Positions 1 through 64,000 of a stretch of DNA of 64,000 bases are shown here, one piece after another (position 1 is the first letter of the stretch; every line of letters begins with the position of its first letter). The DNA comes from Dehalococcoidia bacterium (lineage in GTDB: Bacteria; Chloroflexota; Dehalococcoidia; Lucifugimonadales; Australimonadaceae), in NCBI GenBank assembly GCA_022449765.1, contig JAKUPZ010000001.1, positions 1 to 64,000 on the forward strand, written 5' to 3'. A model generated the notes under the pieces. The model did not search any database and was not told the DNA's origin. It saw only the letters and a list, made by a program, of their open reading frames with translations. The position numbers were made by a program, and so were the translations under genes.

Positions 1-146
1 ATTAGCGTCATTGCCAAGGAGCTTAACTCTAGGTAGAAAACGCCAACCTCAATTGCAGTGATGACAGCTAAAATAATCCCGATGATTACATATTCTTTTG
101 GTCCGGGATGACTGTGATTTTCGCTATGTGAATGCTCAGTTGCCAT
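1..146 (-). CDS. coxD: Cytochrome c oxidase subunit IV (CoxD-like), partial
   Basis: This is the N-terminal 48 codons of a gene that runs off the left window edge. The ATG lies at 146-144 and an AGGA-type ribosome site precedes it. The visible protein has a His-rich start (MATEHSHSENHSHPGP), then KEYVIIG and a membrane helix beginning IILAVITAIEVGVFY. That is the pattern of the small prokaryotic subunit IV of caa3-type oxidases. It is the last visible gene of a coxBACD order and starts 10 bp after coxC stops. The family call rests on this short segment and on its neighbours. Confidence 0.8.
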   Translation of the reverse strand, partial: MATEHSHSENHSHPGPKEYVIIGIILAVITAIEVGVFYLELSSLAMTL

Positions 147-156
147 TCTGATGTCC

Positions 157-810
157 TTACATAAGTCCTAATAATTGACCGGCATGTTTCGCACCTTCAG
201 CAGCATGTCCTTCTTTGCCGTAGGCACCAATGAGGTATACCACCCCGAAGATAACAATCCATACTATATCGACAAAGTGCCAGTACAGGCCCGCAATTTC
301 GACTTGAAGTGAGTTATCCTGACGAATTTTCCCTTTATAGGATGAGAACACAATCGTCCAGAGCCATATTACACCGAGAGTAACATGCGCCCCATGAAAT
401 CCTGTCATGATTAAGAAAGTACTTCCAAATAAGTTGGTTTGCGGTACGAGCCCGTAGTGTTTAAATTCTGCGAATTCATACATCTGGAAGCCAATAAAAA
501 TTGATCCTAATAAGGCAACTGAAACTGTCCAAAAACGGAATGACCCCATATTCCCACGTTGAATTGCAGCAAGCGCAAGGACCATTGCCAAACTGCTCAT
601 AAGAAGCACGAAAGTGCTGACGGAGGTAACAGGTATATTAAGAATTTCCTCTTGGGGGCCGCTAAGAGATTGGCCAGTATAAATAAGGTGTGTAGCAATC
701 AGCGTTCCGAAGAACATGACATCCGAACCTAAGAAAGCCCACATAAGGAGTTTTCGGTTATCGAGGCCTGTTGAGGTTCGATGATCGTCTATGCCGCTAA
801 CGTATCGCAT
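157..810 (-). CDS. coxC: Cytochrome c oxidase subunit III
   Basis: CoxC is the membrane subunit that stabilises the catalytic core of haem-copper oxidases. The 217-residue protein has about five hydrophobic helices. It starts with a short polar segment, then the subunit III motif LLMWAFLGSDVMFFGTL, and later GFHGAHVTLGVIW and YWHFVDIVWIVIF near the C-terminus. The length fits the short five-helix bacterial form that lacks helices I-II of the mitochondrial protein. It sits 30 bp downstream of coxA and 10 bp upstream of coxD in one minus-strand operon. Confidence 0.95.
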   Translation of the reverse strand: MRYVSGIDDHRTSTGLDNRKLLMWAFLGSDVMFFGTLIATHLIYTGQSLSGPQEEILNIPVTSVSTFVLLMSSLAMVLALAAIQRGNMGSFRFWTVSVALLGSIFIGFQMYEFAEFKHYGLVPQTNLFGSTFLIMTGFHGAHVTLGVIWLWTIVFSSYKGKIRQDNSLQVEIAGLYWHFVDIVWIVIFGVVYLIGAYGKEGHAAEGAKHAGQLLGLM

Positions 811-840
811 TTATTTCAATAGTTCCTTAAAAGCCATAAT

Positions 841-2703
841 TTAATGTTCGGATTCCTCTGCAGTAAGTGGCTCAAAGACCCAACCATATGCACCACGAAA
901 GAGAAGACAGCCAAAACCTACCATCACTGCAATGCCAGACCAGAAGTAATTATCATAAATCAAAAGACCTGCAGCAATCCCTGTAGCAGCGAACGCGAGT
1001 ACTAAAGGCCAGTATGAAGGGCTGGGCATGTGCGGCTCTCCGTGTTCTGGTAATTCTGGAGGCTCGACAACATTCGCCTCTTCATCCCACAATGGGTAAA
1101 GACTTTCTACAGTAGGTACCACCGCAAAGTTATAATGATGTGGTGGCGATGGAATTGACCATTCTAAAGTGGCACCTTGCCATGGGTTCATCCCCGAAGG
1201 TGCACCAGAGCGGGCAGATACGATTAAGTTGTAGATCAAGACCAGGATAGATAAGGCAATAATAAATGCTCCGAAACTGACAAAAAGATTTAAATCGTCC
1301 CAATTTTGATCAGCCGTGTAGGTATAAATTCGTCGTGGCATTCCTAAGACACCAAGGATATGCATGGGCATGAAAGTGACATTAAAACCAATAAACATTA
1401 GCCAGAAATGGAGATGCCCAATTTTTTCACTCATCATCCTGCCGGTCATTTTAGGGAACCAGTAATACAGCCCTGCAGTAAGGCCAAAAATGCTTCCACC
1501 AAAAAGAACATAATGGAAGTGAGCGACAATGAAGTAGGTATCTTGTTGCTGCGTGTCTACGGGTACCGCGGCGTGCATAACCCCACTTAGGCCACCAAGC
1601 ATGAACATGCTGATAAATCCAAGGCTAAACATTAGAGGTGTCCTATATTGAATAGTCCCCCCCCAAAGTGTTGCAAGCCAATTAAAGATTTTCACGCCCG
1701 TGGGGACACCAATAGCCATAGTTGCAGATGCGAACGCTGCAACTGCCCAAGCTCCGATTCCGGTAGTGAACATATGGTGAGCCCAAACGCCAAATCCCAA
1801 GAAAGCAATGACTGCGCCTGCAAATACAATAGTGGCATAGCCAAAAAGTGGTTTTCTCGAGAAGGTGGGGAGAATGTCGGACACAATACCCATTGCAGGA
1901 AGAATCAAAATGTAAACTTCAGGGTGACCAAACACCCAGAAGAGGTGCTGCCATAGCAAGGGATCAGCTCCTGCGCCGACAGTATCAAAGAAGTTCGTGT
2001 CAAAGAAGCGATCAAACATCAAAAGGGTAAGTGCAATCGTTAGCGGAGGGAATGCAAAAATAACCAAGAATGAAATAATGAGAGTCATCCATGCAAATAC
2101 GGGCATTCGCATCAGGGTCATGCCCGGAGCTCGAAGATTAAGTATGGTTACAACGAAATTAAGACCCGCAGCTGTTGTGCCTATACCCATAATCTGCAAG
2201 CCAAGGACCCAGTAATCGGTACTGGCCGATAATGTATATTCACTAATTGTAAGGGGTGCGTACCCGAACCATCCCATGTCAGGGAAGGCGCCCACGAAGA
2301 AGCTAAAGTTCATGAGGAGCGCACCGAACAAATACAGCCAATAGCTAAATGCATTTAATCGAGGGAACGCAACGTCCCTGGCACCGATCATTAGCGGTAT
2401 TAGAAAATTAAAAAATGCTGCACCGGCTGGCATGACGACCATGAATACCATGGTGGTTCCATGCATTGTGAATAATGAGTTGTAAGTTCCTGCGTCCATA
2501 AAAGTACTGTCAGCAGAGGACAGCTGGACTCGCATAAGGAGGGCTTCAATCCCGCCAAGAATGAAAAATATGAAAGCGCTTATGCCATAGAGAATTCCAA
2601 TTTTTTTATGATCTACCGTAGTGATCCACCCCCAGATACCTTCCGTTGATACTGGACGTTTGATTACTCCGATATTCACTAGATTTGCTAAATTCGCTGC
2701 CAT
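841..2703 (-). CDS. coxA: Cytochrome c oxidase subunit I, A1-type haem-copper oxidase
   Basis: CoxA is the catalytic membrane subunit. It reduces O2 to water at the haem a3-CuB site and pumps protons. The 620-residue protein carries the expected ligands: His81 (HGTTM) for haem a, His260 and Tyr264 (GHPEVY) with His309-His310 (WAHHMF) at CuB, and His395/His397 (HFHYV) for the two haems. Glu262 in HPEVY marks the D-channel of type A1, and Lys338 (VPTGVKIFNW) marks the K-channel. The order coxB-coxA-coxC-coxD and the cytochrome c domain on CoxB point to a caa3 oxidase taking electrons from a membrane-bound cytochrome. Confidence 0.98.
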   Translation of the reverse strand: MAANLANLVNIGVIKRPVSTEGIWGWITTVDHKKIGILYGISAFIFFILGGIEALLMRVQLSSADSTFMDAGTYNSLFTMHGTTMVFMVVMPAGAAFFNFLIPLMIGARDVAFPRLNAFSYWLYLFGALLMNFSFFVGAFPDMGWFGYAPLTISEYTLSASTDYWVLGLQIMGIGTTAAGLNFVVTILNLRAPGMTLMRMPVFAWMTLIISFLVIFAFPPLTIALTLLMFDRFFDTNFFDTVGAGADPLLWQHLFWVFGHPEVYILILPAMGIVSDILPTFSRKPLFGYATIVFAGAVIAFLGFGVWAHHMFTTGIGAWAVAAFASATMAIGVPTGVKIFNWLATLWGGTIQYRTPLMFSLGFISMFMLGGLSGVMHAAVPVDTQQQDTYFIVAHFHYVLFGGSIFGLTAGLYYWFPKMTGRMMSEKIGHLHFWLMFIGFNVTFMPMHILGVLGMPRRIYTYTADQNWDDLNLFVSFGAFIIALSILVLIYNLIVSARSGAPSGMNPWQGATLEWSIPSPPHHYNFAVVPTVESLYPLWDEEANVVEPPELPEHGEPHMPSPSYWPLVLAFAATGIAAGLLIYDNYFWSGIAVMVGFGCLLFRGAYGWVFEPLTAEESEH

Positions 2704-2729
2704 TTTTCAGTAATTCTCCGCTTGTAGCC

Positions 2730-3851
2730 TTAGCGCTTAAGACTCTGTAAATACGCGACTACTTGATCGATTTGTGCTTCAGTCAATAAATCGGTATTAG
2801 GGTCACCTCTGTGGAAAGTGGGCATTAAGCCGCTACCTTCTTCAGGGACAGGTTTTAGATCTCTCACGTTTGAGACCCATTGCTTAAGGTTTTTACTATT
2901 GTTGTCGAGAATACCGGCACCAAGCGTATTACGCTCACCAAATAAGGTTAAATTAGGGCCGATCTTGCCCACAGCGTTAGTACCATTAATTGCATGGCAA
3001 CCCGAGCAACCGCCTGCAATCTCAAATACATTTTTACCTAACGCCTCTACGCTTCCTGCTGCAGGTGTCACTACTGAAGAATTCATGCTTTCTACCCACC
3101 GGTCAAATCCGCCAGTGGTATCTACGTGGACCCTGAATCGCATCAATGCGTGAGCAGAACCACAAAATTCAGCGCATTGACCGTAATAAATCCCCGGCTC
3201 AGTTGCAGTGAATTTTTCTAAAGGATTTTGACGGTTAGGAACCATGTCTGTTTTTCCGACAAGCTGTGGAACCCAAAATGAGTGAATTACATTGTCAGAT
3301 TCTAGGGTTATCGAGACCTGTCGTCCAACTGGGATGTGAAGTTCATTAGCGGTGATTAGTTCAGAACCATCAGGACCTAGGCCCGGATATTGAAACTCAA
3401 ACCACCATTGCTTCCCCACGGCGGTAATCTCTAAAACATTAGCATCGGGTTCATCTTGCGTTTGAACTACCCATAGCACGGTAGGTACAGCAATAGAAAT
3501 CAAGATTAATATAGGCACTACAGTCCATGTAATTTCTAATCCTGTATGGCCATGAATCTGCTGTGCTTTTCTGCCCGGTCGGTCACGAAATTTTACAAGA
3601 ATATATGCCATGCCAATTAGAACGAATGCTCCCACAAGAGCAGCAGCCCAAATTACATAGATATAGATGTCGTAAATTCGTTGAGTAGAATCTGAACGTG
3701 CGACAAAAGTGTTTTGCGGGGTATCACAAGCTGCCAACAGAAGCAAAAACACTCCGATTATGGGCGCAAGAACGAGTAAGCGACTTGATAGGCTTCTTCT
3801 GATTTTATGAGGAAGGTACTTTTTGTTGGTTTGCATACTAAAAACTGACAC
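2730..3851 (-). CDS. coxB: Cytochrome c oxidase subunit II with fused cytochrome c (caa3 type)
   Basis: CoxB takes electrons from a cytochrome c and passes them through CuA to CoxA. Residues 1-42 form a signal with a lipobox (LLLAAC, lipidated Cys42). Two membrane helices follow at about 63-86 and 109-130. The CuA cupredoxin domain has His190, then Cys226, Glu228, Cys230, His234 and Met237 (QCAEFCGSAHALM). A class I cytochrome c domain with CSGCH at 282-286 is fused at the C-terminus. The fusion makes it caa3 type, so a soluble cytochrome c need not be the immediate donor. A second in-frame ATG (MQTNKK) lies 15 bases after the annotated start. Confidence 0.97.
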   Translation of the reverse strand: MSVFSMQTNKKYLPHKIRRSLSSRLLVLAPIIGVFLLLLAACDTPQNTFVARSDSTQRIYDIYIYVIWAAALVGAFVLIGMAYILVKFRDRPGRKAQQIHGHTGLEITWTVVPILILISIAVPTVLWVVQTQDEPDANVLEITAVGKQWWFEFQYPGLGPDGSELITANELHIPVGRQVSITLESDNVIHSFWVPQLVGKTDMVPNRQNPLEKFTATEPGIYYGQCAEFCGSAHALMRFRVHVDTTGGFDRWVESMNSSVVTPAAGSVEALGKNVFEIAGGCSGCHAINGTNAVGKIGPNLTLFGERNTLGAGILDNNSKNLKQWVSNVRDLKPVPEEGSGLMPTFHRGDPNTDLLTEAQIDQVVAYLQSLKR

Positions 3852-3868
3852 ACATTTGACTTGTTACG

Positions 3869-3896
3869 GATATCACAGATTGAAGGGTAAGGTCAA
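3869..3896 (-). promoter_or_regulatory. Possible promoter for coxBACD
   Basis: On the minus strand a TTGACC box (3896-3891) is followed after about 16 bp by GATATC (3874-3869), about 20 bp upstream of the coxB ATG. The -35 is good and the -10 is weak. It is divergent from the 23S rRNA promoter. This is inference from motif match only. Confidence 0.35.
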
Positions 3897-3963
3897 GCAG
3901 ATATGCCTGTGCATGCGGGTTTTTAAGACTCTTAATTTTTTGAAATTTGTGATTTCGGGCCGT

Positions 3964-3993
3964 TGACACTTTTACCTGTAATTCCGTATACTA
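3964..3993 (+). promoter_or_regulatory. Promoter of the 23S rRNA unit
   Basis: A perfect TTGACA (3964-3969) is followed after 18 bp by TATACT (3988-3993), one mismatch from consensus. It is the best promoter match in the gap. It points into the 23S leader and explains how 23S can be transcribed with no 16S upstream. The predicted start near 4000 leaves a leader of about 260 nt. Confidence 0.75.
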
Positions 3994-4260
3994 GCTTGGC
4001 TGTCGTTAGGACTGCATGGAGTTAGCATAAAATATGACCCAGGTCGTAATTAACACCTAAAGCACTAACGGCATGGCTACCGATAATTAAGGGCGGTGGC
4101 ACGCCTGAGCGGCCACCGCCTTTGCACGTTAACAAGAGAATATCGAGTGAGTACGAGCAGCAGTCCATCTGAACAGGATGGATGGGCTGCAACTTCATCA
4201 TCAATTTGATGATCATTGAGCCAAGAGAATCATATCTGCATTAAGCAGATGTAAGAGTTA
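3994..4260 (+). other. Structured leader of pre-23S rRNA
   Basis: This gene-free leader is rich in stem-loops. A GC-rich hairpin has arms 4092-4100 and 4112-4120 and is followed by TTT, so it could act as an attenuator or processing signal. Smaller dyads are CCATC/GATGG near 4165-4180, ATCATC/GATGAT near 4197-4213, and ATCTGC/GCAGAT near 4232-4248. The 5' arm of the 23S processing stem (4125-4152) lies inside it. The overlapping open frame at 4022-4216 has no protein features and is not called. Confidence 0.6.
4125..4152 (+). repeat. 5' arm of the pre-23S processing stem
   Basis: This 28-nt arm is the reverse complement of 7256-7282 except for a one-base bulge. The two arms bracket the whole 23S gene. 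Such flanking stems are the normal RNase III-type processing substrate of bacterial pre-rRNA; the pairing is seen directly and the enzyme is inferred. Confidence 0.85.
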
Positions 4261-7245
<2,985 letters not shown>

Positions 7246-7255
7246 ATAAAATTCT

Positions 7256-7282
7256 ACTCACTCGAATTCTCTTGTTAACGTG
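7256..7282 (+). repeat. 3' arm of the pre-23S processing stem
   Basis: This arm is complementary to 4125-4152, with 27 nt pairing and one bulged base on the 5' side. It starts 11 nt after the mature 23S end and finishes 29 nt before the tRNA. The same cleavage would therefore release the tRNA-bearing tail. Confidence 0.85.
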
Positions 7283-7310
7283 TTCCCCATTTGATAAGTC
7301 AGGATTTCGA

Positions 7311-7385
7311 TGCGGGGTGGAGCAGTGGCAGCTCGTCGGGCTCATAACCCGAAGGTCCCAGGTTCGAGTCCTGGCCCCGCTACCA
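7311..7385 (+). tRNA. Initiator tRNA-Met (CAU), CCA encoded
   Basis: The 75-nt sequence folds as a cloverleaf with anticodon loop CTCATAA and an encoded CCA. It has the initiator hallmarks: three G-C pairs at the base of the anticodon stem (GGG/CCC), a mismatched 1-72 pair (U1:U72), and an A11-U24 D-stem pair. The T-arm is GGTTCGAGTCC-like. It lies 65 bp after 23S and is probably co-transcribed with it. The minus-strand open frame over it is an artefact. Confidence 0.96.
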
Positions 7386-7479
7386 AAATTCCCCCTATTA
7401 ACAGAGCGTCGGATGCGTGTTTGATGATTTAGATGTACAATTTTCACGCTTGCATGAATTCCTTTGAAGGGAGCCATAA

Positions 7480-8799
7480 ATGCTCACAATAGAAGCTAAT
7501 GATCTTGTGACGAAGGTGACTGGAGATGCCCCAATGGGAATGTACTTCCGGGAATTCTGGTTGCCCTTTCTTTTTTCGAACGAACTTGAAGTAGACGGAC
7601 CACCTGAAAGAATTAGATTACTCGGCGAAGATTTAATCGCATTTCGTAATAGCGAAGGTAAGGTGGGTCTTATAGGTGAGCACTGCCCGCATCGTTATGC
7701 ATCTTTGTTTTTTGGTCGAAACGAAGAAGGAGGTATGGCATGTGTATACCACGGCTGGAAATTTTCTCCCGATGGCACCTGCCTAGATATGCCTTCCGAA
7801 CCCGAAGCGAGTAATTTTAGAGATAAAGTCAAGCAACCTGCTTATCCTTGTGAAGAACGAGGTGGGGTAGTTTGGGCTTATATGGGCGACCAAAAGGTTT
7901 TGCCTGCTTTACCTGATTTAGAATGGATGGATTTGCCCGCAGATCAAATTGTCGCTTCAAAACGAATTCAGTACACTAACTGGCTTCAAGGCTTGGAAGG
8001 TGAGATTGACCAATCCCATTTGTCTTTCACTCATAGGCGCCTTAAATATGGTGAAGGATTAAATTTTTCAGGCACTCTTGTTAATCAAATAAGGCAATCA
8101 GATAAGCATCCAGTATTTGAAACGATTAACACTGAAGCAGGCGTTTGTATTGGTTCAGGCAGGAAAGCGCCTGATGGCCAAAAGTATTGGCGCATAAGCC
8201 AATGGCTTACTCCTTCCCATATTATGACTGGCCCGTATGGTCCTAACCCGATGAGGAATTGGAGAATGTGGGTTCCTGTAGATGACGTAACTGTCCTGAT
8301 TATGGGTTGCCATTTTCATCCCAATCGCGCGATTGAGGGGTCTGAAAGGGAGAAACTGGTTACAAATGGCCAAGTGTGGAACATTTCACCGCATCTAAGG
8401 CTTCATAAGCAAGGACAAGCTTTTGCGAAATGGCACCCTAAACCAGGTCTTGAAAATGATTTCTTTATTGATAGGCAGATACAGAAAACCGAGAGTTATT
8501 CTGGGATTGAAGAGTTTTGGGCTCAAGACGCAGCTCCTCAAATTTCAATGGGGCCGATCACGCCAAGGAATTTAGAGCATCTTGGGACATCTGATTTAGG
8601 TATCATTGCTATGAGGAAACGGCTTCTTAGCGAACTAAAAGCATTTGAGCAAAATAAAACAGCACCACCCCAAGTAAATCACCCGGAATGGTATAGGGTT
8701 CGTTCAGATGCAGCCATTCTCGCAAGCGACGAACCTTGGTATAAGGCAACTGCAGAACGTCGGGTTGCCTATGCTAATTCAAACCCTGATTGCCCATAA
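7480..8799 (+). CDS. Rieske non-haem iron ring-hydroxylating oxygenase, phthalate-dioxygenase-like
   Basis: This is the oxygenase component of a two- or three-part Rieske system, which hydroxylates an aromatic or similar substrate using electrons from a separate reductase. The 439-residue protein has Rieske ligands Cys69/His71 (CPHR) and Cys88/His91 (CVYHGWKF). The mononuclear-iron motif EIDQSHLSFTH lies near residues 184-195, and the C-terminal segment MGPITPRNLEHLGTSD is typical of the phthalate 4,5-dioxygenase group. A GAAGGGA ribosome site precedes the ATG. No reductase gene lies nearby. The substrate is unknown; the subgroup call is from motif resemblance. Confidence 0.9.
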   Translation: MLTIEANDLVTKVTGDAPMGMYFREFWLPFLFSNELEVDGPPERIRLLGEDLIAFRNSEGKVGLIGEHCPHRYASLFFGRNEEGGMACVYHGWKFSPDGTCLDMPSEPEASNFRDKVKQPAYPCEERGGVVWAYMGDQKVLPALPDLEWMDLPADQIVASKRIQYTNWLQGLEGEIDQSHLSFTHRRLKYGEGLNFSGTLVNQIRQSDKHPVFETINTEAGVCIGSGRKAPDGQKYWRISQWLTPSHIMTGPYGPNPMRNWRMWVPVDDVTVLIMGCHFHPNRAIEGSEREKLVTNGQVWNISPHLRLHKQGQAFAKWHPKPGLENDFFIDRQIQKTESYSGIEEFWAQDAAPQISMGPITPRNLEHLGTSDLGIIAMRKRLLSELKAFEQNKTAPPQVNHPEWYRVRSDAAILASDEPWYKATAERRVAYANSNPDCP

Positions 8800-9801
8800 T
8801 TAGGTCTTTAATACACCTTCGGCGAATACCTCGTCGAAGGTGTTCTTTTTAGCCATTATTCCTTGTTCGTGACTTATGCCTATGTACCACTCTAGCATTC
8901 TCTTGTTCGCCTCGATGCCATAAACGAAAGGATCTCCCCATTTTTTGAATTGATTTTCTATGTATTCTCGTAGGTAAATCACTGAAAAGCTTCCGCGGTC
9001 CCTCAGCAAATCATAATAGGCTTGGGCTTTTGACTGCTCAAAGGCATTATAAATTCGCATAGCTAGATCTGGGTTTTCCCTGTTTAATTTTCCACTCATT
9101 ACCATCATATGCACGGGGGTAAATATACTTTCATCTCGCCAAAGACGCAGATCTTCATCCATATAATCTGGAAATAGCCTGCGTATGCGATGATCACTTT
9201 CCACCCATCCGAAAAGTTCAGGGTCGGAGATATCTCCGAGAAAAGCGTCAATTTCGCCATCGAGCAATCTTTGAAGATGATCTTTTACACTAATTTTGCC
9301 ATTAGTAACGACCTCCACATTGGCCGACTTATCATAAATGGGGAAATAGTCTTCCGCATCTGTAACTAACCATTTGAAGGTAGATGTATCTACCCCATGC
9401 CGGTGTTTTAGAAGTCCTCTACACCAGGTCACGATTGCAGAGCGGAATGATCGAGTTGCAATACGTCGTCCTTCAAGGTCTTTTGGTCCTCCTATGCCTC
9501 GATCATTACGTACAACCATGTACCAATGAGCACTTTTTCGTTTAACGAAGATTGGAAGTCCAGTGATATCCCAGCCTTGATCGATAGCCGCTAACCAATA
9601 ACCCATATTTAGATCACATAGGCCGAAATCTCCTGTTTTCATACGAGAATCCCCGGTAGGCGTCGGGCCTAACTCGTCAAAAGGCTCTAATTCGACTCCT
9701 TCGATTTTCACTCTTCCTTCCATCAACGGCCTGACTATTTCATAAGTCATTGAAGCGTACCCAACCGAAATTTCTAGCTTCATTGGATTAGAAGAATTCA
9801 T
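8800..9801 (-). CDS. 4,5-dihydroxyphthalate decarboxylase-like / NMT1-fold protein
   Basis: The 333-residue protein has the periplasmic-binding-protein fold seen in 4,5-dihydroxyphthalate decarboxylases (Pht5 type) and related NMT1/THI5 proteins. It starts MKLEISVGYASMTYE after a short leader, then has EGRVKIEGVELEPFDELGP, a segment FGLCDLNMGYWLAA, and GIGGPKDLEGRRIATRS. There is no signal peptide, so a cytoplasmic enzyme fits better than a secreted binding protein. An AAGGAG site supports the ATG at 9801. Its stop abuts the stop of the Rieske gene with no gap. Together the pair suggests aromatic-acid oxidation then decarboxylation, but the reaction is not proven. Confidence 0.75.
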   Translation of the reverse strand: MNSSNPMKLEISVGYASMTYEIVRPLMEGRVKIEGVELEPFDELGPTPTGDSRMKTGDFGLCDLNMGYWLAAIDQGWDITGLPIFVKRKSAHWYMVVRNDRGIGGPKDLEGRRIATRSFRSAIVTWCRGLLKHRHGVDTSTFKWLVTDAEDYFPIYDKSANVEVVTNGKISVKDHLQRLLDGEIDAFLGDISDPELFGWVESDHRIRRLFPDYMDEDLRLWRDESIFTPVHMMVMSGKLNRENPDLAMRIYNAFEQSKAQAYYDLLRDRGSFSVIYLREYIENQFKKWGDPFVYGIEANKRMLEWYIGISHEQGIMAKKNTFDEVFAEGVLKT

Positions 9802-9839
9802 TTAAGGCTCCTTATGCCGAACGGATCGTGTCTGAGTGC

Positions 9840-9869
9840 ACCCTATTAGTTAATTGGATTGCTGGTCAA
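9840..9869 (-). promoter_or_regulatory. Possible promoter of the decarboxylase-like gene
   Basis: On the minus strand TTGACC (9869-9864) is followed after 18 bp by TAGGGT (9845-9840), about 40 bp before the ATG. The same TAGGGT -10 form recurs in the divergent promoter at 10249-10277. Confidence 0.45.
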
Positions 9870-10248
9870 GCCTAGAATGAATCGTCAGGTCATGGAATTT
9901 ATGAATTGAAATAATTAATTATTAGCAATATTAAAATTAGTAAATTTGGAACAAGGTTGAATTATGACGGAATAGGGCTTAGATAAGTAAATGAAGGACG
10001 AAAACGGCAAAAATCAAGGCTTTCTTCGTAGCTGATTTCCTAGTAACAATGATTGCCAAGGAGCTAGGCAGTCAAGTGGCTAAGGCGATATTGGTTGCAT
10101 ATTCTACGATGTAGATATTTTGTGAAATCTTGATATCCGATTTGCTCTCTGTCACTAGTTCAAGGGGGCGAGAGCATTAATTGATAGAAAAAGGCAAAAA
10201 TGATAGTAATCCGACGATAATTAAAAAATATGCTACGAATTATGGACA
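9870..10248. other. AT-rich intergenic stretch without a recognisable gene
   Basis: No open frame here reaches a plausible size, and I see no tRNA, riboswitch or terminator. The octamer GCAAAAAT occurs twice (near 10007 and 10194). The divergent layout between two promoters makes this a likely regulatory region. It is the longest gene-free stretch of the window together with 10278-10450. Confidence 0.5.
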
Positions 10249-10277
10249 TTGACACGCTTAGTTTAGATGGCTAGGGT
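10249..10277 (+). promoter_or_regulatory. Possible promoter of the glycine betaine transporter operon
   Basis: A perfect TTGACA (10249-10254) is followed after exactly 17 bp by TAGGGT (10272-10277). A transcript from here would have a leader of about 165 nt. The leader contains the 12-nt palindrome AGCTTGCAAGCT near 10302-10313, which could bind a regulator. Confidence 0.45.
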
Positions 10278-10355
10278 GTGTATATCTCTGCGGCAAGGGG
10301 GCAGCTTGCAAGCTATATTGCAGGTCCATATTTAAGCCCTTCCATCGATTCCCGC

Positions 10356-10374
10356 GGGTCGATTCCCCCAACCA
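10356..10374 (+). other. tRNA 3'-end-like fragment
   Basis: The 19 nt from 10356 to 10374 look like a T-arm plus acceptor end ending in ACCA, followed by a run of seven T. The T-loop is one base short, and no anticodon arm precedes it. TCGATTCCC occurs twice here (10345-10353 and 10359-10367). It may be a decayed tRNA end or chance. Confidence 0.25.
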
Positions 10375-10450
10375 ATTTTTTTAGTAATTACGGAATTATT
10401 ATTGATGTATTTAAACCAAAACCTACGAACCAGAAAGACAGGGAGTAGCT

Positions 10451-11326
10451 ATGGCAATTAAGACGAAAGAAAAACCCCAGGTAAGCGTTCAGGGCCTATG
10501 GAAACTATTTGGAGATAACATCCCTAAGGAAATTACTCCTGAATTAGAAGGGCGAAGCAAGGCGGACCTTCGAGAAACTGACGGCGTTGTGCTAGCTCTT
10601 AAAGATGTTAGTTTTGACGTGAGCAAAGGTGAAACCTTTGTAGTGATGGGGCTTTCCGGAAGCGGGAAATCTACGCTAGTTCGTACATTAATAAGACTTA
10701 TTGAGCCTAGCTTTGGGGCCATTGAGTTTGAAGGCGAAGATATTTTGCACTACGGCACGGATGCGCTGATACAGTTTCGGCGCTCTAAAACTGCGATGGT
10801 ATTCCAGCATTTTGGGCTACTACCACATCGAAACGTTAGAGAAAATGTAGCCTGGGGCCTTGAAGTTCGCGGGATGTCGTCTCAGGAAAGATTGCAAATA
10901 GCTGATGAGACACTTGAATTAGTAGGTCTCCAAGGCTGGGGTGAGTATAGACCGTCAATGCTGAGCGGGGGCATGCAGCAACGCGTAGGTTTGGCGAGAG
11001 CATTGGCTGCAGATCCTGATGTATTGCTGATGGACGAACCTTTTAGCGGATTAGATCCTCTGATCCGCAGAGATATGCAGAATGAATTGCTGCATCTTCA
11101 GGAAAAATTTCGCAAAACAATTATATTTATTACGCATGATATGAACGAAGCGCTCAAGATTGGGGATCGCATAGCTATTATGCGAGATGGTCTAGTGGTG
11201 CAGATTGGTACGGGAGATGAGATTTTGAATTCTCCCGCAGATGATTATGTATCGGAATTTACAAGAGACGTCCGAGAGGCAGCCCAGTTGACTATTCCTT
11301 CTCCTCAGGAATCTGGAATCCGATAA
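10451..11326 (+). CDS. proV: Glycine betaine/proline ABC transporter, ATP-binding protein
   Basis: This is the ATPase of an osmoprotectant importer. The 291-residue protein has Walker [10 protein letters not shown] (67-75), Q-loop [14 protein letters not shown] (about 116-129), signature LSGGMQQR (171-178), Walker [14 protein letters not shown] (191-203) and the switch His in FITHD. The ProV-specific N-terminal region before the P-loop is present. The protein ends soon after the ATPase domain and lacks the tandem CBS domains that sense ionic strength in longer ProV/OpuA proteins. A GGGAG site precedes the ATG. It overlaps proW by one base (TAATG), so the two are translationally coupled. Confidence 0.95.
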
Positions 11327-12315
11327 TGAATGATTTAAGGCGAAAATTCCTTAAAGGGAACTTGATATCGGCTTGGATTGTACTTAGCTTGGTGGCAGCT
11401 GCATATTTGTTGCGTCGGTTCGGTCAAGACCTTGGGCTTCTGAACAAGAAAATGACATTTCCGTGGGAGTGGAGTAGGCCAATTGAAGATGCAATAGATG
11501 GATCAATCAGTTGGATCACAAGGAATGGTGCATTTATATTTGACCCTACATCAGATCTAATTTTAGATTTTCTTCTCAAACTTGAGGCAATTCTTTTATG
11601 GATACCTTGGCCTGTAGTAATCATTGCAATTGGTTGGATTTCATGGAAATCGGCGGGTCGAGGAGTGATGATTTTTTCTGCCACTGCTCTTCTCACTTTA
11701 GGGATCTTTGATCTTTGGGATAGCACAATGGAAACCATCGCACTAATTACTGTTGCTGTCCTATTATCAATAGTTATAGCTATTCCCACAGGAATCGTTG
11801 CTTCAAGGAGTGACAAATTAGACGTGGTGTTGAGGCCTGTTTTGGATGGCATGCAGACTATGCCTAGCTTTGTTTATTTAGTTCCAGCGATTATGTTCTT
11901 TGGTATTGGTAATGTTCCTGCCGTGATTGCTACGATTATTTATGCAGTACCTCCCGCTATTCGCTTGACGAATTTAGGTATAAGGCAAGTTTCTGCAGAG
12001 ACCATAGAAGCGGCTCGTTCATTTGGAACAACCAATAGGCAATTACTGATAAAAGTACAGATTCCAATGGCTGTACCAACTATCATGGCCGGGATTAACC
12101 AGACCATCATGATGGCAGTTGCAATGGCTGTAATTGCTTCGTTAGTAGGTGCTGGAGGTCTTGGAGAAGATGTTAATCGGGCTCTTGGAAGGATTGAACC
12201 AGGAGAAGCTTTACTTGCGGGCCTTGGAATAGTATTCCTTGCAATTATTGTTGACCGAATTACGCAGTCTGCTGCTAAAAAGCGTCAGGCTGCTCTAGAA
12301 GGGCCAAAACTATAG
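11326..12315 (+). CDS. proW: Glycine betaine/proline ABC transporter, permease
   Basis: This is the membrane channel of the importer. The 329-residue protein has an extra N-terminal hydrophobic segment (WIVLSLVAAAYLL) and then the core permease helices. The coupling region EAARSFGTTNRQLLIKVQIP near residues 227-246 is the EAA loop that docks on ProV. The following segment TIMAGINQTIMMAVAM is typical of ProW/OpuAB. Its start codon overlaps the proV stop, and proX follows 53 bp later. Confidence 0.95.
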   Translation: MNDLRRKFLKGNLISAWIVLSLVAAAYLLRRFGQDLGLLNKKMTFPWEWSRPIEDAIDGSISWITRNGAFIFDPTSDLILDFLLKLEAILLWIPWPVVIIAIGWISWKSAGRGVMIFSATALLTLGIFDLWDSTMETIALITVAVLLSIVIAIPTGIVASRSDKLDVVLRPVLDGMQTMPSFVYLVPAIMFFGIGNVPAVIATIIYAVPPAIRLTNLGIRQVSAETIEAARSFGTTNRQLLIKVQIPMAVPTIMAGINQTIMMAVAMAVIASLVGAGGLGEDVNRALGRIEPGEALLAGLGIVFLAIIVDRITQSAAKKRQAALEGPKL

Positions 12316-12368
12316 ATATGGGCAGCTTCTAGATTCTTAGAATGGAGAAGAGAGGAAGGAGATTTTGG

Positions 12369-13466
12369 ATGAGTAAATTTTGGAGATTGGATAAAGCCGC
12401 ATTAGTGGTAATGACCGCAATGGCAATGCTATTGGTGGTGATTGGTTGTGGGTCAGACCCGACACCAACACCAAAACCCGCAGCAACTGCTACACCTACA
12501 CCACTTCCTAAGCCTAAGATTGTTTTGGCAGGGCTGAACTGGACAAGTGCAGCGGTACAAAACGAGATCGCAAAAGCGGTGCTGGCAAGTGGTTATGGAT
12601 ATGAGGTTGATGAAATAGCTGGTGGCACAGTGCCTTTGATGGAGGCTTTGACTAAAGGGGACGTTAACGTCAACTTAGAACTTTGGCTTCCAAATCAACA
12701 GGCAGCCTATGCTAAGGCAGAGGCTAAAGGTGTCACTCAAATATTGGGAGATACTATAACGACAGGTGCTTGGCAGAGTTCATTCATCATTCCTAAGTAC
12801 GTTGCTGATGCGAACCCATGGTTGACATCGGTTGAGGATCTCAAGGACCCAAGAGCCACGGAGCTGTTTGCTACAAAACTGAGCAAAGGTAAAGTTGGAA
12901 TAGTAACTTGTATTCCTGGTTGGGAGTGTGAACAGGTTAATGCTAAGCAGGTTGCTGGCTATGGCTTAAGTGATTACGTTGAATTGATCAACCCGGGCTC
13001 ATATGCAGCTCTTAATGGTGAGATTCTAGGTGCTTACGAAAAGAAAGAGGCTATTGTTCACTACTACTGGGGACCAGAAGCGCTCCCTGGTAAGCTAGCA
13101 GCGGAATACGGCGGATATGTGTTCTTAGAAGAGCCAGAATATACTGTCGAGTGTTTTGACTACTTAGCAACTGTAGAGAAGCCAGAGGATGCAGAGAAGG
13201 CTTGTGCTTACCCATTAGCGAAGGTGCATTCTGTAGTAAATAAAGAACAAATTACTGCGGCTAACGCTCCTGAAGCAGTCGCATTCCTTAAGGCCTACAA
13301 CTGGACCGGTGAGGAAATTGAAGCAATGCTTGCACATGGTGCTGCAAATGACCTAAAGGCAGATGAAATTGCTAAATGGGTTATGACAAATGACACATTT
13401 GCCAAGTGGAAGACTTGGGTAGAACCTGCAATTGCAACGAAAGTATTAGCTGCGTTAGCGGGCTAA
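12369..13466 (+). CDS. proX: Glycine betaine/proline ABC transporter, substrate-binding lipoprotein
   Basis: This extracytoplasmic binding protein captures a quaternary-amine solute. I chose the ATG at 12369 because AAGGAG (12356-12361) lies 7 nt upstream; the longer frame from 12342 has no such site. The N-terminus is a lipoprotein signal (LLVVIGC, lipid Cys). A Pro/Thr linker (PTPTPKPAATATPTPLPKP) follows, which should hold the domain off the membrane. The OpuAC domain has NWTSAAVQNEI, LELWLPNQ, the Cys pair in VTCIPGWECEQ and HYYWGPEALPG, which supply aromatic-cage tryptophans and tyrosines. The lipid anchor suits a cell with one membrane but does not prove it. Confidence 0.93.
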   Translation: MSKFWRLDKAALVVMTAMAMLLVVIGCGSDPTPTPKPAATATPTPLPKPKIVLAGLNWTSAAVQNEIAKAVLASGYGYEVDEIAGGTVPLMEALTKGDVNVNLELWLPNQQAAYAKAEAKGVTQILGDTITTGAWQSSFIIPKYVADANPWLTSVEDLKDPRATELFATKLSKGKVGIVTCIPGWECEQVNAKQVAGYGLSDYVELINPGSYAALNGEILGAYEKKEAIVHYYWGPEALPGKLAAEYGGYVFLEEPEYTVECFDYLATVEKPEDAEKACAYPLAKVHSVVNKEQITAANAPEAVAFLKAYNWTGEEIEAMLAHGAANDLKADEIAKWVMTNDTFAKWKTWVEPAIATKVLAALAG

Positions 13467-13493
13467 TTTCTAACAGCAATATTGCTAAAATAA

Positions 13494-13524
13494 GAGGGGA
13501 TGTACCAAGCGTACATCCCCTCTT
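13494..13524. terminator. Strong terminator after proVWX
   Basis: Arms of about 12 bp (AGAGGGG-rich 5' arm, CCCCTCT 3' arm) enclose a 5-nt loop CAAGC. The 5' side is preceded by an A-rich run, and the 3' side continues TCTTCGTT. It lies 27 bp after the proX stop and 39 bp before the next gene. The symmetric arms could work in both directions. Confidence 0.8.
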
Positions 13525-13562
13525 CGTTATGTCTATAAGCAGAAGGCTGTTACGATTAGTAA

Positions 13563-14525
13563 ATGGAAACAAATTTTAAACCACGTATAGGGATTAGCAC
13601 GTGCTTATTAGGTGAATCTGTTCGTTACAACGGAGGGCATCTAAAAGACGCTTTCCTCACAAATACGGTGAGTAAATACGTTGAATGGGTACCCGTTTGC
13701 CCAGAAGCAGAATCTGGAATGGGTATACCTCGAGAACCAGTACGTCTTGTGGAGGAAAACGGAAAAGTAAAGATGAAAGGTGTTAAGTCCAAGCATGACC
13801 ATTCGGTCACCATGGAGAAATGGACCCAATCGCGTATTGACGAGCTAAAAGATAGTAATCTGCACGGGTACGTGTTTACGAAAGATTCGCCAAGTTGTGG
13901 ATTGTTTCGGGTAAAAATATACGGAACTAATGATCAAGTCGTTTTGCGAAACGGGCGAGGCAAATTCGCAGATGCCCTTTCCTCAACGTTTGAGAATCTT
14001 CCAGTGGAAGAAAATGGGAGACTGAATGACCCGCGCCTTAGGGAAAATTTCATTGAACGCGTATTTGTCTATAAACGATGGACTGAGTTGATCGAAGAGG
14101 GTCGCTCACCTAGGAATTTAGTTGACTTCCACAGTCAATTGAAATTGACCCTGATGGCACATTCGGTAGTCCATTACAGAGAAGCAGGGCGTATTGTTGC
14201 GCGCGCTGGAATTGACGAATGGAATTCAATAACCAATGAATATGAAAATGTACTTATGTCGGCTATGCAGCGCCTCGCGACAGCAAAGAAACACGCAAAT
14301 GCATTGCAGCATGCAATGGGCTTTTTAAAACAAGACCTTTCTTCAGATGACAAAATTGAATTAATGGGAATGATTGACCAATATAGAGTTGGCCAGTTGC
14401 CAATTATTGTCCCAGTTACTTTACTTCGACATCATATTAATAAAATTGGTGGGCCAAAATGGCTGACCAATCAAACATATCTTGACCCCTACCCATCTGA
14501 AATGATGTTAAGGAACCATGTCTAA
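13563..14525 (+). CDS. DUF523 and DUF1722 (YbgA-like) protein
   Basis: The 320-residue protein joins two families of poorly known function. Residues 1-145 are DUF523, with GISTCLLGESVRYNGGH and the Cys-containing VPVCPEAESGMGIPREP and SPSCGLF. Residues 165-310 are DUF1722, with LVDFHSQLKLTLMAHS and the HANALQHAMGFLK helix. In other bacteria this protein often sits beside a photolyase gene; none is seen here, but an epimerase and uvrB follow. Its stop overlaps the epimerase start (TAATG). No ribosome site is obvious before the ATG, so a very short or absent leader is possible. Confidence 0.88.
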   Translation: METNFKPRIGISTCLLGESVRYNGGHLKDAFLTNTVSKYVEWVPVCPEAESGMGIPREPVRLVEENGKVKMKGVKSKHDHSVTMEKWTQSRIDELKDSNLHGYVFTKDSPSCGLFRVKIYGTNDQVVLRNGRGKFADALSSTFENLPVEENGRLNDPRLRENFIERVFVYKRWTELIEEGRSPRNLVDFHSQLKLTLMAHSVVHYREAGRIVARAGIDEWNSITNEYENVLMSAMQRLATAKKHANALQHAMGFLKQDLSSDDKIELMGMIDQYRVGQLPIIVPVTLLRHHINKIGGPKWLTNQTYLDPYPSEMMLRNHV

Positions 14526-15427
14526 TGCGTGTTCTATTAGTTGGGGGTACAGGATTTATAGGTGCAGCTTTAGCTAATTCTCTGATTGAAGATGGCGATG
14601 AAGTGGTTTGCATAACGCGCAATCCCGGTAAAGCAATTCAGAAAATTCCTCAGGTTGAAAATATTCACCACGCAGATGTTGTTTCTGACGTACTTCCGAA
14701 GTCTATTTTTTCAAATGTAGATGCAGTTGTTAATTTAGCCGGGAAAAGAATTCCAGGTATTTGGACAAAACGTACAAAAAATTTAATTCTTTCCACTAGG
14801 CAGATTGCAACGCAAAATTTAGTTGATGCAATGAGAGATTCAGGGGTTGGGGTTTTAGTTAATGGTAGTGCACTTGGGTATTATGGTGATAGAGGAGACG
14901 AAATACTGTCCGAATCTGCAGATGCCGGATCAGGGTTTTTAGCAGATGTCTGTAAGAGCTGGGAGAACTCTGCCCATAAATTTGAAGGACGTTTAGTGCT
15001 ATTACGCTCCGGGCATGTGCTTGGATTAGGAGGCTTGATGACTCCTATGAAAATCATTGCAAACTTGGGATTATTGGGTAAATTGGGCAATGGAGAGCAA
15101 TGGTGGCCTTGGATTCACATGGACGACGAGATAGGTATTATCAAACATGCGATTAAGTCTGTGAAAATTACAGGTCCATTAAACGCTTCATCGCCAAATC
15201 CTCTTCGCCAAAAAGATTTTATTAAATCTTTGGCAAAAATTATGAAACGCCCGTGTTTTTTCCCTTCAACGTCGATGATGATACGTACTGTTTTAAGTGA
15301 ATTTTCTACTGAAATACTTAGTAGTAGAAGAATGGTACCTTCTTTGGCAGTATCTTCTGGATATAAATTTTTATATCCAGAGTTTGAGGATGCTATAAGT
15401 CAAATAATCGAAATGGGGAGACGTTAG
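14525..15427 (+). CDS. TIGR01777 family epimerase (SDR-type, YfcH-like)
   Basis: This is an atypical NAD(P)-binding epimerase/dehydratase of unknown substrate. The 300-residue protein starts with the Rossmann motif [10 protein letters not shown] at residues 7-16. The family segments [23 protein letters not shown] and [12 protein letters not shown] follow, and the C-terminal DUF1731-like region begins near [13 protein letters not shown]. It is translationally coupled to the DUF523/DUF1722 gene. The frequent company of this family with DNA-repair genes in bacteria agrees with uvrB starting 8 bp downstream, but a repair role is not established. Confidence 0.9.
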
Positions 15428-15434
15428 ACGGCGC

Positions 15435-17450
15435 ATGCGGATTAATGATAGGGAAATGAAGCCTTTTAAGGTAGTGGCAGATTTTGAACCCCGCGGAGAC
15501 CAGCCTGCTGCAATTGAGAGACTTGCACAGGGCGCAAGCCAAGGTTTAAAGCATCAGACATTGCTTGGTGTCACAGGTTCAGGCAAAACCTACACGATGG
15601 CAAAAGTAGTCGAATCTATCCAGAAACCTACACTAGTGATTGCCCCTAACAAAACGTTGGCAGCTCAGTTGGCTCAAGAATTTCGAGATTTTTTCCCTGA
15701 GAACGCTGTTGAGTACTTTGTATCTTATTACGATTATTACCAGCCCGAAGCTTACGTTCCTTCAACTGATACATATATTGAAAAGGATTCAGATGTAAAT
15801 GACGAAATAGACAAATTGAGGCATGCGGCAACAAGATCTCTAATGACAAGAAGAGATACTCTCATTGTTGCTTCTGTCTCATGTATTTACGGCTTAGGAT
15901 CTCCTGACGAATATTTTGCTTTCGTTGAGCGGATTGAGAAAGGTGAAAGAAAGAATCGTCAGAAGCTCGCAAGAAGATTGATAGAGATGCAATATGAAAG
16001 GAATGATTATGACCTTGCGCGATCTCGCTTTCGCATAAAAGGTGACACATTGGAAATCATGCCTGCATACGAAGATTTAGCAATTAGGATTGAATTTTTT
16101 GGAGAAGATGTTGAAAGAATAGTAGAGATAGATCCATTAACGGGTGAGTTGTTAACGGATCGTGATCAAATAGATATATATCCAGCCAAGCATTTTGTTA
16201 CTTCAAGAGATAAATTAATTGAAGCTATTGCTGAAATAGAGCAGCAGCTTGAAGCTCGGCTTGAATATTTTCGAAGCCACGGACGCGTATTAGAAGCACA
16301 ACGATTAGAACAACGAACAAGGTATGACTTGGAGATGCTTCAGGAAGCGGGATATTGCTCAGGCGTTGAAAATTATGCTCAACCTCTTGGTCGTCGATTG
16401 CCTGGTAGTACTCCCTGGACATTGATGCATTATCTTCCCGATGATTTCTTACTGATTTTGGATGAATCACATATGGCAGTTCCTCAATTACGTGCAATGT
16501 TTAAAGGAGAGATGTCTCGCAAGGATTCTTTAATTGATTTTGGATTTCGTTTACCTTCTGCGAGGGATAATCGACCTCTGAATTTTGAAGAATTTGAAGA
16601 AGTGGTGAATCAGGCAATATATGTCTCGGCGACGCCCGCATCTTACGAACTGCAGCACAGTGAGCAAGTGGTAGAACAGGTTATAAGACCTACAGGGTTA
16701 TTAGATCCCATTATTGAGATAAAAAAAACAGAAGGGCAAATAGATGATTTGCTTGGCCAGATTCGTTTACGGGTAGATAAAAAGGAACGATGCTTAGTGA
16801 CTACGCTCACGAAACGAATGGCCGAAGAACTTACTGATTATCTGAGTGAAATGGACGTTAAGGTTCACTATTTACATTCAGAAATTGATACTTTAAAACG
16901 CACTGAATTGCTTAGGGATTTACGGCTAGGCGTATATGACGTGTTAGTGGGCATTAATTTGCTTCGTGAGGGTCTTGATTTGCCTGAAGTTAGCCTGGTG
17001 GCGATTCTTGATGCTGATAAAGAAGGATATTTACGATCTGCACCTTCTCTTGTTCAAACAATTGGCAGGGCTGCAAGGCATATTGATGGTCGGGTGATAA
17101 TGTACGCAGATAAATATACAGAATCTATGCGTGTTGCCTTAGAAGAAACTGATAGGCGGCGCAAAATACAGACGGAGTACAATCAGCTCCACGGGATCAT
17201 TCCGGAAGGGATCAGTAAAGCAGTTCGGGATATTACAGATTCTTTACGCGAAGTTTTTGATAACCGTGCCACACATGAGGTGCGGAAGAATTTAGGAAAA
17301 GATGAGCTCGCAAGGGCTATAAAAGAGCTTGAAATTCAAATGAGAGAATCCGCAAGGCAATTAGAATTTGAAAAAGCGGCGCTACTCAGAGATGAGGTTG
17401 TCGATTTAAAGAAATTACTAATAACTCAAGAAATTGTTGGTAATTTTTAA
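15435..17450 (+). CDS. uvrB: Excinuclease ABC subunit B
   Basis: UvrB verifies DNA damage in nucleotide excision repair after handover from UvrA, and recruits UvrC. The 671-residue protein has Walker A GVTGSGKT at 45-52. The aromatic beta-hairpin [15 protein letters not shown]-like segment is near 95-110, with DESH at about 344. The helicase motif [16 protein letters not shown] follows, and the C-terminal UVR motif lies at about 630-665. The start is uncertain: ATG 15435 lacks a clear ribosome site, and ATG 15456 (MKPFKVV) has an AGGGA very close to it. Length is normal for the family. Confidence 0.97.
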
Positions 17451-17460
17451 TAAAGCAACG

Positions 17461-18408
17461 ATGAGGATTAGAGAGAGATATCGATTGCTATTGGTATTTA
17501 TAAGCGCCTTTAGTATGAGCCTTTTAATAAGTTGTATGCCAGCCCCAGAATTAAACTCGTCGACACTTCCTGTAGGGTTTGATGACTCAAATACATTTAT
17601 TCATTCAGCAAATTTAGGATTATACATTGGCAGCGACGCCCCGATTAATTCTTTTCTACAAATTGACGAAGGAATTCCTTTAGAGAGTATGGAATTAAGA
17701 GCTAAATTAATCCCTACTGATTTGGCTATACGCTTGAAGCTCCGAGAACTGAAAGAGCAAGAATTTCCAGGACGGGCAGAAGATATATTCGGCAAATTCT
17801 ATGGAGACTCAATAGTGATAGATAATCAGCATAATCAAATTATGTTGATTAATAATGAATCTCAATGGAGCAGGCAGGCGAGTAAACTTTGGATGACTGC
17901 GGTTATGGGGAAAAGCGCGATGGATCCTGAGCTGCGAGAGTTGTTGTCATTCCTACCTCAAAATCCTTCTTCTGAAATTCAGGCAGTTGGCTATGTTCGT
18001 AATGTTGATACTTTATATGGTGATGTGTTTAGCCATGTAAGTAATTCTTTAAGGGCAGTTGATGGATTTTTAAACTTTTTGAGATCAAATCTAGTTATTG
18101 CTGCAGGGTATGGTGAAATCAATGCAACAGACTGGCAAAAACTTAGAAACAACCAGAACTTTACCGGGATTATTGCTTTAGCTCGTAGCAGTTACCCAGG
18201 CTTCCTCTCCGAAATAATTTGCGATCAATTTTTCCAAAACTTTTCTTTTGAGCACTTGAGCACAAATGGGCATAAATGGCATATCCTGGATACACGCGAA
18301 GATTCTCACATAATGACTAAGTGCCAAGAAGATTTAATTTACCTAGTACTGACACCTAACCTGGATAAGGCAATGACCTTGGCCAAGGTCATTGACCTCG
18401 ATAGTTGA
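17461..18408 (+). CDS. Predicted lipoprotein of unknown function
   Basis: I do not recognise a family. The ATG at 17461 gives a 315-residue protein with a basic start (MRIRERYR) and a hydrophobic stretch. A lipobox LLISC follows, so it is probably a membrane-anchored extracytoplasmic protein. The mature part is soluble and has no obvious catalytic motif. A longer frame from a TTG at 17434 would overlap uvrB and spoil the signal peptide. It starts 10 bp after uvrB and is probably co-transcribed with it. Base use is A/T-richer in the third position than in uvrB. The last codons contain a 24-nt perfect palindrome. Confidence 0.75.
   Translation: MRIRERYRLLLVFISAFSMSLLISCMPAPELNSSTLPVGFDDSNTFIHSANLGLYIGSDAPINSFLQIDEGIPLESMELRAKLIPTDLAIRLKLRELKEQEFPGRAEDIFGKFYGDSIVIDNQHNQIMLINNESQWSRQASKLWMTAVMGKSAMDPELRELLSFLPQNPSSEIQAVGYVRNVDTLYGDVFSHVSNSLRAVDGFLNFLRSNLVIAAGYGEINATDWQKLRNNQNFTGIIALARSSYPGFLSEIICDQFFQNFSFEHLSTNGHKWHILDTREDSHIMTKCQEDLIYLVLTPNLDKAMTLAKVIDLDS
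18371..18394. repeat. 24-nt perfect palindrome at a gene end
   Basis: Bases 18371-18394 are exactly self-complementary around GGCC and lie in the last codons of the lipoprotein gene. No T-run follows, so it is not a standard intrinsic terminator. It could be a protein-binding site or an RNA hairpin protecting the 3' end. Confidence 0.6.
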
Positions 18409-18488
18409 TTCTCTTAATGAGCTATTTGTAACTAAAACTAACTGAAATACAAAAAATTTTGGTAAAATCATTGAAATGGAGGTCTGCT

Positions 18489-18803
18489 ATGAGTGCTGAA
18501 GTAACAGTTGAGGAAGTAACAGAGGCCTTGAAGGACGTATACGACCCTGAAATACCTGTGAATGTAGTAGATTTAGGGTTGATTTATGGAGTTCAAGTAG
18601 ATGATGACAGTAACGTTCATGTGGATATGACGCTAACTGCCGCTGGTTGTGGCATGGGGCCATTTATTGCACAGCAGGCGGAATGGGCTATCGCAGATCT
18701 TGACGGGGTTAGAGACGTGAATGTTGAGATTTCCTTCGATCCTCCTTGGACCCCCGAACGTATAACGGAAGACGGGCGAAAAATGCTCGGGCTTGATGAT
18801 TAG
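18489..18803 (+). CDS. DUF59/MIP18 family Fe-S assembly protein (SufT/PaaD-like)
   Basis: This small protein takes part in Fe-S cluster maturation, usually beside an Mrp-type carrier. I chose ATG 18489 because GGAGG (18478-18482) lies 6 nt upstream; an upstream in-frame start has no such support. The 104-residue product has the family core VYDPEIPVNVVDLGLIYGV. The conserved TLTAAGCGMGP with its reactive Cys and SFDPPWTPERIT follow. The mrp gene follows about 50 bp downstream, so the two probably act together. Confidence 0.92.
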   Translation: MSAEVTVEEVTEALKDVYDPEIPVNVVDLGLIYGVQVDDDSNVHVDMTLTAAGCGMGPFIAQQAEWAIADLDGVRDVNVEISFDPPWTPERITEDGRKMLGLDD

Positions 18804-18853
18804 ATTGAACTAATATTTCTATGGGAGCATTGCTCGGGAGGGCTACACGTTCG

Positions 18854-19681
18854 ATGACAATGAGCGAGGAGCAGAGACAGGCACGTCTAGCACAGATTAA
18901 GAAACAATGGGAGCAGCGGCGAGCTATAAGCCGTTCTCTTGGCAAGATTAAGACTAAGATAGGTGTTTATAGCGCTAAAGGCGGAGTTGGGAAGACTACA
19001 GTGGCTGTTAATTTGGCAGCGTTCTTAGCAAAAAAAGGTTATTCAGTAGGCCTTCTTGATGCAGATATTGATACTCCTAACGCCCCTGAGGTTTTAGGAA
19101 CGGATAGTTATCCAGAAACAGAGGATGGCCGTATTTCTCCGGCTGTTGCACACGGGGTAAAAACCGTTTCTATGTCGTACTTTCAACAAAATAGAGAAGA
19201 GGCCATTATCTGGCGTGGTCCAATGATACATAACGCAATTAATCAGTTCCTCCAAATGACAGATTGGGGTGAAGTTGATTTTTTGATTGTTGATATGCCC
19301 CCTGGCACCTCAGATGCTCCTCTAACGGTGATGCAAGTCCTGACAATGCATGGATTTGTTGTTGTGGCGACTCCACAAAATTTGGCAGCGTTAGATGCTA
19401 AGAGATCTATCAATATGATAAGGAAGCTTAATGTTGAAGTACTTGGTGTTGTTGAGAATTATACGGGCGAGATCTTTGGTTCTGGGGCTGGGAAGCAATT
19501 AGCTAAAGATTTGGAGTTGCCTTTCTTGGGCGAGATACAACTAAGAGCCGTATATAAAGACATGGATATTCCACCAGTATTAGGCGATCAAGAAATAGAG
19601 GAGGAATACAACTCAATTTGGAGATCTCTAGAAGAGCAGTTACAAAAACTTGAATTTATGCCAGATCAAATTCAAGAATGA
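18854..19681 (+). CDS. mrp: Mrp/NBP35-type Fe-S carrier ATPase
   Basis: Mrp proteins bind a labile 4Fe-4S cluster and pass it to apoproteins. The protein has the deviant Walker A SAKGGVGKTT, LLDADIDTPNAPEVL, and the Mrp motif VDMPPGTSDAPLTVMQ. An N-terminal basic helical segment (EEQRQARLAQIKKQWEQRR) precedes the ATPase. The usual CxxC pair near the C-terminus is not visible, so cluster binding may differ from classic Mrp. Start codons at 18821, 18854 and 18860 are all in frame; I prefer 18854 because GGGAGGG lies 11 nt upstream. It converges on ftsK with one base between the stops. Confidence 0.9.
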   Translation: MTMSEEQRQARLAQIKKQWEQRRAISRSLGKIKTKIGVYSAKGGVGKTTVAVNLAAFLAKKGYSVGLLDADIDTPNAPEVLGTDSYPETEDGRISPAVAHGVKTVSMSYFQQNREEAIIWRGPMIHNAINQFLQMTDWGEVDFLIVDMPPGTSDAPLTVMQVLTMHGFVVVATPQNLAALDAKRSINMIRKLNVEVLGVVENYTGEIFGSGAGKQLAKDLELPFLGEIQLRAVYKDMDIPPVLGDQEIEEEYNSIWRSLEEQLQKLEFMPDQIQE

Positions 19682-19682
19682 T

Positions 19683-21941
19683 TTATCGATAGCGATCGGG
19701 AAGGTAAATTACCTCCCGGGCTTTGCCAGGCTCGCTCGTGGAAGCTACGATGCCTTGTTGTTCTAATTGATCCATTAATCGGGCGGCACGAGGGTAGCCA
19801 ACCCTAAGCTTACGTTGAATTAGAGATGTAGATAATTGCTTATCATTTGCAGCTAATTTCATTACACGATCGTATAATGAATCGTTCTCATCAAAATCTG
19901 GATCACTACTGCTTTCTGCTTGAGCGACTTCTGCTTCCCTAGCGAGTTCTTCTAATGGAATTTCAGGTACGTTTATGTTGGTAGGTTGCTCACGCCAGTG
20001 CTCACTCAAAAGCTCAGATTCTTTTTCTGAGATAAAAACACCTTGGATCCTTCGAGCTTTAGGTGAATCAGCAGAAAGAAAAAGCATGTCCCCTCTACCT
20101 AATAGTCTCTCTGCTCCTGCTGTATCCAAAATGGTTCTAGAATCAACTTGTGATGCTACTGCGAAAGAAATCCTACTGGGGAAATTAGCCTTGATGAGTC
20201 CAGTAACTACATCAACTGAAGGTCGTTGAGTGGCGACAATTAAATGAATTCCCGTTGCTCTACCTAGCTGTGCTAGTCGGCAAATTGATTGCTCGACTTC
20301 AAACGAGGCAGTCATCATTAAATCAGCAAGTTCATCTATGCATATAACAAAATAAGGGAGATTTTCTTCCCGCCTTTCACTACTGTTATAAGATTGGATA
20401 TTTCTTACTCCTGCCTGCTCAAGCAATTTATACCTGCGCAGCATCTCGTGGATTGCTCCTCTCAGGAGTCGAACAACACGATCCGCATCTACTACAACAG
20501 GCGTTACTAAGTGAGGAATCCCGTTATACGGAGTTAGTTCTACACGTTTAGGATCAACAAGCAGCATACGAACTTTTTCGGGTGATTGGTGAGTGATAAG
20601 CGAAGAGATAATAGTATTTATGCAAACGCTTTTACCGCTACCAGTTGCACCTGCAATTAATAGGTGTGGCATCTTTAGCAAATCAATCGTGATAGGCTCT
20701 CCGGCTGATGCAAGTCCAAGGGCAACTGGTAGTGAATCTGAATGGATCTTTTCTTGGTATTCCTTTGATTCCATAACTGTGCGAATTGTTACCAGCGTGG
20801 AGTCTTTGTTCGGAACTTCAACCCCTACTACCGATTCACCAGGCACTGGAGCCTCTATTCGCAAGCTAGGCGCAGCAAGAGCTAATGCTAAATCTTTTTC
20901 TCTTGCAATAATGCTATCGACTTTTACCCGATTTCGCGCCTGTGCTTTGATATCTTCTTGCAAATTTTGAGAGGGATTTTGGTCTCTGGTATTTCTTGGT
21001 TTTCTATTCCAACCTGGTACAAGCCCGAACATCGTGACACTGGGACCAGGTCGGATTTCAGCTACACTAACTTCTACACCATGCTCAGCAAGAGTTTCTT
21101 CAATTAAGGCTGCGGTGGATTGATGCGAGCCTGAAACAGATGCAGCAGAAATAGAAGGGGAAAGCAATGAAAGCGGAGGGAGCTTTGTAATAGACGGTTT
21201 ATGTTTGCGTTTTGCCGTAGTAATTAGCTCTTGGTCTATTCCGAGAGCAGTGGCTTCAGATGCCAATGGGCCAGAGTCCGGAACAGACGAGGCGTATAAT
21301 TCGTCAATGTCTTCAATCCAGTCTTCCTCTTGTTCAGTTGCTTCCAACATTAAATATTCACGCTTAGGATTGGAAGCGAAATGCTCTTGCATTTGGCGGC
21401 CTAAAGGATTACGAGCATTACTGAATTTATTTCGCCCCATTTTGAACGAATGGTTAAAAAGCCTAGATGAGCGCTTTGCAAGACTTAATAAAGTTTTTGT
21501 TGAAGTTCTTGGGAATATGAAATATATGCCAGCAATAAGAGGAAGGCTTGTGCGCAGAAGACCTAGGATTCCTTCGCTTCCACGGATATTAATACCTACA
21601 TTTCCTCCAAGAACATGATTTCCAATAATTGGTAAATCTGCTTGAAAATAAGACATTAAAGAAAATGAGCTGGAAGTTAAAATACCGAAGCCAATGACGT
21701 AACGCCATTTTTTAAATATTCCTAGGAAACTATTTGCCAACAACCAAAGAACCCATACAAACCAGATACTTAGAGGTATGATTCCCACCCCGAGGGAAAA
21801 TAATATTTCTTGTGCTCCAGACTCCAAGGGCTTAATCAGCCAGCTTGGCTGGAGAATATATATGGACGTTAGAGCCAGCCCTGCTACAAAAGCAAAGGTA
21901 AGCCCATATCGTGTTGTCACCAGCCATTTAAATATTTTCAC
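19683..21941 (-). CDS. ftsK: DNA translocase FtsK/SpoIIIE
   Basis: FtsK pumps DNA through the division septum and coordinates chromosome-dimer resolution. The 752-residue protein starts from GTG. It has four N-terminal membrane helices in residues 1-165, then a short linker. The motor domain has Walker A GATGSGKSVCIN and a Walker B in FVICIDELADLM. The segment LLVDPKRVELTPYNGIPHLV follows, and GRATGIHLIVATQRPSVDV is also present. A winged-helix gamma domain (about 690-750, starting LSTSLIQRKLRVGY) reads orientation sequences. The linker is short compared with enteric FtsK. It is downstream of rnj on the same strand. Confidence 0.97.
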   Translation of the reverse strand: MKIFKWLVTTRYGLTFAFVAGLALTSIYILQPSWLIKPLESGAQEILFSLGVGIIPLSIWFVWVLWLLANSFLGIFKKWRYVIGFGILTSSSFSLMSYFQADLPIIGNHVLGGNVGINIRGSEGILGLLRTSLPLIAGIYFIFPRTSTKTLLSLAKRSSRLFNHSFKMGRNKFSNARNPLGRQMQEHFASNPKREYLMLEATEQEEDWIEDIDELYASSVPDSGPLASEATALGIDQELITTAKRKHKPSITKLPPLSLLSPSISAASVSGSHQSTAALIEETLAEHGVEVSVAEIRPGPSVTMFGLVPGWNRKPRNTRDQNPSQNLQEDIKAQARNRVKVDSIIAREKDLALALAAPSLRIEAPVPGESVVGVEVPNKDSTLVTIRTVMESKEYQEKIHSDSLPVALGLASAGEPITIDLLKMPHLLIAGATGSGKSVCINTIISSLITHQSPEKVRMLLVDPKRVELTPYNGIPHLVTPVVVDADRVVRLLRGAIHEMLRRYKLLEQAGVRNIQSYNSSERREENLPYFVICIDELADLMMTASFEVEQSICRLAQLGRATGIHLIVATQRPSVDVVTGLIKANFPSRISFAVASQVDSRTILDTAGAERLLGRGDMLFLSADSPKARRIQGVFISEKESELLSEHWREQPTNINVPEIPLEELAREAEVAQAESSSDPDFDENDSLYDRVMKLAANDKQLSTSLIQRKLRVGYPRAARLMDQLEQQGIVASTSEPGKAREVIYLPDRYR

Positions 21942-22005
21942 GTATAAACGATATCTTAAATTGAGCTAAATTTAATAGGGTTTGAACTCTTGTTTTAGAA
22001 GGCTG

Positions 22006-23664
22006 TTAATGCTTAATTAAGGTAGTGACTATCATCGGGCGTTTTTTTGTTTCTTTGCTAAAGAAAGGCTTCAGTACTTCAGCAAAGATACGGTTGAGGC
22101 TTGCTTCGTCATGGTCTTCCAAATTGACGGATTTTATAGATTCAATGAGAAGATCCTTCGCGGTTTCTATTACTTTATTACTACCGTCGTCTATGTCAAC
22201 AAAACCTTTGGAAACTATTTCGATACCTGGGGCGAAGCTATTTTCTGCGAAGGAAGTTACTACTACTAGGACAATCCCATTTCTTCCTAAAGTGCGCCTG
22301 TTTTGAATGATATTTGCGGGCAGATCCCACATTTGAAGGCCGTCAATCACGATATCGCCAGCGGGGATTTTTTCGAGTAATTTTGCACTATTAGCATCAA
22401 TCCCGAGTACATCTCCATCTTGAAGGACAAAAATATTTTGTTGAATTACGCCTACTTCTTTTGCGAGTTCACTGTGTGCTACTAGCATCCTATATTCCCC
22501 ATGTATTGGGATGAAATATTTAGGAGTAAGAAGCCTTAGCATCAGTTTTAGTTCTTCTTGGCTTGCATGTCCAGGAACATGAACTCCCGGTATATTTCTG
22601 CGTGTAATGACTTTTGCGCCTTGCTTAGTAAGGCCATCAATTACTGATGCAACGGCTACTTCATTTCCAGGTATAGGTGATGCAGAAATAATAACTGTGT
22701 CTCCTTCAGAAATGGAGATCTCCCGATGGCGCCGGTTTGCGATTCTAGTCAAAACGGACATTGGCTCTCCTTGGGCACCAGTCAACACAATTAATTGAGA
22801 TTCATTTTGAAGAGAATTCAGTTGTTCTAATGGAATGATGGTTTGTGAATGAGCCTTCAGGTAACCTCTTTCAAGAGACATTGTCATATTGTTAACCATT
22901 GAACGGCCTAACAAAGACACTTTGCGGTTGTGCCTTATTGCAACGTCGACGACTTGCTGAACCCGAGCTATCAATGATGCAAAAGTGGCGACCAAAACTC
23001 TTCCTGTAGCTTTTCCGATAACCCAATCGAGCGTTTCTGTTACGGTTTTTTCTGATGGCGTGTAGCCAGGAACCTCAGCATATGTTGAATCAGAAAGTAG
23101 GAGTAATACGCCCTCTTTTCCTATTTCTCCCAATCGTTGGAGATCGGCGGCTCTGTTATCAATAGGCGTATGATCGATTTTGAAGTCTCCAGTATGAACG
23201 ATTGTTCCTAAGGGGGTTTTGATGATCACGCCACAAGCATCCGGGATGCTATGGCTCACTTGAAAGTATTCTATGGACAATTTACCTAGCTTTATACGCT
23301 CACCTGTCTTGATCTCTTTGATTACAGATTTACTGATACTAGGGTGTTCATTTAACTTCGTTTTAATGAGGTCGCATGCAAGGGGTGGGCCATACACGGG
23401 AGCATTAATTTTCCGTAATAGGTAAGGTAGTCCACCGATATGATCCTCGTGTCCATGGGTAATTAAAATACCTTTTATACGAGCTTTATTCTCCTCAAGA
23501 TAATTTGTATTGGGAAGAAGAAGATCTACACCAGGCATGTTGTCTTTAGGAAACATGAGGCCAGCATCCACGACTACAATATCTTTATCGTAGTCAATGC
23601 ATAGCATGTTCTTTCCAATTTCTCCAAGCCCTCCTAAAGGGATGATTTTTATTTCTTTAGACAT
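22006..23664 (-). CDS. rnj: Ribonuclease J
   Basis: RNase J is a metallo-beta-lactamase/beta-CASP nuclease with 5'-exonuclease and endonuclease activity in mRNA decay and rRNA maturation. The 552-residue protein has the metal motif HGHEDHIGG near residues 70-78, VHTGDFKID, SDSTYAEVPG and the beta-CASP end IPIHGEYRML. Its ATG overlaps the udg stop by one base (TGATG). RNase J is the expected processing enzyme in bacteria without RNase E, which matters for the split rRNA genes here. Confidence 0.96.
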   Translation of the reverse strand: MSKEIKIIPLGGLGEIGKNMLCIDYDKDIVVVDAGLMFPKDNMPGVDLLLPNTNYLEENKARIKGILITHGHEDHIGGLPYLLRKINAPVYGPPLACDLIKTKLNEHPSISKSVIKEIKTGERIKLGKLSIEYFQVSHSIPDACGVIIKTPLGTIVHTGDFKIDHTPIDNRAADLQRLGEIGKEGVLLLLSDSTYAEVPGYTPSEKTVTETLDWVIGKATGRVLVATFASLIARVQQVVDVAIRHNRKVSLLGRSMVNNMTMSLERGYLKAHSQTIIPLEQLNSLQNESQLIVLTGAQGEPMSVLTRIANRRHREISISEGDTVIISASPIPGNEVAVASVIDGLTKQGAKVITRRNIPGVHVPGHASQEELKLMLRLLTPKYFIPIHGEYRMLVAHSELAKEVGVIQQNIFVLQDGDVLGIDANSAKLLEKIPAGDIVIDGLQMWDLPANIIQNRRTLGRNGIVLVVVTSFAENSFAPGIEIVSKGFVDIDDGSNKVIETAKDLLIESIKSVNLEDHDEASLNRIFAEVLKPFFSKETKKRPMIVTTLIKH

Positions 23665-24308
23665 CAGAGCATTCTCATTTGACTAGGAGTTTTGTCGGAT
23701 GAAGGATAAGGGTCTTTAGATACCTCGGGTGTTGATCTAGTCGTTGGACGATTATTAAAACTTAGAGTAACTAGTAGCTCTCCGAGCTTTAGGAAATCAG
23801 CTTGGATTGCTTCTCTTAATTTTCCGTTATGCAAGGCCGCTGCGGGATGATACAGAGGAAATAAAGTTAAATTTCCTATCTGCCGTGGCTGAGCACGAAT
23901 TTTACTAATGGGTTCATTCGGGAACCAATGAGAAGCAGCATGGCGCCCCAACGGGACAATTACGTATGGGTTAAGCATATTTATCTGCCGGTCTAAATAG
24001 CTAGAACATGCTTCTTTCTCATCTGGAAACGGATCACGATTGTTTGGAGGTCTGCACTTGACTATGTTGGTGATAAAAACAGCACTTCGGTCAAGTTGAA
24101 TTAACTTAAGCATTCTATCCAATATCTGCCCTGCAGCACCAACAAAAGGAATTCCTTGCCGATCTTCATTGGCACCTGGAGCTTCGCCTACAAATAAAAT
24201 CTTTGCATCTACGGATCCATGGCCTGGGACGGCTAAAGTACGCGTTTTTGCGAGTGCACAAAGCTGGCAGGCTCGTATTTCATCTGAACATGTATTGATA
24301 TCAGACAT
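23664..24308 (-). CDS. Type-4 uracil-DNA glycosylase (4Fe-4S)
   Basis: This enzyme removes uracil from DNA as the first step of base-excision repair. The 214-residue protein has the family-4 motif VGEAPGANEDRQGIPFVG-like segment, the second motif YHPAAALHN, and four Cys (CQLC near the start, KCRPP and EAC in the middle) that hold the 4Fe-4S cluster. About 30 residues after the core are polar and probably disordered. It lies between acpP and rnj in a compact operon. Endonuclease IV, which acts on the resulting abasic site, is at 45.9 kb. Confidence 0.94.
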   Translation of the reverse strand: MSDINTCSDEIRACQLCALAKTRTLAVPGHGSVDAKILFVGEAPGANEDRQGIPFVGAAGQILDRMLKLIQLDRSAVFITNIVKCRPPNNRDPFPDEKEACSSYLDRQINMLNPYVIVPLGRHAASHWFPNEPISKIRAQPRQIGNLTLFPLYHPAAALHNGKLREAIQADFLKLGELLVTLSFNNRPTTRSTPEVSKDPYPSSDKTPSQMRML

Positions 24309-24319
24309 TTGTTCAGAAA

Positions 24320-24577
24320 TTAATCAGACACCCCTTGTGCCTTTATAAAGTCCACTGCATCTTGAATAGTTCGAATTTTTTCAGCATCTTCATCCGATAT
24401 TTTTACTTGCTTATCATCTGTAGAGAATTCTTCCTCGAATCCCATTATTAATTCGACTAGATCTAATGAGTCCGCATTAAGATCATCAACAAAGGATGCC
24501 TCTGGCTGCACGGTATCGCCGTCAGATCCTAACCTATCAACAACAACATCCTTTACTCGATCAAAAACTGTAGCCAT
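24320..24577 (-). CDS. acpP: Acyl carrier protein
   Basis: ACP carries growing acyl chains in fatty-acid synthesis on a phosphopantetheine arm. The 85-residue acidic protein has the attachment motif [10 protein letters not shown] with the modified Ser in DSL at about residue 37. A GAGGA ribosome site precedes the ATG. In many bacteria acpP follows fabD and fabG; here nusB lies between fabD and acpP, and no fabG or fabF is in the window. Confidence 0.97.
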
Positions 24578-24623
24578 ATATTAATCCTCGCTTACCTTAT
24601 TACGTATATTACCTAAGTTAATA

Positions 24624-25097
24624 TCATTTCAAAACTTTATTATGCCTTAAGTTAGTAATGATTTCATTTGAGCTATCTAACAAAGAACCAAGCACTCCGT
24701 TAACAAATTTCCCTGAATTTTCACTCCCGAAATCCTTTGCAATTTCAATAGCTTCATTGATAACTACTTTGATCGGGATTGTCGAGCCCTGTTGCAGTTC
24801 AAATATGGCCATTCGTAGAACATTCCTATCAATTGCTGAGATTTGACTTATAGGCCATGTAGGAGCTAGCGACTGGATTATTTCGTCAAGGGATGTTTTT
24901 TGATTAAGTACACCTTCGATTTTTTCCCTAGCTAATGCATTAATTTTGGAAGAAGTTTTCCCTTTTGGAGAATGAGACTCCAGGGCAAAAGCCCAATCGT
25001 GCATTGTTAAATCACATTCATATAGAACTTTTAGGGCGAGTAACCGCACTTTTCGCTGTGGGGTTTTTTTAATCGGGGTTTTTGTAGGCTGAATCAC
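24624..25097 (-). CDS. nusB: Transcription antitermination factor NusB
   Basis: NusB, with NusE, binds boxA RNA and keeps RNA polymerase processive on rRNA operons. The 157-residue all-helical protein starts with a basic segment and [13 protein letters not shown]. It continues to [24 protein letters not shown] and [27 protein letters not shown]-like segments, which are the family core. It sits between fabD and acpP in the rpmF operon. Confidence 0.95.
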
Positions 25098-25121
25098 AGG
25101 TCTATTCCAGTATCTAAATAT

Positions 25122-26033
25122 TCAAGGTAGATCATCTAGCACGGCGTAACTCGCCATTGATATGGCACGAGCTTCTGGTGCAATTCTTTTCGCCAATCCA
25201 CTTAATACGCCACCAGGCCCAAATTCAATGTAGGTGCTTACTTTTTCATTAATCAATGTGTGCATGGATTGGAGCCAATAGACGCACCCGCATAACTGTT
25301 GCTTTAATTCTGCGCGTATTTGTTCAGGCTCTGTAATGGGATCGCCTGTCGTATTTGCGATTATTGGAGAGATCGGGGTATTTATACGAATTCTTTCCAG
25401 TTCTATTTCCATTGGTTCTTGCGCTGGGCGCATTACTTCAGTATGGAACGCTCCTGCAACGTCTAAATTTATGGCCCGCCTTGCGCCTAAGGATTTTGCT
25501 CTTTCAATAGCTTGCTCTAATCCATCTAGTGGTCCGCCAATTACGATCTGTTGCGCAGAATTGACGTTTGCTACTTGTGCAGTTGTTCCTAGGCAAGCCT
25601 CAAGTGAACCTTCGTAATCTAAACCTATGAGGGCTGCCATAGAGCTTGGTTGAGCTTCGCAAGCTAATTGCATTAACATTCCACGTTTTCTTACCAGTTG
25701 CAAACCGTCAGCAAAGGATAGTGCATTGGATGCAACCAATGCAGTGTATTCACCAACACTATGGCCTGCATAATAATTAGCAGTGGCTAGGTCTTTAACT
25801 TCCTGAGCTGCACGCAGCATTGCAATACTTACGCAAAGTATTGCAGGTTGTGCATTTTCAGAACGTGTTAACTCGGCGGAAGGACCTTGAAAAATAAGCT
25901 TAGATAATGAGGTCTTTAATACGGAGTCTGCCTCTTCAAAGACAAGTTTTGCAGCATTAGAATTAGCAAAAAGATCACTACCCATACCTACCGCTTGAGA
26001 ACCTTGTCCAGGGAAAAGGAAAGATGTTGTCAT
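25122..26033 (-). CDS. fabD: Malonyl-CoA:ACP transacylase
   Basis: FabD moves malonyl groups from CoA to ACP to feed fatty-acid elongation. The 303-residue protein starts FLFPGQGSQAVGMG. It has the nucleophile motif GHSVGEY with Ser at about 94, and the conserved His in AGAFHTEVM near residue 206. It ends with EFGPGGVLSGL. It lies directly after rpmF, 7 bp downstream, and shares the operon with acpP. Confidence 0.96.
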   Translation of the reverse strand: MTTSFLFPGQGSQAVGMGSDLFANSNAAKLVFEEADSVLKTSLSKLIFQGPSAELTRSENAQPAILCVSIAMLRAAQEVKDLATANYYAGHSVGEYTALVASNALSFADGLQLVRKRGMLMQLACEAQPSSMAALIGLDYEGSLEACLGTTAQVANVNSAQQIVIGGPLDGLEQAIERAKSLGARRAINLDVAGAFHTEVMRPAQEPMEIELERIRINTPISPIIANTTGDPITEPEQIRAELKQQLCGCVYWLQSMHTLINEKVSTYIEFGPGGVLSGLAKRIAPEARAISMASYAVLDDLP

Positions 26034-26040
26034 AAATGCG

Positions 26041-26232
26041 CTATTGAAGCTCAGCTTCTACTTTCAGGATATCCCTACCTCGGTAGTACCCGCACGATGG
26101 GCATGCATGATGCGGCTTCATAGGTTGATGACAACGCTGGCATTCGACTAAGCTTCCAAGCTTGATATTTTGATGCGCCCTATTTGTCCCTACTCTGGAT
26201 TTGGATCTTTTGCGTTTAGGTAATGGTGCCAT
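26041..26232 (-). CDS. rpmF: 50S ribosomal protein L32
   Basis: L32 is a small zinc-ribbon protein of the large subunit. The 63-residue protein begins MAPLPKRKRSKSRVGTNRAH and keeps two CxxC pairs (CQRC and CPSC), so it is the zinc-binding form. It overlaps the end of the DUF177 gene by 17 bp. DUF177-rpmF is a widely conserved pair leading into fatty-acid genes. Confidence 0.97.
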   Translation of the reverse strand: MAPLPKRKRSKSRVGTNRAHQNIKLGSLVECQRCHQPMKPHHACPSCGYYRGRDILKVEAELQ

Positions 26233-26767
26233 TAGTATTCAGTAACTCCCGTAGTTTTGCCCAGCGTTGGTCTTGGTATGGTTCGCAAGAACAGCTTGAT
26301 ACATTTAAATCTATTCCACATTCAGTACATATCCCTTTACAGTCTACTCTACATAAGGGCGCAATTGGCATTGTAGACAATCGGTATTGACGTAATGCCT
26401 CACTCAAATCTAATACATGGTGCGCGTCGATACTGTAAGTATCCTGGTTGATTTCGGTGTCAGCATATCGCAACTTGGCGCCAGAATTTATATCGACACT
26501 TGGTAAAAACTCGTCATCGATAGCGATCTTGTTTAATGAAGAGTAATGAACTAAGCATCGACTACATTCTAGAGATATATATATTTCTACTATTCCTGAT
26601 ACCCAGACACCTCGGTCGGTTCGAGTCAGTAGTACTTCGCCATCGATTTTTGATGCGCTATCTTCGTCCTCAAGATCGAGGATAGCTTGATCTAATCCGA
26701 ATTTTTTGACAGAGCCAACATTAGTTTTAAGCAGCTGCGAAACATTAATTTGGAAGTCTAATTCCAT
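26216..26767 (-). CDS. DUF177 (YceD-like) protein
   Basis: YceD-family proteins precede rpmF in most bacteria and are linked in other organisms to 23S rRNA accumulation. The 183-residue protein has the family core RTDRGVWVSGIVEIYISLECSR-type beta segment with CSRCL. It also has a C-terminal Cys cluster CRVDCKGICTECGIDL that probably binds zinc. A TATAAT box and an AAGGTG ribosome site lie just upstream, so it is probably the first gene of the operon. Confidence 0.92.
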   Translation of the reverse strand: MELDFQINVSQLLKTNVGSVKKFGLDQAILDLEDEDSASKIDGEVLLTRTDRGVWVSGIVEIYISLECSRCLVHYSSLNKIAIDDEFLPSVDINSGAKLRYADTEINQDTYSIDAHHVLDLSEALRQYRLSTMPIAPLCRVDCKGICTECGIDLNVSSCSCEPYQDQRWAKLRELLNTNGTIT

Positions 26768-26790
26768 ATTGCACCTTGAACAACCAAGGG

Positions 26791-26819
26791 ATTATACCTC
26801 AATTTTCAGTCTATAGAAA
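26791..26819 (-). promoter_or_regulatory. Promoter of the DUF177-rpmF-fabD operon
   Basis: A perfect TATAAT (26796-26791 on the minus strand) has a weak TTTCTA box 17 bp upstream. Transcription would start about 17 nt before the ATG. A small CCTTG/CAAGG dyad spans the leader. Confidence 0.55.
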
Positions 26820-27239
26820 TTATGTATGATCTGGTATATGAACTTTACTTCCGGTAATTTCTGCCACTCTAGCAATTATTTCCTCCGAACGAGAACCTGG
26901 GCTAAATATAGCGGCAACTCCCATCTCAAGTAGCATAGTGCGATCGTGAGAGGGAATGATTCCTCCTGCTATTACAGGGACGTGTTCTAAGCCGAGAGAT
27001 TGAAGGCAGTTGATTACCTCAGGTATCAATTCCATATGAGCGCCAGACAATATACTTATACCCACCACGTCCACTTGCTTATCCTTTGCAAGTTGAGCGA
27101 TTTCAATCGGTGTTTTCCTTATGCCGGTGAAAAATACCTCAAAGCCAGCATCTTCCAGTAGTCGCACGACCATCTTTGCACCTCTGTCGTGCCCATCCAG
27201 TCCTGGCTTTCCTATTAGGATTTTGCTTGGTTCATTCAT
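26820..27239 (-). CDS. Methylmalonyl-CoA mutase, B12-binding subunit
   Basis: This stand-alone cobalamin-binding subunit pairs with a separate catalytic subunit to interconvert methylmalonyl-CoA and succinyl-CoA. The 139-residue protein has the base-off motif GLDGHDRGAK (DxHxxG). It continues with VVGISILSGAHMELI and IIPSHDRTMLLEMGV, the Rossmann-like B12 domain. It overlaps the epimerase by 8 bp. The large subunit is not in the window, so the split gene form is inferred from this subunit alone. Confidence 0.92.
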   Translation of the reverse strand: MNEPSKILIGKPGLDGHDRGAKMVVRLLEDAGFEVFFTGIRKTPIEIAQLAKDKQVDVVGISILSGAHMELIPEVINCLQSLGLEHVPVIAGGIIPSHDRTMLLEMGVAAIFSPGSRSEEIIARVAEITGSKVHIPDHT

Positions 27240-27669
27240 TGTGGGATTGGTTAAATGGTGTTACCAGTTCGATTAATATTCCGTGAGTATCAGTAGGATT
27301 TGTAAACGCTATTCGACCAGTGAATCCTTCTCTAGGGCCGGTGATAATTGAAATACCTAATTTTTGTAGCTCCGAAACCTTTGTGTCTACGTTGCCGACA
27401 GTAAATGCCATATGGTGGATTCCTTCTCCATGGGTTTCTAAAAATTTGGCAATTACCGATGTTGCATTAAGTGGCTCCAACAACTCTATGTGAGTTTCTC
27501 CTTGTTCGATGAATGCTCCTCGTACTGCATGCTCATGATTGACTAAGATTGAAGCTTCAGGGGAGTCAAAAAGTTCGTAAAATTGCTCGAGTGATTTTTC
27601 TATATTCATTACGGCAATCCCAATATGGTTTAATTCCCCTACGCGTGTATCACTACTTGATAAAGTCAT
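27232..27669 (-). CDS. mce: Methylmalonyl-CoA epimerase
   Basis: The enzyme interconverts the 2R and 2S forms of methylmalonyl-CoA so the mutase can use it. The 145-residue vicinal-oxygen-chelate protein starts NHIGIAVMNIEKSLEQFY. It carries metal ligands in THIELLEP, GIHHMAF and LIELVTP. With the overlapping B12 subunit it forms the propionyl-CoA to succinyl-CoA route; an acyl-CoA dehydrogenase lies 24 bp upstream. Confidence 0.94.
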   Translation of the reverse strand: MTLSSSDTRVGELNHIGIAVMNIEKSLEQFYELFDSPEASILVNHEHAVRGAFIEQGETHIELLEPLNATSVIAKFLETHGEGIHHMAFTVGNVDTKVSELQKLGISIITGPREGFTGRIAFTNPTDTHGILIELVTPFNQSHNE

Positions 27670-27693
27670 TATGGTTTTCCCTGGTTGTAGAAT

Positions 27694-28851
27694 TTAATCG
27701 ACGGCATATTCTTTCAATAAGCTACGTGCTATTACAATTCGTTGAATCTCAGATGTCCCTTCGTAGATCTCACTTATCCTTTGGTCACGATACATTCTTT
27801 CGATAGGGTTTTCTTTGAAAAACCCATAGCCTCCGAAGATTTGTAAAGCTTTATCCACGCAGTAATGAGCGGCTTCAGAAGCATAAACCTTTGCCATTGC
27901 TGATTCTCGGTTGTGCGAAAGGCCGTTATCTTTAAGCTGAGCTGCTCTTCGAGTTAGTAGCCTAGCCGCTTCAATTTGTGTATGCATGTCGGCAAGCATA
28001 AATTGAAGCGCTTGACGCTCTTTAAGTTTTTCCCCAAAGGTTTCTCTTTGTTGGGTGTATTTTATGGCGGCTTCAAACGCTCCTTGTGCTATACCAACTG
28101 ATTGACTGGAAAGTGATATGCGGGAGGAATCTAGCACGGTCATCGCAATTTTGAACCCTTCCCCCTCTTCGCCGAGCCTATTTGAAAGAGGAACCTCCAC
28201 GTTATTAAAGTTAATTTCAGCTGTACCCGAGCCTCTAATTCCCAGTTTTCCGTGCATGGGCTTCATGGTAATTCCGTTCGCATTTGAATCGACTACAAAT
28301 GCTGTGGTTCCTTTGTGACCAGCGGCTCTATCAGTGGCAACAAAAATTACTATTACTCCTGATTCTTCTGCGTTGGTAATGAAAATTTTAGAACCGTTCA
28401 GGATATAGCTATCAGCATCTTGCCGTACTGCAGTAGTTTGCATATCTGCTGCGTCACTTCCTGAACTAGGCTCACTTAATGCCCATGCCACTATGCTATT
28501 CCCAGCGTTTGCTTCAGGTAAGAATCTTGAAGACTGTTCGGCATTGGCGAATTTGTCGATAGTGGAAACACCTAAAGATAAGTGAGCTAAAAGAGTTGTA
28601 CTTGTTGACATGCATACGCGTGCGATTTCTTCACTGGCAATTGCAAGCTCAGCGTAGGGAGCGCCTGAACCTCCATACTCGGGACGAGAGGTCATGCCCA
28701 TGAGTCCCATTTTTTTCATGGCTTCAACGCTTGCCCAGGGGAATTCTTCGTTCTCGTCCCATCGTGCCGCGTTTGGAGCAATCTCGCTGTCTGCGAATTC
28801 CCTCATGCTTTTTGAAAGTAATTTTTCGTCTTCGCTGTATAACGCTTCCAT
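27694..28851 (-). CDS. Acyl-CoA dehydrogenase
   Basis: This FAD enzyme introduces the alpha-beta double bond into acyl-CoA esters and hands electrons to ETF. The 385-residue protein has the standard order: N-terminal helices, GGSGAPYAELAIASEEIARV, flavin-contact WALSEPSSGSDAA, FITNAE, and the C-terminal IYEGTSEIQRIVIAR with the catalytic Glu. Its chain specificity cannot be read by eye; the order with mce and the mutase subunit suggests short or branched chains. An AAAGGAA site precedes the ATG. Confidence 0.95.
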   Translation of the reverse strand: MEALYSEDEKLLSKSMREFADSEIAPNAARWDENEEFPWASVEAMKKMGLMGMTSRPEYGGSGAPYAELAIASEEIARVCMSTSTTLLAHLSLGVSTIDKFANAEQSSRFLPEANAGNSIVAWALSEPSSGSDAADMQTTAVRQDADSYILNGSKIFITNAEESGVIVIFVATDRAAGHKGTTAFVVDSNANGITMKPMHGKLGIRGSGTAEINFNNVEVPLSNRLGEEGEGFKIAMTVLDSSRISLSSQSVGIAQGAFEAAIKYTQQRETFGEKLKERQALQFMLADMHTQIEAARLLTRRAAQLKDNGLSHNRESAMAKVYASEAAHYCVDKALQIFGGYGFFKENPIERMYRDQRISEIYEGTSEIQRIVIARSLLKEYAVD

Positions 28852-28897
28852 AATTTCCTTTTGTACCCCAGAGTCACTGTTTATAGTACATAATTGA

Positions 28898-28924
28898 ATT
28901 ATACCAATTGGACGAAAGGGTCAA
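28898..28924 (-). promoter_or_regulatory. Possible promoter of the acyl-CoA dehydrogenase operon
   Basis: On the minus strand TTGACC (28924-28919) and TATAAT (28903-28898) are separated by 15 bp, slightly short. The boxes lie within the leader of the divergent rsmI gene, so the two genes may interfere. Confidence 0.45.
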
Positions 28925-28931
28925 CTTAATT

Positions 28932-29753
28932 ATGGCAGGAACGTTATTCATTGTCGCAACTCCAATTGGCAACTTGGAAGATATTACTTTTCGTGCTGTA
29001 AGGGTTTTGGGAGAAGTCGAGTTAATTGCCGCGGAAGACACACGAAGGACAAGAAAATTACTTAATCACCTAACTCTCAAAAAAAAGGTTATTAGTTTTA
29101 ATGAGCATAACTCGGGTGACAGAGTAAAAAATATAGTAGAGAAATTAAGCACTATTGATATTGCGCTTGTTACAGACGCAGGGACACCTTGCATCAGTGA
29201 TCCGGGAGCGTCATTGGTTGCAGAATGCTATGCCCAAGGGATTAAAGTCGTAAGTGTGCCCGGTGCTTCTTCCCTCACAGCCTCAATGGCAGTGTCCGGT
29301 TTTACAGCAAATGAATTCCTTTTCCTTGGCTTTTTAGCTCGTACTACCAATGTTCGTAAAGAAATTCTAGAGCGACATAAAACATATAGTAAACCCATAG
29401 TGATATTTGAAGCTCCTCATCGCATTCAATCTTTGCTAGCGGTAATTTTGGAAACTTTCGGAAACCGAGAATTAGCAATTTGCCGTGAGTTGACTAAATT
29501 GCACGAGGAGATTTTCAGAGGAACTGTCAAAGAGGCTTCTGAATTTTTTGAAAACCCTCGTGGAGAGTTCGTATTAGTAATACTAGGTAATAGCGAAGGT
29601 TCCATAGAAAAACCCCCTGATATAGAGGTTGTGAAAAAATCTATGGAGAAAGCCAAAATACAAGGATTTAGTCGTAGAGATGCTGCGAAAAAAGTGTCTA
29701 AAGAGCTTGGAGTTTCGCGACGCTCTGCTTACAGATTTTGGGAAACAGAGTAG
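28932..29753 (+). CDS. rsmI: 16S rRNA 2'-O-methyltransferase RsmI
   Basis: RsmI methylates the ribose of C1402 in 16S rRNA. I chose ATG 28932, which gives the typical start MAGTLFIVATPIGNLEDIT; an upstream TTG at 28908 adds residues not seen in the family. The 273-residue protein has the SAM-pocket segments AAEDTRRTRKLL, VTDAGTPCISDPG and SVPGASSLTASMAVSG. A C-terminal helix-turn-helix-like tail (FSRRDAAKKVSKELGVSRR) follows. The metG gene follows 46 bp later. Confidence 0.95.
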   Translation: MAGTLFIVATPIGNLEDITFRAVRVLGEVELIAAEDTRRTRKLLNHLTLKKKVISFNEHNSGDRVKNIVEKLSTIDIALVTDAGTPCISDPGASLVAECYAQGIKVVSVPGASSLTASMAVSGFTANEFLFLGFLARTTNVRKEILERHKTYSKPIVIFEAPHRIQSLLAVILETFGNRELAICRELTKLHEEIFRGTVKEASEFFENPRGEFVLVILGNSEGSIEKPPDIEVVKKSMEKAKIQGFSRRDAAKKVSKELGVSRRSAYRFWETE

Positions 29754-29799
29754 GCCAGTGACTGCTAATTGTTCAGGATCCTGTTAGAATTAAGTATCC

Positions 29800-31467
29800 A
29801 TGTCGCAAAGAATTTTGATTGGAGTAGCTTGGCCCTATGCTAATGGGCCTGCACATTTAGGGCACTTAGCAGGAGCCTATCTTCCGGCTGATGTTTTTGC
29901 CCGGTTTAATCGAATGATCGGTAATGAGGTACTTATGGTTTCGGGAAGCGATTGCCATGGAGCTCCTATTACTATGAGAGCAGACACTGAAGGCCTCAAG
30001 CCCAAGGATATTGTTGACAGGTACCATAAATCCTTCTTGGATACTTGGGACCGACTTGGCGTTTCGTTTGATTTGTTTACAACAACAATGACGGAAACTC
30101 ACCGACGAATCACTCATGAAATTTGGGCTTCATTATGGGAAAAAGGATTTTTGTATGAAGCGTCGATGAAAGTAGCTTACTCTCCTTCATTTGATAGATT
30201 CTTGCCGGATCGGTATGTTCGAGGCACATGCCCCCATTGCGAATTTATTGATGCTAGAGGTGATCAGTGTGACAATTGTGGAGCAATATTGGATCCAATT
30301 GATCTTCACGACATAGCTTACGTGCTTGATGGGGTTCGCCATCAAGTCGAGATCAGGGATTCAAACCACATTTTCCTAAAGCTTAGTGCTTTCCAGGATC
30401 AATTACTTTCTTGGATTGAACCGAAAGAATATTGGCGCCCAAACGTTCGTAATTTTTCTAAAGGAATTCTCAGTGAAGGCCTTAAAGATCGTGCTGTTAC
30501 CAGAAATCTAGATTGGGGTATATCAGTTCCTGTATCTGGTTATGAAGACAGAAGGATTTATGTTTGGTTTGAAGCTGTTATTGGGTACCTTTCGGCAAGC
30601 GTGGAATGGGCTGAGCTTTCAGGAGACACAGAAGCTTGGCGACCATTTTGGCAGGACTCTTCCACTAAAGCCTATTACTTCGTTGGAAAGGACAATATCC
30701 CATTTCATACTATTATTTGGCCTGCGATGCTAATGGGGAATGGTAACTATATTTTACCGTACGACGTACCAGCTAATGAATTTTTGAACCTTGAGGGACG
30801 TCAGCTTTCAACAAGCCGTAACTGGGCAGTTTGGGCTCCTGAGTACCTAGATAGGTTTGATCCTGACCCTTTGCGGTACCATTTAATTTCTAATCTTCCG
30901 GAGACAGGTGATTCAGATTTCTCATGGGCTGATTATGTTCGAAGCAATAATGACGAACTGGTAGCCACGTTTGGTAACTTGGTCCATAGGACGCTTACTC
31001 AGATATATCGCAATTTTGAAGGTAGAATTCCTACTCCTAATGCTTTGGACAAGGTGGACCAAGATTTAATAGATAAGTGCGAAGAAATTATGGATAAAGT
31101 CGCTTCTAGCTTGGGTCGAGTCAGGCTAAGGGAAGCATTAAGTACTGCGATGTTGCTTAGCCGTGAGGCCAATAGATACCTTGATCAGCGTGCTCCGTGG
31201 AAGCAAATTAAAGAAGATCCTGCATTGGCAGGGACAACATTGTACACAGCAGTTTGTGTACTTATGGTACTTCGTATAGTTATGTATCCATTTATACCGT
31301 TTAGCTCACAAAAGCTTCATGAATTGCTTGGGCAAACTGGCGAGATTCAGAATTTAGGTTGGGCAATAGAAAAACCTTTGCCGGGTACTAACATTCTTCC
31401 TCCGACACCGCTCTTCACTAAGTTAGAAGATTCAATCATTGATGAAATGGTTTCAAAACTAGGATGA
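29800..31467 (+). CDS. metG: Methionyl-tRNA synthetase
   Basis: MetRS charges tRNA-Met, including the initiator tRNA at 7.3 kb. The 555-residue class I enzyme has the nucleotide motif PYANGPAHLGHL (HIGH motif as HLGH). A zinc knuckle CPHC plus CDNC lies near residues 144-163, and the KMSKS loop is replaced by QLSTSRN. It ends after the anticodon-binding domain and lacks the C-terminal tRNA-binding extension found in longer MetRS. No ribosome site is obvious; a TAGAAT box lies 9 bp before the ATG. Confidence 0.97.
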   Translation: MSQRILIGVAWPYANGPAHLGHLAGAYLPADVFARFNRMIGNEVLMVSGSDCHGAPITMRADTEGLKPKDIVDRYHKSFLDTWDRLGVSFDLFTTTMTETHRRITHEIWASLWEKGFLYEASMKVAYSPSFDRFLPDRYVRGTCPHCEFIDARGDQCDNCGAILDPIDLHDIAYVLDGVRHQVEIRDSNHIFLKLSAFQDQLLSWIEPKEYWRPNVRNFSKGILSEGLKDRAVTRNLDWGISVPVSGYEDRRIYVWFEAVIGYLSASVEWAELSGDTEAWRPFWQDSSTKAYYFVGKDNIPFHTIIWPAMLMGNGNYILPYDVPANEFLNLEGRQLSTSRNWAVWAPEYLDRFDPDPLRYHLISNLPETGDSDFSWADYVRSNNDELVATFGNLVHRTLTQIYRNFEGRIPTPNALDKVDQDLIDKCEEIMDKVASSLGRVRLREALSTAMLLSREANRYLDQRAPWKQIKEDPALAGTTLYTAVCVLMVLRIVMYPFIPFSSQKLHELLGQTGEIQNLGWAIEKPLPGTNILPPTPLFTKLEDSIIDEMVSKLG

Positions 31468-31485
31468 ATAGTTGAGGAATTGACT

Positions 31486-32481
31486 GTGCCTAATTCGATT
31501 AATACCGGTGAGTTGGATGAGATTAGTAATTACATTTCTGAGCCTGTAATTACAGAGTTAGAGAGTGTCGTATCCAATTTACAAGATCTAGCGGTATCTT
31601 CAGGGTTTTCAAATGATGTAGTTTCACATGCGGTTATAAGCGGCGGTAAAAAGCTTAGACCAATCATTACTCTTTTGTCAGGGGCCGCCTGCTTAAAGAT
31701 TAATGAGTATGTTATTACGATGGCTACTGCGGTGGAATTGTTACATATAGCCACTTTGATTCACGACGATACGGTAGATAAGGCGGGATTACGAAGGGGA
31801 CGTTCAACTGCAAGCAGCATATTTGGAGATGATATTGCAGTTCTCTTAGGGGATTATATTTTTGCTACATCAGCAATGTTTGTATGCGATACAAAGAATA
31901 TACGAGTAATCCGAAGATTTTCTGAGACAATTATGGAGCTAGCTCGTGGAGAATTAGCTGAACGTTTTTCTGTATATGATTGGACGCAAGATATAGCAAA
32001 ATATGAACAACGTGTCTATGACAAAACTGCCTCATTAATATGTACAGCAGCTGAATCAGGGGCAATTTTGAGTGGCTCAGAACCTTCATACGCAGAAAAC
32101 CTGAAGCAGTACGGAATTAACTTGGGGATTGCTTTTCAGATAATCGACGACATTTTAGATTTCACTAGTACCGAAGAAGAACTTGGTAAGCCTGTGGGGA
32201 ATGATTTGATTCAAGGAACCATTACCTTGCCTGCACTAATTTACGCTAAAAGTTACCCAGAAGATCCCGTTTTGTTAAGGCTTAAAGCAGGCAGTAGAGA
32301 AGAAATTGACCTACGAGAGTTAGTGGATAGAATCAAAGATTCGTCTGCTCTTACAGAATCTTTTGATGTTGTGGATAACTATTGTGAACTTGCGAAGCTG
32401 AACCTAGAGGTGCTTCCATACTCAAGACCAAAATCTTCATTAGAGAAATTAATTGAATATGTAAGAGTTCGGAAAAGCTAA
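31486..32481 (+). CDS. Polyprenyl diphosphate synthase
   Basis: This enzyme builds all-trans prenyl chains for quinones or carrier lipids. I chose GTG 31486 because GAGGA lies 7 nt upstream; the alternative is TTG 31480. The 331-residue protein has the first Asp-rich motif IHDDTVDKAGLRRGR near residue 87 and the second IIDDILDFTS near residue 216. KLRP near residue 54 is also present. It overlaps the convergent lipA by 4 bp. Chain length cannot be set by eye; a menaquinone side chain is a reasonable guess in a respiring cell. Confidence 0.93.
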   Translation: MPNSINTGELDEISNYISEPVITELESVVSNLQDLAVSSGFSNDVVSHAVISGGKKLRPIITLLSGAACLKINEYVITMATAVELLHIATLIHDDTVDKAGLRRGRSTASSIFGDDIAVLLGDYIFATSAMFVCDTKNIRVIRRFSETIMELARGELAERFSVYDWTQDIAKYEQRVYDKTASLICTAAESGAILSGSEPSYAENLKQYGINLGIAFQIIDDILDFTSTEEELGKPVGNDLIQGTITLPALIYAKSYPEDPVLLRLKAGSREEIDLRELVDRIKDSSALTESFDVVDNYCELAKLNLEVLPYSRPKSSLEKLIEYVRVRKS

Positions 32482-33356
32482 ATGGCGGTTGCTGCAGCGT
32501 GCTGTTCGTCAGCGTGGTATGAAGAACGTACAAGTGGTCCGGCTGCAACACTGTCAAAACCTAAACTGTAGGCATCTTGTTCCAGTTCTGTAAATTCAGA
32601 AGGTGTATAGAATCGGTCCATCTCGATATGCTTTTGTGAAGGCCTCAAATATTGCCCTATTGTAAGCAATTTGACTCCAACATTGCGCAAATCTTTGAAT
32701 GTTTCGTGAAGTTCATCCGCTGTTTCTCCTAGCCCAACCATAAGCCCACTTTTAGTAGGAATATCAGGCGCATAGCGCTGAGCCTCCTCTAGAATAGAGA
32801 GGGATAAGTCATAATCACCTTTGCTTCTGACTGATTTGAATATTCGGCGTACAGATTCCAGGTTGTGGTTAAAGACGGCAGGTTGTGCATGCAATACCGT
32901 ATGCAAAGCCGACAGATTCCCTGCAAAATCAGGAGTTAGAATTTCAACTTTGCAGTTAGGGGAACTGCGATTTATTTGATTTAAGCATTCTGCAAAAATG
33001 GAGGCACCTCCATCAGGCAAATCATCACGGTTAACTGATGTGATGACGCAGTAATTGAGGTCTAATGTCTGCACTGTTTTTGCTAATCGTAGAGGCTCTT
33101 GCAAATCAAGAGTCTGAGGTTTTCCACTAGTTACGTCGCAATATCTACACGCACGTGTGCATATGTCTCCAAGTATCATGAATGTAGCGGATTTTCGTTC
33201 CCAGCATTCTCCGATATTTGGGCAACTAGCCTCCTCACACACAGTGTGAAGATCTGCAGATCGCAAAAGTTTACGCATGCCCAAATAATTTTCCCCACCA
33301 ACCCATCGTACTTTTAGCCATTCAGGCAATCTTTTCTTAGGGTTAGGTGTAGTCAC
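32478..33356 (-). CDS. lipA: Lipoyl synthase
   Basis: LipA is a radical-SAM enzyme that inserts two sulfurs into the octanoyl group on lipoyl domains. I chose GTG at 33356, which has AAGGA 6 nt upstream; an in-frame ATG at 33377 has no such site. The protein has the auxiliary-cluster motif CEEASCPNIGEC, the radical-SAM motif CTRACRYC, and KSGLMVGLGET. The conserved RSSYHAD is near the C-terminus. The lipB gene is not in the window. Confidence 0.96.
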   Translation of the reverse strand: MTTPNPKKRLPEWLKVRWVGGENYLGMRKLLRSADLHTVCEEASCPNIGECWERKSATFMILGDICTRACRYCDVTSGKPQTLDLQEPLRLAKTVQTLDLNYCVITSVNRDDLPDGGASIFAECLNQINRSSPNCKVEILTPDFAGNLSALHTVLHAQPAVFNHNLESVRRIFKSVRSKGDYDLSLSILEEAQRYAPDIPTKSGLMVGLGETADELHETFKDLRNVGVKLLTIGQYLRPSQKHIEMDRFYTPSEFTELEQDAYSLGFDSVAAGPLVRSSYHADEQHAAATAI

Positions 33357-33426
33357 AATTATTCCTTGTATATGCACATTCTGCTATCTCATCATCTACT
33401 AGACTCAGATGTAGTACAAGTTTTTA

Positions 33427-34800
33427 CTACTTTGTAGATAGCGTTATTGCCTGCCTTAAATTGCTTACAGGCAGTATTTCAATAGGGGGTTTTAGTTTAA
33501 ATTTAGATTGATTGAAATGAGGTACGATTACTTTAGTGTACCCTTGCCTATAGGCTTCATTGATTCGAGTTTCAAGGTTTGAAGCACTTCTGGTTTCTCC
33601 GTTGAGTCCTATTTCTCCAATAATCACACTTGATGGGTCTACGAGCTTGTCTAAATAGCTGGAGGCTATGGCCACTGCAATAGGTAAATCTACAGCGGTT
33701 TCTGAAATACGTAATCCACCAGGGACATTGACCATTAAATCTTGGTTCCCAAGTTGTACATTAGCGTGTCGCGATAATACCGCGGATATCATCATACTGC
33801 GATTAAAATCCACCCCGGTTATGGTCCTTCTAGGAGGGTTAAAAGTTGAAGGGTTTGTCAAAGCTTGTATTTCACAGAGGATGGGGCGAGATCCTTCAAG
33901 CGCAACTGCAATACATGATCCAGGAGAAGAAGTATCGCGTTCACTAATTAAAGCTGCAGAAGGATCCGTTAGTTGCTCCAGTCCGGTGCCTGTCATCTCA
34001 AATAATGCGACATCATTGGTGGACCCAAATCGATTTTTTGAATTTCGGATCATACGTAAATTACCGAAAGAGTCTCCCTCCAATGAAAGAACTACATCTA
34101 CCATGTGTTCAAGTACTTTAGGTCCTGCTATAGCCCCTTCTTTAGTGACATGACCAGTAAAAAAAGTGGGACTTCCTGATGATTTAGCCCAATTCACGAA
34201 AATTTGAGCACATTCGCGTATTTGCACGATGCTTCCAGCAGTAGAGCTTGAGGTGGAAGATGTTAATGTTTGTATCGAATCGATGATTAGAATATCAGGA
34301 GATAAGGCTGAAAGATGAGGACCAATAGTTTCGGTATCGGTTTCAGACAAGAAATAAATTTTTGAAGTGTCTACTCCTAGTCGCTCTCCTCTAATCCGAA
34401 CCTGTGTTCCAGATTCTTCACCAGAAAGGTACAGTACTTTTTTCCCTTGCTGGGTTAAAGAGTTTGCAACTTGCAGTAGGATTGTGGACTTTCCTATTCC
34501 GGGATCGCCTGCTAAAAGAAGCACCGATCCTGCTACTAATCCTCCGCCTAGAACACGATCAAACTCACTTAACCCGGAACTAATTCGGGAGCCATCTGAA
34601 ATGGGTTGTTCATCGAGTGTACTTACTTGTGATTCCGTATTAACCGGAATCCTATATTGTTTGGAGGCAGATGGACTTTCTTCTTTAAATTCAATTAAAG
34701 TCCCCCAGCTATGGCATGAGGGGCAGCGGCCATTCCATTTAGGAGACGAATGACCACAATCCTGGCAAAGAAAATGAGTTTTTTGGGTAGGCCGTAACAT
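33427..34800 (-). CDS. radA: DNA repair protein RadA
   Basis: RadA is a RecA-like helicase that drives branch migration in recombination. The 457-residue protein has a zinc finger CQDCG...CPSC at residues 13-31. Walker A GDPGIGKST is near 95, with the RadA motif KNRFG and a Lon-protease-like C-terminal domain (NVPGGLRISETAVDLPIA, GEIGLNGETR). It stands alone on the minus strand between clpC and lipA. Confidence 0.97.
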   Translation of the reverse strand: MLRPTQKTHFLCQDCGHSSPKWNGRCPSCHSWGTLIEFKEESPSASKQYRIPVNTESQVSTLDEQPISDGSRISSGLSEFDRVLGGGLVAGSVLLLAGDPGIGKSTILLQVANSLTQQGKKVLYLSGEESGTQVRIRGERLGVDTSKIYFLSETDTETIGPHLSALSPDILIIDSIQTLTSSTSSSTAGSIVQIRECAQIFVNWAKSSGSPTFFTGHVTKEGAIAGPKVLEHMVDVVLSLEGDSFGNLRMIRNSKNRFGSTNDVALFEMTGTGLEQLTDPSAALISERDTSSPGSCIAVALEGSRPILCEIQALTNPSTFNPPRRTITGVDFNRSMMISAVLSRHANVQLGNQDLMVNVPGGLRISETAVDLPIAVAIASSYLDKLVDPSSVIIGEIGLNGETRSASNLETRINEAYRQGYTKVIVPHFNQSKFKLKPPIEILPVSNLRQAITLSTK

Positions 34801-34863
34801 AGGACCTCATACTGCAGCATATGTTGCTTTGGCGCAAGGCGAGAGTGTCTAGTGCCTTACAAA

Positions 34864-34885
34864 ATAACAATTATTTAGTTGTTAT
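34864..34885 (-). terminator. Possible terminator after clpC
   Basis: On the minus strand ATAACAA and TTGTTAT form a 7-bp stem with an 8-nt loop, followed by TTTTG. The stem is all A/T and weak, but its place 11 bp after the clpC stop fits. Confidence 0.35.
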
Positions 34886-34896
34886 CAGTGGAATTA

Positions 34897-37377
34897 CTAT
34901 GCAGTAGTAGGGGCTGGCTCAGTTTGGACTTCATGTTTTATTAACAAAGAATCAAGCGCAGGGTCTTCGTTAACATCTACAATAACTGTTTGACCTGGCT
35001 GGAATTTTCCGCTGAGGACATCTTCAGATAGTGGGTCTTCAATTTTCTGTTCAATTAAGCGTCGCAAAGGCCTGGCTCCAAATGTTGGGTCATATCCCTT
35101 TTCTCCTAGCCATGCTTTTGCAGCTTCTGTTACATCTAAGCTAAGACCTTTTTCAAGCATCGGCTTTCGGACGTCATTCAACATGAGGTCTACGATACTC
35201 ACGATGTGCTCTTGGGTTAAGGCGTGAAACACGATTTGCCCGTCTATTCTATTAAGGAATTCGGGGCGGAAAAAGCGTTTAACCTCTTCTTCAACTTTTG
35301 ATTTCATTTTATCGTAGGCGTTGGCTTCCATCTTTGATTGCTCTAGAGTAGCGAAGCCTAATGAAGTATCACGCTTGATTAAATCTGACCCAATGTTCGA
35401 TGTCATCACAATTATAGTGTTCCTGAAATCTACTTTGCGGCCCTTTGCATCAGTTAAGTGCCCATCGTCAAATATTTGAAGCAGGAGATTGAATACTTCG
35501 GGGTGAGCTTTTTCAATTTCATCTAATAGAATGCACGTGTAGCTGCGTCGGCGAACAGCATCGGTTAGCTGCCCTCCTTCTTCGTAGCCTACATACCCAG
35601 GAGGTGCACCAATAAGTCTAGCTACGGTGTGACGTTCCATAAATTCAGACATATCTAATCGAATGATAGATTCGTCAGATCCAAACATGAACTCAGAAAG
35701 TGCACGCGCAAGCTCAGTCTTACCAACTCCAGTTGGTCCTAAGAACATAAAACTACCGATTGGTCGACGAGGGTCTTTTAATCCTGCCCGTGCGCGACGA
35801 ACTGCTTTCGCTATCGAAAGAACAGCTTCATCTTGACCAATTATTCGATGGTGTATGTGCTCTTCCATTTTAAGTAATCGTTCCGTCTCTTCAACAGCCA
35901 TACGTGTAACCGGTATTCCAGTCCACATACTTACTACTTCTGCTATTTCCTCACTTGTTACTGAATCTTTTTCTTCATCAGCGTTTGCCTGCCACTCCTC
36001 TTGTAATTGCTGTAGTTTTTCAGCAAGTTTCAATTCACGGTCTCGGAGCTCTGCAGCATATTCATATTGCTGTTGAGAGATTGCTTCATCTTTCTCACGA
36101 CGGACTGTTTCCAAAACTTTTTTGGATTCTTTTACAGATAGTGGAGTGCCGCTTGATCGAATTCTGACCTTTGAGCCAGCTTCATCCATTAGATCAATTG
36201 CTTTATCTGGTAGGTAGCGATCCGCTATAAAACGCGAAGCCAAAGTAGCAGCAGCTTGTAGTGCTTCGTCTTCGATAGTAACGCCATGATGCTCTTCGAA
36301 TTTAGCTTTTATCCCTCTAAGAATTTCGACAGTTTCTTCAGTAGAAGGTTCCTCTACATTTACTGGCTGGAAACGACGCTCTAAAGCAGGGTCTCGTTCC
36401 ACATATTTACGATAGTCGTCTAGGGTGGTTGCCCCTATGCATTGCAACTCTCCACGAGCAAGCGAAGGTTTTAAAATATTAGCGGCATCGACTGCACCCT
36501 CAGCGGCACCTGCTCCGACCATGGTGTGCATTTCGTCAATGAATAAAATACAGTTACCAGCGGCTTTAATTTCTTCCACTACTTTTTTTAGCCGCTCTTC
36601 AAATTCACCGCGGTATTTAGTGCCTGCAACAAGCGCCCCCATGTCCAGAGTAACAACCCTGCGGTTTGCTAGATTCTCAGGAACATCACCTGAGGTGACT
36701 TGCTGTGCCAGTGCTTCGACAATTGCAGTTTTTCCCACGCCAGGGGGACCGATAAGAACAGGATTATTTTTTGTACGCCTGCTCAAAATTTGTAATACAC
36801 GGGCGATTTCTTTACTGCGTCCTATTACAGGGTCTAATTTGTCAGCGCGGGCTGAGCTAGTCAAATCAATTCCTAGTTGATCAAGCGTGGGAGTTCTGGT
36901 ACTGCTCCGACTTTGTGATTTACCTTGCGACACGCTTTGATTGAGGATACGAGTAGTTTCAGCTCGTACTTTATCGAGTGATACCCCGAGGCTTTCAAGC
37001 ACTCCAGCGGCAACTCCTTCGCCTTCTCGCATAATACCAATTAGAAGGTGTTCTGTACCTATGTAGTGGTGGCTTAACCTGCGTGCTTCATCAACAGCAA
37101 GTTCAATAACTTTTTTAGCTCGAGGGGTTAGGCCAATGTCTCCAGGGGAAGGTCGCTCCCCTCGGCCGATAATGAATTCGACCGCTGATCTAACTTTTGA
37201 AAGCTCAACGTTCAAACTACTTAAAACGCGTGCGGCAACTCCGTCAGTTTCTCTGACCAAGCCTAGAAGAATATGTTCAGTACCAATGTAGTTATGATTG
37301 AAACGCTGAGCCTCTTCTTGGGCGAGCGAAAGAACTCTTCTTGCACGTTCTGAAAATTTTTCAAATCTGCTTGACAT
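34897..37377 (-). CDS. clpC: ATP-dependent Clp protease ATPase ClpC
   Basis: ClpC unfolds proteins and feeds them to ClpP. The 826-residue protein has two Clp-N repeats (residues 1-150) and a first AAA domain with [12 protein letters not shown] near 210. A central UVR/coiled region ([17 protein letters not shown]) follows, then a second AAA domain with [12 protein letters not shown] near 550, and a C-terminal D2-small domain. This is the ClpC rather than ClpB layout because the middle domain is short. The mcsA/mcsB/ctsR set usual in Firmicutes is absent. A GAGGAGA site precedes the ATG. Confidence 0.97.
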
Positions 37378-37426
37378 GGAGTCTCCTCTACATATCTAAA
37401 CACAATAACCGAGATAAGGCGATACC

Positions 37427-38569
37427 TCAATCAACAGGATCAAAATATTCGGTTGGCCAATCCTCATCTTCAGCAGCTTGTTTTAGGCTGAGCCCTAGCC
37501 TGCGGCGAACCGGGTCTAGGCTGATGATTTTCAATTCAAGTGTATCCCCAATGGTCACAATATCTTTAGGGTGATTGATGTGTTTTTCAGTCAATTCTGA
37601 GATATGAATTAGTCCTTCAATCCCTTCACCAACCTTGGCAAAAGCACCAAATTCCGACAGCTTAGTTATTTGGCCAGATATAAGTTGGCCTACTGAATAT
37701 TTGTCGGACGCATCCGACCATGGAGTAGGAGTAAGCCTTCGCATGCTTAGGCCTATTCGCTTTGATTCATTATCTATGCTGATGACTTCAACATTAACGG
37801 TTTGCCCGACATTGATGAAATCGTCAATTTTTTTAACGGGATTCCAAGATAATTCTGTCAAATGGACAAGTCCATCTACTCCGCCAATGTCGACAAATGC
37901 TCCGAATTTTGATATGCCCGTTACCGTACCTTCGCGGCGGTCTCCTATCACTAGTCCTTGGAGAAGCTCACCCTTTAATATATTTTTTTCTTCTTGAGTT
38001 GCATTACGTTCTGAGAAGACTGCTTTGTTTTTCTTGCGGTTTACTTCAATAGCTTTCATTGTGACTGTGCTGCCTAGTTTTCTCGTGAGCGCAACTTCTT
38101 GATCGTAGCCGGGCTCAAGAACTACATGGGAAAGCGGGATAAAACACTGTAAGCCGTCAACATTGACTACAACGCCTCCACGGTTATGCCCAGTTACTAT
38201 CCCCGAAACGGATTCATTTTGCTCAAAGGAATTTTCTACTTTGGCCCAAGCAGTGATTGATTGGGCCCGGTCAAATGAAAGCATAATTTGACCATTTCGC
38301 GCTTTAGTGTCTAGAACCATAACGTCGATGGAATCTCCGATTTTGAATCGTTCGGTCGCAGGCATTGGATAAATAGATCGAATTTCACTAGAAGGGATCA
38401 TTCCTTCGAATTTATAGCCTACGGAAAGAGATATACCATTTTCATCCATGCCCATAACTTGGCCTTTTACTATGCGACCTGTGCGAAGTTCAGCATGCGC
38501 TTCTTCGCTCGCAAGTAATTCAGCCATAGTAGGTTGCTCAGAATTATCGAAATTAGGCTTGTATGCCAT
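37427..38569 (-). CDS. rpsA: S1 RNA-binding domain protein, ribosomal protein S1-like
   Basis: This protein helps the ribosome bind mRNA. The 380-residue protein has four S1 repeats at about 30-95, 110-175, 195-265 and 285-355. The last two are the best conserved (SKFGAFVDIGGVDGLVHLTE and SEFGAFAKVGEGIEGLIHI). Four repeats is the short form usual outside proteobacteria. A strong promoter lies upstream. Since many genes here lack good ribosome sites, S1 may matter for their translation; that is inference. Confidence 0.93.
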   Translation of the reverse strand: MAYKPNFDNSEQPTMAELLASEEAHAELRTGRIVKGQVMGMDENGISLSVGYKFEGMIPSSEIRSIYPMPATERFKIGDSIDVMVLDTKARNGQIMLSFDRAQSITAWAKVENSFEQNESVSGIVTGHNRGGVVVNVDGLQCFIPLSHVVLEPGYDQEVALTRKLGSTVTMKAIEVNRKKNKAVFSERNATQEEKNILKGELLQGLVIGDRREGTVTGISKFGAFVDIGGVDGLVHLTELSWNPVKKIDDFINVGQTVNVEVISIDNESKRIGLSMRRLTPTPWSDASDKYSVGQLISGQITKLSEFGAFAKVGEGIEGLIHISELTEKHINHPKDIVTIGDTLELKIISLDPVRRRLGLSLKQAAEDEDWPTEYFDPVD

Positions 38570-38597
38570 TTAATACACCGTCAGTTATTTGCATAAA

Positions 38598-38626
38598 ATT
38601 TTATGTTTATCCTTTGAGGCTGTAAA
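38598..38626 (-). promoter_or_regulatory. Promoter of the rpsA-like gene
   Basis: On the minus strand TTTACA (38626-38621), then exactly 17 bp, then TAAAAT (38603-38598). Each hexamer has one mismatch. Transcription would start about 20 nt before the ATG. Confidence 0.7.
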
Positions 38627-38679
38627 CCCAGGAAGTGGGTATAACTGGCAGAAATAAAAATAAATTATTGTGCGATAGA

Positions 38680-38705
38680 AATAAAAAACCCGGGCATCGC
38701 CCGGG
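38680..38705 (-). terminator. Intrinsic terminator of 5S rRNA
   Basis: On the minus strand a 7-bp GC stem (CCCGGGC/GCCCGGG, 38705-38689) is followed by six T (38688-38683) and more T-rich bases. It starts 14 nt after the mature 5S end. Confidence 0.9.
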
Positions 38706-38718
38706 TATATATTTTAAG

Positions 38719-38832
38719 CTGGCGGTGACCTATTTTCCCAGCAAGTTGCCCTACCAGTATCGTAAGCGCTGGAGCGTTTCACTTCCGTGTTCGGGATGGG
38801 TACGGGTGGGTCCACTCCGCTCAAACCACCAA
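38719..38832 (-). rRNA. rrf: 5S ribosomal RNA
   Basis: On the minus strand the ~114-nt sequence has the 5S landmarks CCATCCCGAACACGG and AACGCTCCAGC. Helix I pairs TGGTGGT at the 5' end with ACCGCCA at the 3' end. It has its own promoter upstream and its own terminator downstream. It is 31 kb from 23S and on the opposite strand. Ends are set from helix I and may be off by one or two bases. Confidence 0.97.
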
Positions 38833-38839
38833 CTAGAAT

Positions 38840-38868
38840 ATGATAATTCTCTCTGGATTAATTGTCAA
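38840..38868 (-). promoter_or_regulatory. Promoter of 5S rRNA
   Basis: On the minus strand a perfect TTGACA (38868-38863), 17 bp, then TATCAT (38845-38840). The expected start (about 38833) coincides with the mature 5' end of 5S, so little or no 5' trimming would be needed. Confidence 0.8.
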
Positions 38869-38874
38869 CACTGA

Positions 38875-38916
38875 TTTTTCCGTTCCAGCAGTCTATAGAC
38901 TGCTGGAACGGAAAAA
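38875..38916. repeat. 42-nt perfect palindrome
   Basis: Bases 38875-38916 are fully self-complementary with no spacer, centred on TATA-type bases at 38895/38896. Each half begins TTTTTCCGTTCCAGCAG. It lies between the 5S promoter (6 bp away) and the rplS promoter. T-runs precede and A-runs follow on both strands, the reverse of an intrinsic terminator. Confidence 0.9.
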
Positions 38917-38974
38917 GAAATTGATTAATAAAACTCGGAATCCGCACTATCTTTGTGAGGTAGGTGCAAGAATC

Positions 38975-39003
38975 TTGCTGTTTTTAAGTGAGGAAACTAT
39001 AAT
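38975..39003 (+). promoter_or_regulatory. Promoter of rplS
   Basis: A perfect TATAAT (38998-39003) has TTGCTG (38975-38980) exactly 17 bp upstream. The leader to the rplS ATG is about 32 nt and includes AGGTG as ribosome site. Confidence 0.6.
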
Positions 39004-39041
39004 TTCAGGGTTGTTTATTTCAATTGTTACTTAGGTGAACT

Positions 39042-39395
39042 ATGGAACCGCGTGATGTAGTGGCTCTTGTGCCAAACGAAAAAATTTGTGAATTCCAATC
39101 GGGCGACACTGTAAAAGTAAATGTTTGGATTCGAGAAGGTGAGCGCCAAAGGTTACAAGGATTCCAAGGTGTTGTACTTCGCAAGAGGGCTGGTGGACCT
39201 TCTAGTTCTTTTACCGTGAGAAGAGTAGCTTCAGGTATTGGCGTAGAACGTTCATTTTTCTTCCACTCACCCAATGTAGAAAGCGTAGAGTTAGTTCGTA
39301 AGGGTATAGTCAGGCGTGCTAAGCTCTACTACTTAAGAGGCTTATCAGGTAAAGCTGCACGGATCAAGGAACGTACTATTGGCGGTAAGCGCTAG
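39042..39395 (+). CDS. rplS: 50S ribosomal protein L19
   Basis: L19 sits at the subunit interface of the large subunit. The 117-residue basic protein has the family segments [34 protein letters not shown] and [20 protein letters not shown]. The common neighbours trmD and rimM are not here; priA follows instead. Confidence 0.97.
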
Positions 39396-39437
39396 TACTG
39401 CCATTATCTAATTTCTGTAAGAATTAACGGATTGTAT

Positions 39438-39460
39438 ACTCCAGTGGTCAACACTGGAGT
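39438..39460 (+). terminator. Hairpin between rplS and priA
   Basis: ACTCCAGTG (39438-39446) and CACTGGAGT (39452-39460) pair perfectly around a 5-nt loop, followed by TGCTGTTTT. It may terminate rplS. The 3' arm also contains GGAG, the likely ribosome site of priA, so the hairpin could instead mask priA translation. Confidence 0.55.
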
Positions 39461-39467
39461 TGCTGTT

Positions 39468-41924
39468 TTGGGCGATCAGATAGATGTGATAAGCAATATA
39501 AAATTTGCTCGTGTAATCGTAGAGGCTCGCACTTCCAATCGTGACGATGCTTTTACTTATTCAATACCAGCTCATTTAGAAGTAAGGGTAGGGCAATTAG
39601 TTCGCATTCCTTTTGGATCTAGGTTCATACGAGGGATAGTAATTGAGTTGAAGGAATTTCCTGACGTTAATTACACGAAACCGATTGACTCGATTATTGA
39701 GCATGCTCCTTTAATAGATTTACAAAAATTAAGTATGGCCAAATGGATTTCAAATTACTACAGGTCATCGTTGTTCGAAGCTATTTCACCAATGCTTCCT
39801 CCAGGTCTTCGTCAGAGGCCAAGCATTCATATAGAAGTAAAGGCAGACCCTGCCACTATTGATCACATTGACTTGCAGAAAGGCGAGAAAGCCTTGATGG
39901 AATTTTTAGTTCAATCTTCTAATAGTACCTACTCGTTACAGGGATTAATTAATTCACGAGGGGCTTGGGTTAGAAATACAGTAATGCGCCTGAGTGACAA
40001 AGGTTTAATTGAGCTGGTAACTCGAGAGCATACGCGCAAACATAGCTCCGAACGTCCCAATTTTCTTGAGCTAATCTCAAAAGGCGAGAGCTTGCGTATG
40101 TTCATTACGAATCACCCCCAAGCAAAGAGACAACTCGCATTATTAAATGAATTAGCTAAGCGGAATAGATTAGAACTTGTAAGAGCCAGAAAATTCTTTG
40201 GTTCTAATGCGGTTGCTTCGATTGTAAACGCTGGTCTTGCTCGACTAATTACGGCCAATACTGCTGGCGATCGACCAGCAATCCTAGAGCTACCCAAATT
40301 GCCTACGCCTGAGCAAAAAAAAGCCCTAGATCATATAAAACAATCTCTCGATGAAAAACTTACTAGTAATGGAACAACTTGGTTGCTACATGGAATTACA
40401 GGGAGTGGAAAGACTGAAATATATCTTCAGGCGATAGCTCACTGTCTCGAATTGGGGGGTAATGCGATTGTGCTTGTCCCAGAATTAGCATTGACCCCAC
40501 AAATCTTAGGCCGATTTAAAGCAAGGTTTTCTTCGAGTGTAGGTATTTTGCATAGCGGAATGACTATTAATCAACAGGGCGAAGAATGGTGGAAAATTTT
40601 AAACGGTGATCGAAACATAGTTATAGGAACACGTAGCGCTTTGTTTGCACCACTGAGTGATGTGGGATTAATCATTCTGGATGAAGAGCATGAATGGACG
40701 TATAAGCAGCAAGAACCTTCGCCTAGATACCATGCCCGTGATGTAGCAAGATATATGGCTCAAACCTTAGGATCGGTAGTTATTTTAGGAAGTGCTACTC
40801 CAGATATAGGAACTGCTTTTAAGTCCAATAGCGGCTTAATCAGAAAACTTGAATTACGCAAGAGAGTGGAACGATCTGGGGCAGAGAGAGATACCGCTAA
40901 CGTTGAAATCATTGATATGCGAGAGGAATTAAAAACAGGGAACCGTAGTATCTTCAGTCGAGCACTGAAGGAGCAATTAATTGCTAATTTGGAATCAAAA
41001 AAGCAATCGATCTTATTTTTAAATCGAAGAGGCTCTTCACGAGTGATTAAGTGTCGCGAATGTGGAATTGTTGTTAATTGCAATCGTTGTTCTACGGGAA
41101 TGACTTTTCATCAAAATGGAGGTCAGCAGCGGCTCTTATGTCATCATTGTGGTCGACAGAGAGAAGTCCCAATTAAATGCCCAAAATGTAGAAGTACTCG
41201 AATCAAATTTATGGGCATTGGAACTGAAGGGGTAGAGACTCAGCTTAGACAATTTCTACCGTCAGCACGTATTTTGCGATGGGATAGTGATTCTGCAAAA
41301 AATATTAAGGCGCATGAAAGGATTCTGCAGTCTTTCGCAAGCCATGATGCTGATGTATTAATAGGTACTCAGATGGTTGCAAAAGGCTTAGATATACCAT
41401 CTGTAGATTTGGTTGGAGTCGTATTAGCAGACATAGGACTGCATTTGCCTGATTTCCGTGCCAGCGAGAGGACTTTTCAAACGCTTACCCAAGTTGCCGG
41501 GCGCGCAGGTCGTGGATCAGGCCAAGGTAATGTGATTATTCAATCGTACATGCCTGAACACTACGCAATTCAGGCTGCTGCTGCGCAGGATTATGAATTA
41601 TTCTATGACGCTGAAATTAAATACAGGAAGGCAATGTTATATCCACCCTACACCAAAATGATTCGGTTTCAGTTAGAGCAATCTAATTACGATATCGGAG
41701 CAAAGGAATCTATGCGGTTTAAGAATTTTTTGAACAAAGTGGTTCGAGAATGGGATATGACGTCTGTCCAAGTAATTGGTCCTGCACCTTCAATACCCCA
41801 TAAGATAAAAAATTCTTGGAGATGGCATATTTTTGTTCGTTCTGTCACGCCTGAATATTTAATTGACAAGATAGCTATTCCTCCAGCATGGACCGTGGAT
41901 GTAGATCCTGAGAGTTTTTCTTAG
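39468..41924 (+). CDS. priA: Primosomal protein N' (replication restart helicase PriA)
   Basis: PriA reloads the replisome at stalled forks. The protein has the N-terminal DNA-binding domain (FTYSIPAHLEVRVGQLVRIPFG). The helicase core has Walker A HGITGSGKTE and ILDEEHEWTYKQ. The zinc region carries four CxxC pairs (CREC, CNRC, CHHC, CPKC). The start is uncertain: TTG 39468 has GGAG 8 nt upstream, GTG 39486 is also possible, and the frame opens at 39432. About 818 residues from 39468. Confidence 0.95.
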   Translation: MGDQIDVISNIKFARVIVEARTSNRDDAFTYSIPAHLEVRVGQLVRIPFGSRFIRGIVIELKEFPDVNYTKPIDSIIEHAPLIDLQKLSMAKWISNYYRSSLFEAISPMLPPGLRQRPSIHIEVKADPATIDHIDLQKGEKALMEFLVQSSNSTYSLQGLINSRGAWVRNTVMRLSDKGLIELVTREHTRKHSSERPNFLELISKGESLRMFITNHPQAKRQLALLNELAKRNRLELVRARKFFGSNAVASIVNAGLARLITANTAGDRPAILELPKLPTPEQKKALDHIKQSLDEKLTSNGTTWLLHGITGSGKTEIYLQAIAHCLELGGNAIVLVPELALTPQILGRFKARFSSSVGILHSGMTINQQGEEWWKILNGDRNIVIGTRSALFAPLSDVGLIILDEEHEWTYKQQEPSPRYHARDVARYMAQTLGSVVILGSATPDIGTAFKSNSGLIRKLELRKRVERSGAERDTANVEIIDMREELKTGNRSIFSRALKEQLIANLESKKQSILFLNRRGSSRVIKCRECGIVVNCNRCSTGMTFHQNGGQQRLLCHHCGRQREVPIKCPKCRSTRIKFMGIGTEGVETQLRQFLPSARILRWDSDSAKNIKAHERILQSFASHDADVLIGTQMVAKGLDIPSVDLVGVVLADIGLHLPDFRASERTFQTLTQVAGRAGRGSGQGNVIIQSYMPEHYAIQAAAAQDYELFYDAEIKYRKAMLYPPYTKMIRFQLEQSNYDIGAKESMRFKNFLNKVVREWDMTSVQVIGPAPSIPHKIKNSWRWHIFVRSVTPEYLIDKIAIPPAWTVDVDPESFS

Positions 41925-41947
41925 CAGTATTGATGCTAGAAAAAACG

Positions 41948-41953
41948 TATAAT
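41948..41953 (+). promoter_or_regulatory. Possible -10 box of a leaderless def transcript
   Basis: A perfect TATAAT ends 6 bp before the def ATG at 41960, so the expected start base is the A of the ATG. No good -35 box is visible, which limits confidence. Confidence 0.35.
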
Positions 41954-41959
41954 CGTAAT

Positions 41960-42472
41960 ATGTCTGTATTAGAAATGCATTATATTCCCGATCCTGTACT
42001 GAGGCAGAAGGCTAAAAAAATTAGAGATTTTAAAAGCCAAGAACTTAGTCGTTTGGCTCAAGATATGGTGGACTCCATGTATTACTACAATGGAGTTGGA
42101 TTGGCTGCTAATCAAATAGGTTCATTGAAGCGAATTTGCGTTATACAAATGCCTGAGGACGACGAGCCCACTATATTGATCAATTTGGAAATCACTCGTA
42201 AGGAGGGTGAGCGGGAAGTCACCGAAGGTTGCTTAAGTCTTCCAGGCTGGCAGGGGAGAATATTGCGCGCAGAAAAAGTTTGGGCTAGGGCAGTAAATTT
42301 GGAAGGAAGACCAATCAGATATAAGGGCGTTGGCGATTTACTTGCTCAGGCACTTGAACATGAAAATGATCATTTAGATGGGAAATTATATATCGATTTT
42401 ATTGATTCAAAAGATGATCTATATGAGGTTGAAATAGGGGAAGAAGAAGAAAATGAAGGCGAGGTAAACTAA
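41960..42472 (+). CDS. def: Peptide deformylase
   Basis: Def removes the formyl group from new proteins. The protein has the three signature motifs: GVGLAANQIG (motif 1), EGCLSLPG with the metal Cys (motif 2) and ALEHENDHLDG (HExDH, motif 3). I chose ATG 41960 (MSVLEMHYIPDPVLR, 170 residues); the frame also holds TTG 41930 and ATG 41933. No ribosome site precedes 41960. An acidic tail (EEEENEGEVN) ends the protein. A methionyl-tRNA formyltransferase gene, its usual partner, is not here. Confidence 0.96.
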   Translation: MSVLEMHYIPDPVLRQKAKKIRDFKSQELSRLAQDMVDSMYYYNGVGLAANQIGSLKRICVIQMPEDDEPTILINLEITRKEGEREVTEGCLSLPGWQGRILRAEKVWARAVNLEGRPIRYKGVGDLLAQALEHENDHLDGKLYIDFIDSKDDLYEVEIGEEEENEGEVN

Positions 42473-42578
42473 GGATAGTTTCGCCAAGTCGCTTCGCCTG
42501 ATAGAATTCGCTAGATTTACAGAAGGTGGATCGTTTGCTGCCCCTTCTAAATATTCAAATGGACTCGAATGATTTTTT

Positions 42579-43928
42579 ATGTTGCGTAAACTTCACTGGA
42601 AATCTTTATTAGCTATAACTCTGATTGTTGCCGTTTCTTTCACGGTTCTATATTACGACGAGTTTGAAGTTCCGATTCTTGGCGAAAGAGGATCTGAAGA
42701 TATTCTCGGATTACGCTTGGGATTAGATCTTGCGGGAGGAACACAGCTTATTTACCAGGCTGGCGACGAAAATATGAAGCCCACCGATAATGAAATGGAA
42801 GGGCTTATTGGGACTATAAGTCGCAGGATTGATCGTCTTGGAGTCACCGAACCAAGCCTGCAAAGATTGGGCGAAGATCGACTACTTATACAGCTTCCTG
42901 GAGTAGAAGATGTACAGCAAGCAAAAGACTTGATTGGGCAAACTGCTCAGCTAGAAATTATCGAGCGGCTTTGCGAGGACTTGCAATGCACCATTTTTAA
43001 AGACCAAGAAACTGGTCTTACTGGGGACGATATGTCTCGTGCTTTTGCTAGCCAAGATCAGGTTACTCAGGAGCCAATTTTGAGTTTTGAGCTTAAGCGT
43101 GGTGCTGCTCAACAATTTGCTACTGTGACCCAACGAATATATGACTCAAATACATCCGAAAGTCCGGACCAGCTGGCCTTTGTTTTAGATGATAAGGTTT
43201 TGGTTTCGGCTGCAGTTCAATCTCCGATTCTTTCAGGTAGTGGCATTATTAGTGGGAATTTTTCTCCCGAAGATGCCCGCCAACTTGCGATTCAAGTTGA
43301 ATCGGGGCGCCTCCAGATTGATATCACAGAGTTGTCTTCATCTGTAATTGCAGCTTCGCTTGGTAGTAGGTCTTTGGAGGAAGGTTTAATTGCTGGCTTA
43401 GTAGGATTAGCTCTCGTCCTTCTGTTTATGGTGGGTTACTACAGAGCATCAGGCCTTGTTGCGGGTGTGGCACTTATTTTCTACACGCTTATAGTTTTAG
43501 CTATTTTTAAGTTAATTCCCATCACGTTGACGTTGGCGGGCCTTGCTGGTTTTATCCTTTCCTTAGGTATGGCGGTGGATGCAAACATCCTTATTTTCGA
43601 GCGAATTAAAGAAGAACTACGAGTTGGAAGGACGCTCCAATTTGCAGTACAAATTGGATTTAATCGTGCATGGACTTCGATTCGCGATGGTAATGTTTCG
43701 ACGATATTGATTGCTTTGGTTTTGTTCTTCTTTGGAAGTGGCTCTGCCAACTCTGCCATAACAGGGTTTTCTATAGCTCTGCTTGTCGGCGTAATGACGA
43801 GCATGTTCACTGCAATTTTCATAAGTAGGAAATTATTGGGAATTGTAGGTGGAACGTTCTTGCGCAGATTCCCTCAATTGTTTAGCCCAGAGTCTTTGTC
43901 GAATAATAACTCTGGAGGACAAAGCTGA
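42579..43928 (+). CDS. secD: Protein translocase subunit SecD
   Basis: SecD with SecF uses the proton gradient to help export after SecA action. The 449-residue protein has one N-terminal helix. A periplasmic P1 domain follows (GLRLGLDLAGGTQL, then RIDRLGVTEPSLQRLGEDRLLIQLPG-type segment), then five C-terminal helices. The RND motif GMAVDANILIFERIKEE is in the helix region. Its stop overlaps the secF start (TGATG). Confidence 0.97.
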   Translation: MLRKLHWKSLLAITLIVAVSFTVLYYDEFEVPILGERGSEDILGLRLGLDLAGGTQLIYQAGDENMKPTDNEMEGLIGTISRRIDRLGVTEPSLQRLGEDRLLIQLPGVEDVQQAKDLIGQTAQLEIIERLCEDLQCTIFKDQETGLTGDDMSRAFASQDQVTQEPILSFELKRGAAQQFATVTQRIYDSNTSESPDQLAFVLDDKVLVSAAVQSPILSGSGIISGNFSPEDARQLAIQVESGRLQIDITELSSSVIAASLGSRSLEEGLIAGLVGLALVLLFMVGYYRASGLVAGVALIFYTLIVLAIFKLIPITLTLAGLAGFILSLGMAVDANILIFERIKEELRVGRTLQFAVQIGFNRAWTSIRDGNVSTILIALVLFFFGSGSANSAITGFSIALLVGVMTSMFTAIFISRKLLGIVGGTFLRRFPQLFSPESLSNNNSGGQS

Positions 43929-44866
43929 TGCAAGTTGTTCGCTTTCGTAAGTGGTTTCTTCTCATCTCAGCTTTGCTAGTGATGGCCTCTGTAGTTTCTT
44001 TGTCATTGTACCGATTAAACCCTGGTATTGATTTTACCGGGGGTGCTGCCATTAATGTGAAATACACTGAGGCAATTAGCTCGAATCAGATTGTTGAGGC
44101 CCTTTCTGGCGTAATGCAAGATGATGCGGTTGTACAAGCTACGGCAGATAACTCTTTTTTCATTCGTGTAGGAATTTTAGAACTTGATCAACGCGACGAT
44201 TCTGGGCAAGTTGTTAGAAGAGGAGAAGAATCAGAAGTTAGGCAAGCTCTTAAAAGTATAGGTCCGGGTGAAATCGTTTCTTTCGATAGTGTTTCTGGTG
44301 TTATTGGAGATGAAAATGTCAGGAATGCAATAATTGCAGTGATTGTTGCGTCAATCGTAATTTTGGTTTATGTGACATGGGCATTTCGCCGCGTTCCAAC
44401 GCCTTTCAGATATGGAGTTGCTGCTATAGTGGCTTTAATTCACGATGTGTTTATTGTGTTAGGAGTGTTCTCTGTACTTGGCGAAACAATTAATTTGCAA
44501 GTAAATGCGATGTTTATTACAGGTGTGCTCACGACAATCGGTTACAGCGTGAATGACACTATAGTTGTATTTGATCGCTTAAGAGAGAATGTTGCACGCT
44601 ACCCAGGGGCCGCCATTAGTGAACTGGTTAACATAAGCGTAAGAGAGACAATAGGAAGATCCCTAAATACTTCGATCACATTGATAGTGGTAGTGGTAGC
44701 ATTGTTGCTTTTTGCTGGCGCCTCAATTCAACCTTTGCTCTATGTTTTGTTAGCGGGCGTAGCGGTGGGTACCTATAGCTCAATTTTCATAGCCAGTTTG
44801 ACATTGGTTGCTTGGGAACAAGGGGAAATAGGTCGAGCTTTTAGATTACTGACCTTTAGACGCTAG
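43928..44866 (+). CDS. secF: Protein translocase subunit SecF
   Basis: SecF is the partner of SecD. The 312-residue protein has the start motif NPGIDFTGGAAINV and the helix motif TTIGYSVNDTIVVFDRLREN, with RETIGRSLNTSIT near residue 239. Six membrane helices are visible. It is translationally coupled to secD. Its 3' end overlaps the convergent MDR dehydrogenase by 11 bp. Confidence 0.97.
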   Translation: MQVVRFRKWFLLISALLVMASVVSLSLYRLNPGIDFTGGAAINVKYTEAISSNQIVEALSGVMQDDAVVQATADNSFFIRVGILELDQRDDSGQVVRRGEESEVRQALKSIGPGEIVSFDSVSGVIGDENVRNAIIAVIVASIVILVYVTWAFRRVPTPFRYGVAAIVALIHDVFIVLGVFSVLGETINLQVNAMFITGVLTTIGYSVNDTIVVFDRLRENVARYPGAAISELVNISVRETIGRSLNTSITLIVVVVALLLFAGASIQPLLYVLLAGVAVGTYSSIFIASLTLVAWEQGEIGRAFRLLTFRR

Positions 44867-45845
44867 ATGATGCTAGAGGGGAAATCAAGATTCTGCCTAC
44901 GACCTCTCGATTTGTCATTCTTGTAAAAGCCGTTTCTAAAGAATGTGCAGATAAAGGCGAAATTCTATCGACAATCGGTTCAATTGCTCCTTTTTTTATA
45001 GCATTAAGGCATTCATCAATTTCTGGCAGACTAGCGCCTAGGCTCCCTATAATTTGTAATTCACGGAATATGACTTCAGCGGGGACAATAGGGCTTTTGG
45101 ACGATGAAATTTGCCCACTTAAAACGAGCCTTCCTTTTGGGGTCAAAGTATTCAAAAGCCTTTCGATTGACATACTCGTGGTTTCTATTGCGGCATCGAT
45201 TCCATGATCATCAGTCATTGCAAAGAGAATTTCTTCATAAGGTTCTGTTTCCATAAACACTGCAAAAAACCAAGGCATCTTTTGTAGAAATTTGAGTTTC
45301 TTCTCAGAGCTAGTAATGCCGATCACTTTGACTCCCTTGGCTGCTGCAATTTGTGCTGCATGAATACCTAAACCTCCACTGGCTCCACTAATAATGAGCC
45401 AATTATCTTTTACTAATTGACACGTTTTAACAGCCTTCGCAGCTACAGAGATTGGGGAAAAAAGTAAGCATGCTTTTTCAATTGAGTCGTAATCTGGAGG
45501 TAAAAATACTAAAGAAGAAAAAGGGACGCTGGTAAATTCGGCAAAGCCACCATTTTGTCGATGCCCTAGGTCTTTAGGTATTACTACCACTTTTGACCCA
45601 ATTAGCTTTTTCGAAAGTTTGCTACCCACATCAACTATCACACCAGAGATCTCATGCCCCAAAACTCGAGGTAGAGATACTCCACGATTAAGTGTGCCAT
45701 TGATAATCAATGCGTCGTGATAACTAAAACCACACGCTGAGACTTGGAGAATGACCTCTTCTACTTCGGGTTTAGGATCGTCTAATGAGATATCATTGAG
45801 GCTCAAACCTTCTTTCTCGGAAAATTGTAGGATAACTGCTTTCAA
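44856..45845 (-). CDS. Zinc-type alcohol dehydrogenase-like (MDR) protein
   Basis: This medium-chain dehydrogenase/reductase has 329 residues. It keeps the catalytic-domain pattern SACGFSYHD and GHEISGVIVDVG and the Rossmann motif SGASGGLGIHAAQIAAAKG near residue 150. The four-Cys structural zinc lobe of true alcohol dehydrogenases is absent; KDLGHRQNGGFAEF stands in its place. It may be an NADPH quinone/alkenal reductase type or a dehydrogenase with only catalytic zinc. The substrate is unknown. It stands alone and converges on secF. Confidence 0.85.
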   Translation of the reverse strand: MKAVILQFSEKEGLSLNDISLDDPKPEVEEVILQVSACGFSYHDALIINGTLNRGVSLPRVLGHEISGVIVDVGSKLSKKLIGSKVVVIPKDLGHRQNGGFAEFTSVPFSSLVFLPPDYDSIEKACLLFSPISVAAKAVKTCQLVKDNWLIISGASGGLGIHAAQIAAAKGVKVIGITSSEKKLKFLQKMPWFFAVFMETEPYEEILFAMTDDHGIDAAIETTSMSIERLLNTLTPKGRLVLSGQISSSKSPIVPAEVIFRELQIIGSLGASLPEIDECLNAIKKGAIEPIVDRISPLSAHSLETAFTRMTNREVVGRILISPLASSSV

Positions 45846-45927
45846 TTGAGTCCTGATTCAGAAGAATGTTGGTTAATAATAGAATCTTTAGTAATTAGTA
45901 TATTCAACATGGAGGTAGGTGGCACCT

Positions 45928-46776
45928 ATGCGAATCGGAGCACACGTGTCTACATCAGGCGGGGTAGATAAGGCAATCGACCGTGCAATCGAAATTGGAG
46001 CTGAGTGTATTCAGATTTTCCCCTCTGCGCCTCAGGGTTGGGGATTCAAATCACCTGACGAGCTAGCTATTGCTGAATTTAAACGTAAAGCTTTTGAAAA
46101 TGACGTAGGTCCTAATGTTTTTCACGGGATTTATCTAGTGAGCTTGGGTTCAGATGATTTGGCATTGGTTGAAAGAGGAAAAGCCTCCTTGATTAAATAT
46201 TTGAATACGGCTGATGACCTAGGTGTTGATGGTGTTATTTTTCATCTCAATAGCCATAAGGGCCGAGGTTTTGATGGTGTATTCGATCAAGTTCTAGGTT
46301 CGATACAGGAAGTTTTAGCTGATACTCCGGATAATACCAAATTGATAATTGAGAATAGTGCGGGAATGGGGAATCATATTGGTTCAAAATTTTCTGAAAT
46401 AGGAATGTTTATTCGGGAATTGAATAATCCACGTGTAAAAGTTTGCCTCGATACACAGCATAGTTTCGCTGCGGGTTATGACCTCAGGACCAAGGATTCA
46501 GTAGAAGCCGTTATGGATGAATTTGATAGAGATATAGGACTGGATCATTTGATGGCCGTTCATTGCAATGATTCGAAGCCTGACCTGGGAGGAGCCTTAG
46601 ATAGGCATGAAAATATAGGGGAAGGGTTTTTGGGCACAAATGCTTTTGAGTCAATTCTTGCGCATCCAGCTTTTATGGATATTCCTTTTTACCTAGAGGT
46701 TCCTGGATTTGAAGGCAAAGGCCCTGATGCAGAAAATGTTCAAATCCTAAAAGAATTAAGAAGAGGGGTTAATTAA
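45928..46776 (+). CDS. nfo: Endonuclease IV (AP endonuclease)
   Basis: This enzyme cuts DNA at abasic sites left by glycosylases such as the type-4 UDG at 23.7 kb. The 282-residue TIM-barrel protein starts MRIGAHVSTSGGVDKAIDRA. It has metal ligands in FHLNSHKG, IENSAGMGNHIGSKF, CLDTQHSFAAGYDL and HCNDSKPDLGGALDRHENIG. ATG 45928 is preferred over GTG 45919 because AGGTGG lies 5 nt before it and it gives the family N-terminus. The zincin gene follows 6 bp later. Confidence 0.95.
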   Translation: MRIGAHVSTSGGVDKAIDRAIEIGAECIQIFPSAPQGWGFKSPDELAIAEFKRKAFENDVGPNVFHGIYLVSLGSDDLALVERGKASLIKYLNTADDLGVDGVIFHLNSHKGRGFDGVFDQVLGSIQEVLADTPDNTKLIIENSAGMGNHIGSKFSEIGMFIRELNNPRVKVCLDTQHSFAAGYDLRTKDSVEAVMDEFDRDIGLDHLMAVHCNDSKPDLGGALDRHENIGEGFLGTNAFESILAHPAFMDIPFYLEVPGFEGKGPDAENVQILKELRRGVN

Positions 46777-46782
46777 GGATTT

Positions 46783-47148
46783 ATGCGTAAAGCATTATTT
46801 GAGGAGTTAGTAAGAGAAGCAGTGGCTGATATTCCAGAGGATTTTCGTCAAATTATGCATAATGTCGATGTCCATGTGCGCCGAATGCCTACCCAAAGGC
46901 AATTAAAAAAGATTTCTTTATCACCAGGGCAAGTATTACTTGGGCTGTATGAGGGGATCCCTTTAACAAACAGAGAAAATTATGGAATGGTCCTCCCTGA
47001 TGTTGTTACCCTTTTCCAGCTACCGATTGAGCAGATTTGTTCTACCGAAGATGAAGTGAAAAAAACTATACAAGCAACGGTGATTCATGAAGTGGCACAT
47101 TTTTTTGGTATTACGGACGTGGAATTAGAGGCTTGGGGTGTTGCATAG
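46783..47148 (+). CDS. Zincin-like metallopeptidase (PF06262-type)
   Basis: The 121-residue protein belongs to the small minimal-zincin family. The family segment LLGLYEGIPLTNRENYG lies in the middle. The metal motif HEVAHFFGITDVEL (HExxHxxGxxD) is near the C-terminus. Most family members are short proteins of unknown target, sometimes regulators of other enzymes rather than general proteases. It is directly downstream of nfo and probably co-transcribed; a repair link is only suggested by this. Confidence 0.9.
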   Translation: MRKALFEELVREAVADIPEDFRQIMHNVDVHVRRMPTQRQLKKISLSPGQVLLGLYEGIPLTNRENYGMVLPDVVTLFQLPIEQICSTEDEVKKTIQATVIHEVAHFFGITDVELEAWGVA

Positions 47149-47210
47149 TTCTTGCAAAAGCTTGAATGAGCAAATATAGAGATTTTGGGGATTGTTAAAT
47201 TCAGTGCTTA

Positions 47211-48371
47211 TTAGGGACGCTCAATGTGCTTGGGTTCAGGGGTGACTAGCATAACTGCAAAGGATAGTAAATAAGTAATTACGATAAGCCATAAGCCTAA
47301 ATTGTAGGAGCCGAGACGATCATAGGAGAGGGACAAAATCACTGGGCCGACGGCCATGACAATGCTTACTAAAGGGTAGACTAAACCTTGTATTGAGCCA
47401 AGGTGAGCTCTTCCTAAGTAAGCAGGCCAAATTAATGGATTCAGAACAATCATCCCTCCGATCGCCAAGCCGCTACCCGCTGCTAATAAAAATAGTAAAA
47501 ACTCCTGAGTTTGAATAATGGCAAGTAATCCCATAACTAAGGCGCCCATAATGACCAATCCAAGGAAAGATATGCGCACTGTTGTTTGATTTGCAATATA
47601 ACCCCAAAAATATCGGCCTGAAACTGACATTAACCCATAAATGCTTAGTGCGAGAGCTGCGCTATTTTGACTAAATCCACGATCTTCAAATAAAGGGACC
47701 ATGTTGGCTGGAATTGCGATTGAAGGAAGGCTTGCTAGTGCTACTGCAGCTATGAGCATCCACGTACTTCGGATTTTCAATGATTCCTTCAAGTTATAGC
47801 CCGAAGGTGAAGAAGATCCTTGTAATGAAGAATCATTGATTTCACCATCCGGCAACAAGCCAATATCTTCTGGTTGTCGGCGAATCAACAGAGCTAGCGG
47901 TACTCCTATTAATATCGTAAAAACACCATAGACTACCCAAGCATCACGCCATCCTAGTGCACTAATTGTAGCGGCTGCAATAAGCGGTAGAACAAGAGCG
48001 GCAAAACCTCCTCCTGTAGTTCCAATTGCCATTGCTATGGGCCTTTTTTTTACAAACCATTTAGGAACAAGTGCTGCAGCTATAATATTTGTTTGCCCGA
48101 CCCATGCAATTCCTCCAATGACACCGTAGAGAAGCATAAATTCCCAAGGATTTTGGACTCTTGATATACCTATTAATACCGCACCACCAACGCCGCTTGC
48201 GATCATACTCAATACCATTGCGCCACTGCGTTTATCCATAAATCGCCCAACTAAGGGAACGCCTGCTGCAGAAATTAATACACGTACGGTGACAGCACCA
48301 AAAATATCAGAGCGGTCCCATTGAGTGAGCTCATTAGTCATGGGACCAACAAACACACTCAATGCCCACAA
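47211..48371 (-). CDS. Major facilitator superfamily transporter
   Basis: This is a 12-helix secondary transporter resembling the oxalate/monocarboxylate (OFA-like) group. It has GRFMDKRSGAM and VVYGVFTILIGVPLALLIRRQPEDIGLLPDGE-type features of the central loop. The first usable start codon is TTG at 48371, but the same frame stays open upstream to 48491. It there encodes a normal first helix (FYGWVIVGVSFITHFVQVG) that is typical of the family. No ATG, GTG or TTG exists in that part; CTG at 48482 is the only near-cognate choice. So the true start is unresolved. It directly follows the HerA-like gene in the same frame. The substrate is unknown. Confidence 0.85.
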   Translation of the reverse strand: MWALSVFVGPMTNELTQWDRSDIFGAVTVRVLISAAGVPLVGRFMDKRSGAMVLSMIASGVGGAVLIGISRVQNPWEFMLLYGVIGGIAWVGQTNIIAAALVPKWFVKKRPIAMAIGTTGGGFAALVLPLIAAATISALGWRDAWVVYGVFTILIGVPLALLIRRQPEDIGLLPDGEINDSSLQGSSSPSGYNLKESLKIRSTWMLIAAVALASLPSIAIPANMVPLFEDRGFSQNSAALALSIYGLMSVSGRYFWGYIANQTTVRISFLGLVIMGALVMGLLAIIQTQEFLLFLLAAGSGLAIGGMIVLNPLIWPAYLGRAHLGSIQGLVYPLVSIVMAVGPVILSLSYDRLGSYNLGLWLIVITYLLSFAVMLVTPEPKHIERP

Positions 48372-48500
48372 TTGGATTCCTACTTGAACAAAATGAGTTA
48401 TGAATGAAACACCTACAATTACCCAACCGTAGAATAAAGGTAATCTAGCTTCCCAGTGCGCAGCTGTCTTAAAGTGTTGCAGTACTAATTCCGATCTTTA

Positions 48501-50114
48501 TTATCCAAATAAGTCTTTTTTATTGATATTTCCAAATCCAGGAAGCGTGATGTCAGAATAAAAATCATTGTCGTAATTACGAGTTCTCACTACCACCGGC
48601 ATTGGCATTGCATGGCCGAACATTAAGGATTGTTGAATGGATTCTAATCGTGACAATATATTACGTAAGTTCCTTGCGCCTGGTGCCCCGGTCAAAACGG
48701 CGTCAATATCACGGTCGTTATCTAATTGGCATACTACTCGTGTTCCTATTTGACTCAGAATTTCTTCGTCTATGCCGGATGGCCTTTGGTCCACGATAAG
48801 CAATGTTACGCGATATTTGCGCATTTCTCTTGCAATCGTGCCGAAAATTGTTTGGTTAGCAAGACCAGAATTTAGGAACCTATGAGCTTCTTCGATAGTT
48901 ATCACCAAAGGACTAGGCAATTCCTCATTTCCAGCCATTGCGGATTCTGTTTTTTTGCGGTATTCCTCATGAATCCTTCGGGTAATGAGATTCGCGACCA
49001 ATAAATATGCGTTGACATTATCTCCGTGCTTTCCAAATTCAAGCACTACGTGTCTATTGTCTAAGAGATGCTCCAGAATTTCCGTTGCTATTCCTTTTCC
49101 TGATGATTTTTCAACCATAAAATCGAAGCGTTTTAATTGAGATAACCTGCGGCGGAGAGCTTCTAATGTATTGGTATTTTCTCTTAACGTTTCGGCCAAT
49201 TCGTGCAGCTCTTCACTGGTGAGGTCTAGAAACTTTAGGATCCATGGAGAAGAGTCATTTTTAAAATAATCTGCTAATGCGTAACAGGATTGTATACCTA
49301 ATTCTGTAATATTCAGGGTAGTGCCTAAGATAGCGATATCTTCAGGTTCGATTTCATTAAATCCAATTTTTGCATCAACATCGTACTTAAGACCACGAGT
49401 ACTTGCAGAGGAGCCGTCTAATGTAAATATCGATACGCGGCTACCAAAAAGCTGTTTGAGACCTTTTGCTGAATAACCAGTTTCACTTGATGATTCCCAA
49501 CCATATTCGTTGTGCATATCAAAAATTAAATTCGTGGCAACTTGGCGCTGTAAGATGCCTGCAAGTAGAATACGTGTCAGGAAGCTCTTGCCTGTACCGC
49601 TTTTCCCAAATACAGCATTGGAGCGTTTTACAAACTCTTCAAGATTTAGGCATACGTGCGCGTCCTCCATATCGAGAGGACTACCGATCCAGATATGCCT
49701 TTCATCTTCATTTCCAAATACCTCCGCAACATCTTCATTGGATGCTCTAAATGCTACGGAGAAGTGTTGAGGAAGTGATTTGGAAGGTTGAGGAGTCAGA
49801 AATGCAGAATCGATATTTAGGCTGGGCATAATTGTCGCTACGGAATAAGTGGATATGCCCGATATGACCTCTATCAAGCTTCTACTATCCGAAGATACGC
49901 TTGATGAAAATTTATTATCGGCAGTATCAAGCCTTAGGTCAGTGATGGTTCCAAAGAATTTACTATGAGCACCATTAATTGTAACGAAGGTTCCTATTTT
50001 GGTTTCCTCTATAAGCTTGCTGTCTTTAAGCCGAACTTCTACTCCTTGGGAGATAGAACCTCCAATTACGAGTCCAAGCTGATTAGATTCATGGCCCATA
50101 CTGTTCATAACCAT
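48501..50114 (-). CDS. HerA-like ATP-binding protein with HAS-barrel domain
   Basis: HerA-type proteins are hexameric DNA translocases, usually in end resection with NurA. The 537-residue protein has an N-terminal barrel-like region (GLVIGGSISQGVEVRL, residues 1-90). A DUF87/HerA ATPase follows with Walker A GKSGTGKSF near 172, IFDMHNEYGW and Walker B VITIEEAHRFL, then a REMRKYRVTLLIVDQRPS segment. Its partner gene overlaps by 8-10 bp upstream. No NurA gene is present, so the function in repair is inference from the family. Confidence 0.88.
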   Translation of the reverse strand: MVMNSMGHESNQLGLVIGGSISQGVEVRLKDSKLIEETKIGTFVTINGAHSKFFGTITDLRLDTADNKFSSSVSSDSRSLIEVISGISTYSVATIMPSLNIDSAFLTPQPSKSLPQHFSVAFRASNEDVAEVFGNEDERHIWIGSPLDMEDAHVCLNLEEFVKRSNAVFGKSGTGKSFLTRILLAGILQRQVATNLIFDMHNEYGWESSSETGYSAKGLKQLFGSRVSIFTLDGSSASTRGLKYDVDAKIGFNEIEPEDIAILGTTLNITELGIQSCYALADYFKNDSSPWILKFLDLTSEELHELAETLRENTNTLEALRRRLSQLKRFDFMVEKSSGKGIATEILEHLLDNRHVVLEFGKHGDNVNAYLLVANLITRRIHEEYRKKTESAMAGNEELPSPLVITIEEAHRFLNSGLANQTIFGTIAREMRKYRVTLLIVDQRPSGIDEEILSQIGTRVVCQLDNDRDIDAVLTGAPGARNLRNILSRLESIQQSLMFGHAMPMPVVVRTRNYDNDFYSDITLPGFGNINKKDLFG

Positions 50115-50707
50115 TCATCCATTGGAAGTCTTTTGATGATTGTCGATACACGAGAGACATCCGCAGGCAATTGGCTTGATATATAGCGAGCTGCATTTAA
50201 AAGAAAAGCCCTGGGGTCTTCAAATGAAGGTAGAGCTTGTTTGATCGTTGCTGCAATGACATCATCGATGACTCGATCATTACTTCGTAAAAGCAGGACT
50301 AAGAAATCAACGCTAGTCATAAATTCTCTTATCTCGTTTGATGAGCATAAATGGATAAAACTGTGGATTCTTGGCGGTAACGGAGGGAGGTACTGGTGCA
50401 CAATAGTTCCTTCACGAAATCCAATAACAGAGATATTTACAATAGTCCGCATTAATTGCTCTAATTGTGGATGATCTTCGTAAATTTGATCTTCGGTATC
50501 GAGGTTCTGACCTCGAGCAATAACGCCTCGACTAGGATCAATTGAGCCAGTGTTGATACCGTTAATCACGCCAAAAACAGAATCTCCGATTCTGACTAAG
50601 CTTCCAAGTGGAGGACAGTTATATAGCGTGTGGCATTGCCCTTTGAGGATTTCGATAGAAGATTCAATTACCTCGCCGAACCGTGAATTTTTTTGGAGCG
50701 ATTCCAT
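50105..50707 (-). CDS. HAS-barrel-type partner of the HerA-like ATPase
   Basis: I do not recognise a firmly characterised family. I chose ATG 50707; the frame opens from a TTG at 50743 with no ribosome site. The ~200-residue protein begins FGEVIESSIEILKGQCHTLY and PPLGSLVRIGDSVFGVINGI, a beta-rich segment like the HAS barrel found before HerA-type ATPases. A helical C-terminal half ends TIIKRLPMDEWL. It lacks the DGS and acidic motifs of NurA nuclease. It overlaps the HerA-like start, so the two are made together and probably form a complex. Confidence 0.7.
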   Translation of the reverse strand: MESLQKNSRFGEVIESSIEILKGQCHTLYNCPPLGSLVRIGDSVFGVINGINTGSIDPSRGVIARGQNLDTEDQIYEDHPQLEQLMRTIVNISVIGFREGTIVHQYLPPLPPRIHSFIHLCSSNEIREFMTSVDFLVLLLRSNDRVIDDVIAATIKQALPSFEDPRAFLLNAARYISSQLPADVSRVSTIIKRLPMDEWL

Positions 50708-50790
50708 TTTGCAATTCTCAATGACTTTCGGTCTAACTCGCAAGAGGCATTAAGTACATATGATAAAGTCATTGTTGTTTAAGGAATCTA

Positions 50791-51813
50791 ATGAATCAAA
50801 AAGAGGCACCTCATTTTACAAAGGAATGGTTATTGAGTGCGTTGAGCTATGTTCGGCGTGATTTTGAGGCAACAATCACCCAAAGCGTTAATGATGATCG
50901 TGCCCTGATTAGATTACAGACTGCTCAGAATTTGGGGCTGGATACGATTGCTCATGATGCAATAACTGCTATTGATCAGGCTATAGTAGATGCAAATAAC
51001 TTGCAGTGGCCTGGGGGGATAGAAATTCGGTACGTAGCACTTTTAGGAGCACTTAAGTCCTTGGCTAGTGCCAGCACGGCTCTTCAGCCGAACACTCCCG
51101 ATTTGCCTCATTTGAGCTACCTTACAGATTTGATGAGGAAAGCAGAATACTTGGCAGCCAGTAATTTTCGTAGACGCTTAGCGAAAAAATTTACTGGCAT
51201 ATACGTCATTGTAGACCCTGAACTAACAAATGGTCGGGACATTCGGTGGGTAGTGGAGCAGTCAATAAAAGGCGGAGCTAGTGCGATCCAACTAAGAGTA
51301 AAAAATAAGGATAAAGGAGATTGGCTGAAATTAACTTCCGACGTATCGCAGGTTTGTAATTCTGAGGATGTAGTTTTTATTGTTAATGATCATGCAGATA
51401 TTGCCGTTGCATCGAATTCTCACGGGGTACATTTAGGCCAGCACGACTTACCACCTGAAAGTGCAAGAGAAGTTTTAAACCCATGGCAATTAATTGGAAC
51501 TTCAAATGCATTGCTCACAGAAGCACAGGATTCTTATAGAAAAGGGTGCGATTATCTTGCTGTGGGTAGAATGTTTCCGACTAGCTCAAAAAGCAACACT
51601 AGACATGCAGGTCTTGAAACGCTAAGTGCTATTCGGGAGAGTATACCGGAAGATGGACCGCCAATAATTGCCATTGGTGGTATAAATTTGGCAAATGCGA
51701 ACCAGGTAAAAACCGCAGGTGCGGATTGTATTTGCGTGATTTCTGCAGTTACTCTTGCGAAGAATCCATGTGATGCAGTAGTACGTCTGCGGGATGCTTT
51801 CCTCGCTAGTTAA
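50791..51813 (+). CDS. thiE: Thiamine-phosphate synthase with N-terminal helical domain
   Basis: ThiE joins HMP-PP and thiazole phosphate to thiamine phosphate. Residues 130-340 are a full ThiE barrel: GIYVIVDPELTNGRD, GGASAIQLRVKNK, FIVNDHADIAVASNSHGVHLG-type segment, GTSN, YLAVGRMFPTSSKSNTR and IAIGGINLANA. Residues 1-125 are a helical domain (RRDFEATITQSVNDDRALIR and onward) that I cannot assign; it does not look like ThiD2. An AAGGAA site precedes the ATG. It overlaps the convergent nuoN by 8 bp. Confidence 0.93.
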   Translation: MNQKEAPHFTKEWLLSALSYVRRDFEATITQSVNDDRALIRLQTAQNLGLDTIAHDAITAIDQAIVDANNLQWPGGIEIRYVALLGALKSLASASTALQPNTPDLPHLSYLTDLMRKAEYLAASNFRRRLAKKFTGIYVIVDPELTNGRDIRWVVEQSIKGGASAIQLRVKNKDKGDWLKLTSDVSQVCNSEDVVFIVNDHADIAVASNSHGVHLGQHDLPPESAREVLNPWQLIGTSNALLTEAQDSYRKGCDYLAVGRMFPTSSKSNTRHAGLETLSAIRESIPEDGPPIIAIGGINLANANQVKTAGADCICVISAVTLAKNPCDAVVRLRDAFLAS

Positions 51814-53332
51814 ATAAGCTTTTCGCGGCAGTGCTCGCAGCTTCAAAAAGGCCGGCGGGCCACAATCCCAATACTAATATGGAAACTGATGTTACGGATA
51901 GAGCAAATAGGTTAGGCTTTGAAATTCTAATTAAGGAACTATCATCTGCATTGCGAAAATACATGGTCCGAATGATGGAGGTATAGTAATAGGCTGAAAC
52001 AACAGAATTTAGCACAGCAATTATTGCAAGCCAAATTAAACCTGAACTTACAGCTGCATTAAAGAGGAAGAGCTTCCCTGTGAACCCTACAGTGGGCGGT
52101 ATCCCAATTAAACTGATGAGCGATAAGCTGAGCACAAGTGCTATTAAGGGTGAGCGTTTACCCATACCGGCAAGGGAAGCAATTTGCCCGCTTCCTGTTT
52201 TGGAGATGATTCCTAAAGCCGCAAAAAATGCAGTGAGCGTCATTGTCGCGTAACCACCAAGGTAAAAAAGCAAGCTGGTTATTCCAAGATAAGAATCATT
52301 AGTTACTGGTGGAATTGTTGTAACTGCAGCGACTCCAATAAGCATGTAGCCAGCATGAGCAATCGTACTGTACCCCAATAATCGTTTTATCGAATTTTGC
52401 TGGATAGCAATAAAATTCCCTACAGTCATAGTGATGGCTGATAGTGACGCGAACATGATCGACCAATCTAAGGTTACGTTACCAAAAGCTATGTAAAAGA
52501 TGCGAAGGATGACTGCAAAGGCGGCAGCTTTACTTGCGATGGACAAAAATGCACCAATAGGTAGCGGTGCACCTTCGTAAACGTCTGGAGTCCACATGTG
52601 GAAAGGAACGATGGAAAGCTTGAACCCAAAACCTGCCGTAATGAGTACTATCGCTGTTGCGATACCTACATTTGAAGCCATAGATGTCGAATCGATAATA
52701 ACCTGAGCTATTGTAGGTTCGGTAATACTTATTATTCGCATTGTTCCTGTAAGCCCATAAAGAAACGCAAATCCGTAAATTAATATCGCGGAAGATATAG
52801 CTGAGAGAACAAGAAACTTAAGGGCAGCTTCTAGCGATTTACTAGATTTTCCGAATGCTATGAGTGCGACAATTGGTAATGAGGCAAGTTCTAGCGATAA
52901 ATAAATAGTGATTAAATCGGCAGAACTCCCTAATAACATTAGTCCCGCAGATGATAATAAGAGTAATGCAGTGAATTCAGATTGATTTTCGCGGAATTGC
53001 TTTGCGTAGCTGGAATTTGTGACAGATTGTTTTGAGTAATCAGAGCATGAAATTAGTACTAGTCCTAAGACGACAAGAATGATTAGTTTGAAGAATAGAG
53101 CAAAATGGTCTGTAAGCAAGGAGCTCTGGAAAGCAAAATAGGCACCATTGCCACTAACTTCATTCCAGAGGAATAAGGTAGCACATATTGGGAAAAATAA
53201 TCCTAAAATCCCTAGCGCTTGGCCTAAAGCTTTCTTAGGGAAAATTAGATCAATGAATAAGACGCTGCTAGCTAACAGAATAAGCGCAAGCTCGGGCAAG
53301 ATGGCAATTAAATCAGTACTTTCGATACCCAT
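51806..53332 (-). CDS. nuoN: NADH-quinone oxidoreductase subunit N
   Basis: NuoN is one of three antiporter-like proton-pumping subunits of complex I. The 508-residue membrane protein has about 14 helices. The proton-channel segments FKLSIVPFHMWTPDVYEGAP and RLLGYSTIAHAGYML hold the expected Lys/His residues. It is the last gene of the operon; its ATG overlaps the nuoM stop (TAATG). Confidence 0.96.
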   Translation of the reverse strand: MGIESTDLIAILPELALILLASSVLFIDLIFPKKALGQALGILGLFFPICATLFLWNEVSGNGAYFAFQSSLLTDHFALFFKLIILVVLGLVLISCSDYSKQSVTNSSYAKQFRENQSEFTALLLLSSAGLMLLGSSADLITIYLSLELASLPIVALIAFGKSSKSLEAALKFLVLSAISSAILIYGFAFLYGLTGTMRIISITEPTIAQVIIDSTSMASNVGIATAIVLITAGFGFKLSIVPFHMWTPDVYEGAPLPIGAFLSIASKAAAFAVILRIFYIAFGNVTLDWSIMFASLSAITMTVGNFIAIQQNSIKRLLGYSTIAHAGYMLIGVAAVTTIPPVTNDSYLGITSLLFYLGGYATMTLTAFFAALGIISKTGSGQIASLAGMGKRSPLIALVLSLSLISLIGIPPTVGFTGKLFLFNAAVSSGLIWLAIIAVLNSVVSAYYYTSIIRTMYFRNADDSSLIRISKPNLFALSVTSVSILVLGLWPAGLFEAASTAAKSLFN

Positions 53333-54813
53333 TAAAAGGTAAACCTTTCAAAAATAGGATTGATTCCAGACTCAAAGACCTCTGTGATAATAGCTGGGTA
53401 TATACCTATTACAAATATGGGTAATATTAAAATTGCCATCGCCGCAATATCAACAGGCGTTGCATCCTTTAGTGAGTTCCATTTTTCAGTGATTGGGCCA
53501 AAAAAAATACGCTGTGCGGTCCATAGAATATACCCTGCAGCAAGCACGACTCCTGTAACTGTGAGAATGGTCGCTAACTGGTACGCGGGGAACGTTCCTA
53601 TGAAGACGAGTACTTCGGCAACAAACCCACTCGTCATTGGTAATCCAAGTGAGGCAAGCCCCGCTACCATGAAGCCGACCGTAATTAAAGGTACCCGCTT
53701 AGCTATACCACTCATATCAGAAATGTTTCGGGTATGAGTTCGCTCGTATATCAACCCCACTACAACAAACAAGAGACCAGTTATAGTTCCATGAGTAAAT
53801 AACTGAAGTGCCGCACCATTTAAACCTGCTGCATTTAAATTCCCTGGTACAGCACTAACTGAGGCTAGTCCCAAAACTACGAAGCCCATATGGCTGACAC
53901 TACTGTATGCAACGAGACGTTTAAGATCATTTTGACGCATTACGATGAATGCACCGTACAGGACATTAATGACTGCTAACGTCGCCAAAACAGGGGCAAA
54001 AGAAACTAATTCTGAAGGAAATAACCCTGCATTGATTCTTAATAAACCGTAACCTCCCATTTTAAGCAGTACCCCCGCGAGCATCACACTTACTGCAGTA
54101 GGAGCATCTGTGTGTGCATCAGGAAGCCAGGTATGAAGAGGGAAGATAGGTAACTTGACCGCGAAAGCAACTAAAAAGCCCATAAACACAAAGGATGATG
54201 GTACGAGCAGATTAACCAAATTTTTTTCTGCTAGAACTGTAATATCGAAAGTACGCTCCAATTCAGGATAAGAAAAATACAATACGAGGATTGATGCGAA
54301 CATAAATGCTGAGCCCAGAAAGGTGAAGATAAGGAATTTCATTGCAGAGTATTCCCGTCGCCCGGTACCCCAGCTAGAGATTAGGAAGAACATAGGAATG
54401 AGTTCAAGTTCCCAGAAAACAAAAAATAAAATTAAATCTAGTGAAACAAAAACTCCCATCACTGCACTTTGGAGCAGCAATAGCCACATAAAGTAAGTGT
54501 GAATTTTTTCAGAAATATGCCATGAGATTAGAACCGCAGATAATCCTAAAATCCCATTCAGCAGTATGAGAGGCGCGCTGAGCCCATCAATGCCTACGAG
54601 GTATTCGATATTGAAGGCTTCAATCCAAGTTGCTCGTTGAACGAATTGGTAACCACCTTGCGCTGTGTCATAGCTAAAGTAAATAATCAGTGTGAGCAGT
54701 AATGTAACGAGTGCAGTAAGTAAAGCGATGAATCTCGTAGTACGAGCATCCCCACGGAGCAATACCAAGAGGATTGCACCTAAAGCTGGGGTGAATGTAA
54801 TTAGAGTGAGCAT
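53332..54813 (-). CDS. nuoM: NADH-quinone oxidoreductase subunit M
   Basis: NuoM is the middle antiporter-like subunit. The 493-residue protein has about 14 helices. FFVFWELELIPMFFLIS carries the conserved Glu, KLPIFPLHTWLPDAHTDAPT the conserved Lys and quinone-family core, and MRQNDLKRLVAYSSVSHMGF the second Lys. It lies 4 bp after nuoL. Confidence 0.97.
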   Translation of the reverse strand: MLTLITFTPALGAILLVLLRGDARTTRFIALLTALVTLLLTLIIYFSYDTAQGGYQFVQRATWIEAFNIEYLVGIDGLSAPLILLNGILGLSAVLISWHISEKIHTYFMWLLLLQSAVMGVFVSLDLILFFVFWELELIPMFFLISSWGTGRREYSAMKFLIFTFLGSAFMFASILVLYFSYPELERTFDITVLAEKNLVNLLVPSSFVFMGFLVAFAVKLPIFPLHTWLPDAHTDAPTAVSVMLAGVLLKMGGYGLLRINAGLFPSELVSFAPVLATLAVINVLYGAFIVMRQNDLKRLVAYSSVSHMGFVVLGLASVSAVPGNLNAAGLNGAALQLFTHGTITGLLFVVVGLIYERTHTRNISDMSGIAKRVPLITVGFMVAGLASLGLPMTSGFVAEVLVFIGTFPAYQLATILTVTGVVLAAGYILWTAQRIFFGPITEKWNSLKDATPVDIAAMAILILPIFVIGIYPAIITEVFESGINPIFERFTF

Positions 54814-54817
54814 ACTT

Positions 54818-56812
54818 TTACTGCAACTGGAAGAATAGCAAGATAACTACTACTCCTAGCGAAACTCCTAATCCATAAACTTGAGCCTGTCCAGTTTGAA
54901 GCTGCGCAATGGCTTTTCCGCTATTGCGCCCCAACCATCCGAGGCAATTAACACTGCCATCTACGATCCATTTGTCCATTAGATGTGAGAAATTGAATAG
55001 GCCTTTGTATAGAACTCTCTTTACGATCAGGCCTTCATAAAGGTGATCTAGATAAAACCGGTTCGATAATATTTTTTGGGAGAATACTCCAAGTATAGTC
55101 GGATTTGTTAGTTCAGAAATCCCTTTGCGATAAAGATTAATTGCGTACGTAATACCTGCTAAAGCTGTAAATGTGGATATAGATGCAATCAATATGTTGA
55201 AAGCAGGTGCTTTTTCGTGAAGGAAATGTGAAAACCAATGGGCTTCAATAAATCCAAGATCCATTATCGAATTAGCTACTAGACCCGAAAAAATTGCTAA
55301 GATAGCCAAAATACCCATAGGGAAAGTCATTACTTTGGGAGATTCGTGTTTGTGGGTGTGGAGGTCAGATTCCTCAGGGATACGTTCCTCTAACGGCACT
55401 GAATCGACGCCTCCTCGGAAATCTCCGTGAAAAGTTAAGAGCATTAGGCGCGTGATGTAAAAGGCGGTTAAAAACGCTGCTGCCAGCGCCAAGAAAAAAA
55501 CAATTTTGCCAACGGAGTCCGTATTGGAGAACGCGGAAGATAGGACTTCGTCTTTAGACCAAAAACCGGCGAGAGGGAAAATTCCTGCAAGGCTCAGGCT
55601 TGCGATTAGAGTAGTTACGTACGTTACCGGCATCCACTTTCGAATACCACCCATATAACGCATATCAAACGTGTGGACGGAATGATGAACAGAGCCAGCA
55701 CCTAAGAAGAGCAGACATTTAAAGAAGGCATGATTGAAAAGATGGAACATTGCGACACCTGGCGCACCAACTCCTATTGCTAAGAACATATAGCCAAGTT
55801 GACTCACAGTAGAAAAAGCCAATACTCGTTTTATATCGTTAGCAACTAATCCCATTAATGCAGCAAATATTGCCGTAAATCCACCAATAAGAGCTACTGT
55901 ATTCATAGCTGTAGTACTTACTGCAAATAAATCAAATAATCGAGCGACGAGAAATACTCCTGCAGCAACCATGGTTGCTGCGTGAATTAAGGAGCTAACT
56001 GGAGTGGGGCCTTCCATAGCGTCGGGTAGCCATGTGTGCAATGGAAATTGAGCAGATTTTCCGATTGCTCCAGCGAACAGACCTAGTGCAACCCAAGTCG
56101 CTACTCCAGGTCCTAAGAGAGGGGCCATTTCACTGATGGCAGGAATTTCAAGCGGATTTAGGCCACGTTCAATAAATTCGAAACGGTTAAAGAAGAGATA
56201 GAGGATACCGATCATAAAACCGAAATCACCAATCCGAGTAACAATAAATGCTTTTTTTGCAGCAGCAGCAGCAGCAGGTCTGTGGTACCAGAAGCCGATT
56301 AATAGGTATGAGAACAATCCAACAAGCTCCCAAAAGACAAACATTTGCAATAGATTGTAGGCAAGCACTAGGCCTAACATTGACGAGGTAAATAATGAGA
56401 GATAGGCAAAATACCGTGGGTAATCCGACCATGGTGATTCCAGAGAATCGACATCTTTTCGCATATACCCCAATGAGTATATTTGAACAAGCATACTTAC
56501 TCCTGAGACTATTGCTGTCATGATCGCTGACAAAGGATCAAGCAATATTCCAACAGTCATTTCAAAAGATGTGCTGCTCCCTTTTTCTCCAATGGTGAAC
56601 CACGTATGAGCGGAAAAGTTAGGATCCGAATGTTCTAAAATTGAGTAGATGGCAATGAGGCTTAATATAAATGCAACTGCTACTCCAAATATCCCCACGT
56701 AACCTGAGAATTTCCAAAGCTTTGAGTTCCAAGGCCGGATTAAGAAAATGATCGATAGCCCCGCCATTAGCGGAGCACCAATTATCAGCCATGATAACGT
56801 TTCAGATATCAT
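54818..56812 (-). CDS. nuoL: NADH-quinone oxidoreductase subunit L
   Basis: NuoL is the distal pump subunit with the long lateral helix. The 664-residue protein has FVFWELVGLFSYLLIGFW, KSAQFPLHTWLPDAMEGPTP and DIKRVLAFSTVSQLGYM. A C-terminal part reaches across the membrane arm. The alanine run HRPAAAAAAKKAFIV is coded by repeated GCA-type codons (near 56256-56274) but matches the family. Its ATG abuts the stop of the small 64-residue gene upstream. Confidence 0.97.
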   Translation of the reverse strand: MISETLSWLIIGAPLMAGLSIIFLIRPWNSKLWKFSGYVGIFGVAVAFILSLIAIYSILEHSDPNFSAHTWFTIGEKGSSTSFEMTVGILLDPLSAIMTAIVSGVSMLVQIYSLGYMRKDVDSLESPWSDYPRYFAYLSLFTSSMLGLVLAYNLLQMFVFWELVGLFSYLLIGFWYHRPAAAAAAKKAFIVTRIGDFGFMIGILYLFFNRFEFIERGLNPLEIPAISEMAPLLGPGVATWVALGLFAGAIGKSAQFPLHTWLPDAMEGPTPVSSLIHAATMVAAGVFLVARLFDLFAVSTTAMNTVALIGGFTAIFAALMGLVANDIKRVLAFSTVSQLGYMFLAIGVGAPGVAMFHLFNHAFFKCLLFLGAGSVHHSVHTFDMRYMGGIRKWMPVTYVTTLIASLSLAGIFPLAGFWSKDEVLSSAFSNTDSVGKIVFFLALAAAFLTAFYITRLMLLTFHGDFRGGVDSVPLEERIPEESDLHTHKHESPKVMTFPMGILAILAIFSGLVANSIMDLGFIEAHWFSHFLHEKAPAFNILIASISTFTALAGITYAINLYRKGISELTNPTILGVFSQKILSNRFYLDHLYEGLIVKRVLYKGLFNFSHLMDKWIVDGSVNCLGWLGRNSGKAIAQLQTGQAQVYGLGVSLGVVVILLFFQLQ

Positions 56813-57007
56813 CTAAAGCTTCCTCAAAATTTCATCTGCTACGTGTTCGCGTCCTCTAGGAACCATTACTCGGAAGGATGAAAATTCTCTATGGTCGGTA
56901 ATATCAGTTTGTGGAAGAAGCCGTACGGGGAGGCCTTCGCCTTCTAAGATTTCTTTCCATGCTTCGGCGATCATCAAATTTGGTGCTTTTTTGTAATCCA
57001 CCCACAT
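56813..57007 (-). CDS. DUF2007-like small protein inside the nuo operon
   Basis: The 64-residue protein resembles the DUF2007 'putative signal transducing protein' family: a short alpha/beta fold with EAWKEILEGEGLPVRLLP and a closing VMVPRGREHVADEIL. It has no membrane helix or metal motif. It sits between nuoK (3 bp after it) and nuoL (no gap), so it is translated with complex I subunits. A role in assembly or regulation is inference from position. Confidence 0.8.
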   Translation of the reverse strand: MWVDYKKAPNLMIAEAWKEILEGEGLPVRLLPQTDITDHREFSSFRVMVPRGREHVADEILRKL

Positions 57008-57010
57008 TGG

Positions 57011-57355
57011 TCAGCCTCGCATAAAATTAAGATTGGTAATTTGAGAAGTATTTTGCCTGCGTGCAATTGCAATGATTAAGGCTAATCCGAGTGCAACTTC
57101 GGCAGCTGCAACGACAATTACAAATATCGCTAACGTTTGGCCTCCAAGGAGCAATTGCTCAGGATTGGCAGATGATGCGGGGAATCTATAGGAAGCGGGT
57201 ACTGTGTAGCGGGAAAAAGCGACTAAGGCCAAATTAGCTGCATTAAACATAATCTCGGCTGACATAAGAATAGAAATAATATGCTTCCTTGAGAGGGCTC
57301 CGTAAAGTCCGATGCAGAAAAGAATTGCGGATATGATTAACAATCGTTCTAACAT
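57011..57355 (-). CDS. nuoK: NADH-quinone oxidoreductase subunit K
   Basis: NuoK is a three-helix proton-path subunit. The 114-residue protein has the conserved Glu in AEIMFNAANLALVAF and in VVAAAEVALGLALI, and a short polar C-terminus. Its start overlaps the nuoJ stop by one base. Confidence 0.96.
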   Translation of the reverse strand: MLERLLIISAILFCIGLYGALSRKHIISILMSAEIMFNAANLALVAFSRYTVPASYRFPASSANPEQLLLGGQTLAIFVIVVAAAEVALGLALIIAIARRQNTSQITNLNFMRG

Positions 57356-57873
57356 TAGTCTTCTCTCACCAATGACAATGCACCTACGACCACAGCTAGT
57401 AATAAAACTCCAGCTATTTCAAAAGCGAGAACAAACTCGTTGAGCAGAAGATGTCCGAGGTAAGCCGGAGAGTTTACAAAAACATCGATCATCGGCTCAG
57501 GCAGTGTGCTTGGTAAAACTTTCCATTGGGCCTGAATAATACTATAGGTTAAAACACCTAGGATTGAGATTGCGGACAATAATGCAAGTAATTGTATTTT
57601 GTTACTTTGGTTCCCTTGGTCTACATCTGTGGTCATCATTATTGCGAAAATAATTAAAACTGTAATACCACCACCGTAAATTAAGACCTGTACAATTGCT
57701 AAAAACTCCGCATTGAGGATTGCAAAAATACCTGCAACTCCTACAAAACTTACAAGCAACATTAATGCAGATCTAAAGATGCTTTTCAAGTGAATGACCA
57801 GAACTGCAGAAACGATACTTAATGTTGCAAGTACCCAGAAAACAATTTCAGAAAAGATATTGTCTAGAGCCAA
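57355..57873 (-). CDS. nuoJ: NADH-quinone oxidoreductase subunit J
   Basis: NuoJ is a five-helix subunit next to the quinone site. I chose TTG 57873, 1 bp after the nuoI stop, because AAGGAG lies 8 nt upstream. It gives the normal N-terminus (MALDNIFSEIVFWVLATLS). The frame stays open to 58035, but that part overlaps nuoI in another frame and is not coding. The 172-residue protein has the conserved LNAEFLAIVQVLIYGGGITV. Confidence 0.93.
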   Translation of the reverse strand: MALDNIFSEIVFWVLATLSIVSAVLVIHLKSIFRSALMLLVSFVGVAGIFAILNAEFLAIVQVLIYGGGITVLIIFAIMMTTDVDQGNQSNKIQLLALLSAISILGVLTYSIIQAQWKVLPSTLPEPMIDVFVNSPAYLGHLLLNEFVLAFEIAGVLLLAVVVGALSLVRED

Positions 57874-57874
57874 A

Positions 57875-58471
57875 TTAATTATCTTCTCCTTCGTAAGTTC
57901 CTTTAGAGCTTGCCCTGTGATCCATTTCATCAGAAATTTGCCCTGGCCTCTTGGGATGCCAGAAAAATGGCTCTCTTCCAACTTTGTCCCACTCGAGAGA
58001 GCCTTCTTCGTAAGGGTTAAATTCATTGCGTTCAAGCTGAGGTCTATACCATGTGCTCGGGTGCTTGGCTCTTTCTTTTAAAGTATTGATATCGATTACT
58101 AGCTCTTGACGAGTGAGCTTGGCAGCTTCAAAACCTGTCCCCATGTGCAAAGCATCATAAGGGCATGCTTCAACGCAAAGGCCGCAGTACATGCATCGTG
58201 CTTGATCTATATCAAACACCTCTACTTTGTAACTTCCACCGTCTTGTTCATTTCCACCATCAGGGTCAGTTACTATTCGGATAATTCCTAACGGGCAATA
58301 TTTGGCACAGCTTGCACAGCCAGTGCAGCGTTGTTCATACCAGCTGAATTCTTGGCCTCTAAAGCGAGAATGCTGTGGGATTTTTTTCTCAGGATATTGA
58401 ATGGTAAAAGGAGTTCTGACTAAATTCCTTAGAGTTACTCCGAGGCCTTTAATTATTCCAATTCCATACAT
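57875..58471 (-). CDS. nuoI: NADH-quinone oxidoreductase subunit I
   Basis: NuoI carries the two 4Fe-4S clusters N6a and N6b. The 198-residue protein has CTGCASCAKYCP and CMYCGLCVEACP, the two ferredoxin motifs, and an N-terminal amphipathic segment. The C-terminal 60 residues after the ferredoxin core are longer than in the shortest forms. The gene abuts nuoH. Confidence 0.97.
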   Translation of the reverse strand: MYGIGIIKGLGVTLRNLVRTPFTIQYPEKKIPQHSRFRGQEFSWYEQRCTGCASCAKYCPLGIIRIVTDPDGGNEQDGGSYKVEVFDIDQARCMYCGLCVEACPYDALHMGTGFEAAKLTRQELVIDINTLKERAKHPSTWYRPQLERNEFNPYEEGSLEWDKVGREPFFWHPKRPGQISDEMDHRASSKGTYEGEDN

Positions 58472-59638
58472 TTAATTATGCTCCTGTAGGGCCCCATTAG
58501 AAGGACCTGTTTGCAACGAAACAAACTTACTCCATATTAATGCTGCTGGAATTGTAACTCCCCAGTTGATCAGCGACATAATTAGCAGTTCGCTAGTACC
58601 TCGATTTGGCCAGGCAATTACTTCAACTGCTAGAAGTAATACATTTAACAGGCTTAATGGAAATAAATATTTCCATGCTACAGAGAGAATCTGGTCGAGT
58701 CGGTACCTTGGAAGTGTGGCGCGTACCCATATTGCCACGAAAACAAACATCCCTATCTTTATGAGGAACCACAAATAGGAAGGCAGTATTGCCCATTGCC
58801 AGCCTTGGAGGAAAAGCACGGCAAAAATTGCCCCAGCCACCACAGTATTGGTGAATTCTGCAAGCATAAATATGCCATATTTCATACCACTATACTCAGT
58901 CATATAACCGGAAACTAACTCAGATTCGGCTTCAGTAACATCGAAAGGTGCACGGTTTAATTCTGCCGAGATTGCAGTTAAGAATATGAAAGCACCTAGG
59001 GGAGTTACCAATAAGAATGGGATTGATTGCGCTTCGACAATATCAATTGTAGACATTGATTGAGCTAAGACGGTAATGCCCAAAAGAGACATAACTAGAG
59101 GCACTTCATAGCTTACAAGCATTGCCACAGCTCTCATGCTGCCAAAAAGGGAGAAGGTGTTATTAGAGGAATAGCCTGCCATCATTACTGCAATAGTCGA
59201 AATACCGCTCACAGCAGCTATGTACAGAACTGCTACGTTAATATCAACAAGCCAGGAATTTTTGCCGAATGGAATTACTGCCAATACTAGAAGAGTGGGA
59301 GCCAGCATGAGTACCGGTGCAATAGTAAATACAACTTTATCTACTCCTCTTGCCATGATGTCTTCTTTGGTAAGGAGCTTTACTGCATCCGCAATCGGTT
59401 GCAATATACCAAAAGGCCCTGCTCGATTTGGCCCTAATCTTCCTTGGAATCGTCCAAGCAATCTTCGCTCAAACCAAGTATATAAAGTTCCCAGAAGCAA
59501 GGTTGTGTTGGTTATAAGCAGAATGATTGAAAACCCAGCAATAAAATAGGCTAGCCATGACCAATCCTCACCCAGAAGCCCTAAAACGGAAGAATAGATA
59601 CTGCTATAGATTGAATTATTAGCGAGAGTCTCACCCAT
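58472..59638 (-). CDS. nuoH: NADH-quinone oxidoreductase subunit H
   Basis: NuoH forms the quinone-binding channel in the membrane. The 388-residue protein has FERRLLGRFQGRLGPNRAGP, LQPIADAVKLLTKED, AELNRAPFDVTEAESELVSG and RYRLDQILSVAWKYLFPLSL. Its ATG overlaps the nuoD stop. Confidence 0.97.
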   Translation of the reverse strand: MGETLANNSIYSSIYSSVLGLLGEDWSWLAYFIAGFSIILLITNTTLLLGTLYTWFERRLLGRFQGRLGPNRAGPFGILQPIADAVKLLTKEDIMARGVDKVVFTIAPVLMLAPTLLVLAVIPFGKNSWLVDINVAVLYIAAVSGISTIAVMMAGYSSNNTFSLFGSMRAVAMLVSYEVPLVMSLLGITVLAQSMSTIDIVEAQSIPFLLVTPLGAFIFLTAISAELNRAPFDVTEAESELVSGYMTEYSGMKYGIFMLAEFTNTVVAGAIFAVLFLQGWQWAILPSYLWFLIKIGMFVFVAIWVRATLPRYRLDQILSVAWKYLFPLSLLNVLLLAVEVIAWPNRGTSELLIMSLINWGVTIPAALIWSKFVSLQTGPSNGALQEHN

Positions 59639-60744
59639 TAGCGATCAACCTCACCCATATTGAAATCAAGGCTACCTAATGTCACTATGGCATCAGCTAA
59701 TTTCCACCCTACAAGCATTTCTCTGAACAAAGTGAGACTCATAAATGATGGTGCTCTAACGTGGCAGCGGTAAGGGGCGATACTCCCGTCACTGACTAGA
59801 TAAAATCCTAATTCTCCCTTTGGTGCTTCTATAGGAACATATGATTCACCGGGTTCTGGCCTGAATAACATTGCAGGAGTTGATCGGACAGGACCAGGTT
59901 CAATTTGCTTGTAGCATTGTTCAATTATTGAAATGGATTGCCTTACTTCAAGCATACGAACCCAAAAACGATCGTAATTATCTCCTGATTTTGTGGTGGG
60001 AATTTCGAAATTCACACGATCATAAGCATCATAAGGTAGCTCTTTACGCCAATCCCAGCCGATTCCAGATGCCCGAAGTATGGGGCCAGTGAAGGATGCA
60101 TTGAGTGCGTCTTCGCTACTAAGAACTGCCACGCCTCTGGTTCTGGAAATTACAATTTCACTATCAAAAACTAAGGATTGCATTTCATCAGCATATGCGG
60201 GCATTTCATCTAGGAATTTTCGTAACGCCGTCCAAAACTCATCTGGCGTATCTTGGAATACTCCTCCTATGCGCATATACGAGAGAGTAATTCTAGCGCC
60301 ACACAGCATTTCAAACATTTCAAGGATTCGCTCGCGTTCCCTAAATGCATACATCAGAGCAGTTCCACCAAATACTCCAAGTTCTGCAAGGAAAAACCCC
60401 ACTCCAATTAGATGGCTTGCAATTCTTTGTAGTTCTGCTGTAATGACCCGAAGGTACTTGCCTCTATCTGGGACAGCTATGCCTAGCAATTGCTCGCAAG
60501 AAAGAACATAGGCTTGGTTATTGGTCATTGAGGAAACGTAATCTAGGCGGTCGGTTAACGTAATAACTTGAGTATATTGACGCTCTTCGGCAAGTTTTTC
60601 AGTTCCTCTATGCAGGTAGCCAATAACGGGTTCAGCATCAAGTATGTTTTCACCGTCAAATGTGAGCTTCATTCTAAAAACCCCGTGCGTACTGGGGTGA
60701 TGTGGACCGACATTTACTACTACCGGTTCAGTGGGGATTGTCAT
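59638..60744 (-). CDS. nuoD: NADH-quinone oxidoreductase subunit D
   Basis: NuoD is the 49-kDa subunit at the quinone site. The 368-residue protein has VNVGPHHPSTHGVFRMKL, IGYLHRGTEKLAEERQYTQ, TDRLDYVSSMTNNQAY and the C-terminal LGSLDFNMGEVDR. The conserved His (HHPSTHG) and Tyr of the quinone site are present. It lies 3 bp after nuoC and is not fused to it. Confidence 0.97.
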   Translation of the reverse strand: MTIPTEPVVVNVGPHHPSTHGVFRMKLTFDGENILDAEPVIGYLHRGTEKLAEERQYTQVITLTDRLDYVSSMTNNQAYVLSCEQLLGIAVPDRGKYLRVITAELQRIASHLIGVGFFLAELGVFGGTALMYAFRERERILEMFEMLCGARITLSYMRIGGVFQDTPDEFWTALRKFLDEMPAYADEMQSLVFDSEIVISRTRGVAVLSSEDALNASFTGPILRASGIGWDWRKELPYDAYDRVNFEIPTTKSGDNYDRFWVRMLEVRQSISIIEQCYKQIEPGPVRSTPAMLFRPEPGESYVPIEAPKGELGFYLVSDGSIAPYRCHVRAPSFMSLTLFREMLVGWKLADAIVTLGSLDFNMGEVDR

Positions 60745-60747
60745 TAA

Positions 60748-61224
60748 TTACCCTCCATGAGGCCACGTATAGGGTAATGGCGGTTCTAAATAATCGCGTC
60801 GCAAGGCATGACCTTGGAATCCTTCCCATGTCAGAATCCGAGAAAGATTTGGATGGCCATCGAAAGAAATTCCGAGGAGATCCCAGACCTCTCTTTCCTG
60901 TAAAATTGCACCTTTCCAGATTGTATGCACGCTGGGAACAGAAAGATTGTCTCTCCCGTATACCCGAGTTTTCAAAATCGCCATTTTCTTATGGCTTAGG
61001 GAAGTAAGGTGGTAGACAACATCAAAAAATTCGATGTAATCAACAGCGGTCAGGGAATTCAAAAGACCATAATCTTGGCCAGGATCTTCTTTAAGGTATG
61101 TACAAATTTCTACGATTGATTCTGGCTTGACCCATACCCCGCTACTATCAGACAGTGTAATGGAATTAGGGAAAGCAGATTCAATAGAGTCCCCTAATTG
61201 TTGTATTGCTATTTGTACACTCAT
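60748..61224 (-). CDS. nuoC: NADH-quinone oxidoreductase subunit C
   Basis: NuoC is the 30-kDa hydrophilic subunit. The 158-residue protein has the signature [20 protein letters not shown] region followed by [16 protein letters not shown] and ends with the short tail [10 protein letters not shown]. It overlaps nuoB by 4 bp (ATGA). Confidence 0.95.
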
Positions 61225-61877
61225 GAACGGTGCACACCTGCGGCATGACTACGTATACTGTATTTCTTTATTTTGTCATGCAATTGCATGATCCCGTAAA
61301 GTAGAGCATCGGGTCTTGGTGGGCATCCCGGTACGTATACATCAACAGGAACAATGTGATTCACGCCTGGGACTACACTATAGCCTTGATAGTATGGACC
61401 ACCGCTCGTAGCGCAAACTCCCATCGCAATTACCCATTTTGGTTCAGCCATCTGATCATAGATTCTTCGAACAGCTGGTGCCATTTTCCAAGTCAGTGTG
61501 CCTGAAACAATTAGAAGATCTGCTTGGCGAGGCGTTGCTCGCATTGCTTCCATTCCGAATCGAGATATATCAAAACGAGACATCGCTGAGGCAATCATCT
61601 CAAAAACGCAACATGCTAGACCAAATGCAGCGGGCCATGTGGCAGATCTCCTACTCCAGTTAAGTAATGCATCGATAGAGGTGACTGCAATATTACCTTG
61701 CAAATTTTCAGGTACGTAAATAGAAGGGTCAGGAAAAGCTTCTTGAGCGCTCCATTTTAATTGCTCAATAGATTCACCTTCAATACGCTCGGTATCCCAA
61801 CCTTCAATGGACGGAGGTCGAGGCTGACCGTAAGGTGATACAAGTTCGTTGCTAGTTGGCTGAAATGGGTTAACCAT
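61221..61877 (-). CDS. nuoB: NADH-quinone oxidoreductase subunit B
   Basis: NuoB binds cluster N2, the last Fe-S centre before quinone. The 218-residue protein has the ligands in [22 protein letters not shown] and [14 protein letters not shown]. An extra N-terminal stretch of roughly 60 residues ([17 protein letters not shown] and on) precedes the core. It is the first gene of the operon in this window; nuoA, which usually comes before it, is not here. Confidence 0.96.
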
Positions 61878-62018
61878 GCCTAAAATAGATTCCTACTGCA
61901 CCGGGTAATGACCAATTTGATCCTATCTCAAAGCACTCGAAGCATAGCATATGCCTAGATTAAGTGAAATGTAGCACAATCTTTTTTTACTCTGTTAACC
62001 TTCTCTCGGAGAACTTTA

Positions 62019-62654
62019 ATGAGCCGAGAAAAAAAACTTCAAGAAATTGCGACAATTTCCCTTGCCGAATTCTCAAAAAAACATGAATTGCGTGAGCAGG
62101 CGATCAAGGTTTCACGCGAAATTATAAGAAACTCTGCAAATGCCATAAGAGCGATACACCGAAATGATCTGATCAGCGCAAAATCTTTGATTGAATCAGC
62201 TAGAAATCAAGTAGCAGATACAAAAACGATACTTGAGGATTATCCCGAGTTATATTTCACCGGATATACATTAGATGCTCAGAAAGAGTATGCAGAAGCC
62301 TGTTTTGTTTACGCTGTGATAGTTAAACAAGAGTTGCCCATACCTGGGGAAATGCAGATTGAAACATCTTCTTTTCTCAACGGTTTGGCAGAAGGTGCAA
62401 GTGAACTTCGCCGGTACATATTGGACTCTCTTAGAAAAGAAGATGTTTCTCGCACAGAAGAATTTATGGAATGGATGGATGAAGTCTATAACTTGCTTGT
62501 GTTGATTGACTTTCCTGATGCATTGACTTCCGGTTTACGGCGTACCACGGATCAACTTCGAGGGGTTTTAGAAAGAACTAGAGGTGATTTGACTATGACG
62601 TTGCGCCAGAGGCGGTTAGAGAAATTGCTGGAAGCATTGGAAGGAAAATTTTAG
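62019..62654 (+). CDS. Translin-family protein
   Basis: Translins are all-helical RNA/DNA-binding octamers, best known in archaea and eukaryotes. The 211-residue protein has the family segments LREQAIKVSREIIRNSANA, FMEWMDEVYNLLVLIDFPDA and a C-terminal VLERTRGDLTMTLRQRRLEK-like helix. A stretch near residues 60-100 holds the acidic residues (EYAEACFVYA) that in TRAX-type members form a nuclease site; whether they suffice here is unknown. It is divergent from nuoB and upstream of the pyrophosphatase. A family call from pattern; identity could be confirmed by profile search. Confidence 0.85.
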   Translation: MSREKKLQEIATISLAEFSKKHELREQAIKVSREIIRNSANAIRAIHRNDLISAKSLIESARNQVADTKTILEDYPELYFTGYTLDAQKEYAEACFVYAVIVKQELPIPGEMQIETSSFLNGLAEGASELRRYILDSLRKEDVSRTEEFMEWMDEVYNLLVLIDFPDALTSGLRRTTDQLRGVLERTRGDLTMTLRQRRLEKLLEALEGKF

Positions 62655-62780
62655 GAATAGGCTTAAATTGCTGACCTGCGATATGTTGAAAATTCAGGTC
62701 TTTAAGTAAAATTCGCCTTGTATGTTCAAAAATCATAAAACGGGATAGTTATTTTGGCCTGTTCCGTTAAGGAGGTAGAT

Positions 62781-64000
62781 ATGGACGGCTTAGTTTTGGC
62801 CTTAGCGGCTGGAGTTTTAGCGATAGTGTTTGCGGGATATCTTGCTAAACGGGTTCTAAGTGCAGATGAAGGAACAGATCGGATGCAAGAAATTGGCGCT
62901 GCAATTCAGGAAGGTGCGAATGCTTTTTTGAAACGTGAATATACGGTCCTAGCGGGCTTTGTTGTGATCGTTTTTGGTGTACTTTTAACACTAGGTTATC
63001 TTCAAGATGAGCAGAGCCCTGAGACTGCAATCGCTTATTTAGTGGGTGCAATTGCATCTGCAATAACAGGGTTTGTGGGTATGCGTATAGCTGTTAAATC
63101 CAATATGAGGACCGCAGCAGCAGCGCAACACGGCTTAAATAAAGCTTTGCGGGTAGCTTTTTCTAGCGGTGGAGTTATGGGAACTACCGTCGTCGGGATA
63201 GGGATACTTGGGACTGCAATATTATGGATGATTTTTGAGGATCCCAAAATAGTTGCGGGATTTAGCTTTGGCGCATCCAGCATTGCTTTATTTGCACGTG
63301 TTGGTGGAGGTATATATACCAAGGCTGCTGACGTTGGTGGAGATCTTGCGGGCAAAGTAGAAGCGGGTATTCCCGAAGATGACCCCCGCAATGCTGCAGT
63401 TATCGCAGATAATGTAGGTGATAACGTAGGAGATGTTGCAGGGATGGGAGCGGATTTATTTGAATCTTACGTTGGTTCAATAATTGCGGCTTTGGCGCTT
63501 GCTGCTACGGCTAGTGCCTTTATTACTTCTGACAGCCCTGTAGATAATTTGTACATACTACCTTTCCTTATAGCTTCGGTTGGTATTGTGGCTTCAATTT
63601 TAGGTACGTTTATTGTTCGTACAGGAGAAACTGCAAATATTGGAAGCTTATTATGGTCGCTACGTCGAGGAATATTTGCTGCTTCGCTACTTGCTCTTTT
63701 AGGATCATTTGGAGCTATTTATTGGTTGTTAGAAATTGAATCTTCCTTAGGTGTCGAGAAAGTTTGGCAGTTATGGGGGGCAGTAGCAGTAGGTCTTGTT
63801 GCAGGCGTGATTATTGGGGTAAGTACGGAGTATTACACTAGCTATGAGTACAAGCCGACTAAAGGTATCGCCGCTCGTTCCGTTACTGGACCTGCAACAA
63901 TTATTATCACGGGTTTTGCTACAGGAATGCTTAGTACAGTCATACCCTTAATAGTGATTGCTGTTGCGGTACTTGGAGCTTACGAGCTAGCAGGAGTTTA
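62781..64000 (+). CDS. hppA: Membrane-bound (H+/Na+) pyrophosphatase, 3' end outside window
   Basis: This pump splits pyrophosphate and moves protons or sodium across the membrane. The first ~406 residues are seen. An ideal AAGGAGGT site precedes the ATG. The catalytic segments GGGIYTKAADVGGDLAGKVE and DNVGDNVGDVAGMGADLFE hold the Asp/Lys residues that bind Mg-pyrophosphate, with many membrane helices around them. The residue that decides potassium dependence lies beyond the window edge. It provides a second ion-pumping route beside complex I. Confidence 0.96.
   Translation, partial: MDGLVLALAAGVLAIVFAGYLAKRVLSADEGTDRMQEIGAAIQEGANAFLKREYTVLAGFVVIVFGVLLTLGYLQDEQSPETAIAYLVGAIASAITGFVGMRIAVKSNMRTAAAAQHGLNKALRVAFSSGGVMGTTVVGIGILGTAILWMIFEDPKIVAGFSFGASSIALFARVGGGIYTKAADVGGDLAGKVEAGIPEDDPRNAAVIADNVGDNVGDVAGMGADLFESYVGSIIAALALAATASAFITSDSPVDNLYILPFLIASVGIVASILGTFIVRTGETANIGSLLWSLRRGIFAASLLALLGSFGAIYWLLEIESSLGVEKVWQLWGAVAVGLVAGVIIGVSTEYYTSYEYKPTKGIAARSVTGPATIIITGFATGMLSTVIPLIVIAVAVLGAYELAGV

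Follow-up and report, generated by a model that had tools for sequence, protein, structure and literature searches.

Class I activator sites occupy the classical upstream-activator position, in which a dyad is centred near -61.5. The targets of telomere resolvases are perfect palindromes similar in length to the 42-nt element described here. Inverted repeats are reported to be enriched in bacterial promoter regions (PMC6060812; PMC13155455), and those of bacteria prefer a 4-bp spacer (PMC13155455). According to one proposal, template switching gives rise to perfect stems and preserves them by way of multibase compensatory changes (PMC8794818).

The palindrome that separates the 5S rRNA and rplS promoters of a marine SAR202 bacterium can be compared with each of these systems. 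Like a class I activator site at a sigma-70-type promoter, it has an 18-bp dyad core centred at -62.5 whose distance from the -35 box is fixed in two species. Unlike such a site, the core is embedded in a longer palindrome, itself perfect, and the changes in one outer arm are mirrored in the other. Perfect arms, the lack of a spacer, and a location between divergent genes are shared with cruciform-forming promoter inverted repeats, but the 5S element differs from these in its conserved core, its unusual length, and a zero spacer that is atypical for bacteria. As in quasipalindromic repeats homogenised by template switching, the changes are clustered and mirrored and leave the arms fully complementary, yet the position, length, and core of the 5S element persist across the two species to a degree that mutation alone would not predict. 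Finally, it resembles telomere-resolvase sites in being a perfect palindrome of similar length. However, a site of this type is rejected, because the genome gives no match to the telomere resolvase family PF16684 (the ResT/TelK catalytic domain) and because the palindrome does not end the DNA, which runs on to either side with gene order conserved.

Mirrored changes in perfect palindromes are usually read as evidence for an RNA stem. Because no transcript is expected at the 5S element, the locus offers a natural test of selection on DNA symmetry versus template-switch mutation. The mirror symmetry has been kept together with the 18-base core, probably because the element controls the 5S promoter. 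If the element is regulatory, it would represent a control point for 5S rRNA, along with L19, in ocean bacteria that are abundant and uncultured and have their 5S gene apart from the 23S gene. Our literature searches turned up no account of an element like this from SAR202.

The palindrome and its flanking promoters

The window analysed here is a 64-kb stretch of DNA from a 1.61-Mb, 97%-complete genome (G000). Positions 38875-38916 of the window carry TTTTTCCGTTCCAGCAGTCTATAGACTGCTGGAACGGAAAAA, a perfect 42-nt palindrome with zero spacer, as established by sequence reading and a repeat finder. Its arms, TTTTTCCGTTCCAGCAGTCTA and TAGACTGCTGGAACGGAAAAA, are 21 bp each, and 21/21 pairs match. The number of such palindromes expected by chance at this composition is approximately 2e-8 per 64-kb window and 5e-7 per 1.61-Mb genome. 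Our census of palindromes covered part of each genome, 1.25 Mb in G000 and 1.17 Mb in its sister species, SAR202 cluster bacterium OSU_TB62 (G001; VFHU01000002.1), and the searches for copies covered whole genomes. Order-3 Markov controls of the sampled 1.25 Mb of G000 yielded no arms longer than 10 bp. At arm lengths of 6-9 bp, spacer-free palindromes are as frequent as the Markov controls predict, and the real genomes show a tail of longer ones. Among spacer-free palindromes, the 5S-rplS one exceeds all others in length in the sampled part of G000, and its counterpart does so in the sampled part of G001. The 42-nt sequence is predicted to fold into a hairpin with a 19-bp stem and a 4-nt loop, with energies of -22.5 kcal/mol (z -10.2) in G000 and -21.6 kcal/mol (z about -12) in G001. 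By this prediction, the perfect arms could form stable hairpins, as is expected of cruciform-forming inverted repeats. An assembly artefact is rejected because two separately assembled genomes both have a perfect palindrome at this site, with letters that differ between them, and gene order runs on at both sides.

Promoters, start sites, and the identity of rplS are all read from the sequence. On the minus strand, the 5S rRNA gene (38717-38833; Rfam RF00001) is the sole 5S match found in G000, and its transcript is inferred to start near 38833, the 5′ end of the gene. The 5S promoter (38840-38868, minus strand) comprises TTGACA (38868-38863), a 17-bp spacer, and TATCAT (38845-38840), and both TTGACA and the 17-bp spacer are also present in the sister species. 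Measured from the predicted 5S start, the palindrome extends from -42 to -83 with its centre at -62.5, and 6 nt separate it from TTGACA. Its outermost T/A tract (38875-38879) reads on the 5S (minus) strand as an A-tract at -46 to -42, which, going by known promoter anatomy, would be the position of a proximal UP-element subsite, and the sister species has an A-tract as well. The plus strand carries the rplS promoter (38975-39003), with TTGCTG (38975-38980), a 17-bp spacer, and TATAAT (38998-39003), which is conserved in the sister species. This promoter precedes rplS (39042-39395, plus strand), encoding ribosomal protein L19 of 117 aa. Relative to the predicted rplS start, the palindrome lies at about -94 to -135.

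Both promoters point away from the palindrome, and no transcription through it is predicted from the flanking genes, which makes a DNA-level role likely. An intrinsic terminator is rejected because a U-tract precedes and an A-tract follows the stem on either strand, and the neighbouring genes are transcribed away from it. These results agree with the initial annotation, which had described a perfect, spacer-free 42-nt palindrome very unlikely to arise by chance, had placed it directly upstream of the 5S -35 box, and had held that it is not an intrinsic terminator.

The 5S gene is solitary in the window, at more than 31 kb from the 23S rRNA gene. Positions 4261-7382 hold 23S rRNA and, after it, a tRNA; no 5S adjoins them, and the window contains no 16S gene.

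Comparison with the sister species and more distant relatives

In G001, which is the sole congener compared, the gap between the same two genes contains TTTTCCTAGCGAAGCAGTCTATAGACTGCTTCGCTAGGAAAA, which is also a perfect palindrome of 42 nt located 6 nt from TTGACA. The central 18 nt, AGCAGTCTATAGACTGCT (38887-38904), are identical at 18/18 positions, whereas identity is 66% in the adjacent spacer and 64% in the 5S promoter. The element is carried by two species only, and its conservation thus represents one comparison. An ungapped alignment of the two species shows seven differences among the 21 positions of an arm (positions 10-15 and 17 from the centre), and every one of these differences is mirrored. 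A gapped alternative with one indel per arm leaves five or six arm differences. Most of the differing positions lie in the left arm block CCGTTCC (38880-38886), each mirrored in the right arm block GGAACGG (38905-38911). Had each arm changed on its own at the local rate, the probability of these mirrored differences would be about 1e-9, which excludes independent arm evolution. It had been suggested in the initial annotation that absence from close relatives, together with the lack of any other copy, would favour a recent local inversion-duplication. This scenario fails, because the compared congener has a palindrome at that place with different arms.

Arm divergence per pair (33%, 7/21) is approximately that of the neighbouring spacer (34%), so the arms drift as one unit. 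Such drift is a prediction of arm-to-arm template switching, with or without added selection (for the mechanism, see PMC8794818). As a control, other palindromes of G000 were compared with G001. Most gene-internal palindromes are not palindromic in G001, and hairpins at transcript ends co-vary. Given these two patterns, the 5S element behaves like the constrained class, though it is apparently untranscribed.

No second copy of the palindrome exists anywhere in the whole G000 genome with up to 3 mismatches, and there is one copy per genome. In a search of 250 genomes in the order, with one mismatch allowed, both genus members had a single AGCAGTCTATAGACTGCT apiece and the remaining 248 genomes had none. 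Exact matches occur in two unrelated genomes, near the chance rate, and viral contigs gave no match to the core. Among the 5S loci of 28 other relatives, no palindrome like the 42-nt one is present in the 5S promoter region, and the hairpins near 5S in these loci are mostly G+C-rich and terminator-like. In one member of the same family but another genus (G006), 5S and rplS are adjacent and divergent with no palindrome, and therefore the element is not needed for the divergent order as such.

Parts of the core do recur. Of the 4096 palindromes of 12 nt, no other is as strongly over-represented as its inner AGTCTATAGACT in either sampled genome (4 copies vs 0.03 expected). These copies are partly paralogous, as 2/4 in sampled G000 lie inside the starts of related genes, and two of those in G001 lie beside a repeated tRNA-like 3′ end. 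The shorter GTCTATAGAC occurs 6 and 7 times in G000 and G001, respectively, vs 1 and 0 times for a reversed control, and the two species retain it at two orthologous sites, one 3′ of modB and the other between two convergent genes. The modB site of G000 (L074:306-337; G000:C4:100306-100337) is flanked by modB and a CcdA-like gene and forms a perfect palindrome of 32 nt, TAAATTTAGATGTCTATAGACATCTAAATTTA. Only the core AGTCTATAGACT is kept at this site in G001, and the 32-nt extension exists in G000 alone. The recurrent sites elsewhere are not at ribosomal genes. They speak for a core whose role is sequence-specific, and their statistical weight is modest.

A separate observation concerns two G001 sites about 3 kb apart (L104:1501 and L106:1501; G001:C8:51751 and 54694), at which GTCTATAGAC adjoins the same tRNA-like 3′ end. 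This pair has the appearance of either a duplication or a site of integration.

Possible roles of the palindrome

The most economical reading takes the palindrome for a cis element that serves the 5S promoter at the DNA level, is specific to the genus, and is possibly shared with the divergent promoter of rplS. We tentatively give this reading a probability of roughly 45%, and both a cruciform and a neutral template-switch palindrome are live rivals. If the reading is correct, a dimeric DNA-binding protein would probably bind the 18-nt core through 9-bp half-sites centred at -62.5 and act on the 5S promoter, and the outer A-tract beside the -35 box would serve as part of an UP element. The arms might stay complementary because symmetry is useful, either as a second symmetric contact or through extrusion of a hairpin or cruciform. 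In addition, or instead, template switching between the arms might copy each change in one arm into the other.

Several results count for a cis element. The place, the 42-nt length, and the 6-nt spacing to TTGACA are the same in both species, and the core is identical at 18/18 positions compared with about 64-66% identity in its flanks. The seven mirrored arm differences (~1e-9 if independent), and the over-representation of AGTCTATAGACT together with the orthologous GTCTATAGAC sites, also count in its favour. So do the outward-pointing flanking promoters, with no predicted transcription across the element, and the contrast with gene-internal palindromes in the control comparison. A dyad centre at -62.5 from the predicted start, with a 6-nt gap to the -35 box in both species, is the geometry of a class I activator site. 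Against this reading, a plain operator would not need a symmetric, variable arm block, and the recurrent core sites are away from ribosomal genes, with 2/4 in sampled G000 lying inside paralogous coding sequences. The operator proposed in the initial annotation is supported in part: in the sister species its 18-bp core is fully conserved and its spacing from the 5S -35 box is unchanged, and its centre recurs, but the other sites are not near ribosomal genes and so give no support to a ribosomal regulon.

The core segment GTCTATAGAC at 38891-38900 fits GTNTATANAC, the HutC/GntR operator consensus. Despite this fit, a HutC/GntR operator is rejected because G000 has no UTRA-domain regulator; the UTRA domain (PF07702) gave no match in the 97%-complete genome, with positive controls.

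Perhaps the palindrome is instead an old one that has no current function and whose arms are homogenised by template switching in replication, an explanation that we regard as somewhat unlikely. The near equality of arm and spacer divergence (33% and 34%) is what would be expected if each pair drifts as a unit. The clustering of the arm changes, the stem maintenance proposed in PMC8794818, and an excess of long palindromes even within G000 genes are likewise consistent with neutrality. However, neutral drift does not predict an 18/18 core or equal length and promoter spacing in both species, and most gene-internal palindromes of G000 have no palindromic counterpart in G001, so mutation alone does not keep them. 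Furthermore, both G000 and G001 encode SbcD, a subunit of a palindrome-attacking nuclease.

A cruciform element was among the roles proposed in the initial annotation, and it is also conceivable, although unlikely, that the palindrome responds to torsion. Two divergent ribosomal promoters 177 bp apart would generate negative supercoiling between them, and the palindrome, predicted to extrude as a cruciform with 19-bp stems, would absorb this stress and tune both promoters, leaving its letters free to drift while symmetry holds. A perfect, spacer-free palindrome whose strands are predicted to form stable hairpins in both species, symmetry retained through paired changes while the letters differ, a site between divergent promoters, and the reported promoter-region enrichment of inverted repeats (PMC6060812; PMC13155455) all favour this proposal. 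Nevertheless, a cruciform leaves the fully conserved 18-nt core and its recurrence elsewhere unexplained, and the confamilial G006 has the same adjacent, divergent genes without a palindrome.

A combination of these ideas, in which a conserved protein-binding core at the promoter of a stand-alone 5S gene lies inside a palindrome selected for symmetry itself, such that DNA shape (a hairpin or cruciform under supercoiling from the two divergent ribosomal promoters) and protein jointly set the output of 5S and L19, seems to us rather unlikely.

We consider it improbable that the palindrome encodes an RNA hairpin of an unannotated transcript (a small RNA, leader, or terminator) running across the gap. 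Its co-variation does resemble the pattern that hairpins at transcript ends show in these two genomes, but the element lies upstream of each recognisable promoter, as seen in that promoter's own direction, the tracts bordering the stem are wrong for a terminator on either strand, and the palindrome matches no Rfam family. Least credible is the mobile repeat raised in the initial annotation: a solitary remnant of a REP/MITE-type element would be palindromic, intergenic, and confined to one genus as observed, but a dispersed repeat is rejected by the single copy per genome (up to 3 mismatches), and the core is found in no other genome among the 250 searched in the order and in no viral contig, with its two matches in unrelated genomes at about the chance rate.

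Other palindromes in the two genomes

Three shorter palindromes were also noted. A 30-nt perfect palindrome (L053:15398-15427; G000:C13) lies inside an ORF of 557 aa with a shikimate kinase-like N-terminus, and the sampled sister-species sequence has no stretch orthologous to it. At 55962-55981 of the window, a 20-nt coding palindrome, GCAGCAACCATGGTTGCTGC, has the same letters in both species and lies within well-conserved sequence, as ordinary sequence conservation would give. Lastly, a 40-nt perfect palindrome (L049:17888-17927; G000:C9) follows an ammonium-transporter-like gene. Its G001 version is a slightly imperfect hairpin in which the changes are mirrored, and the palindrome is probably a transcript-end structure.
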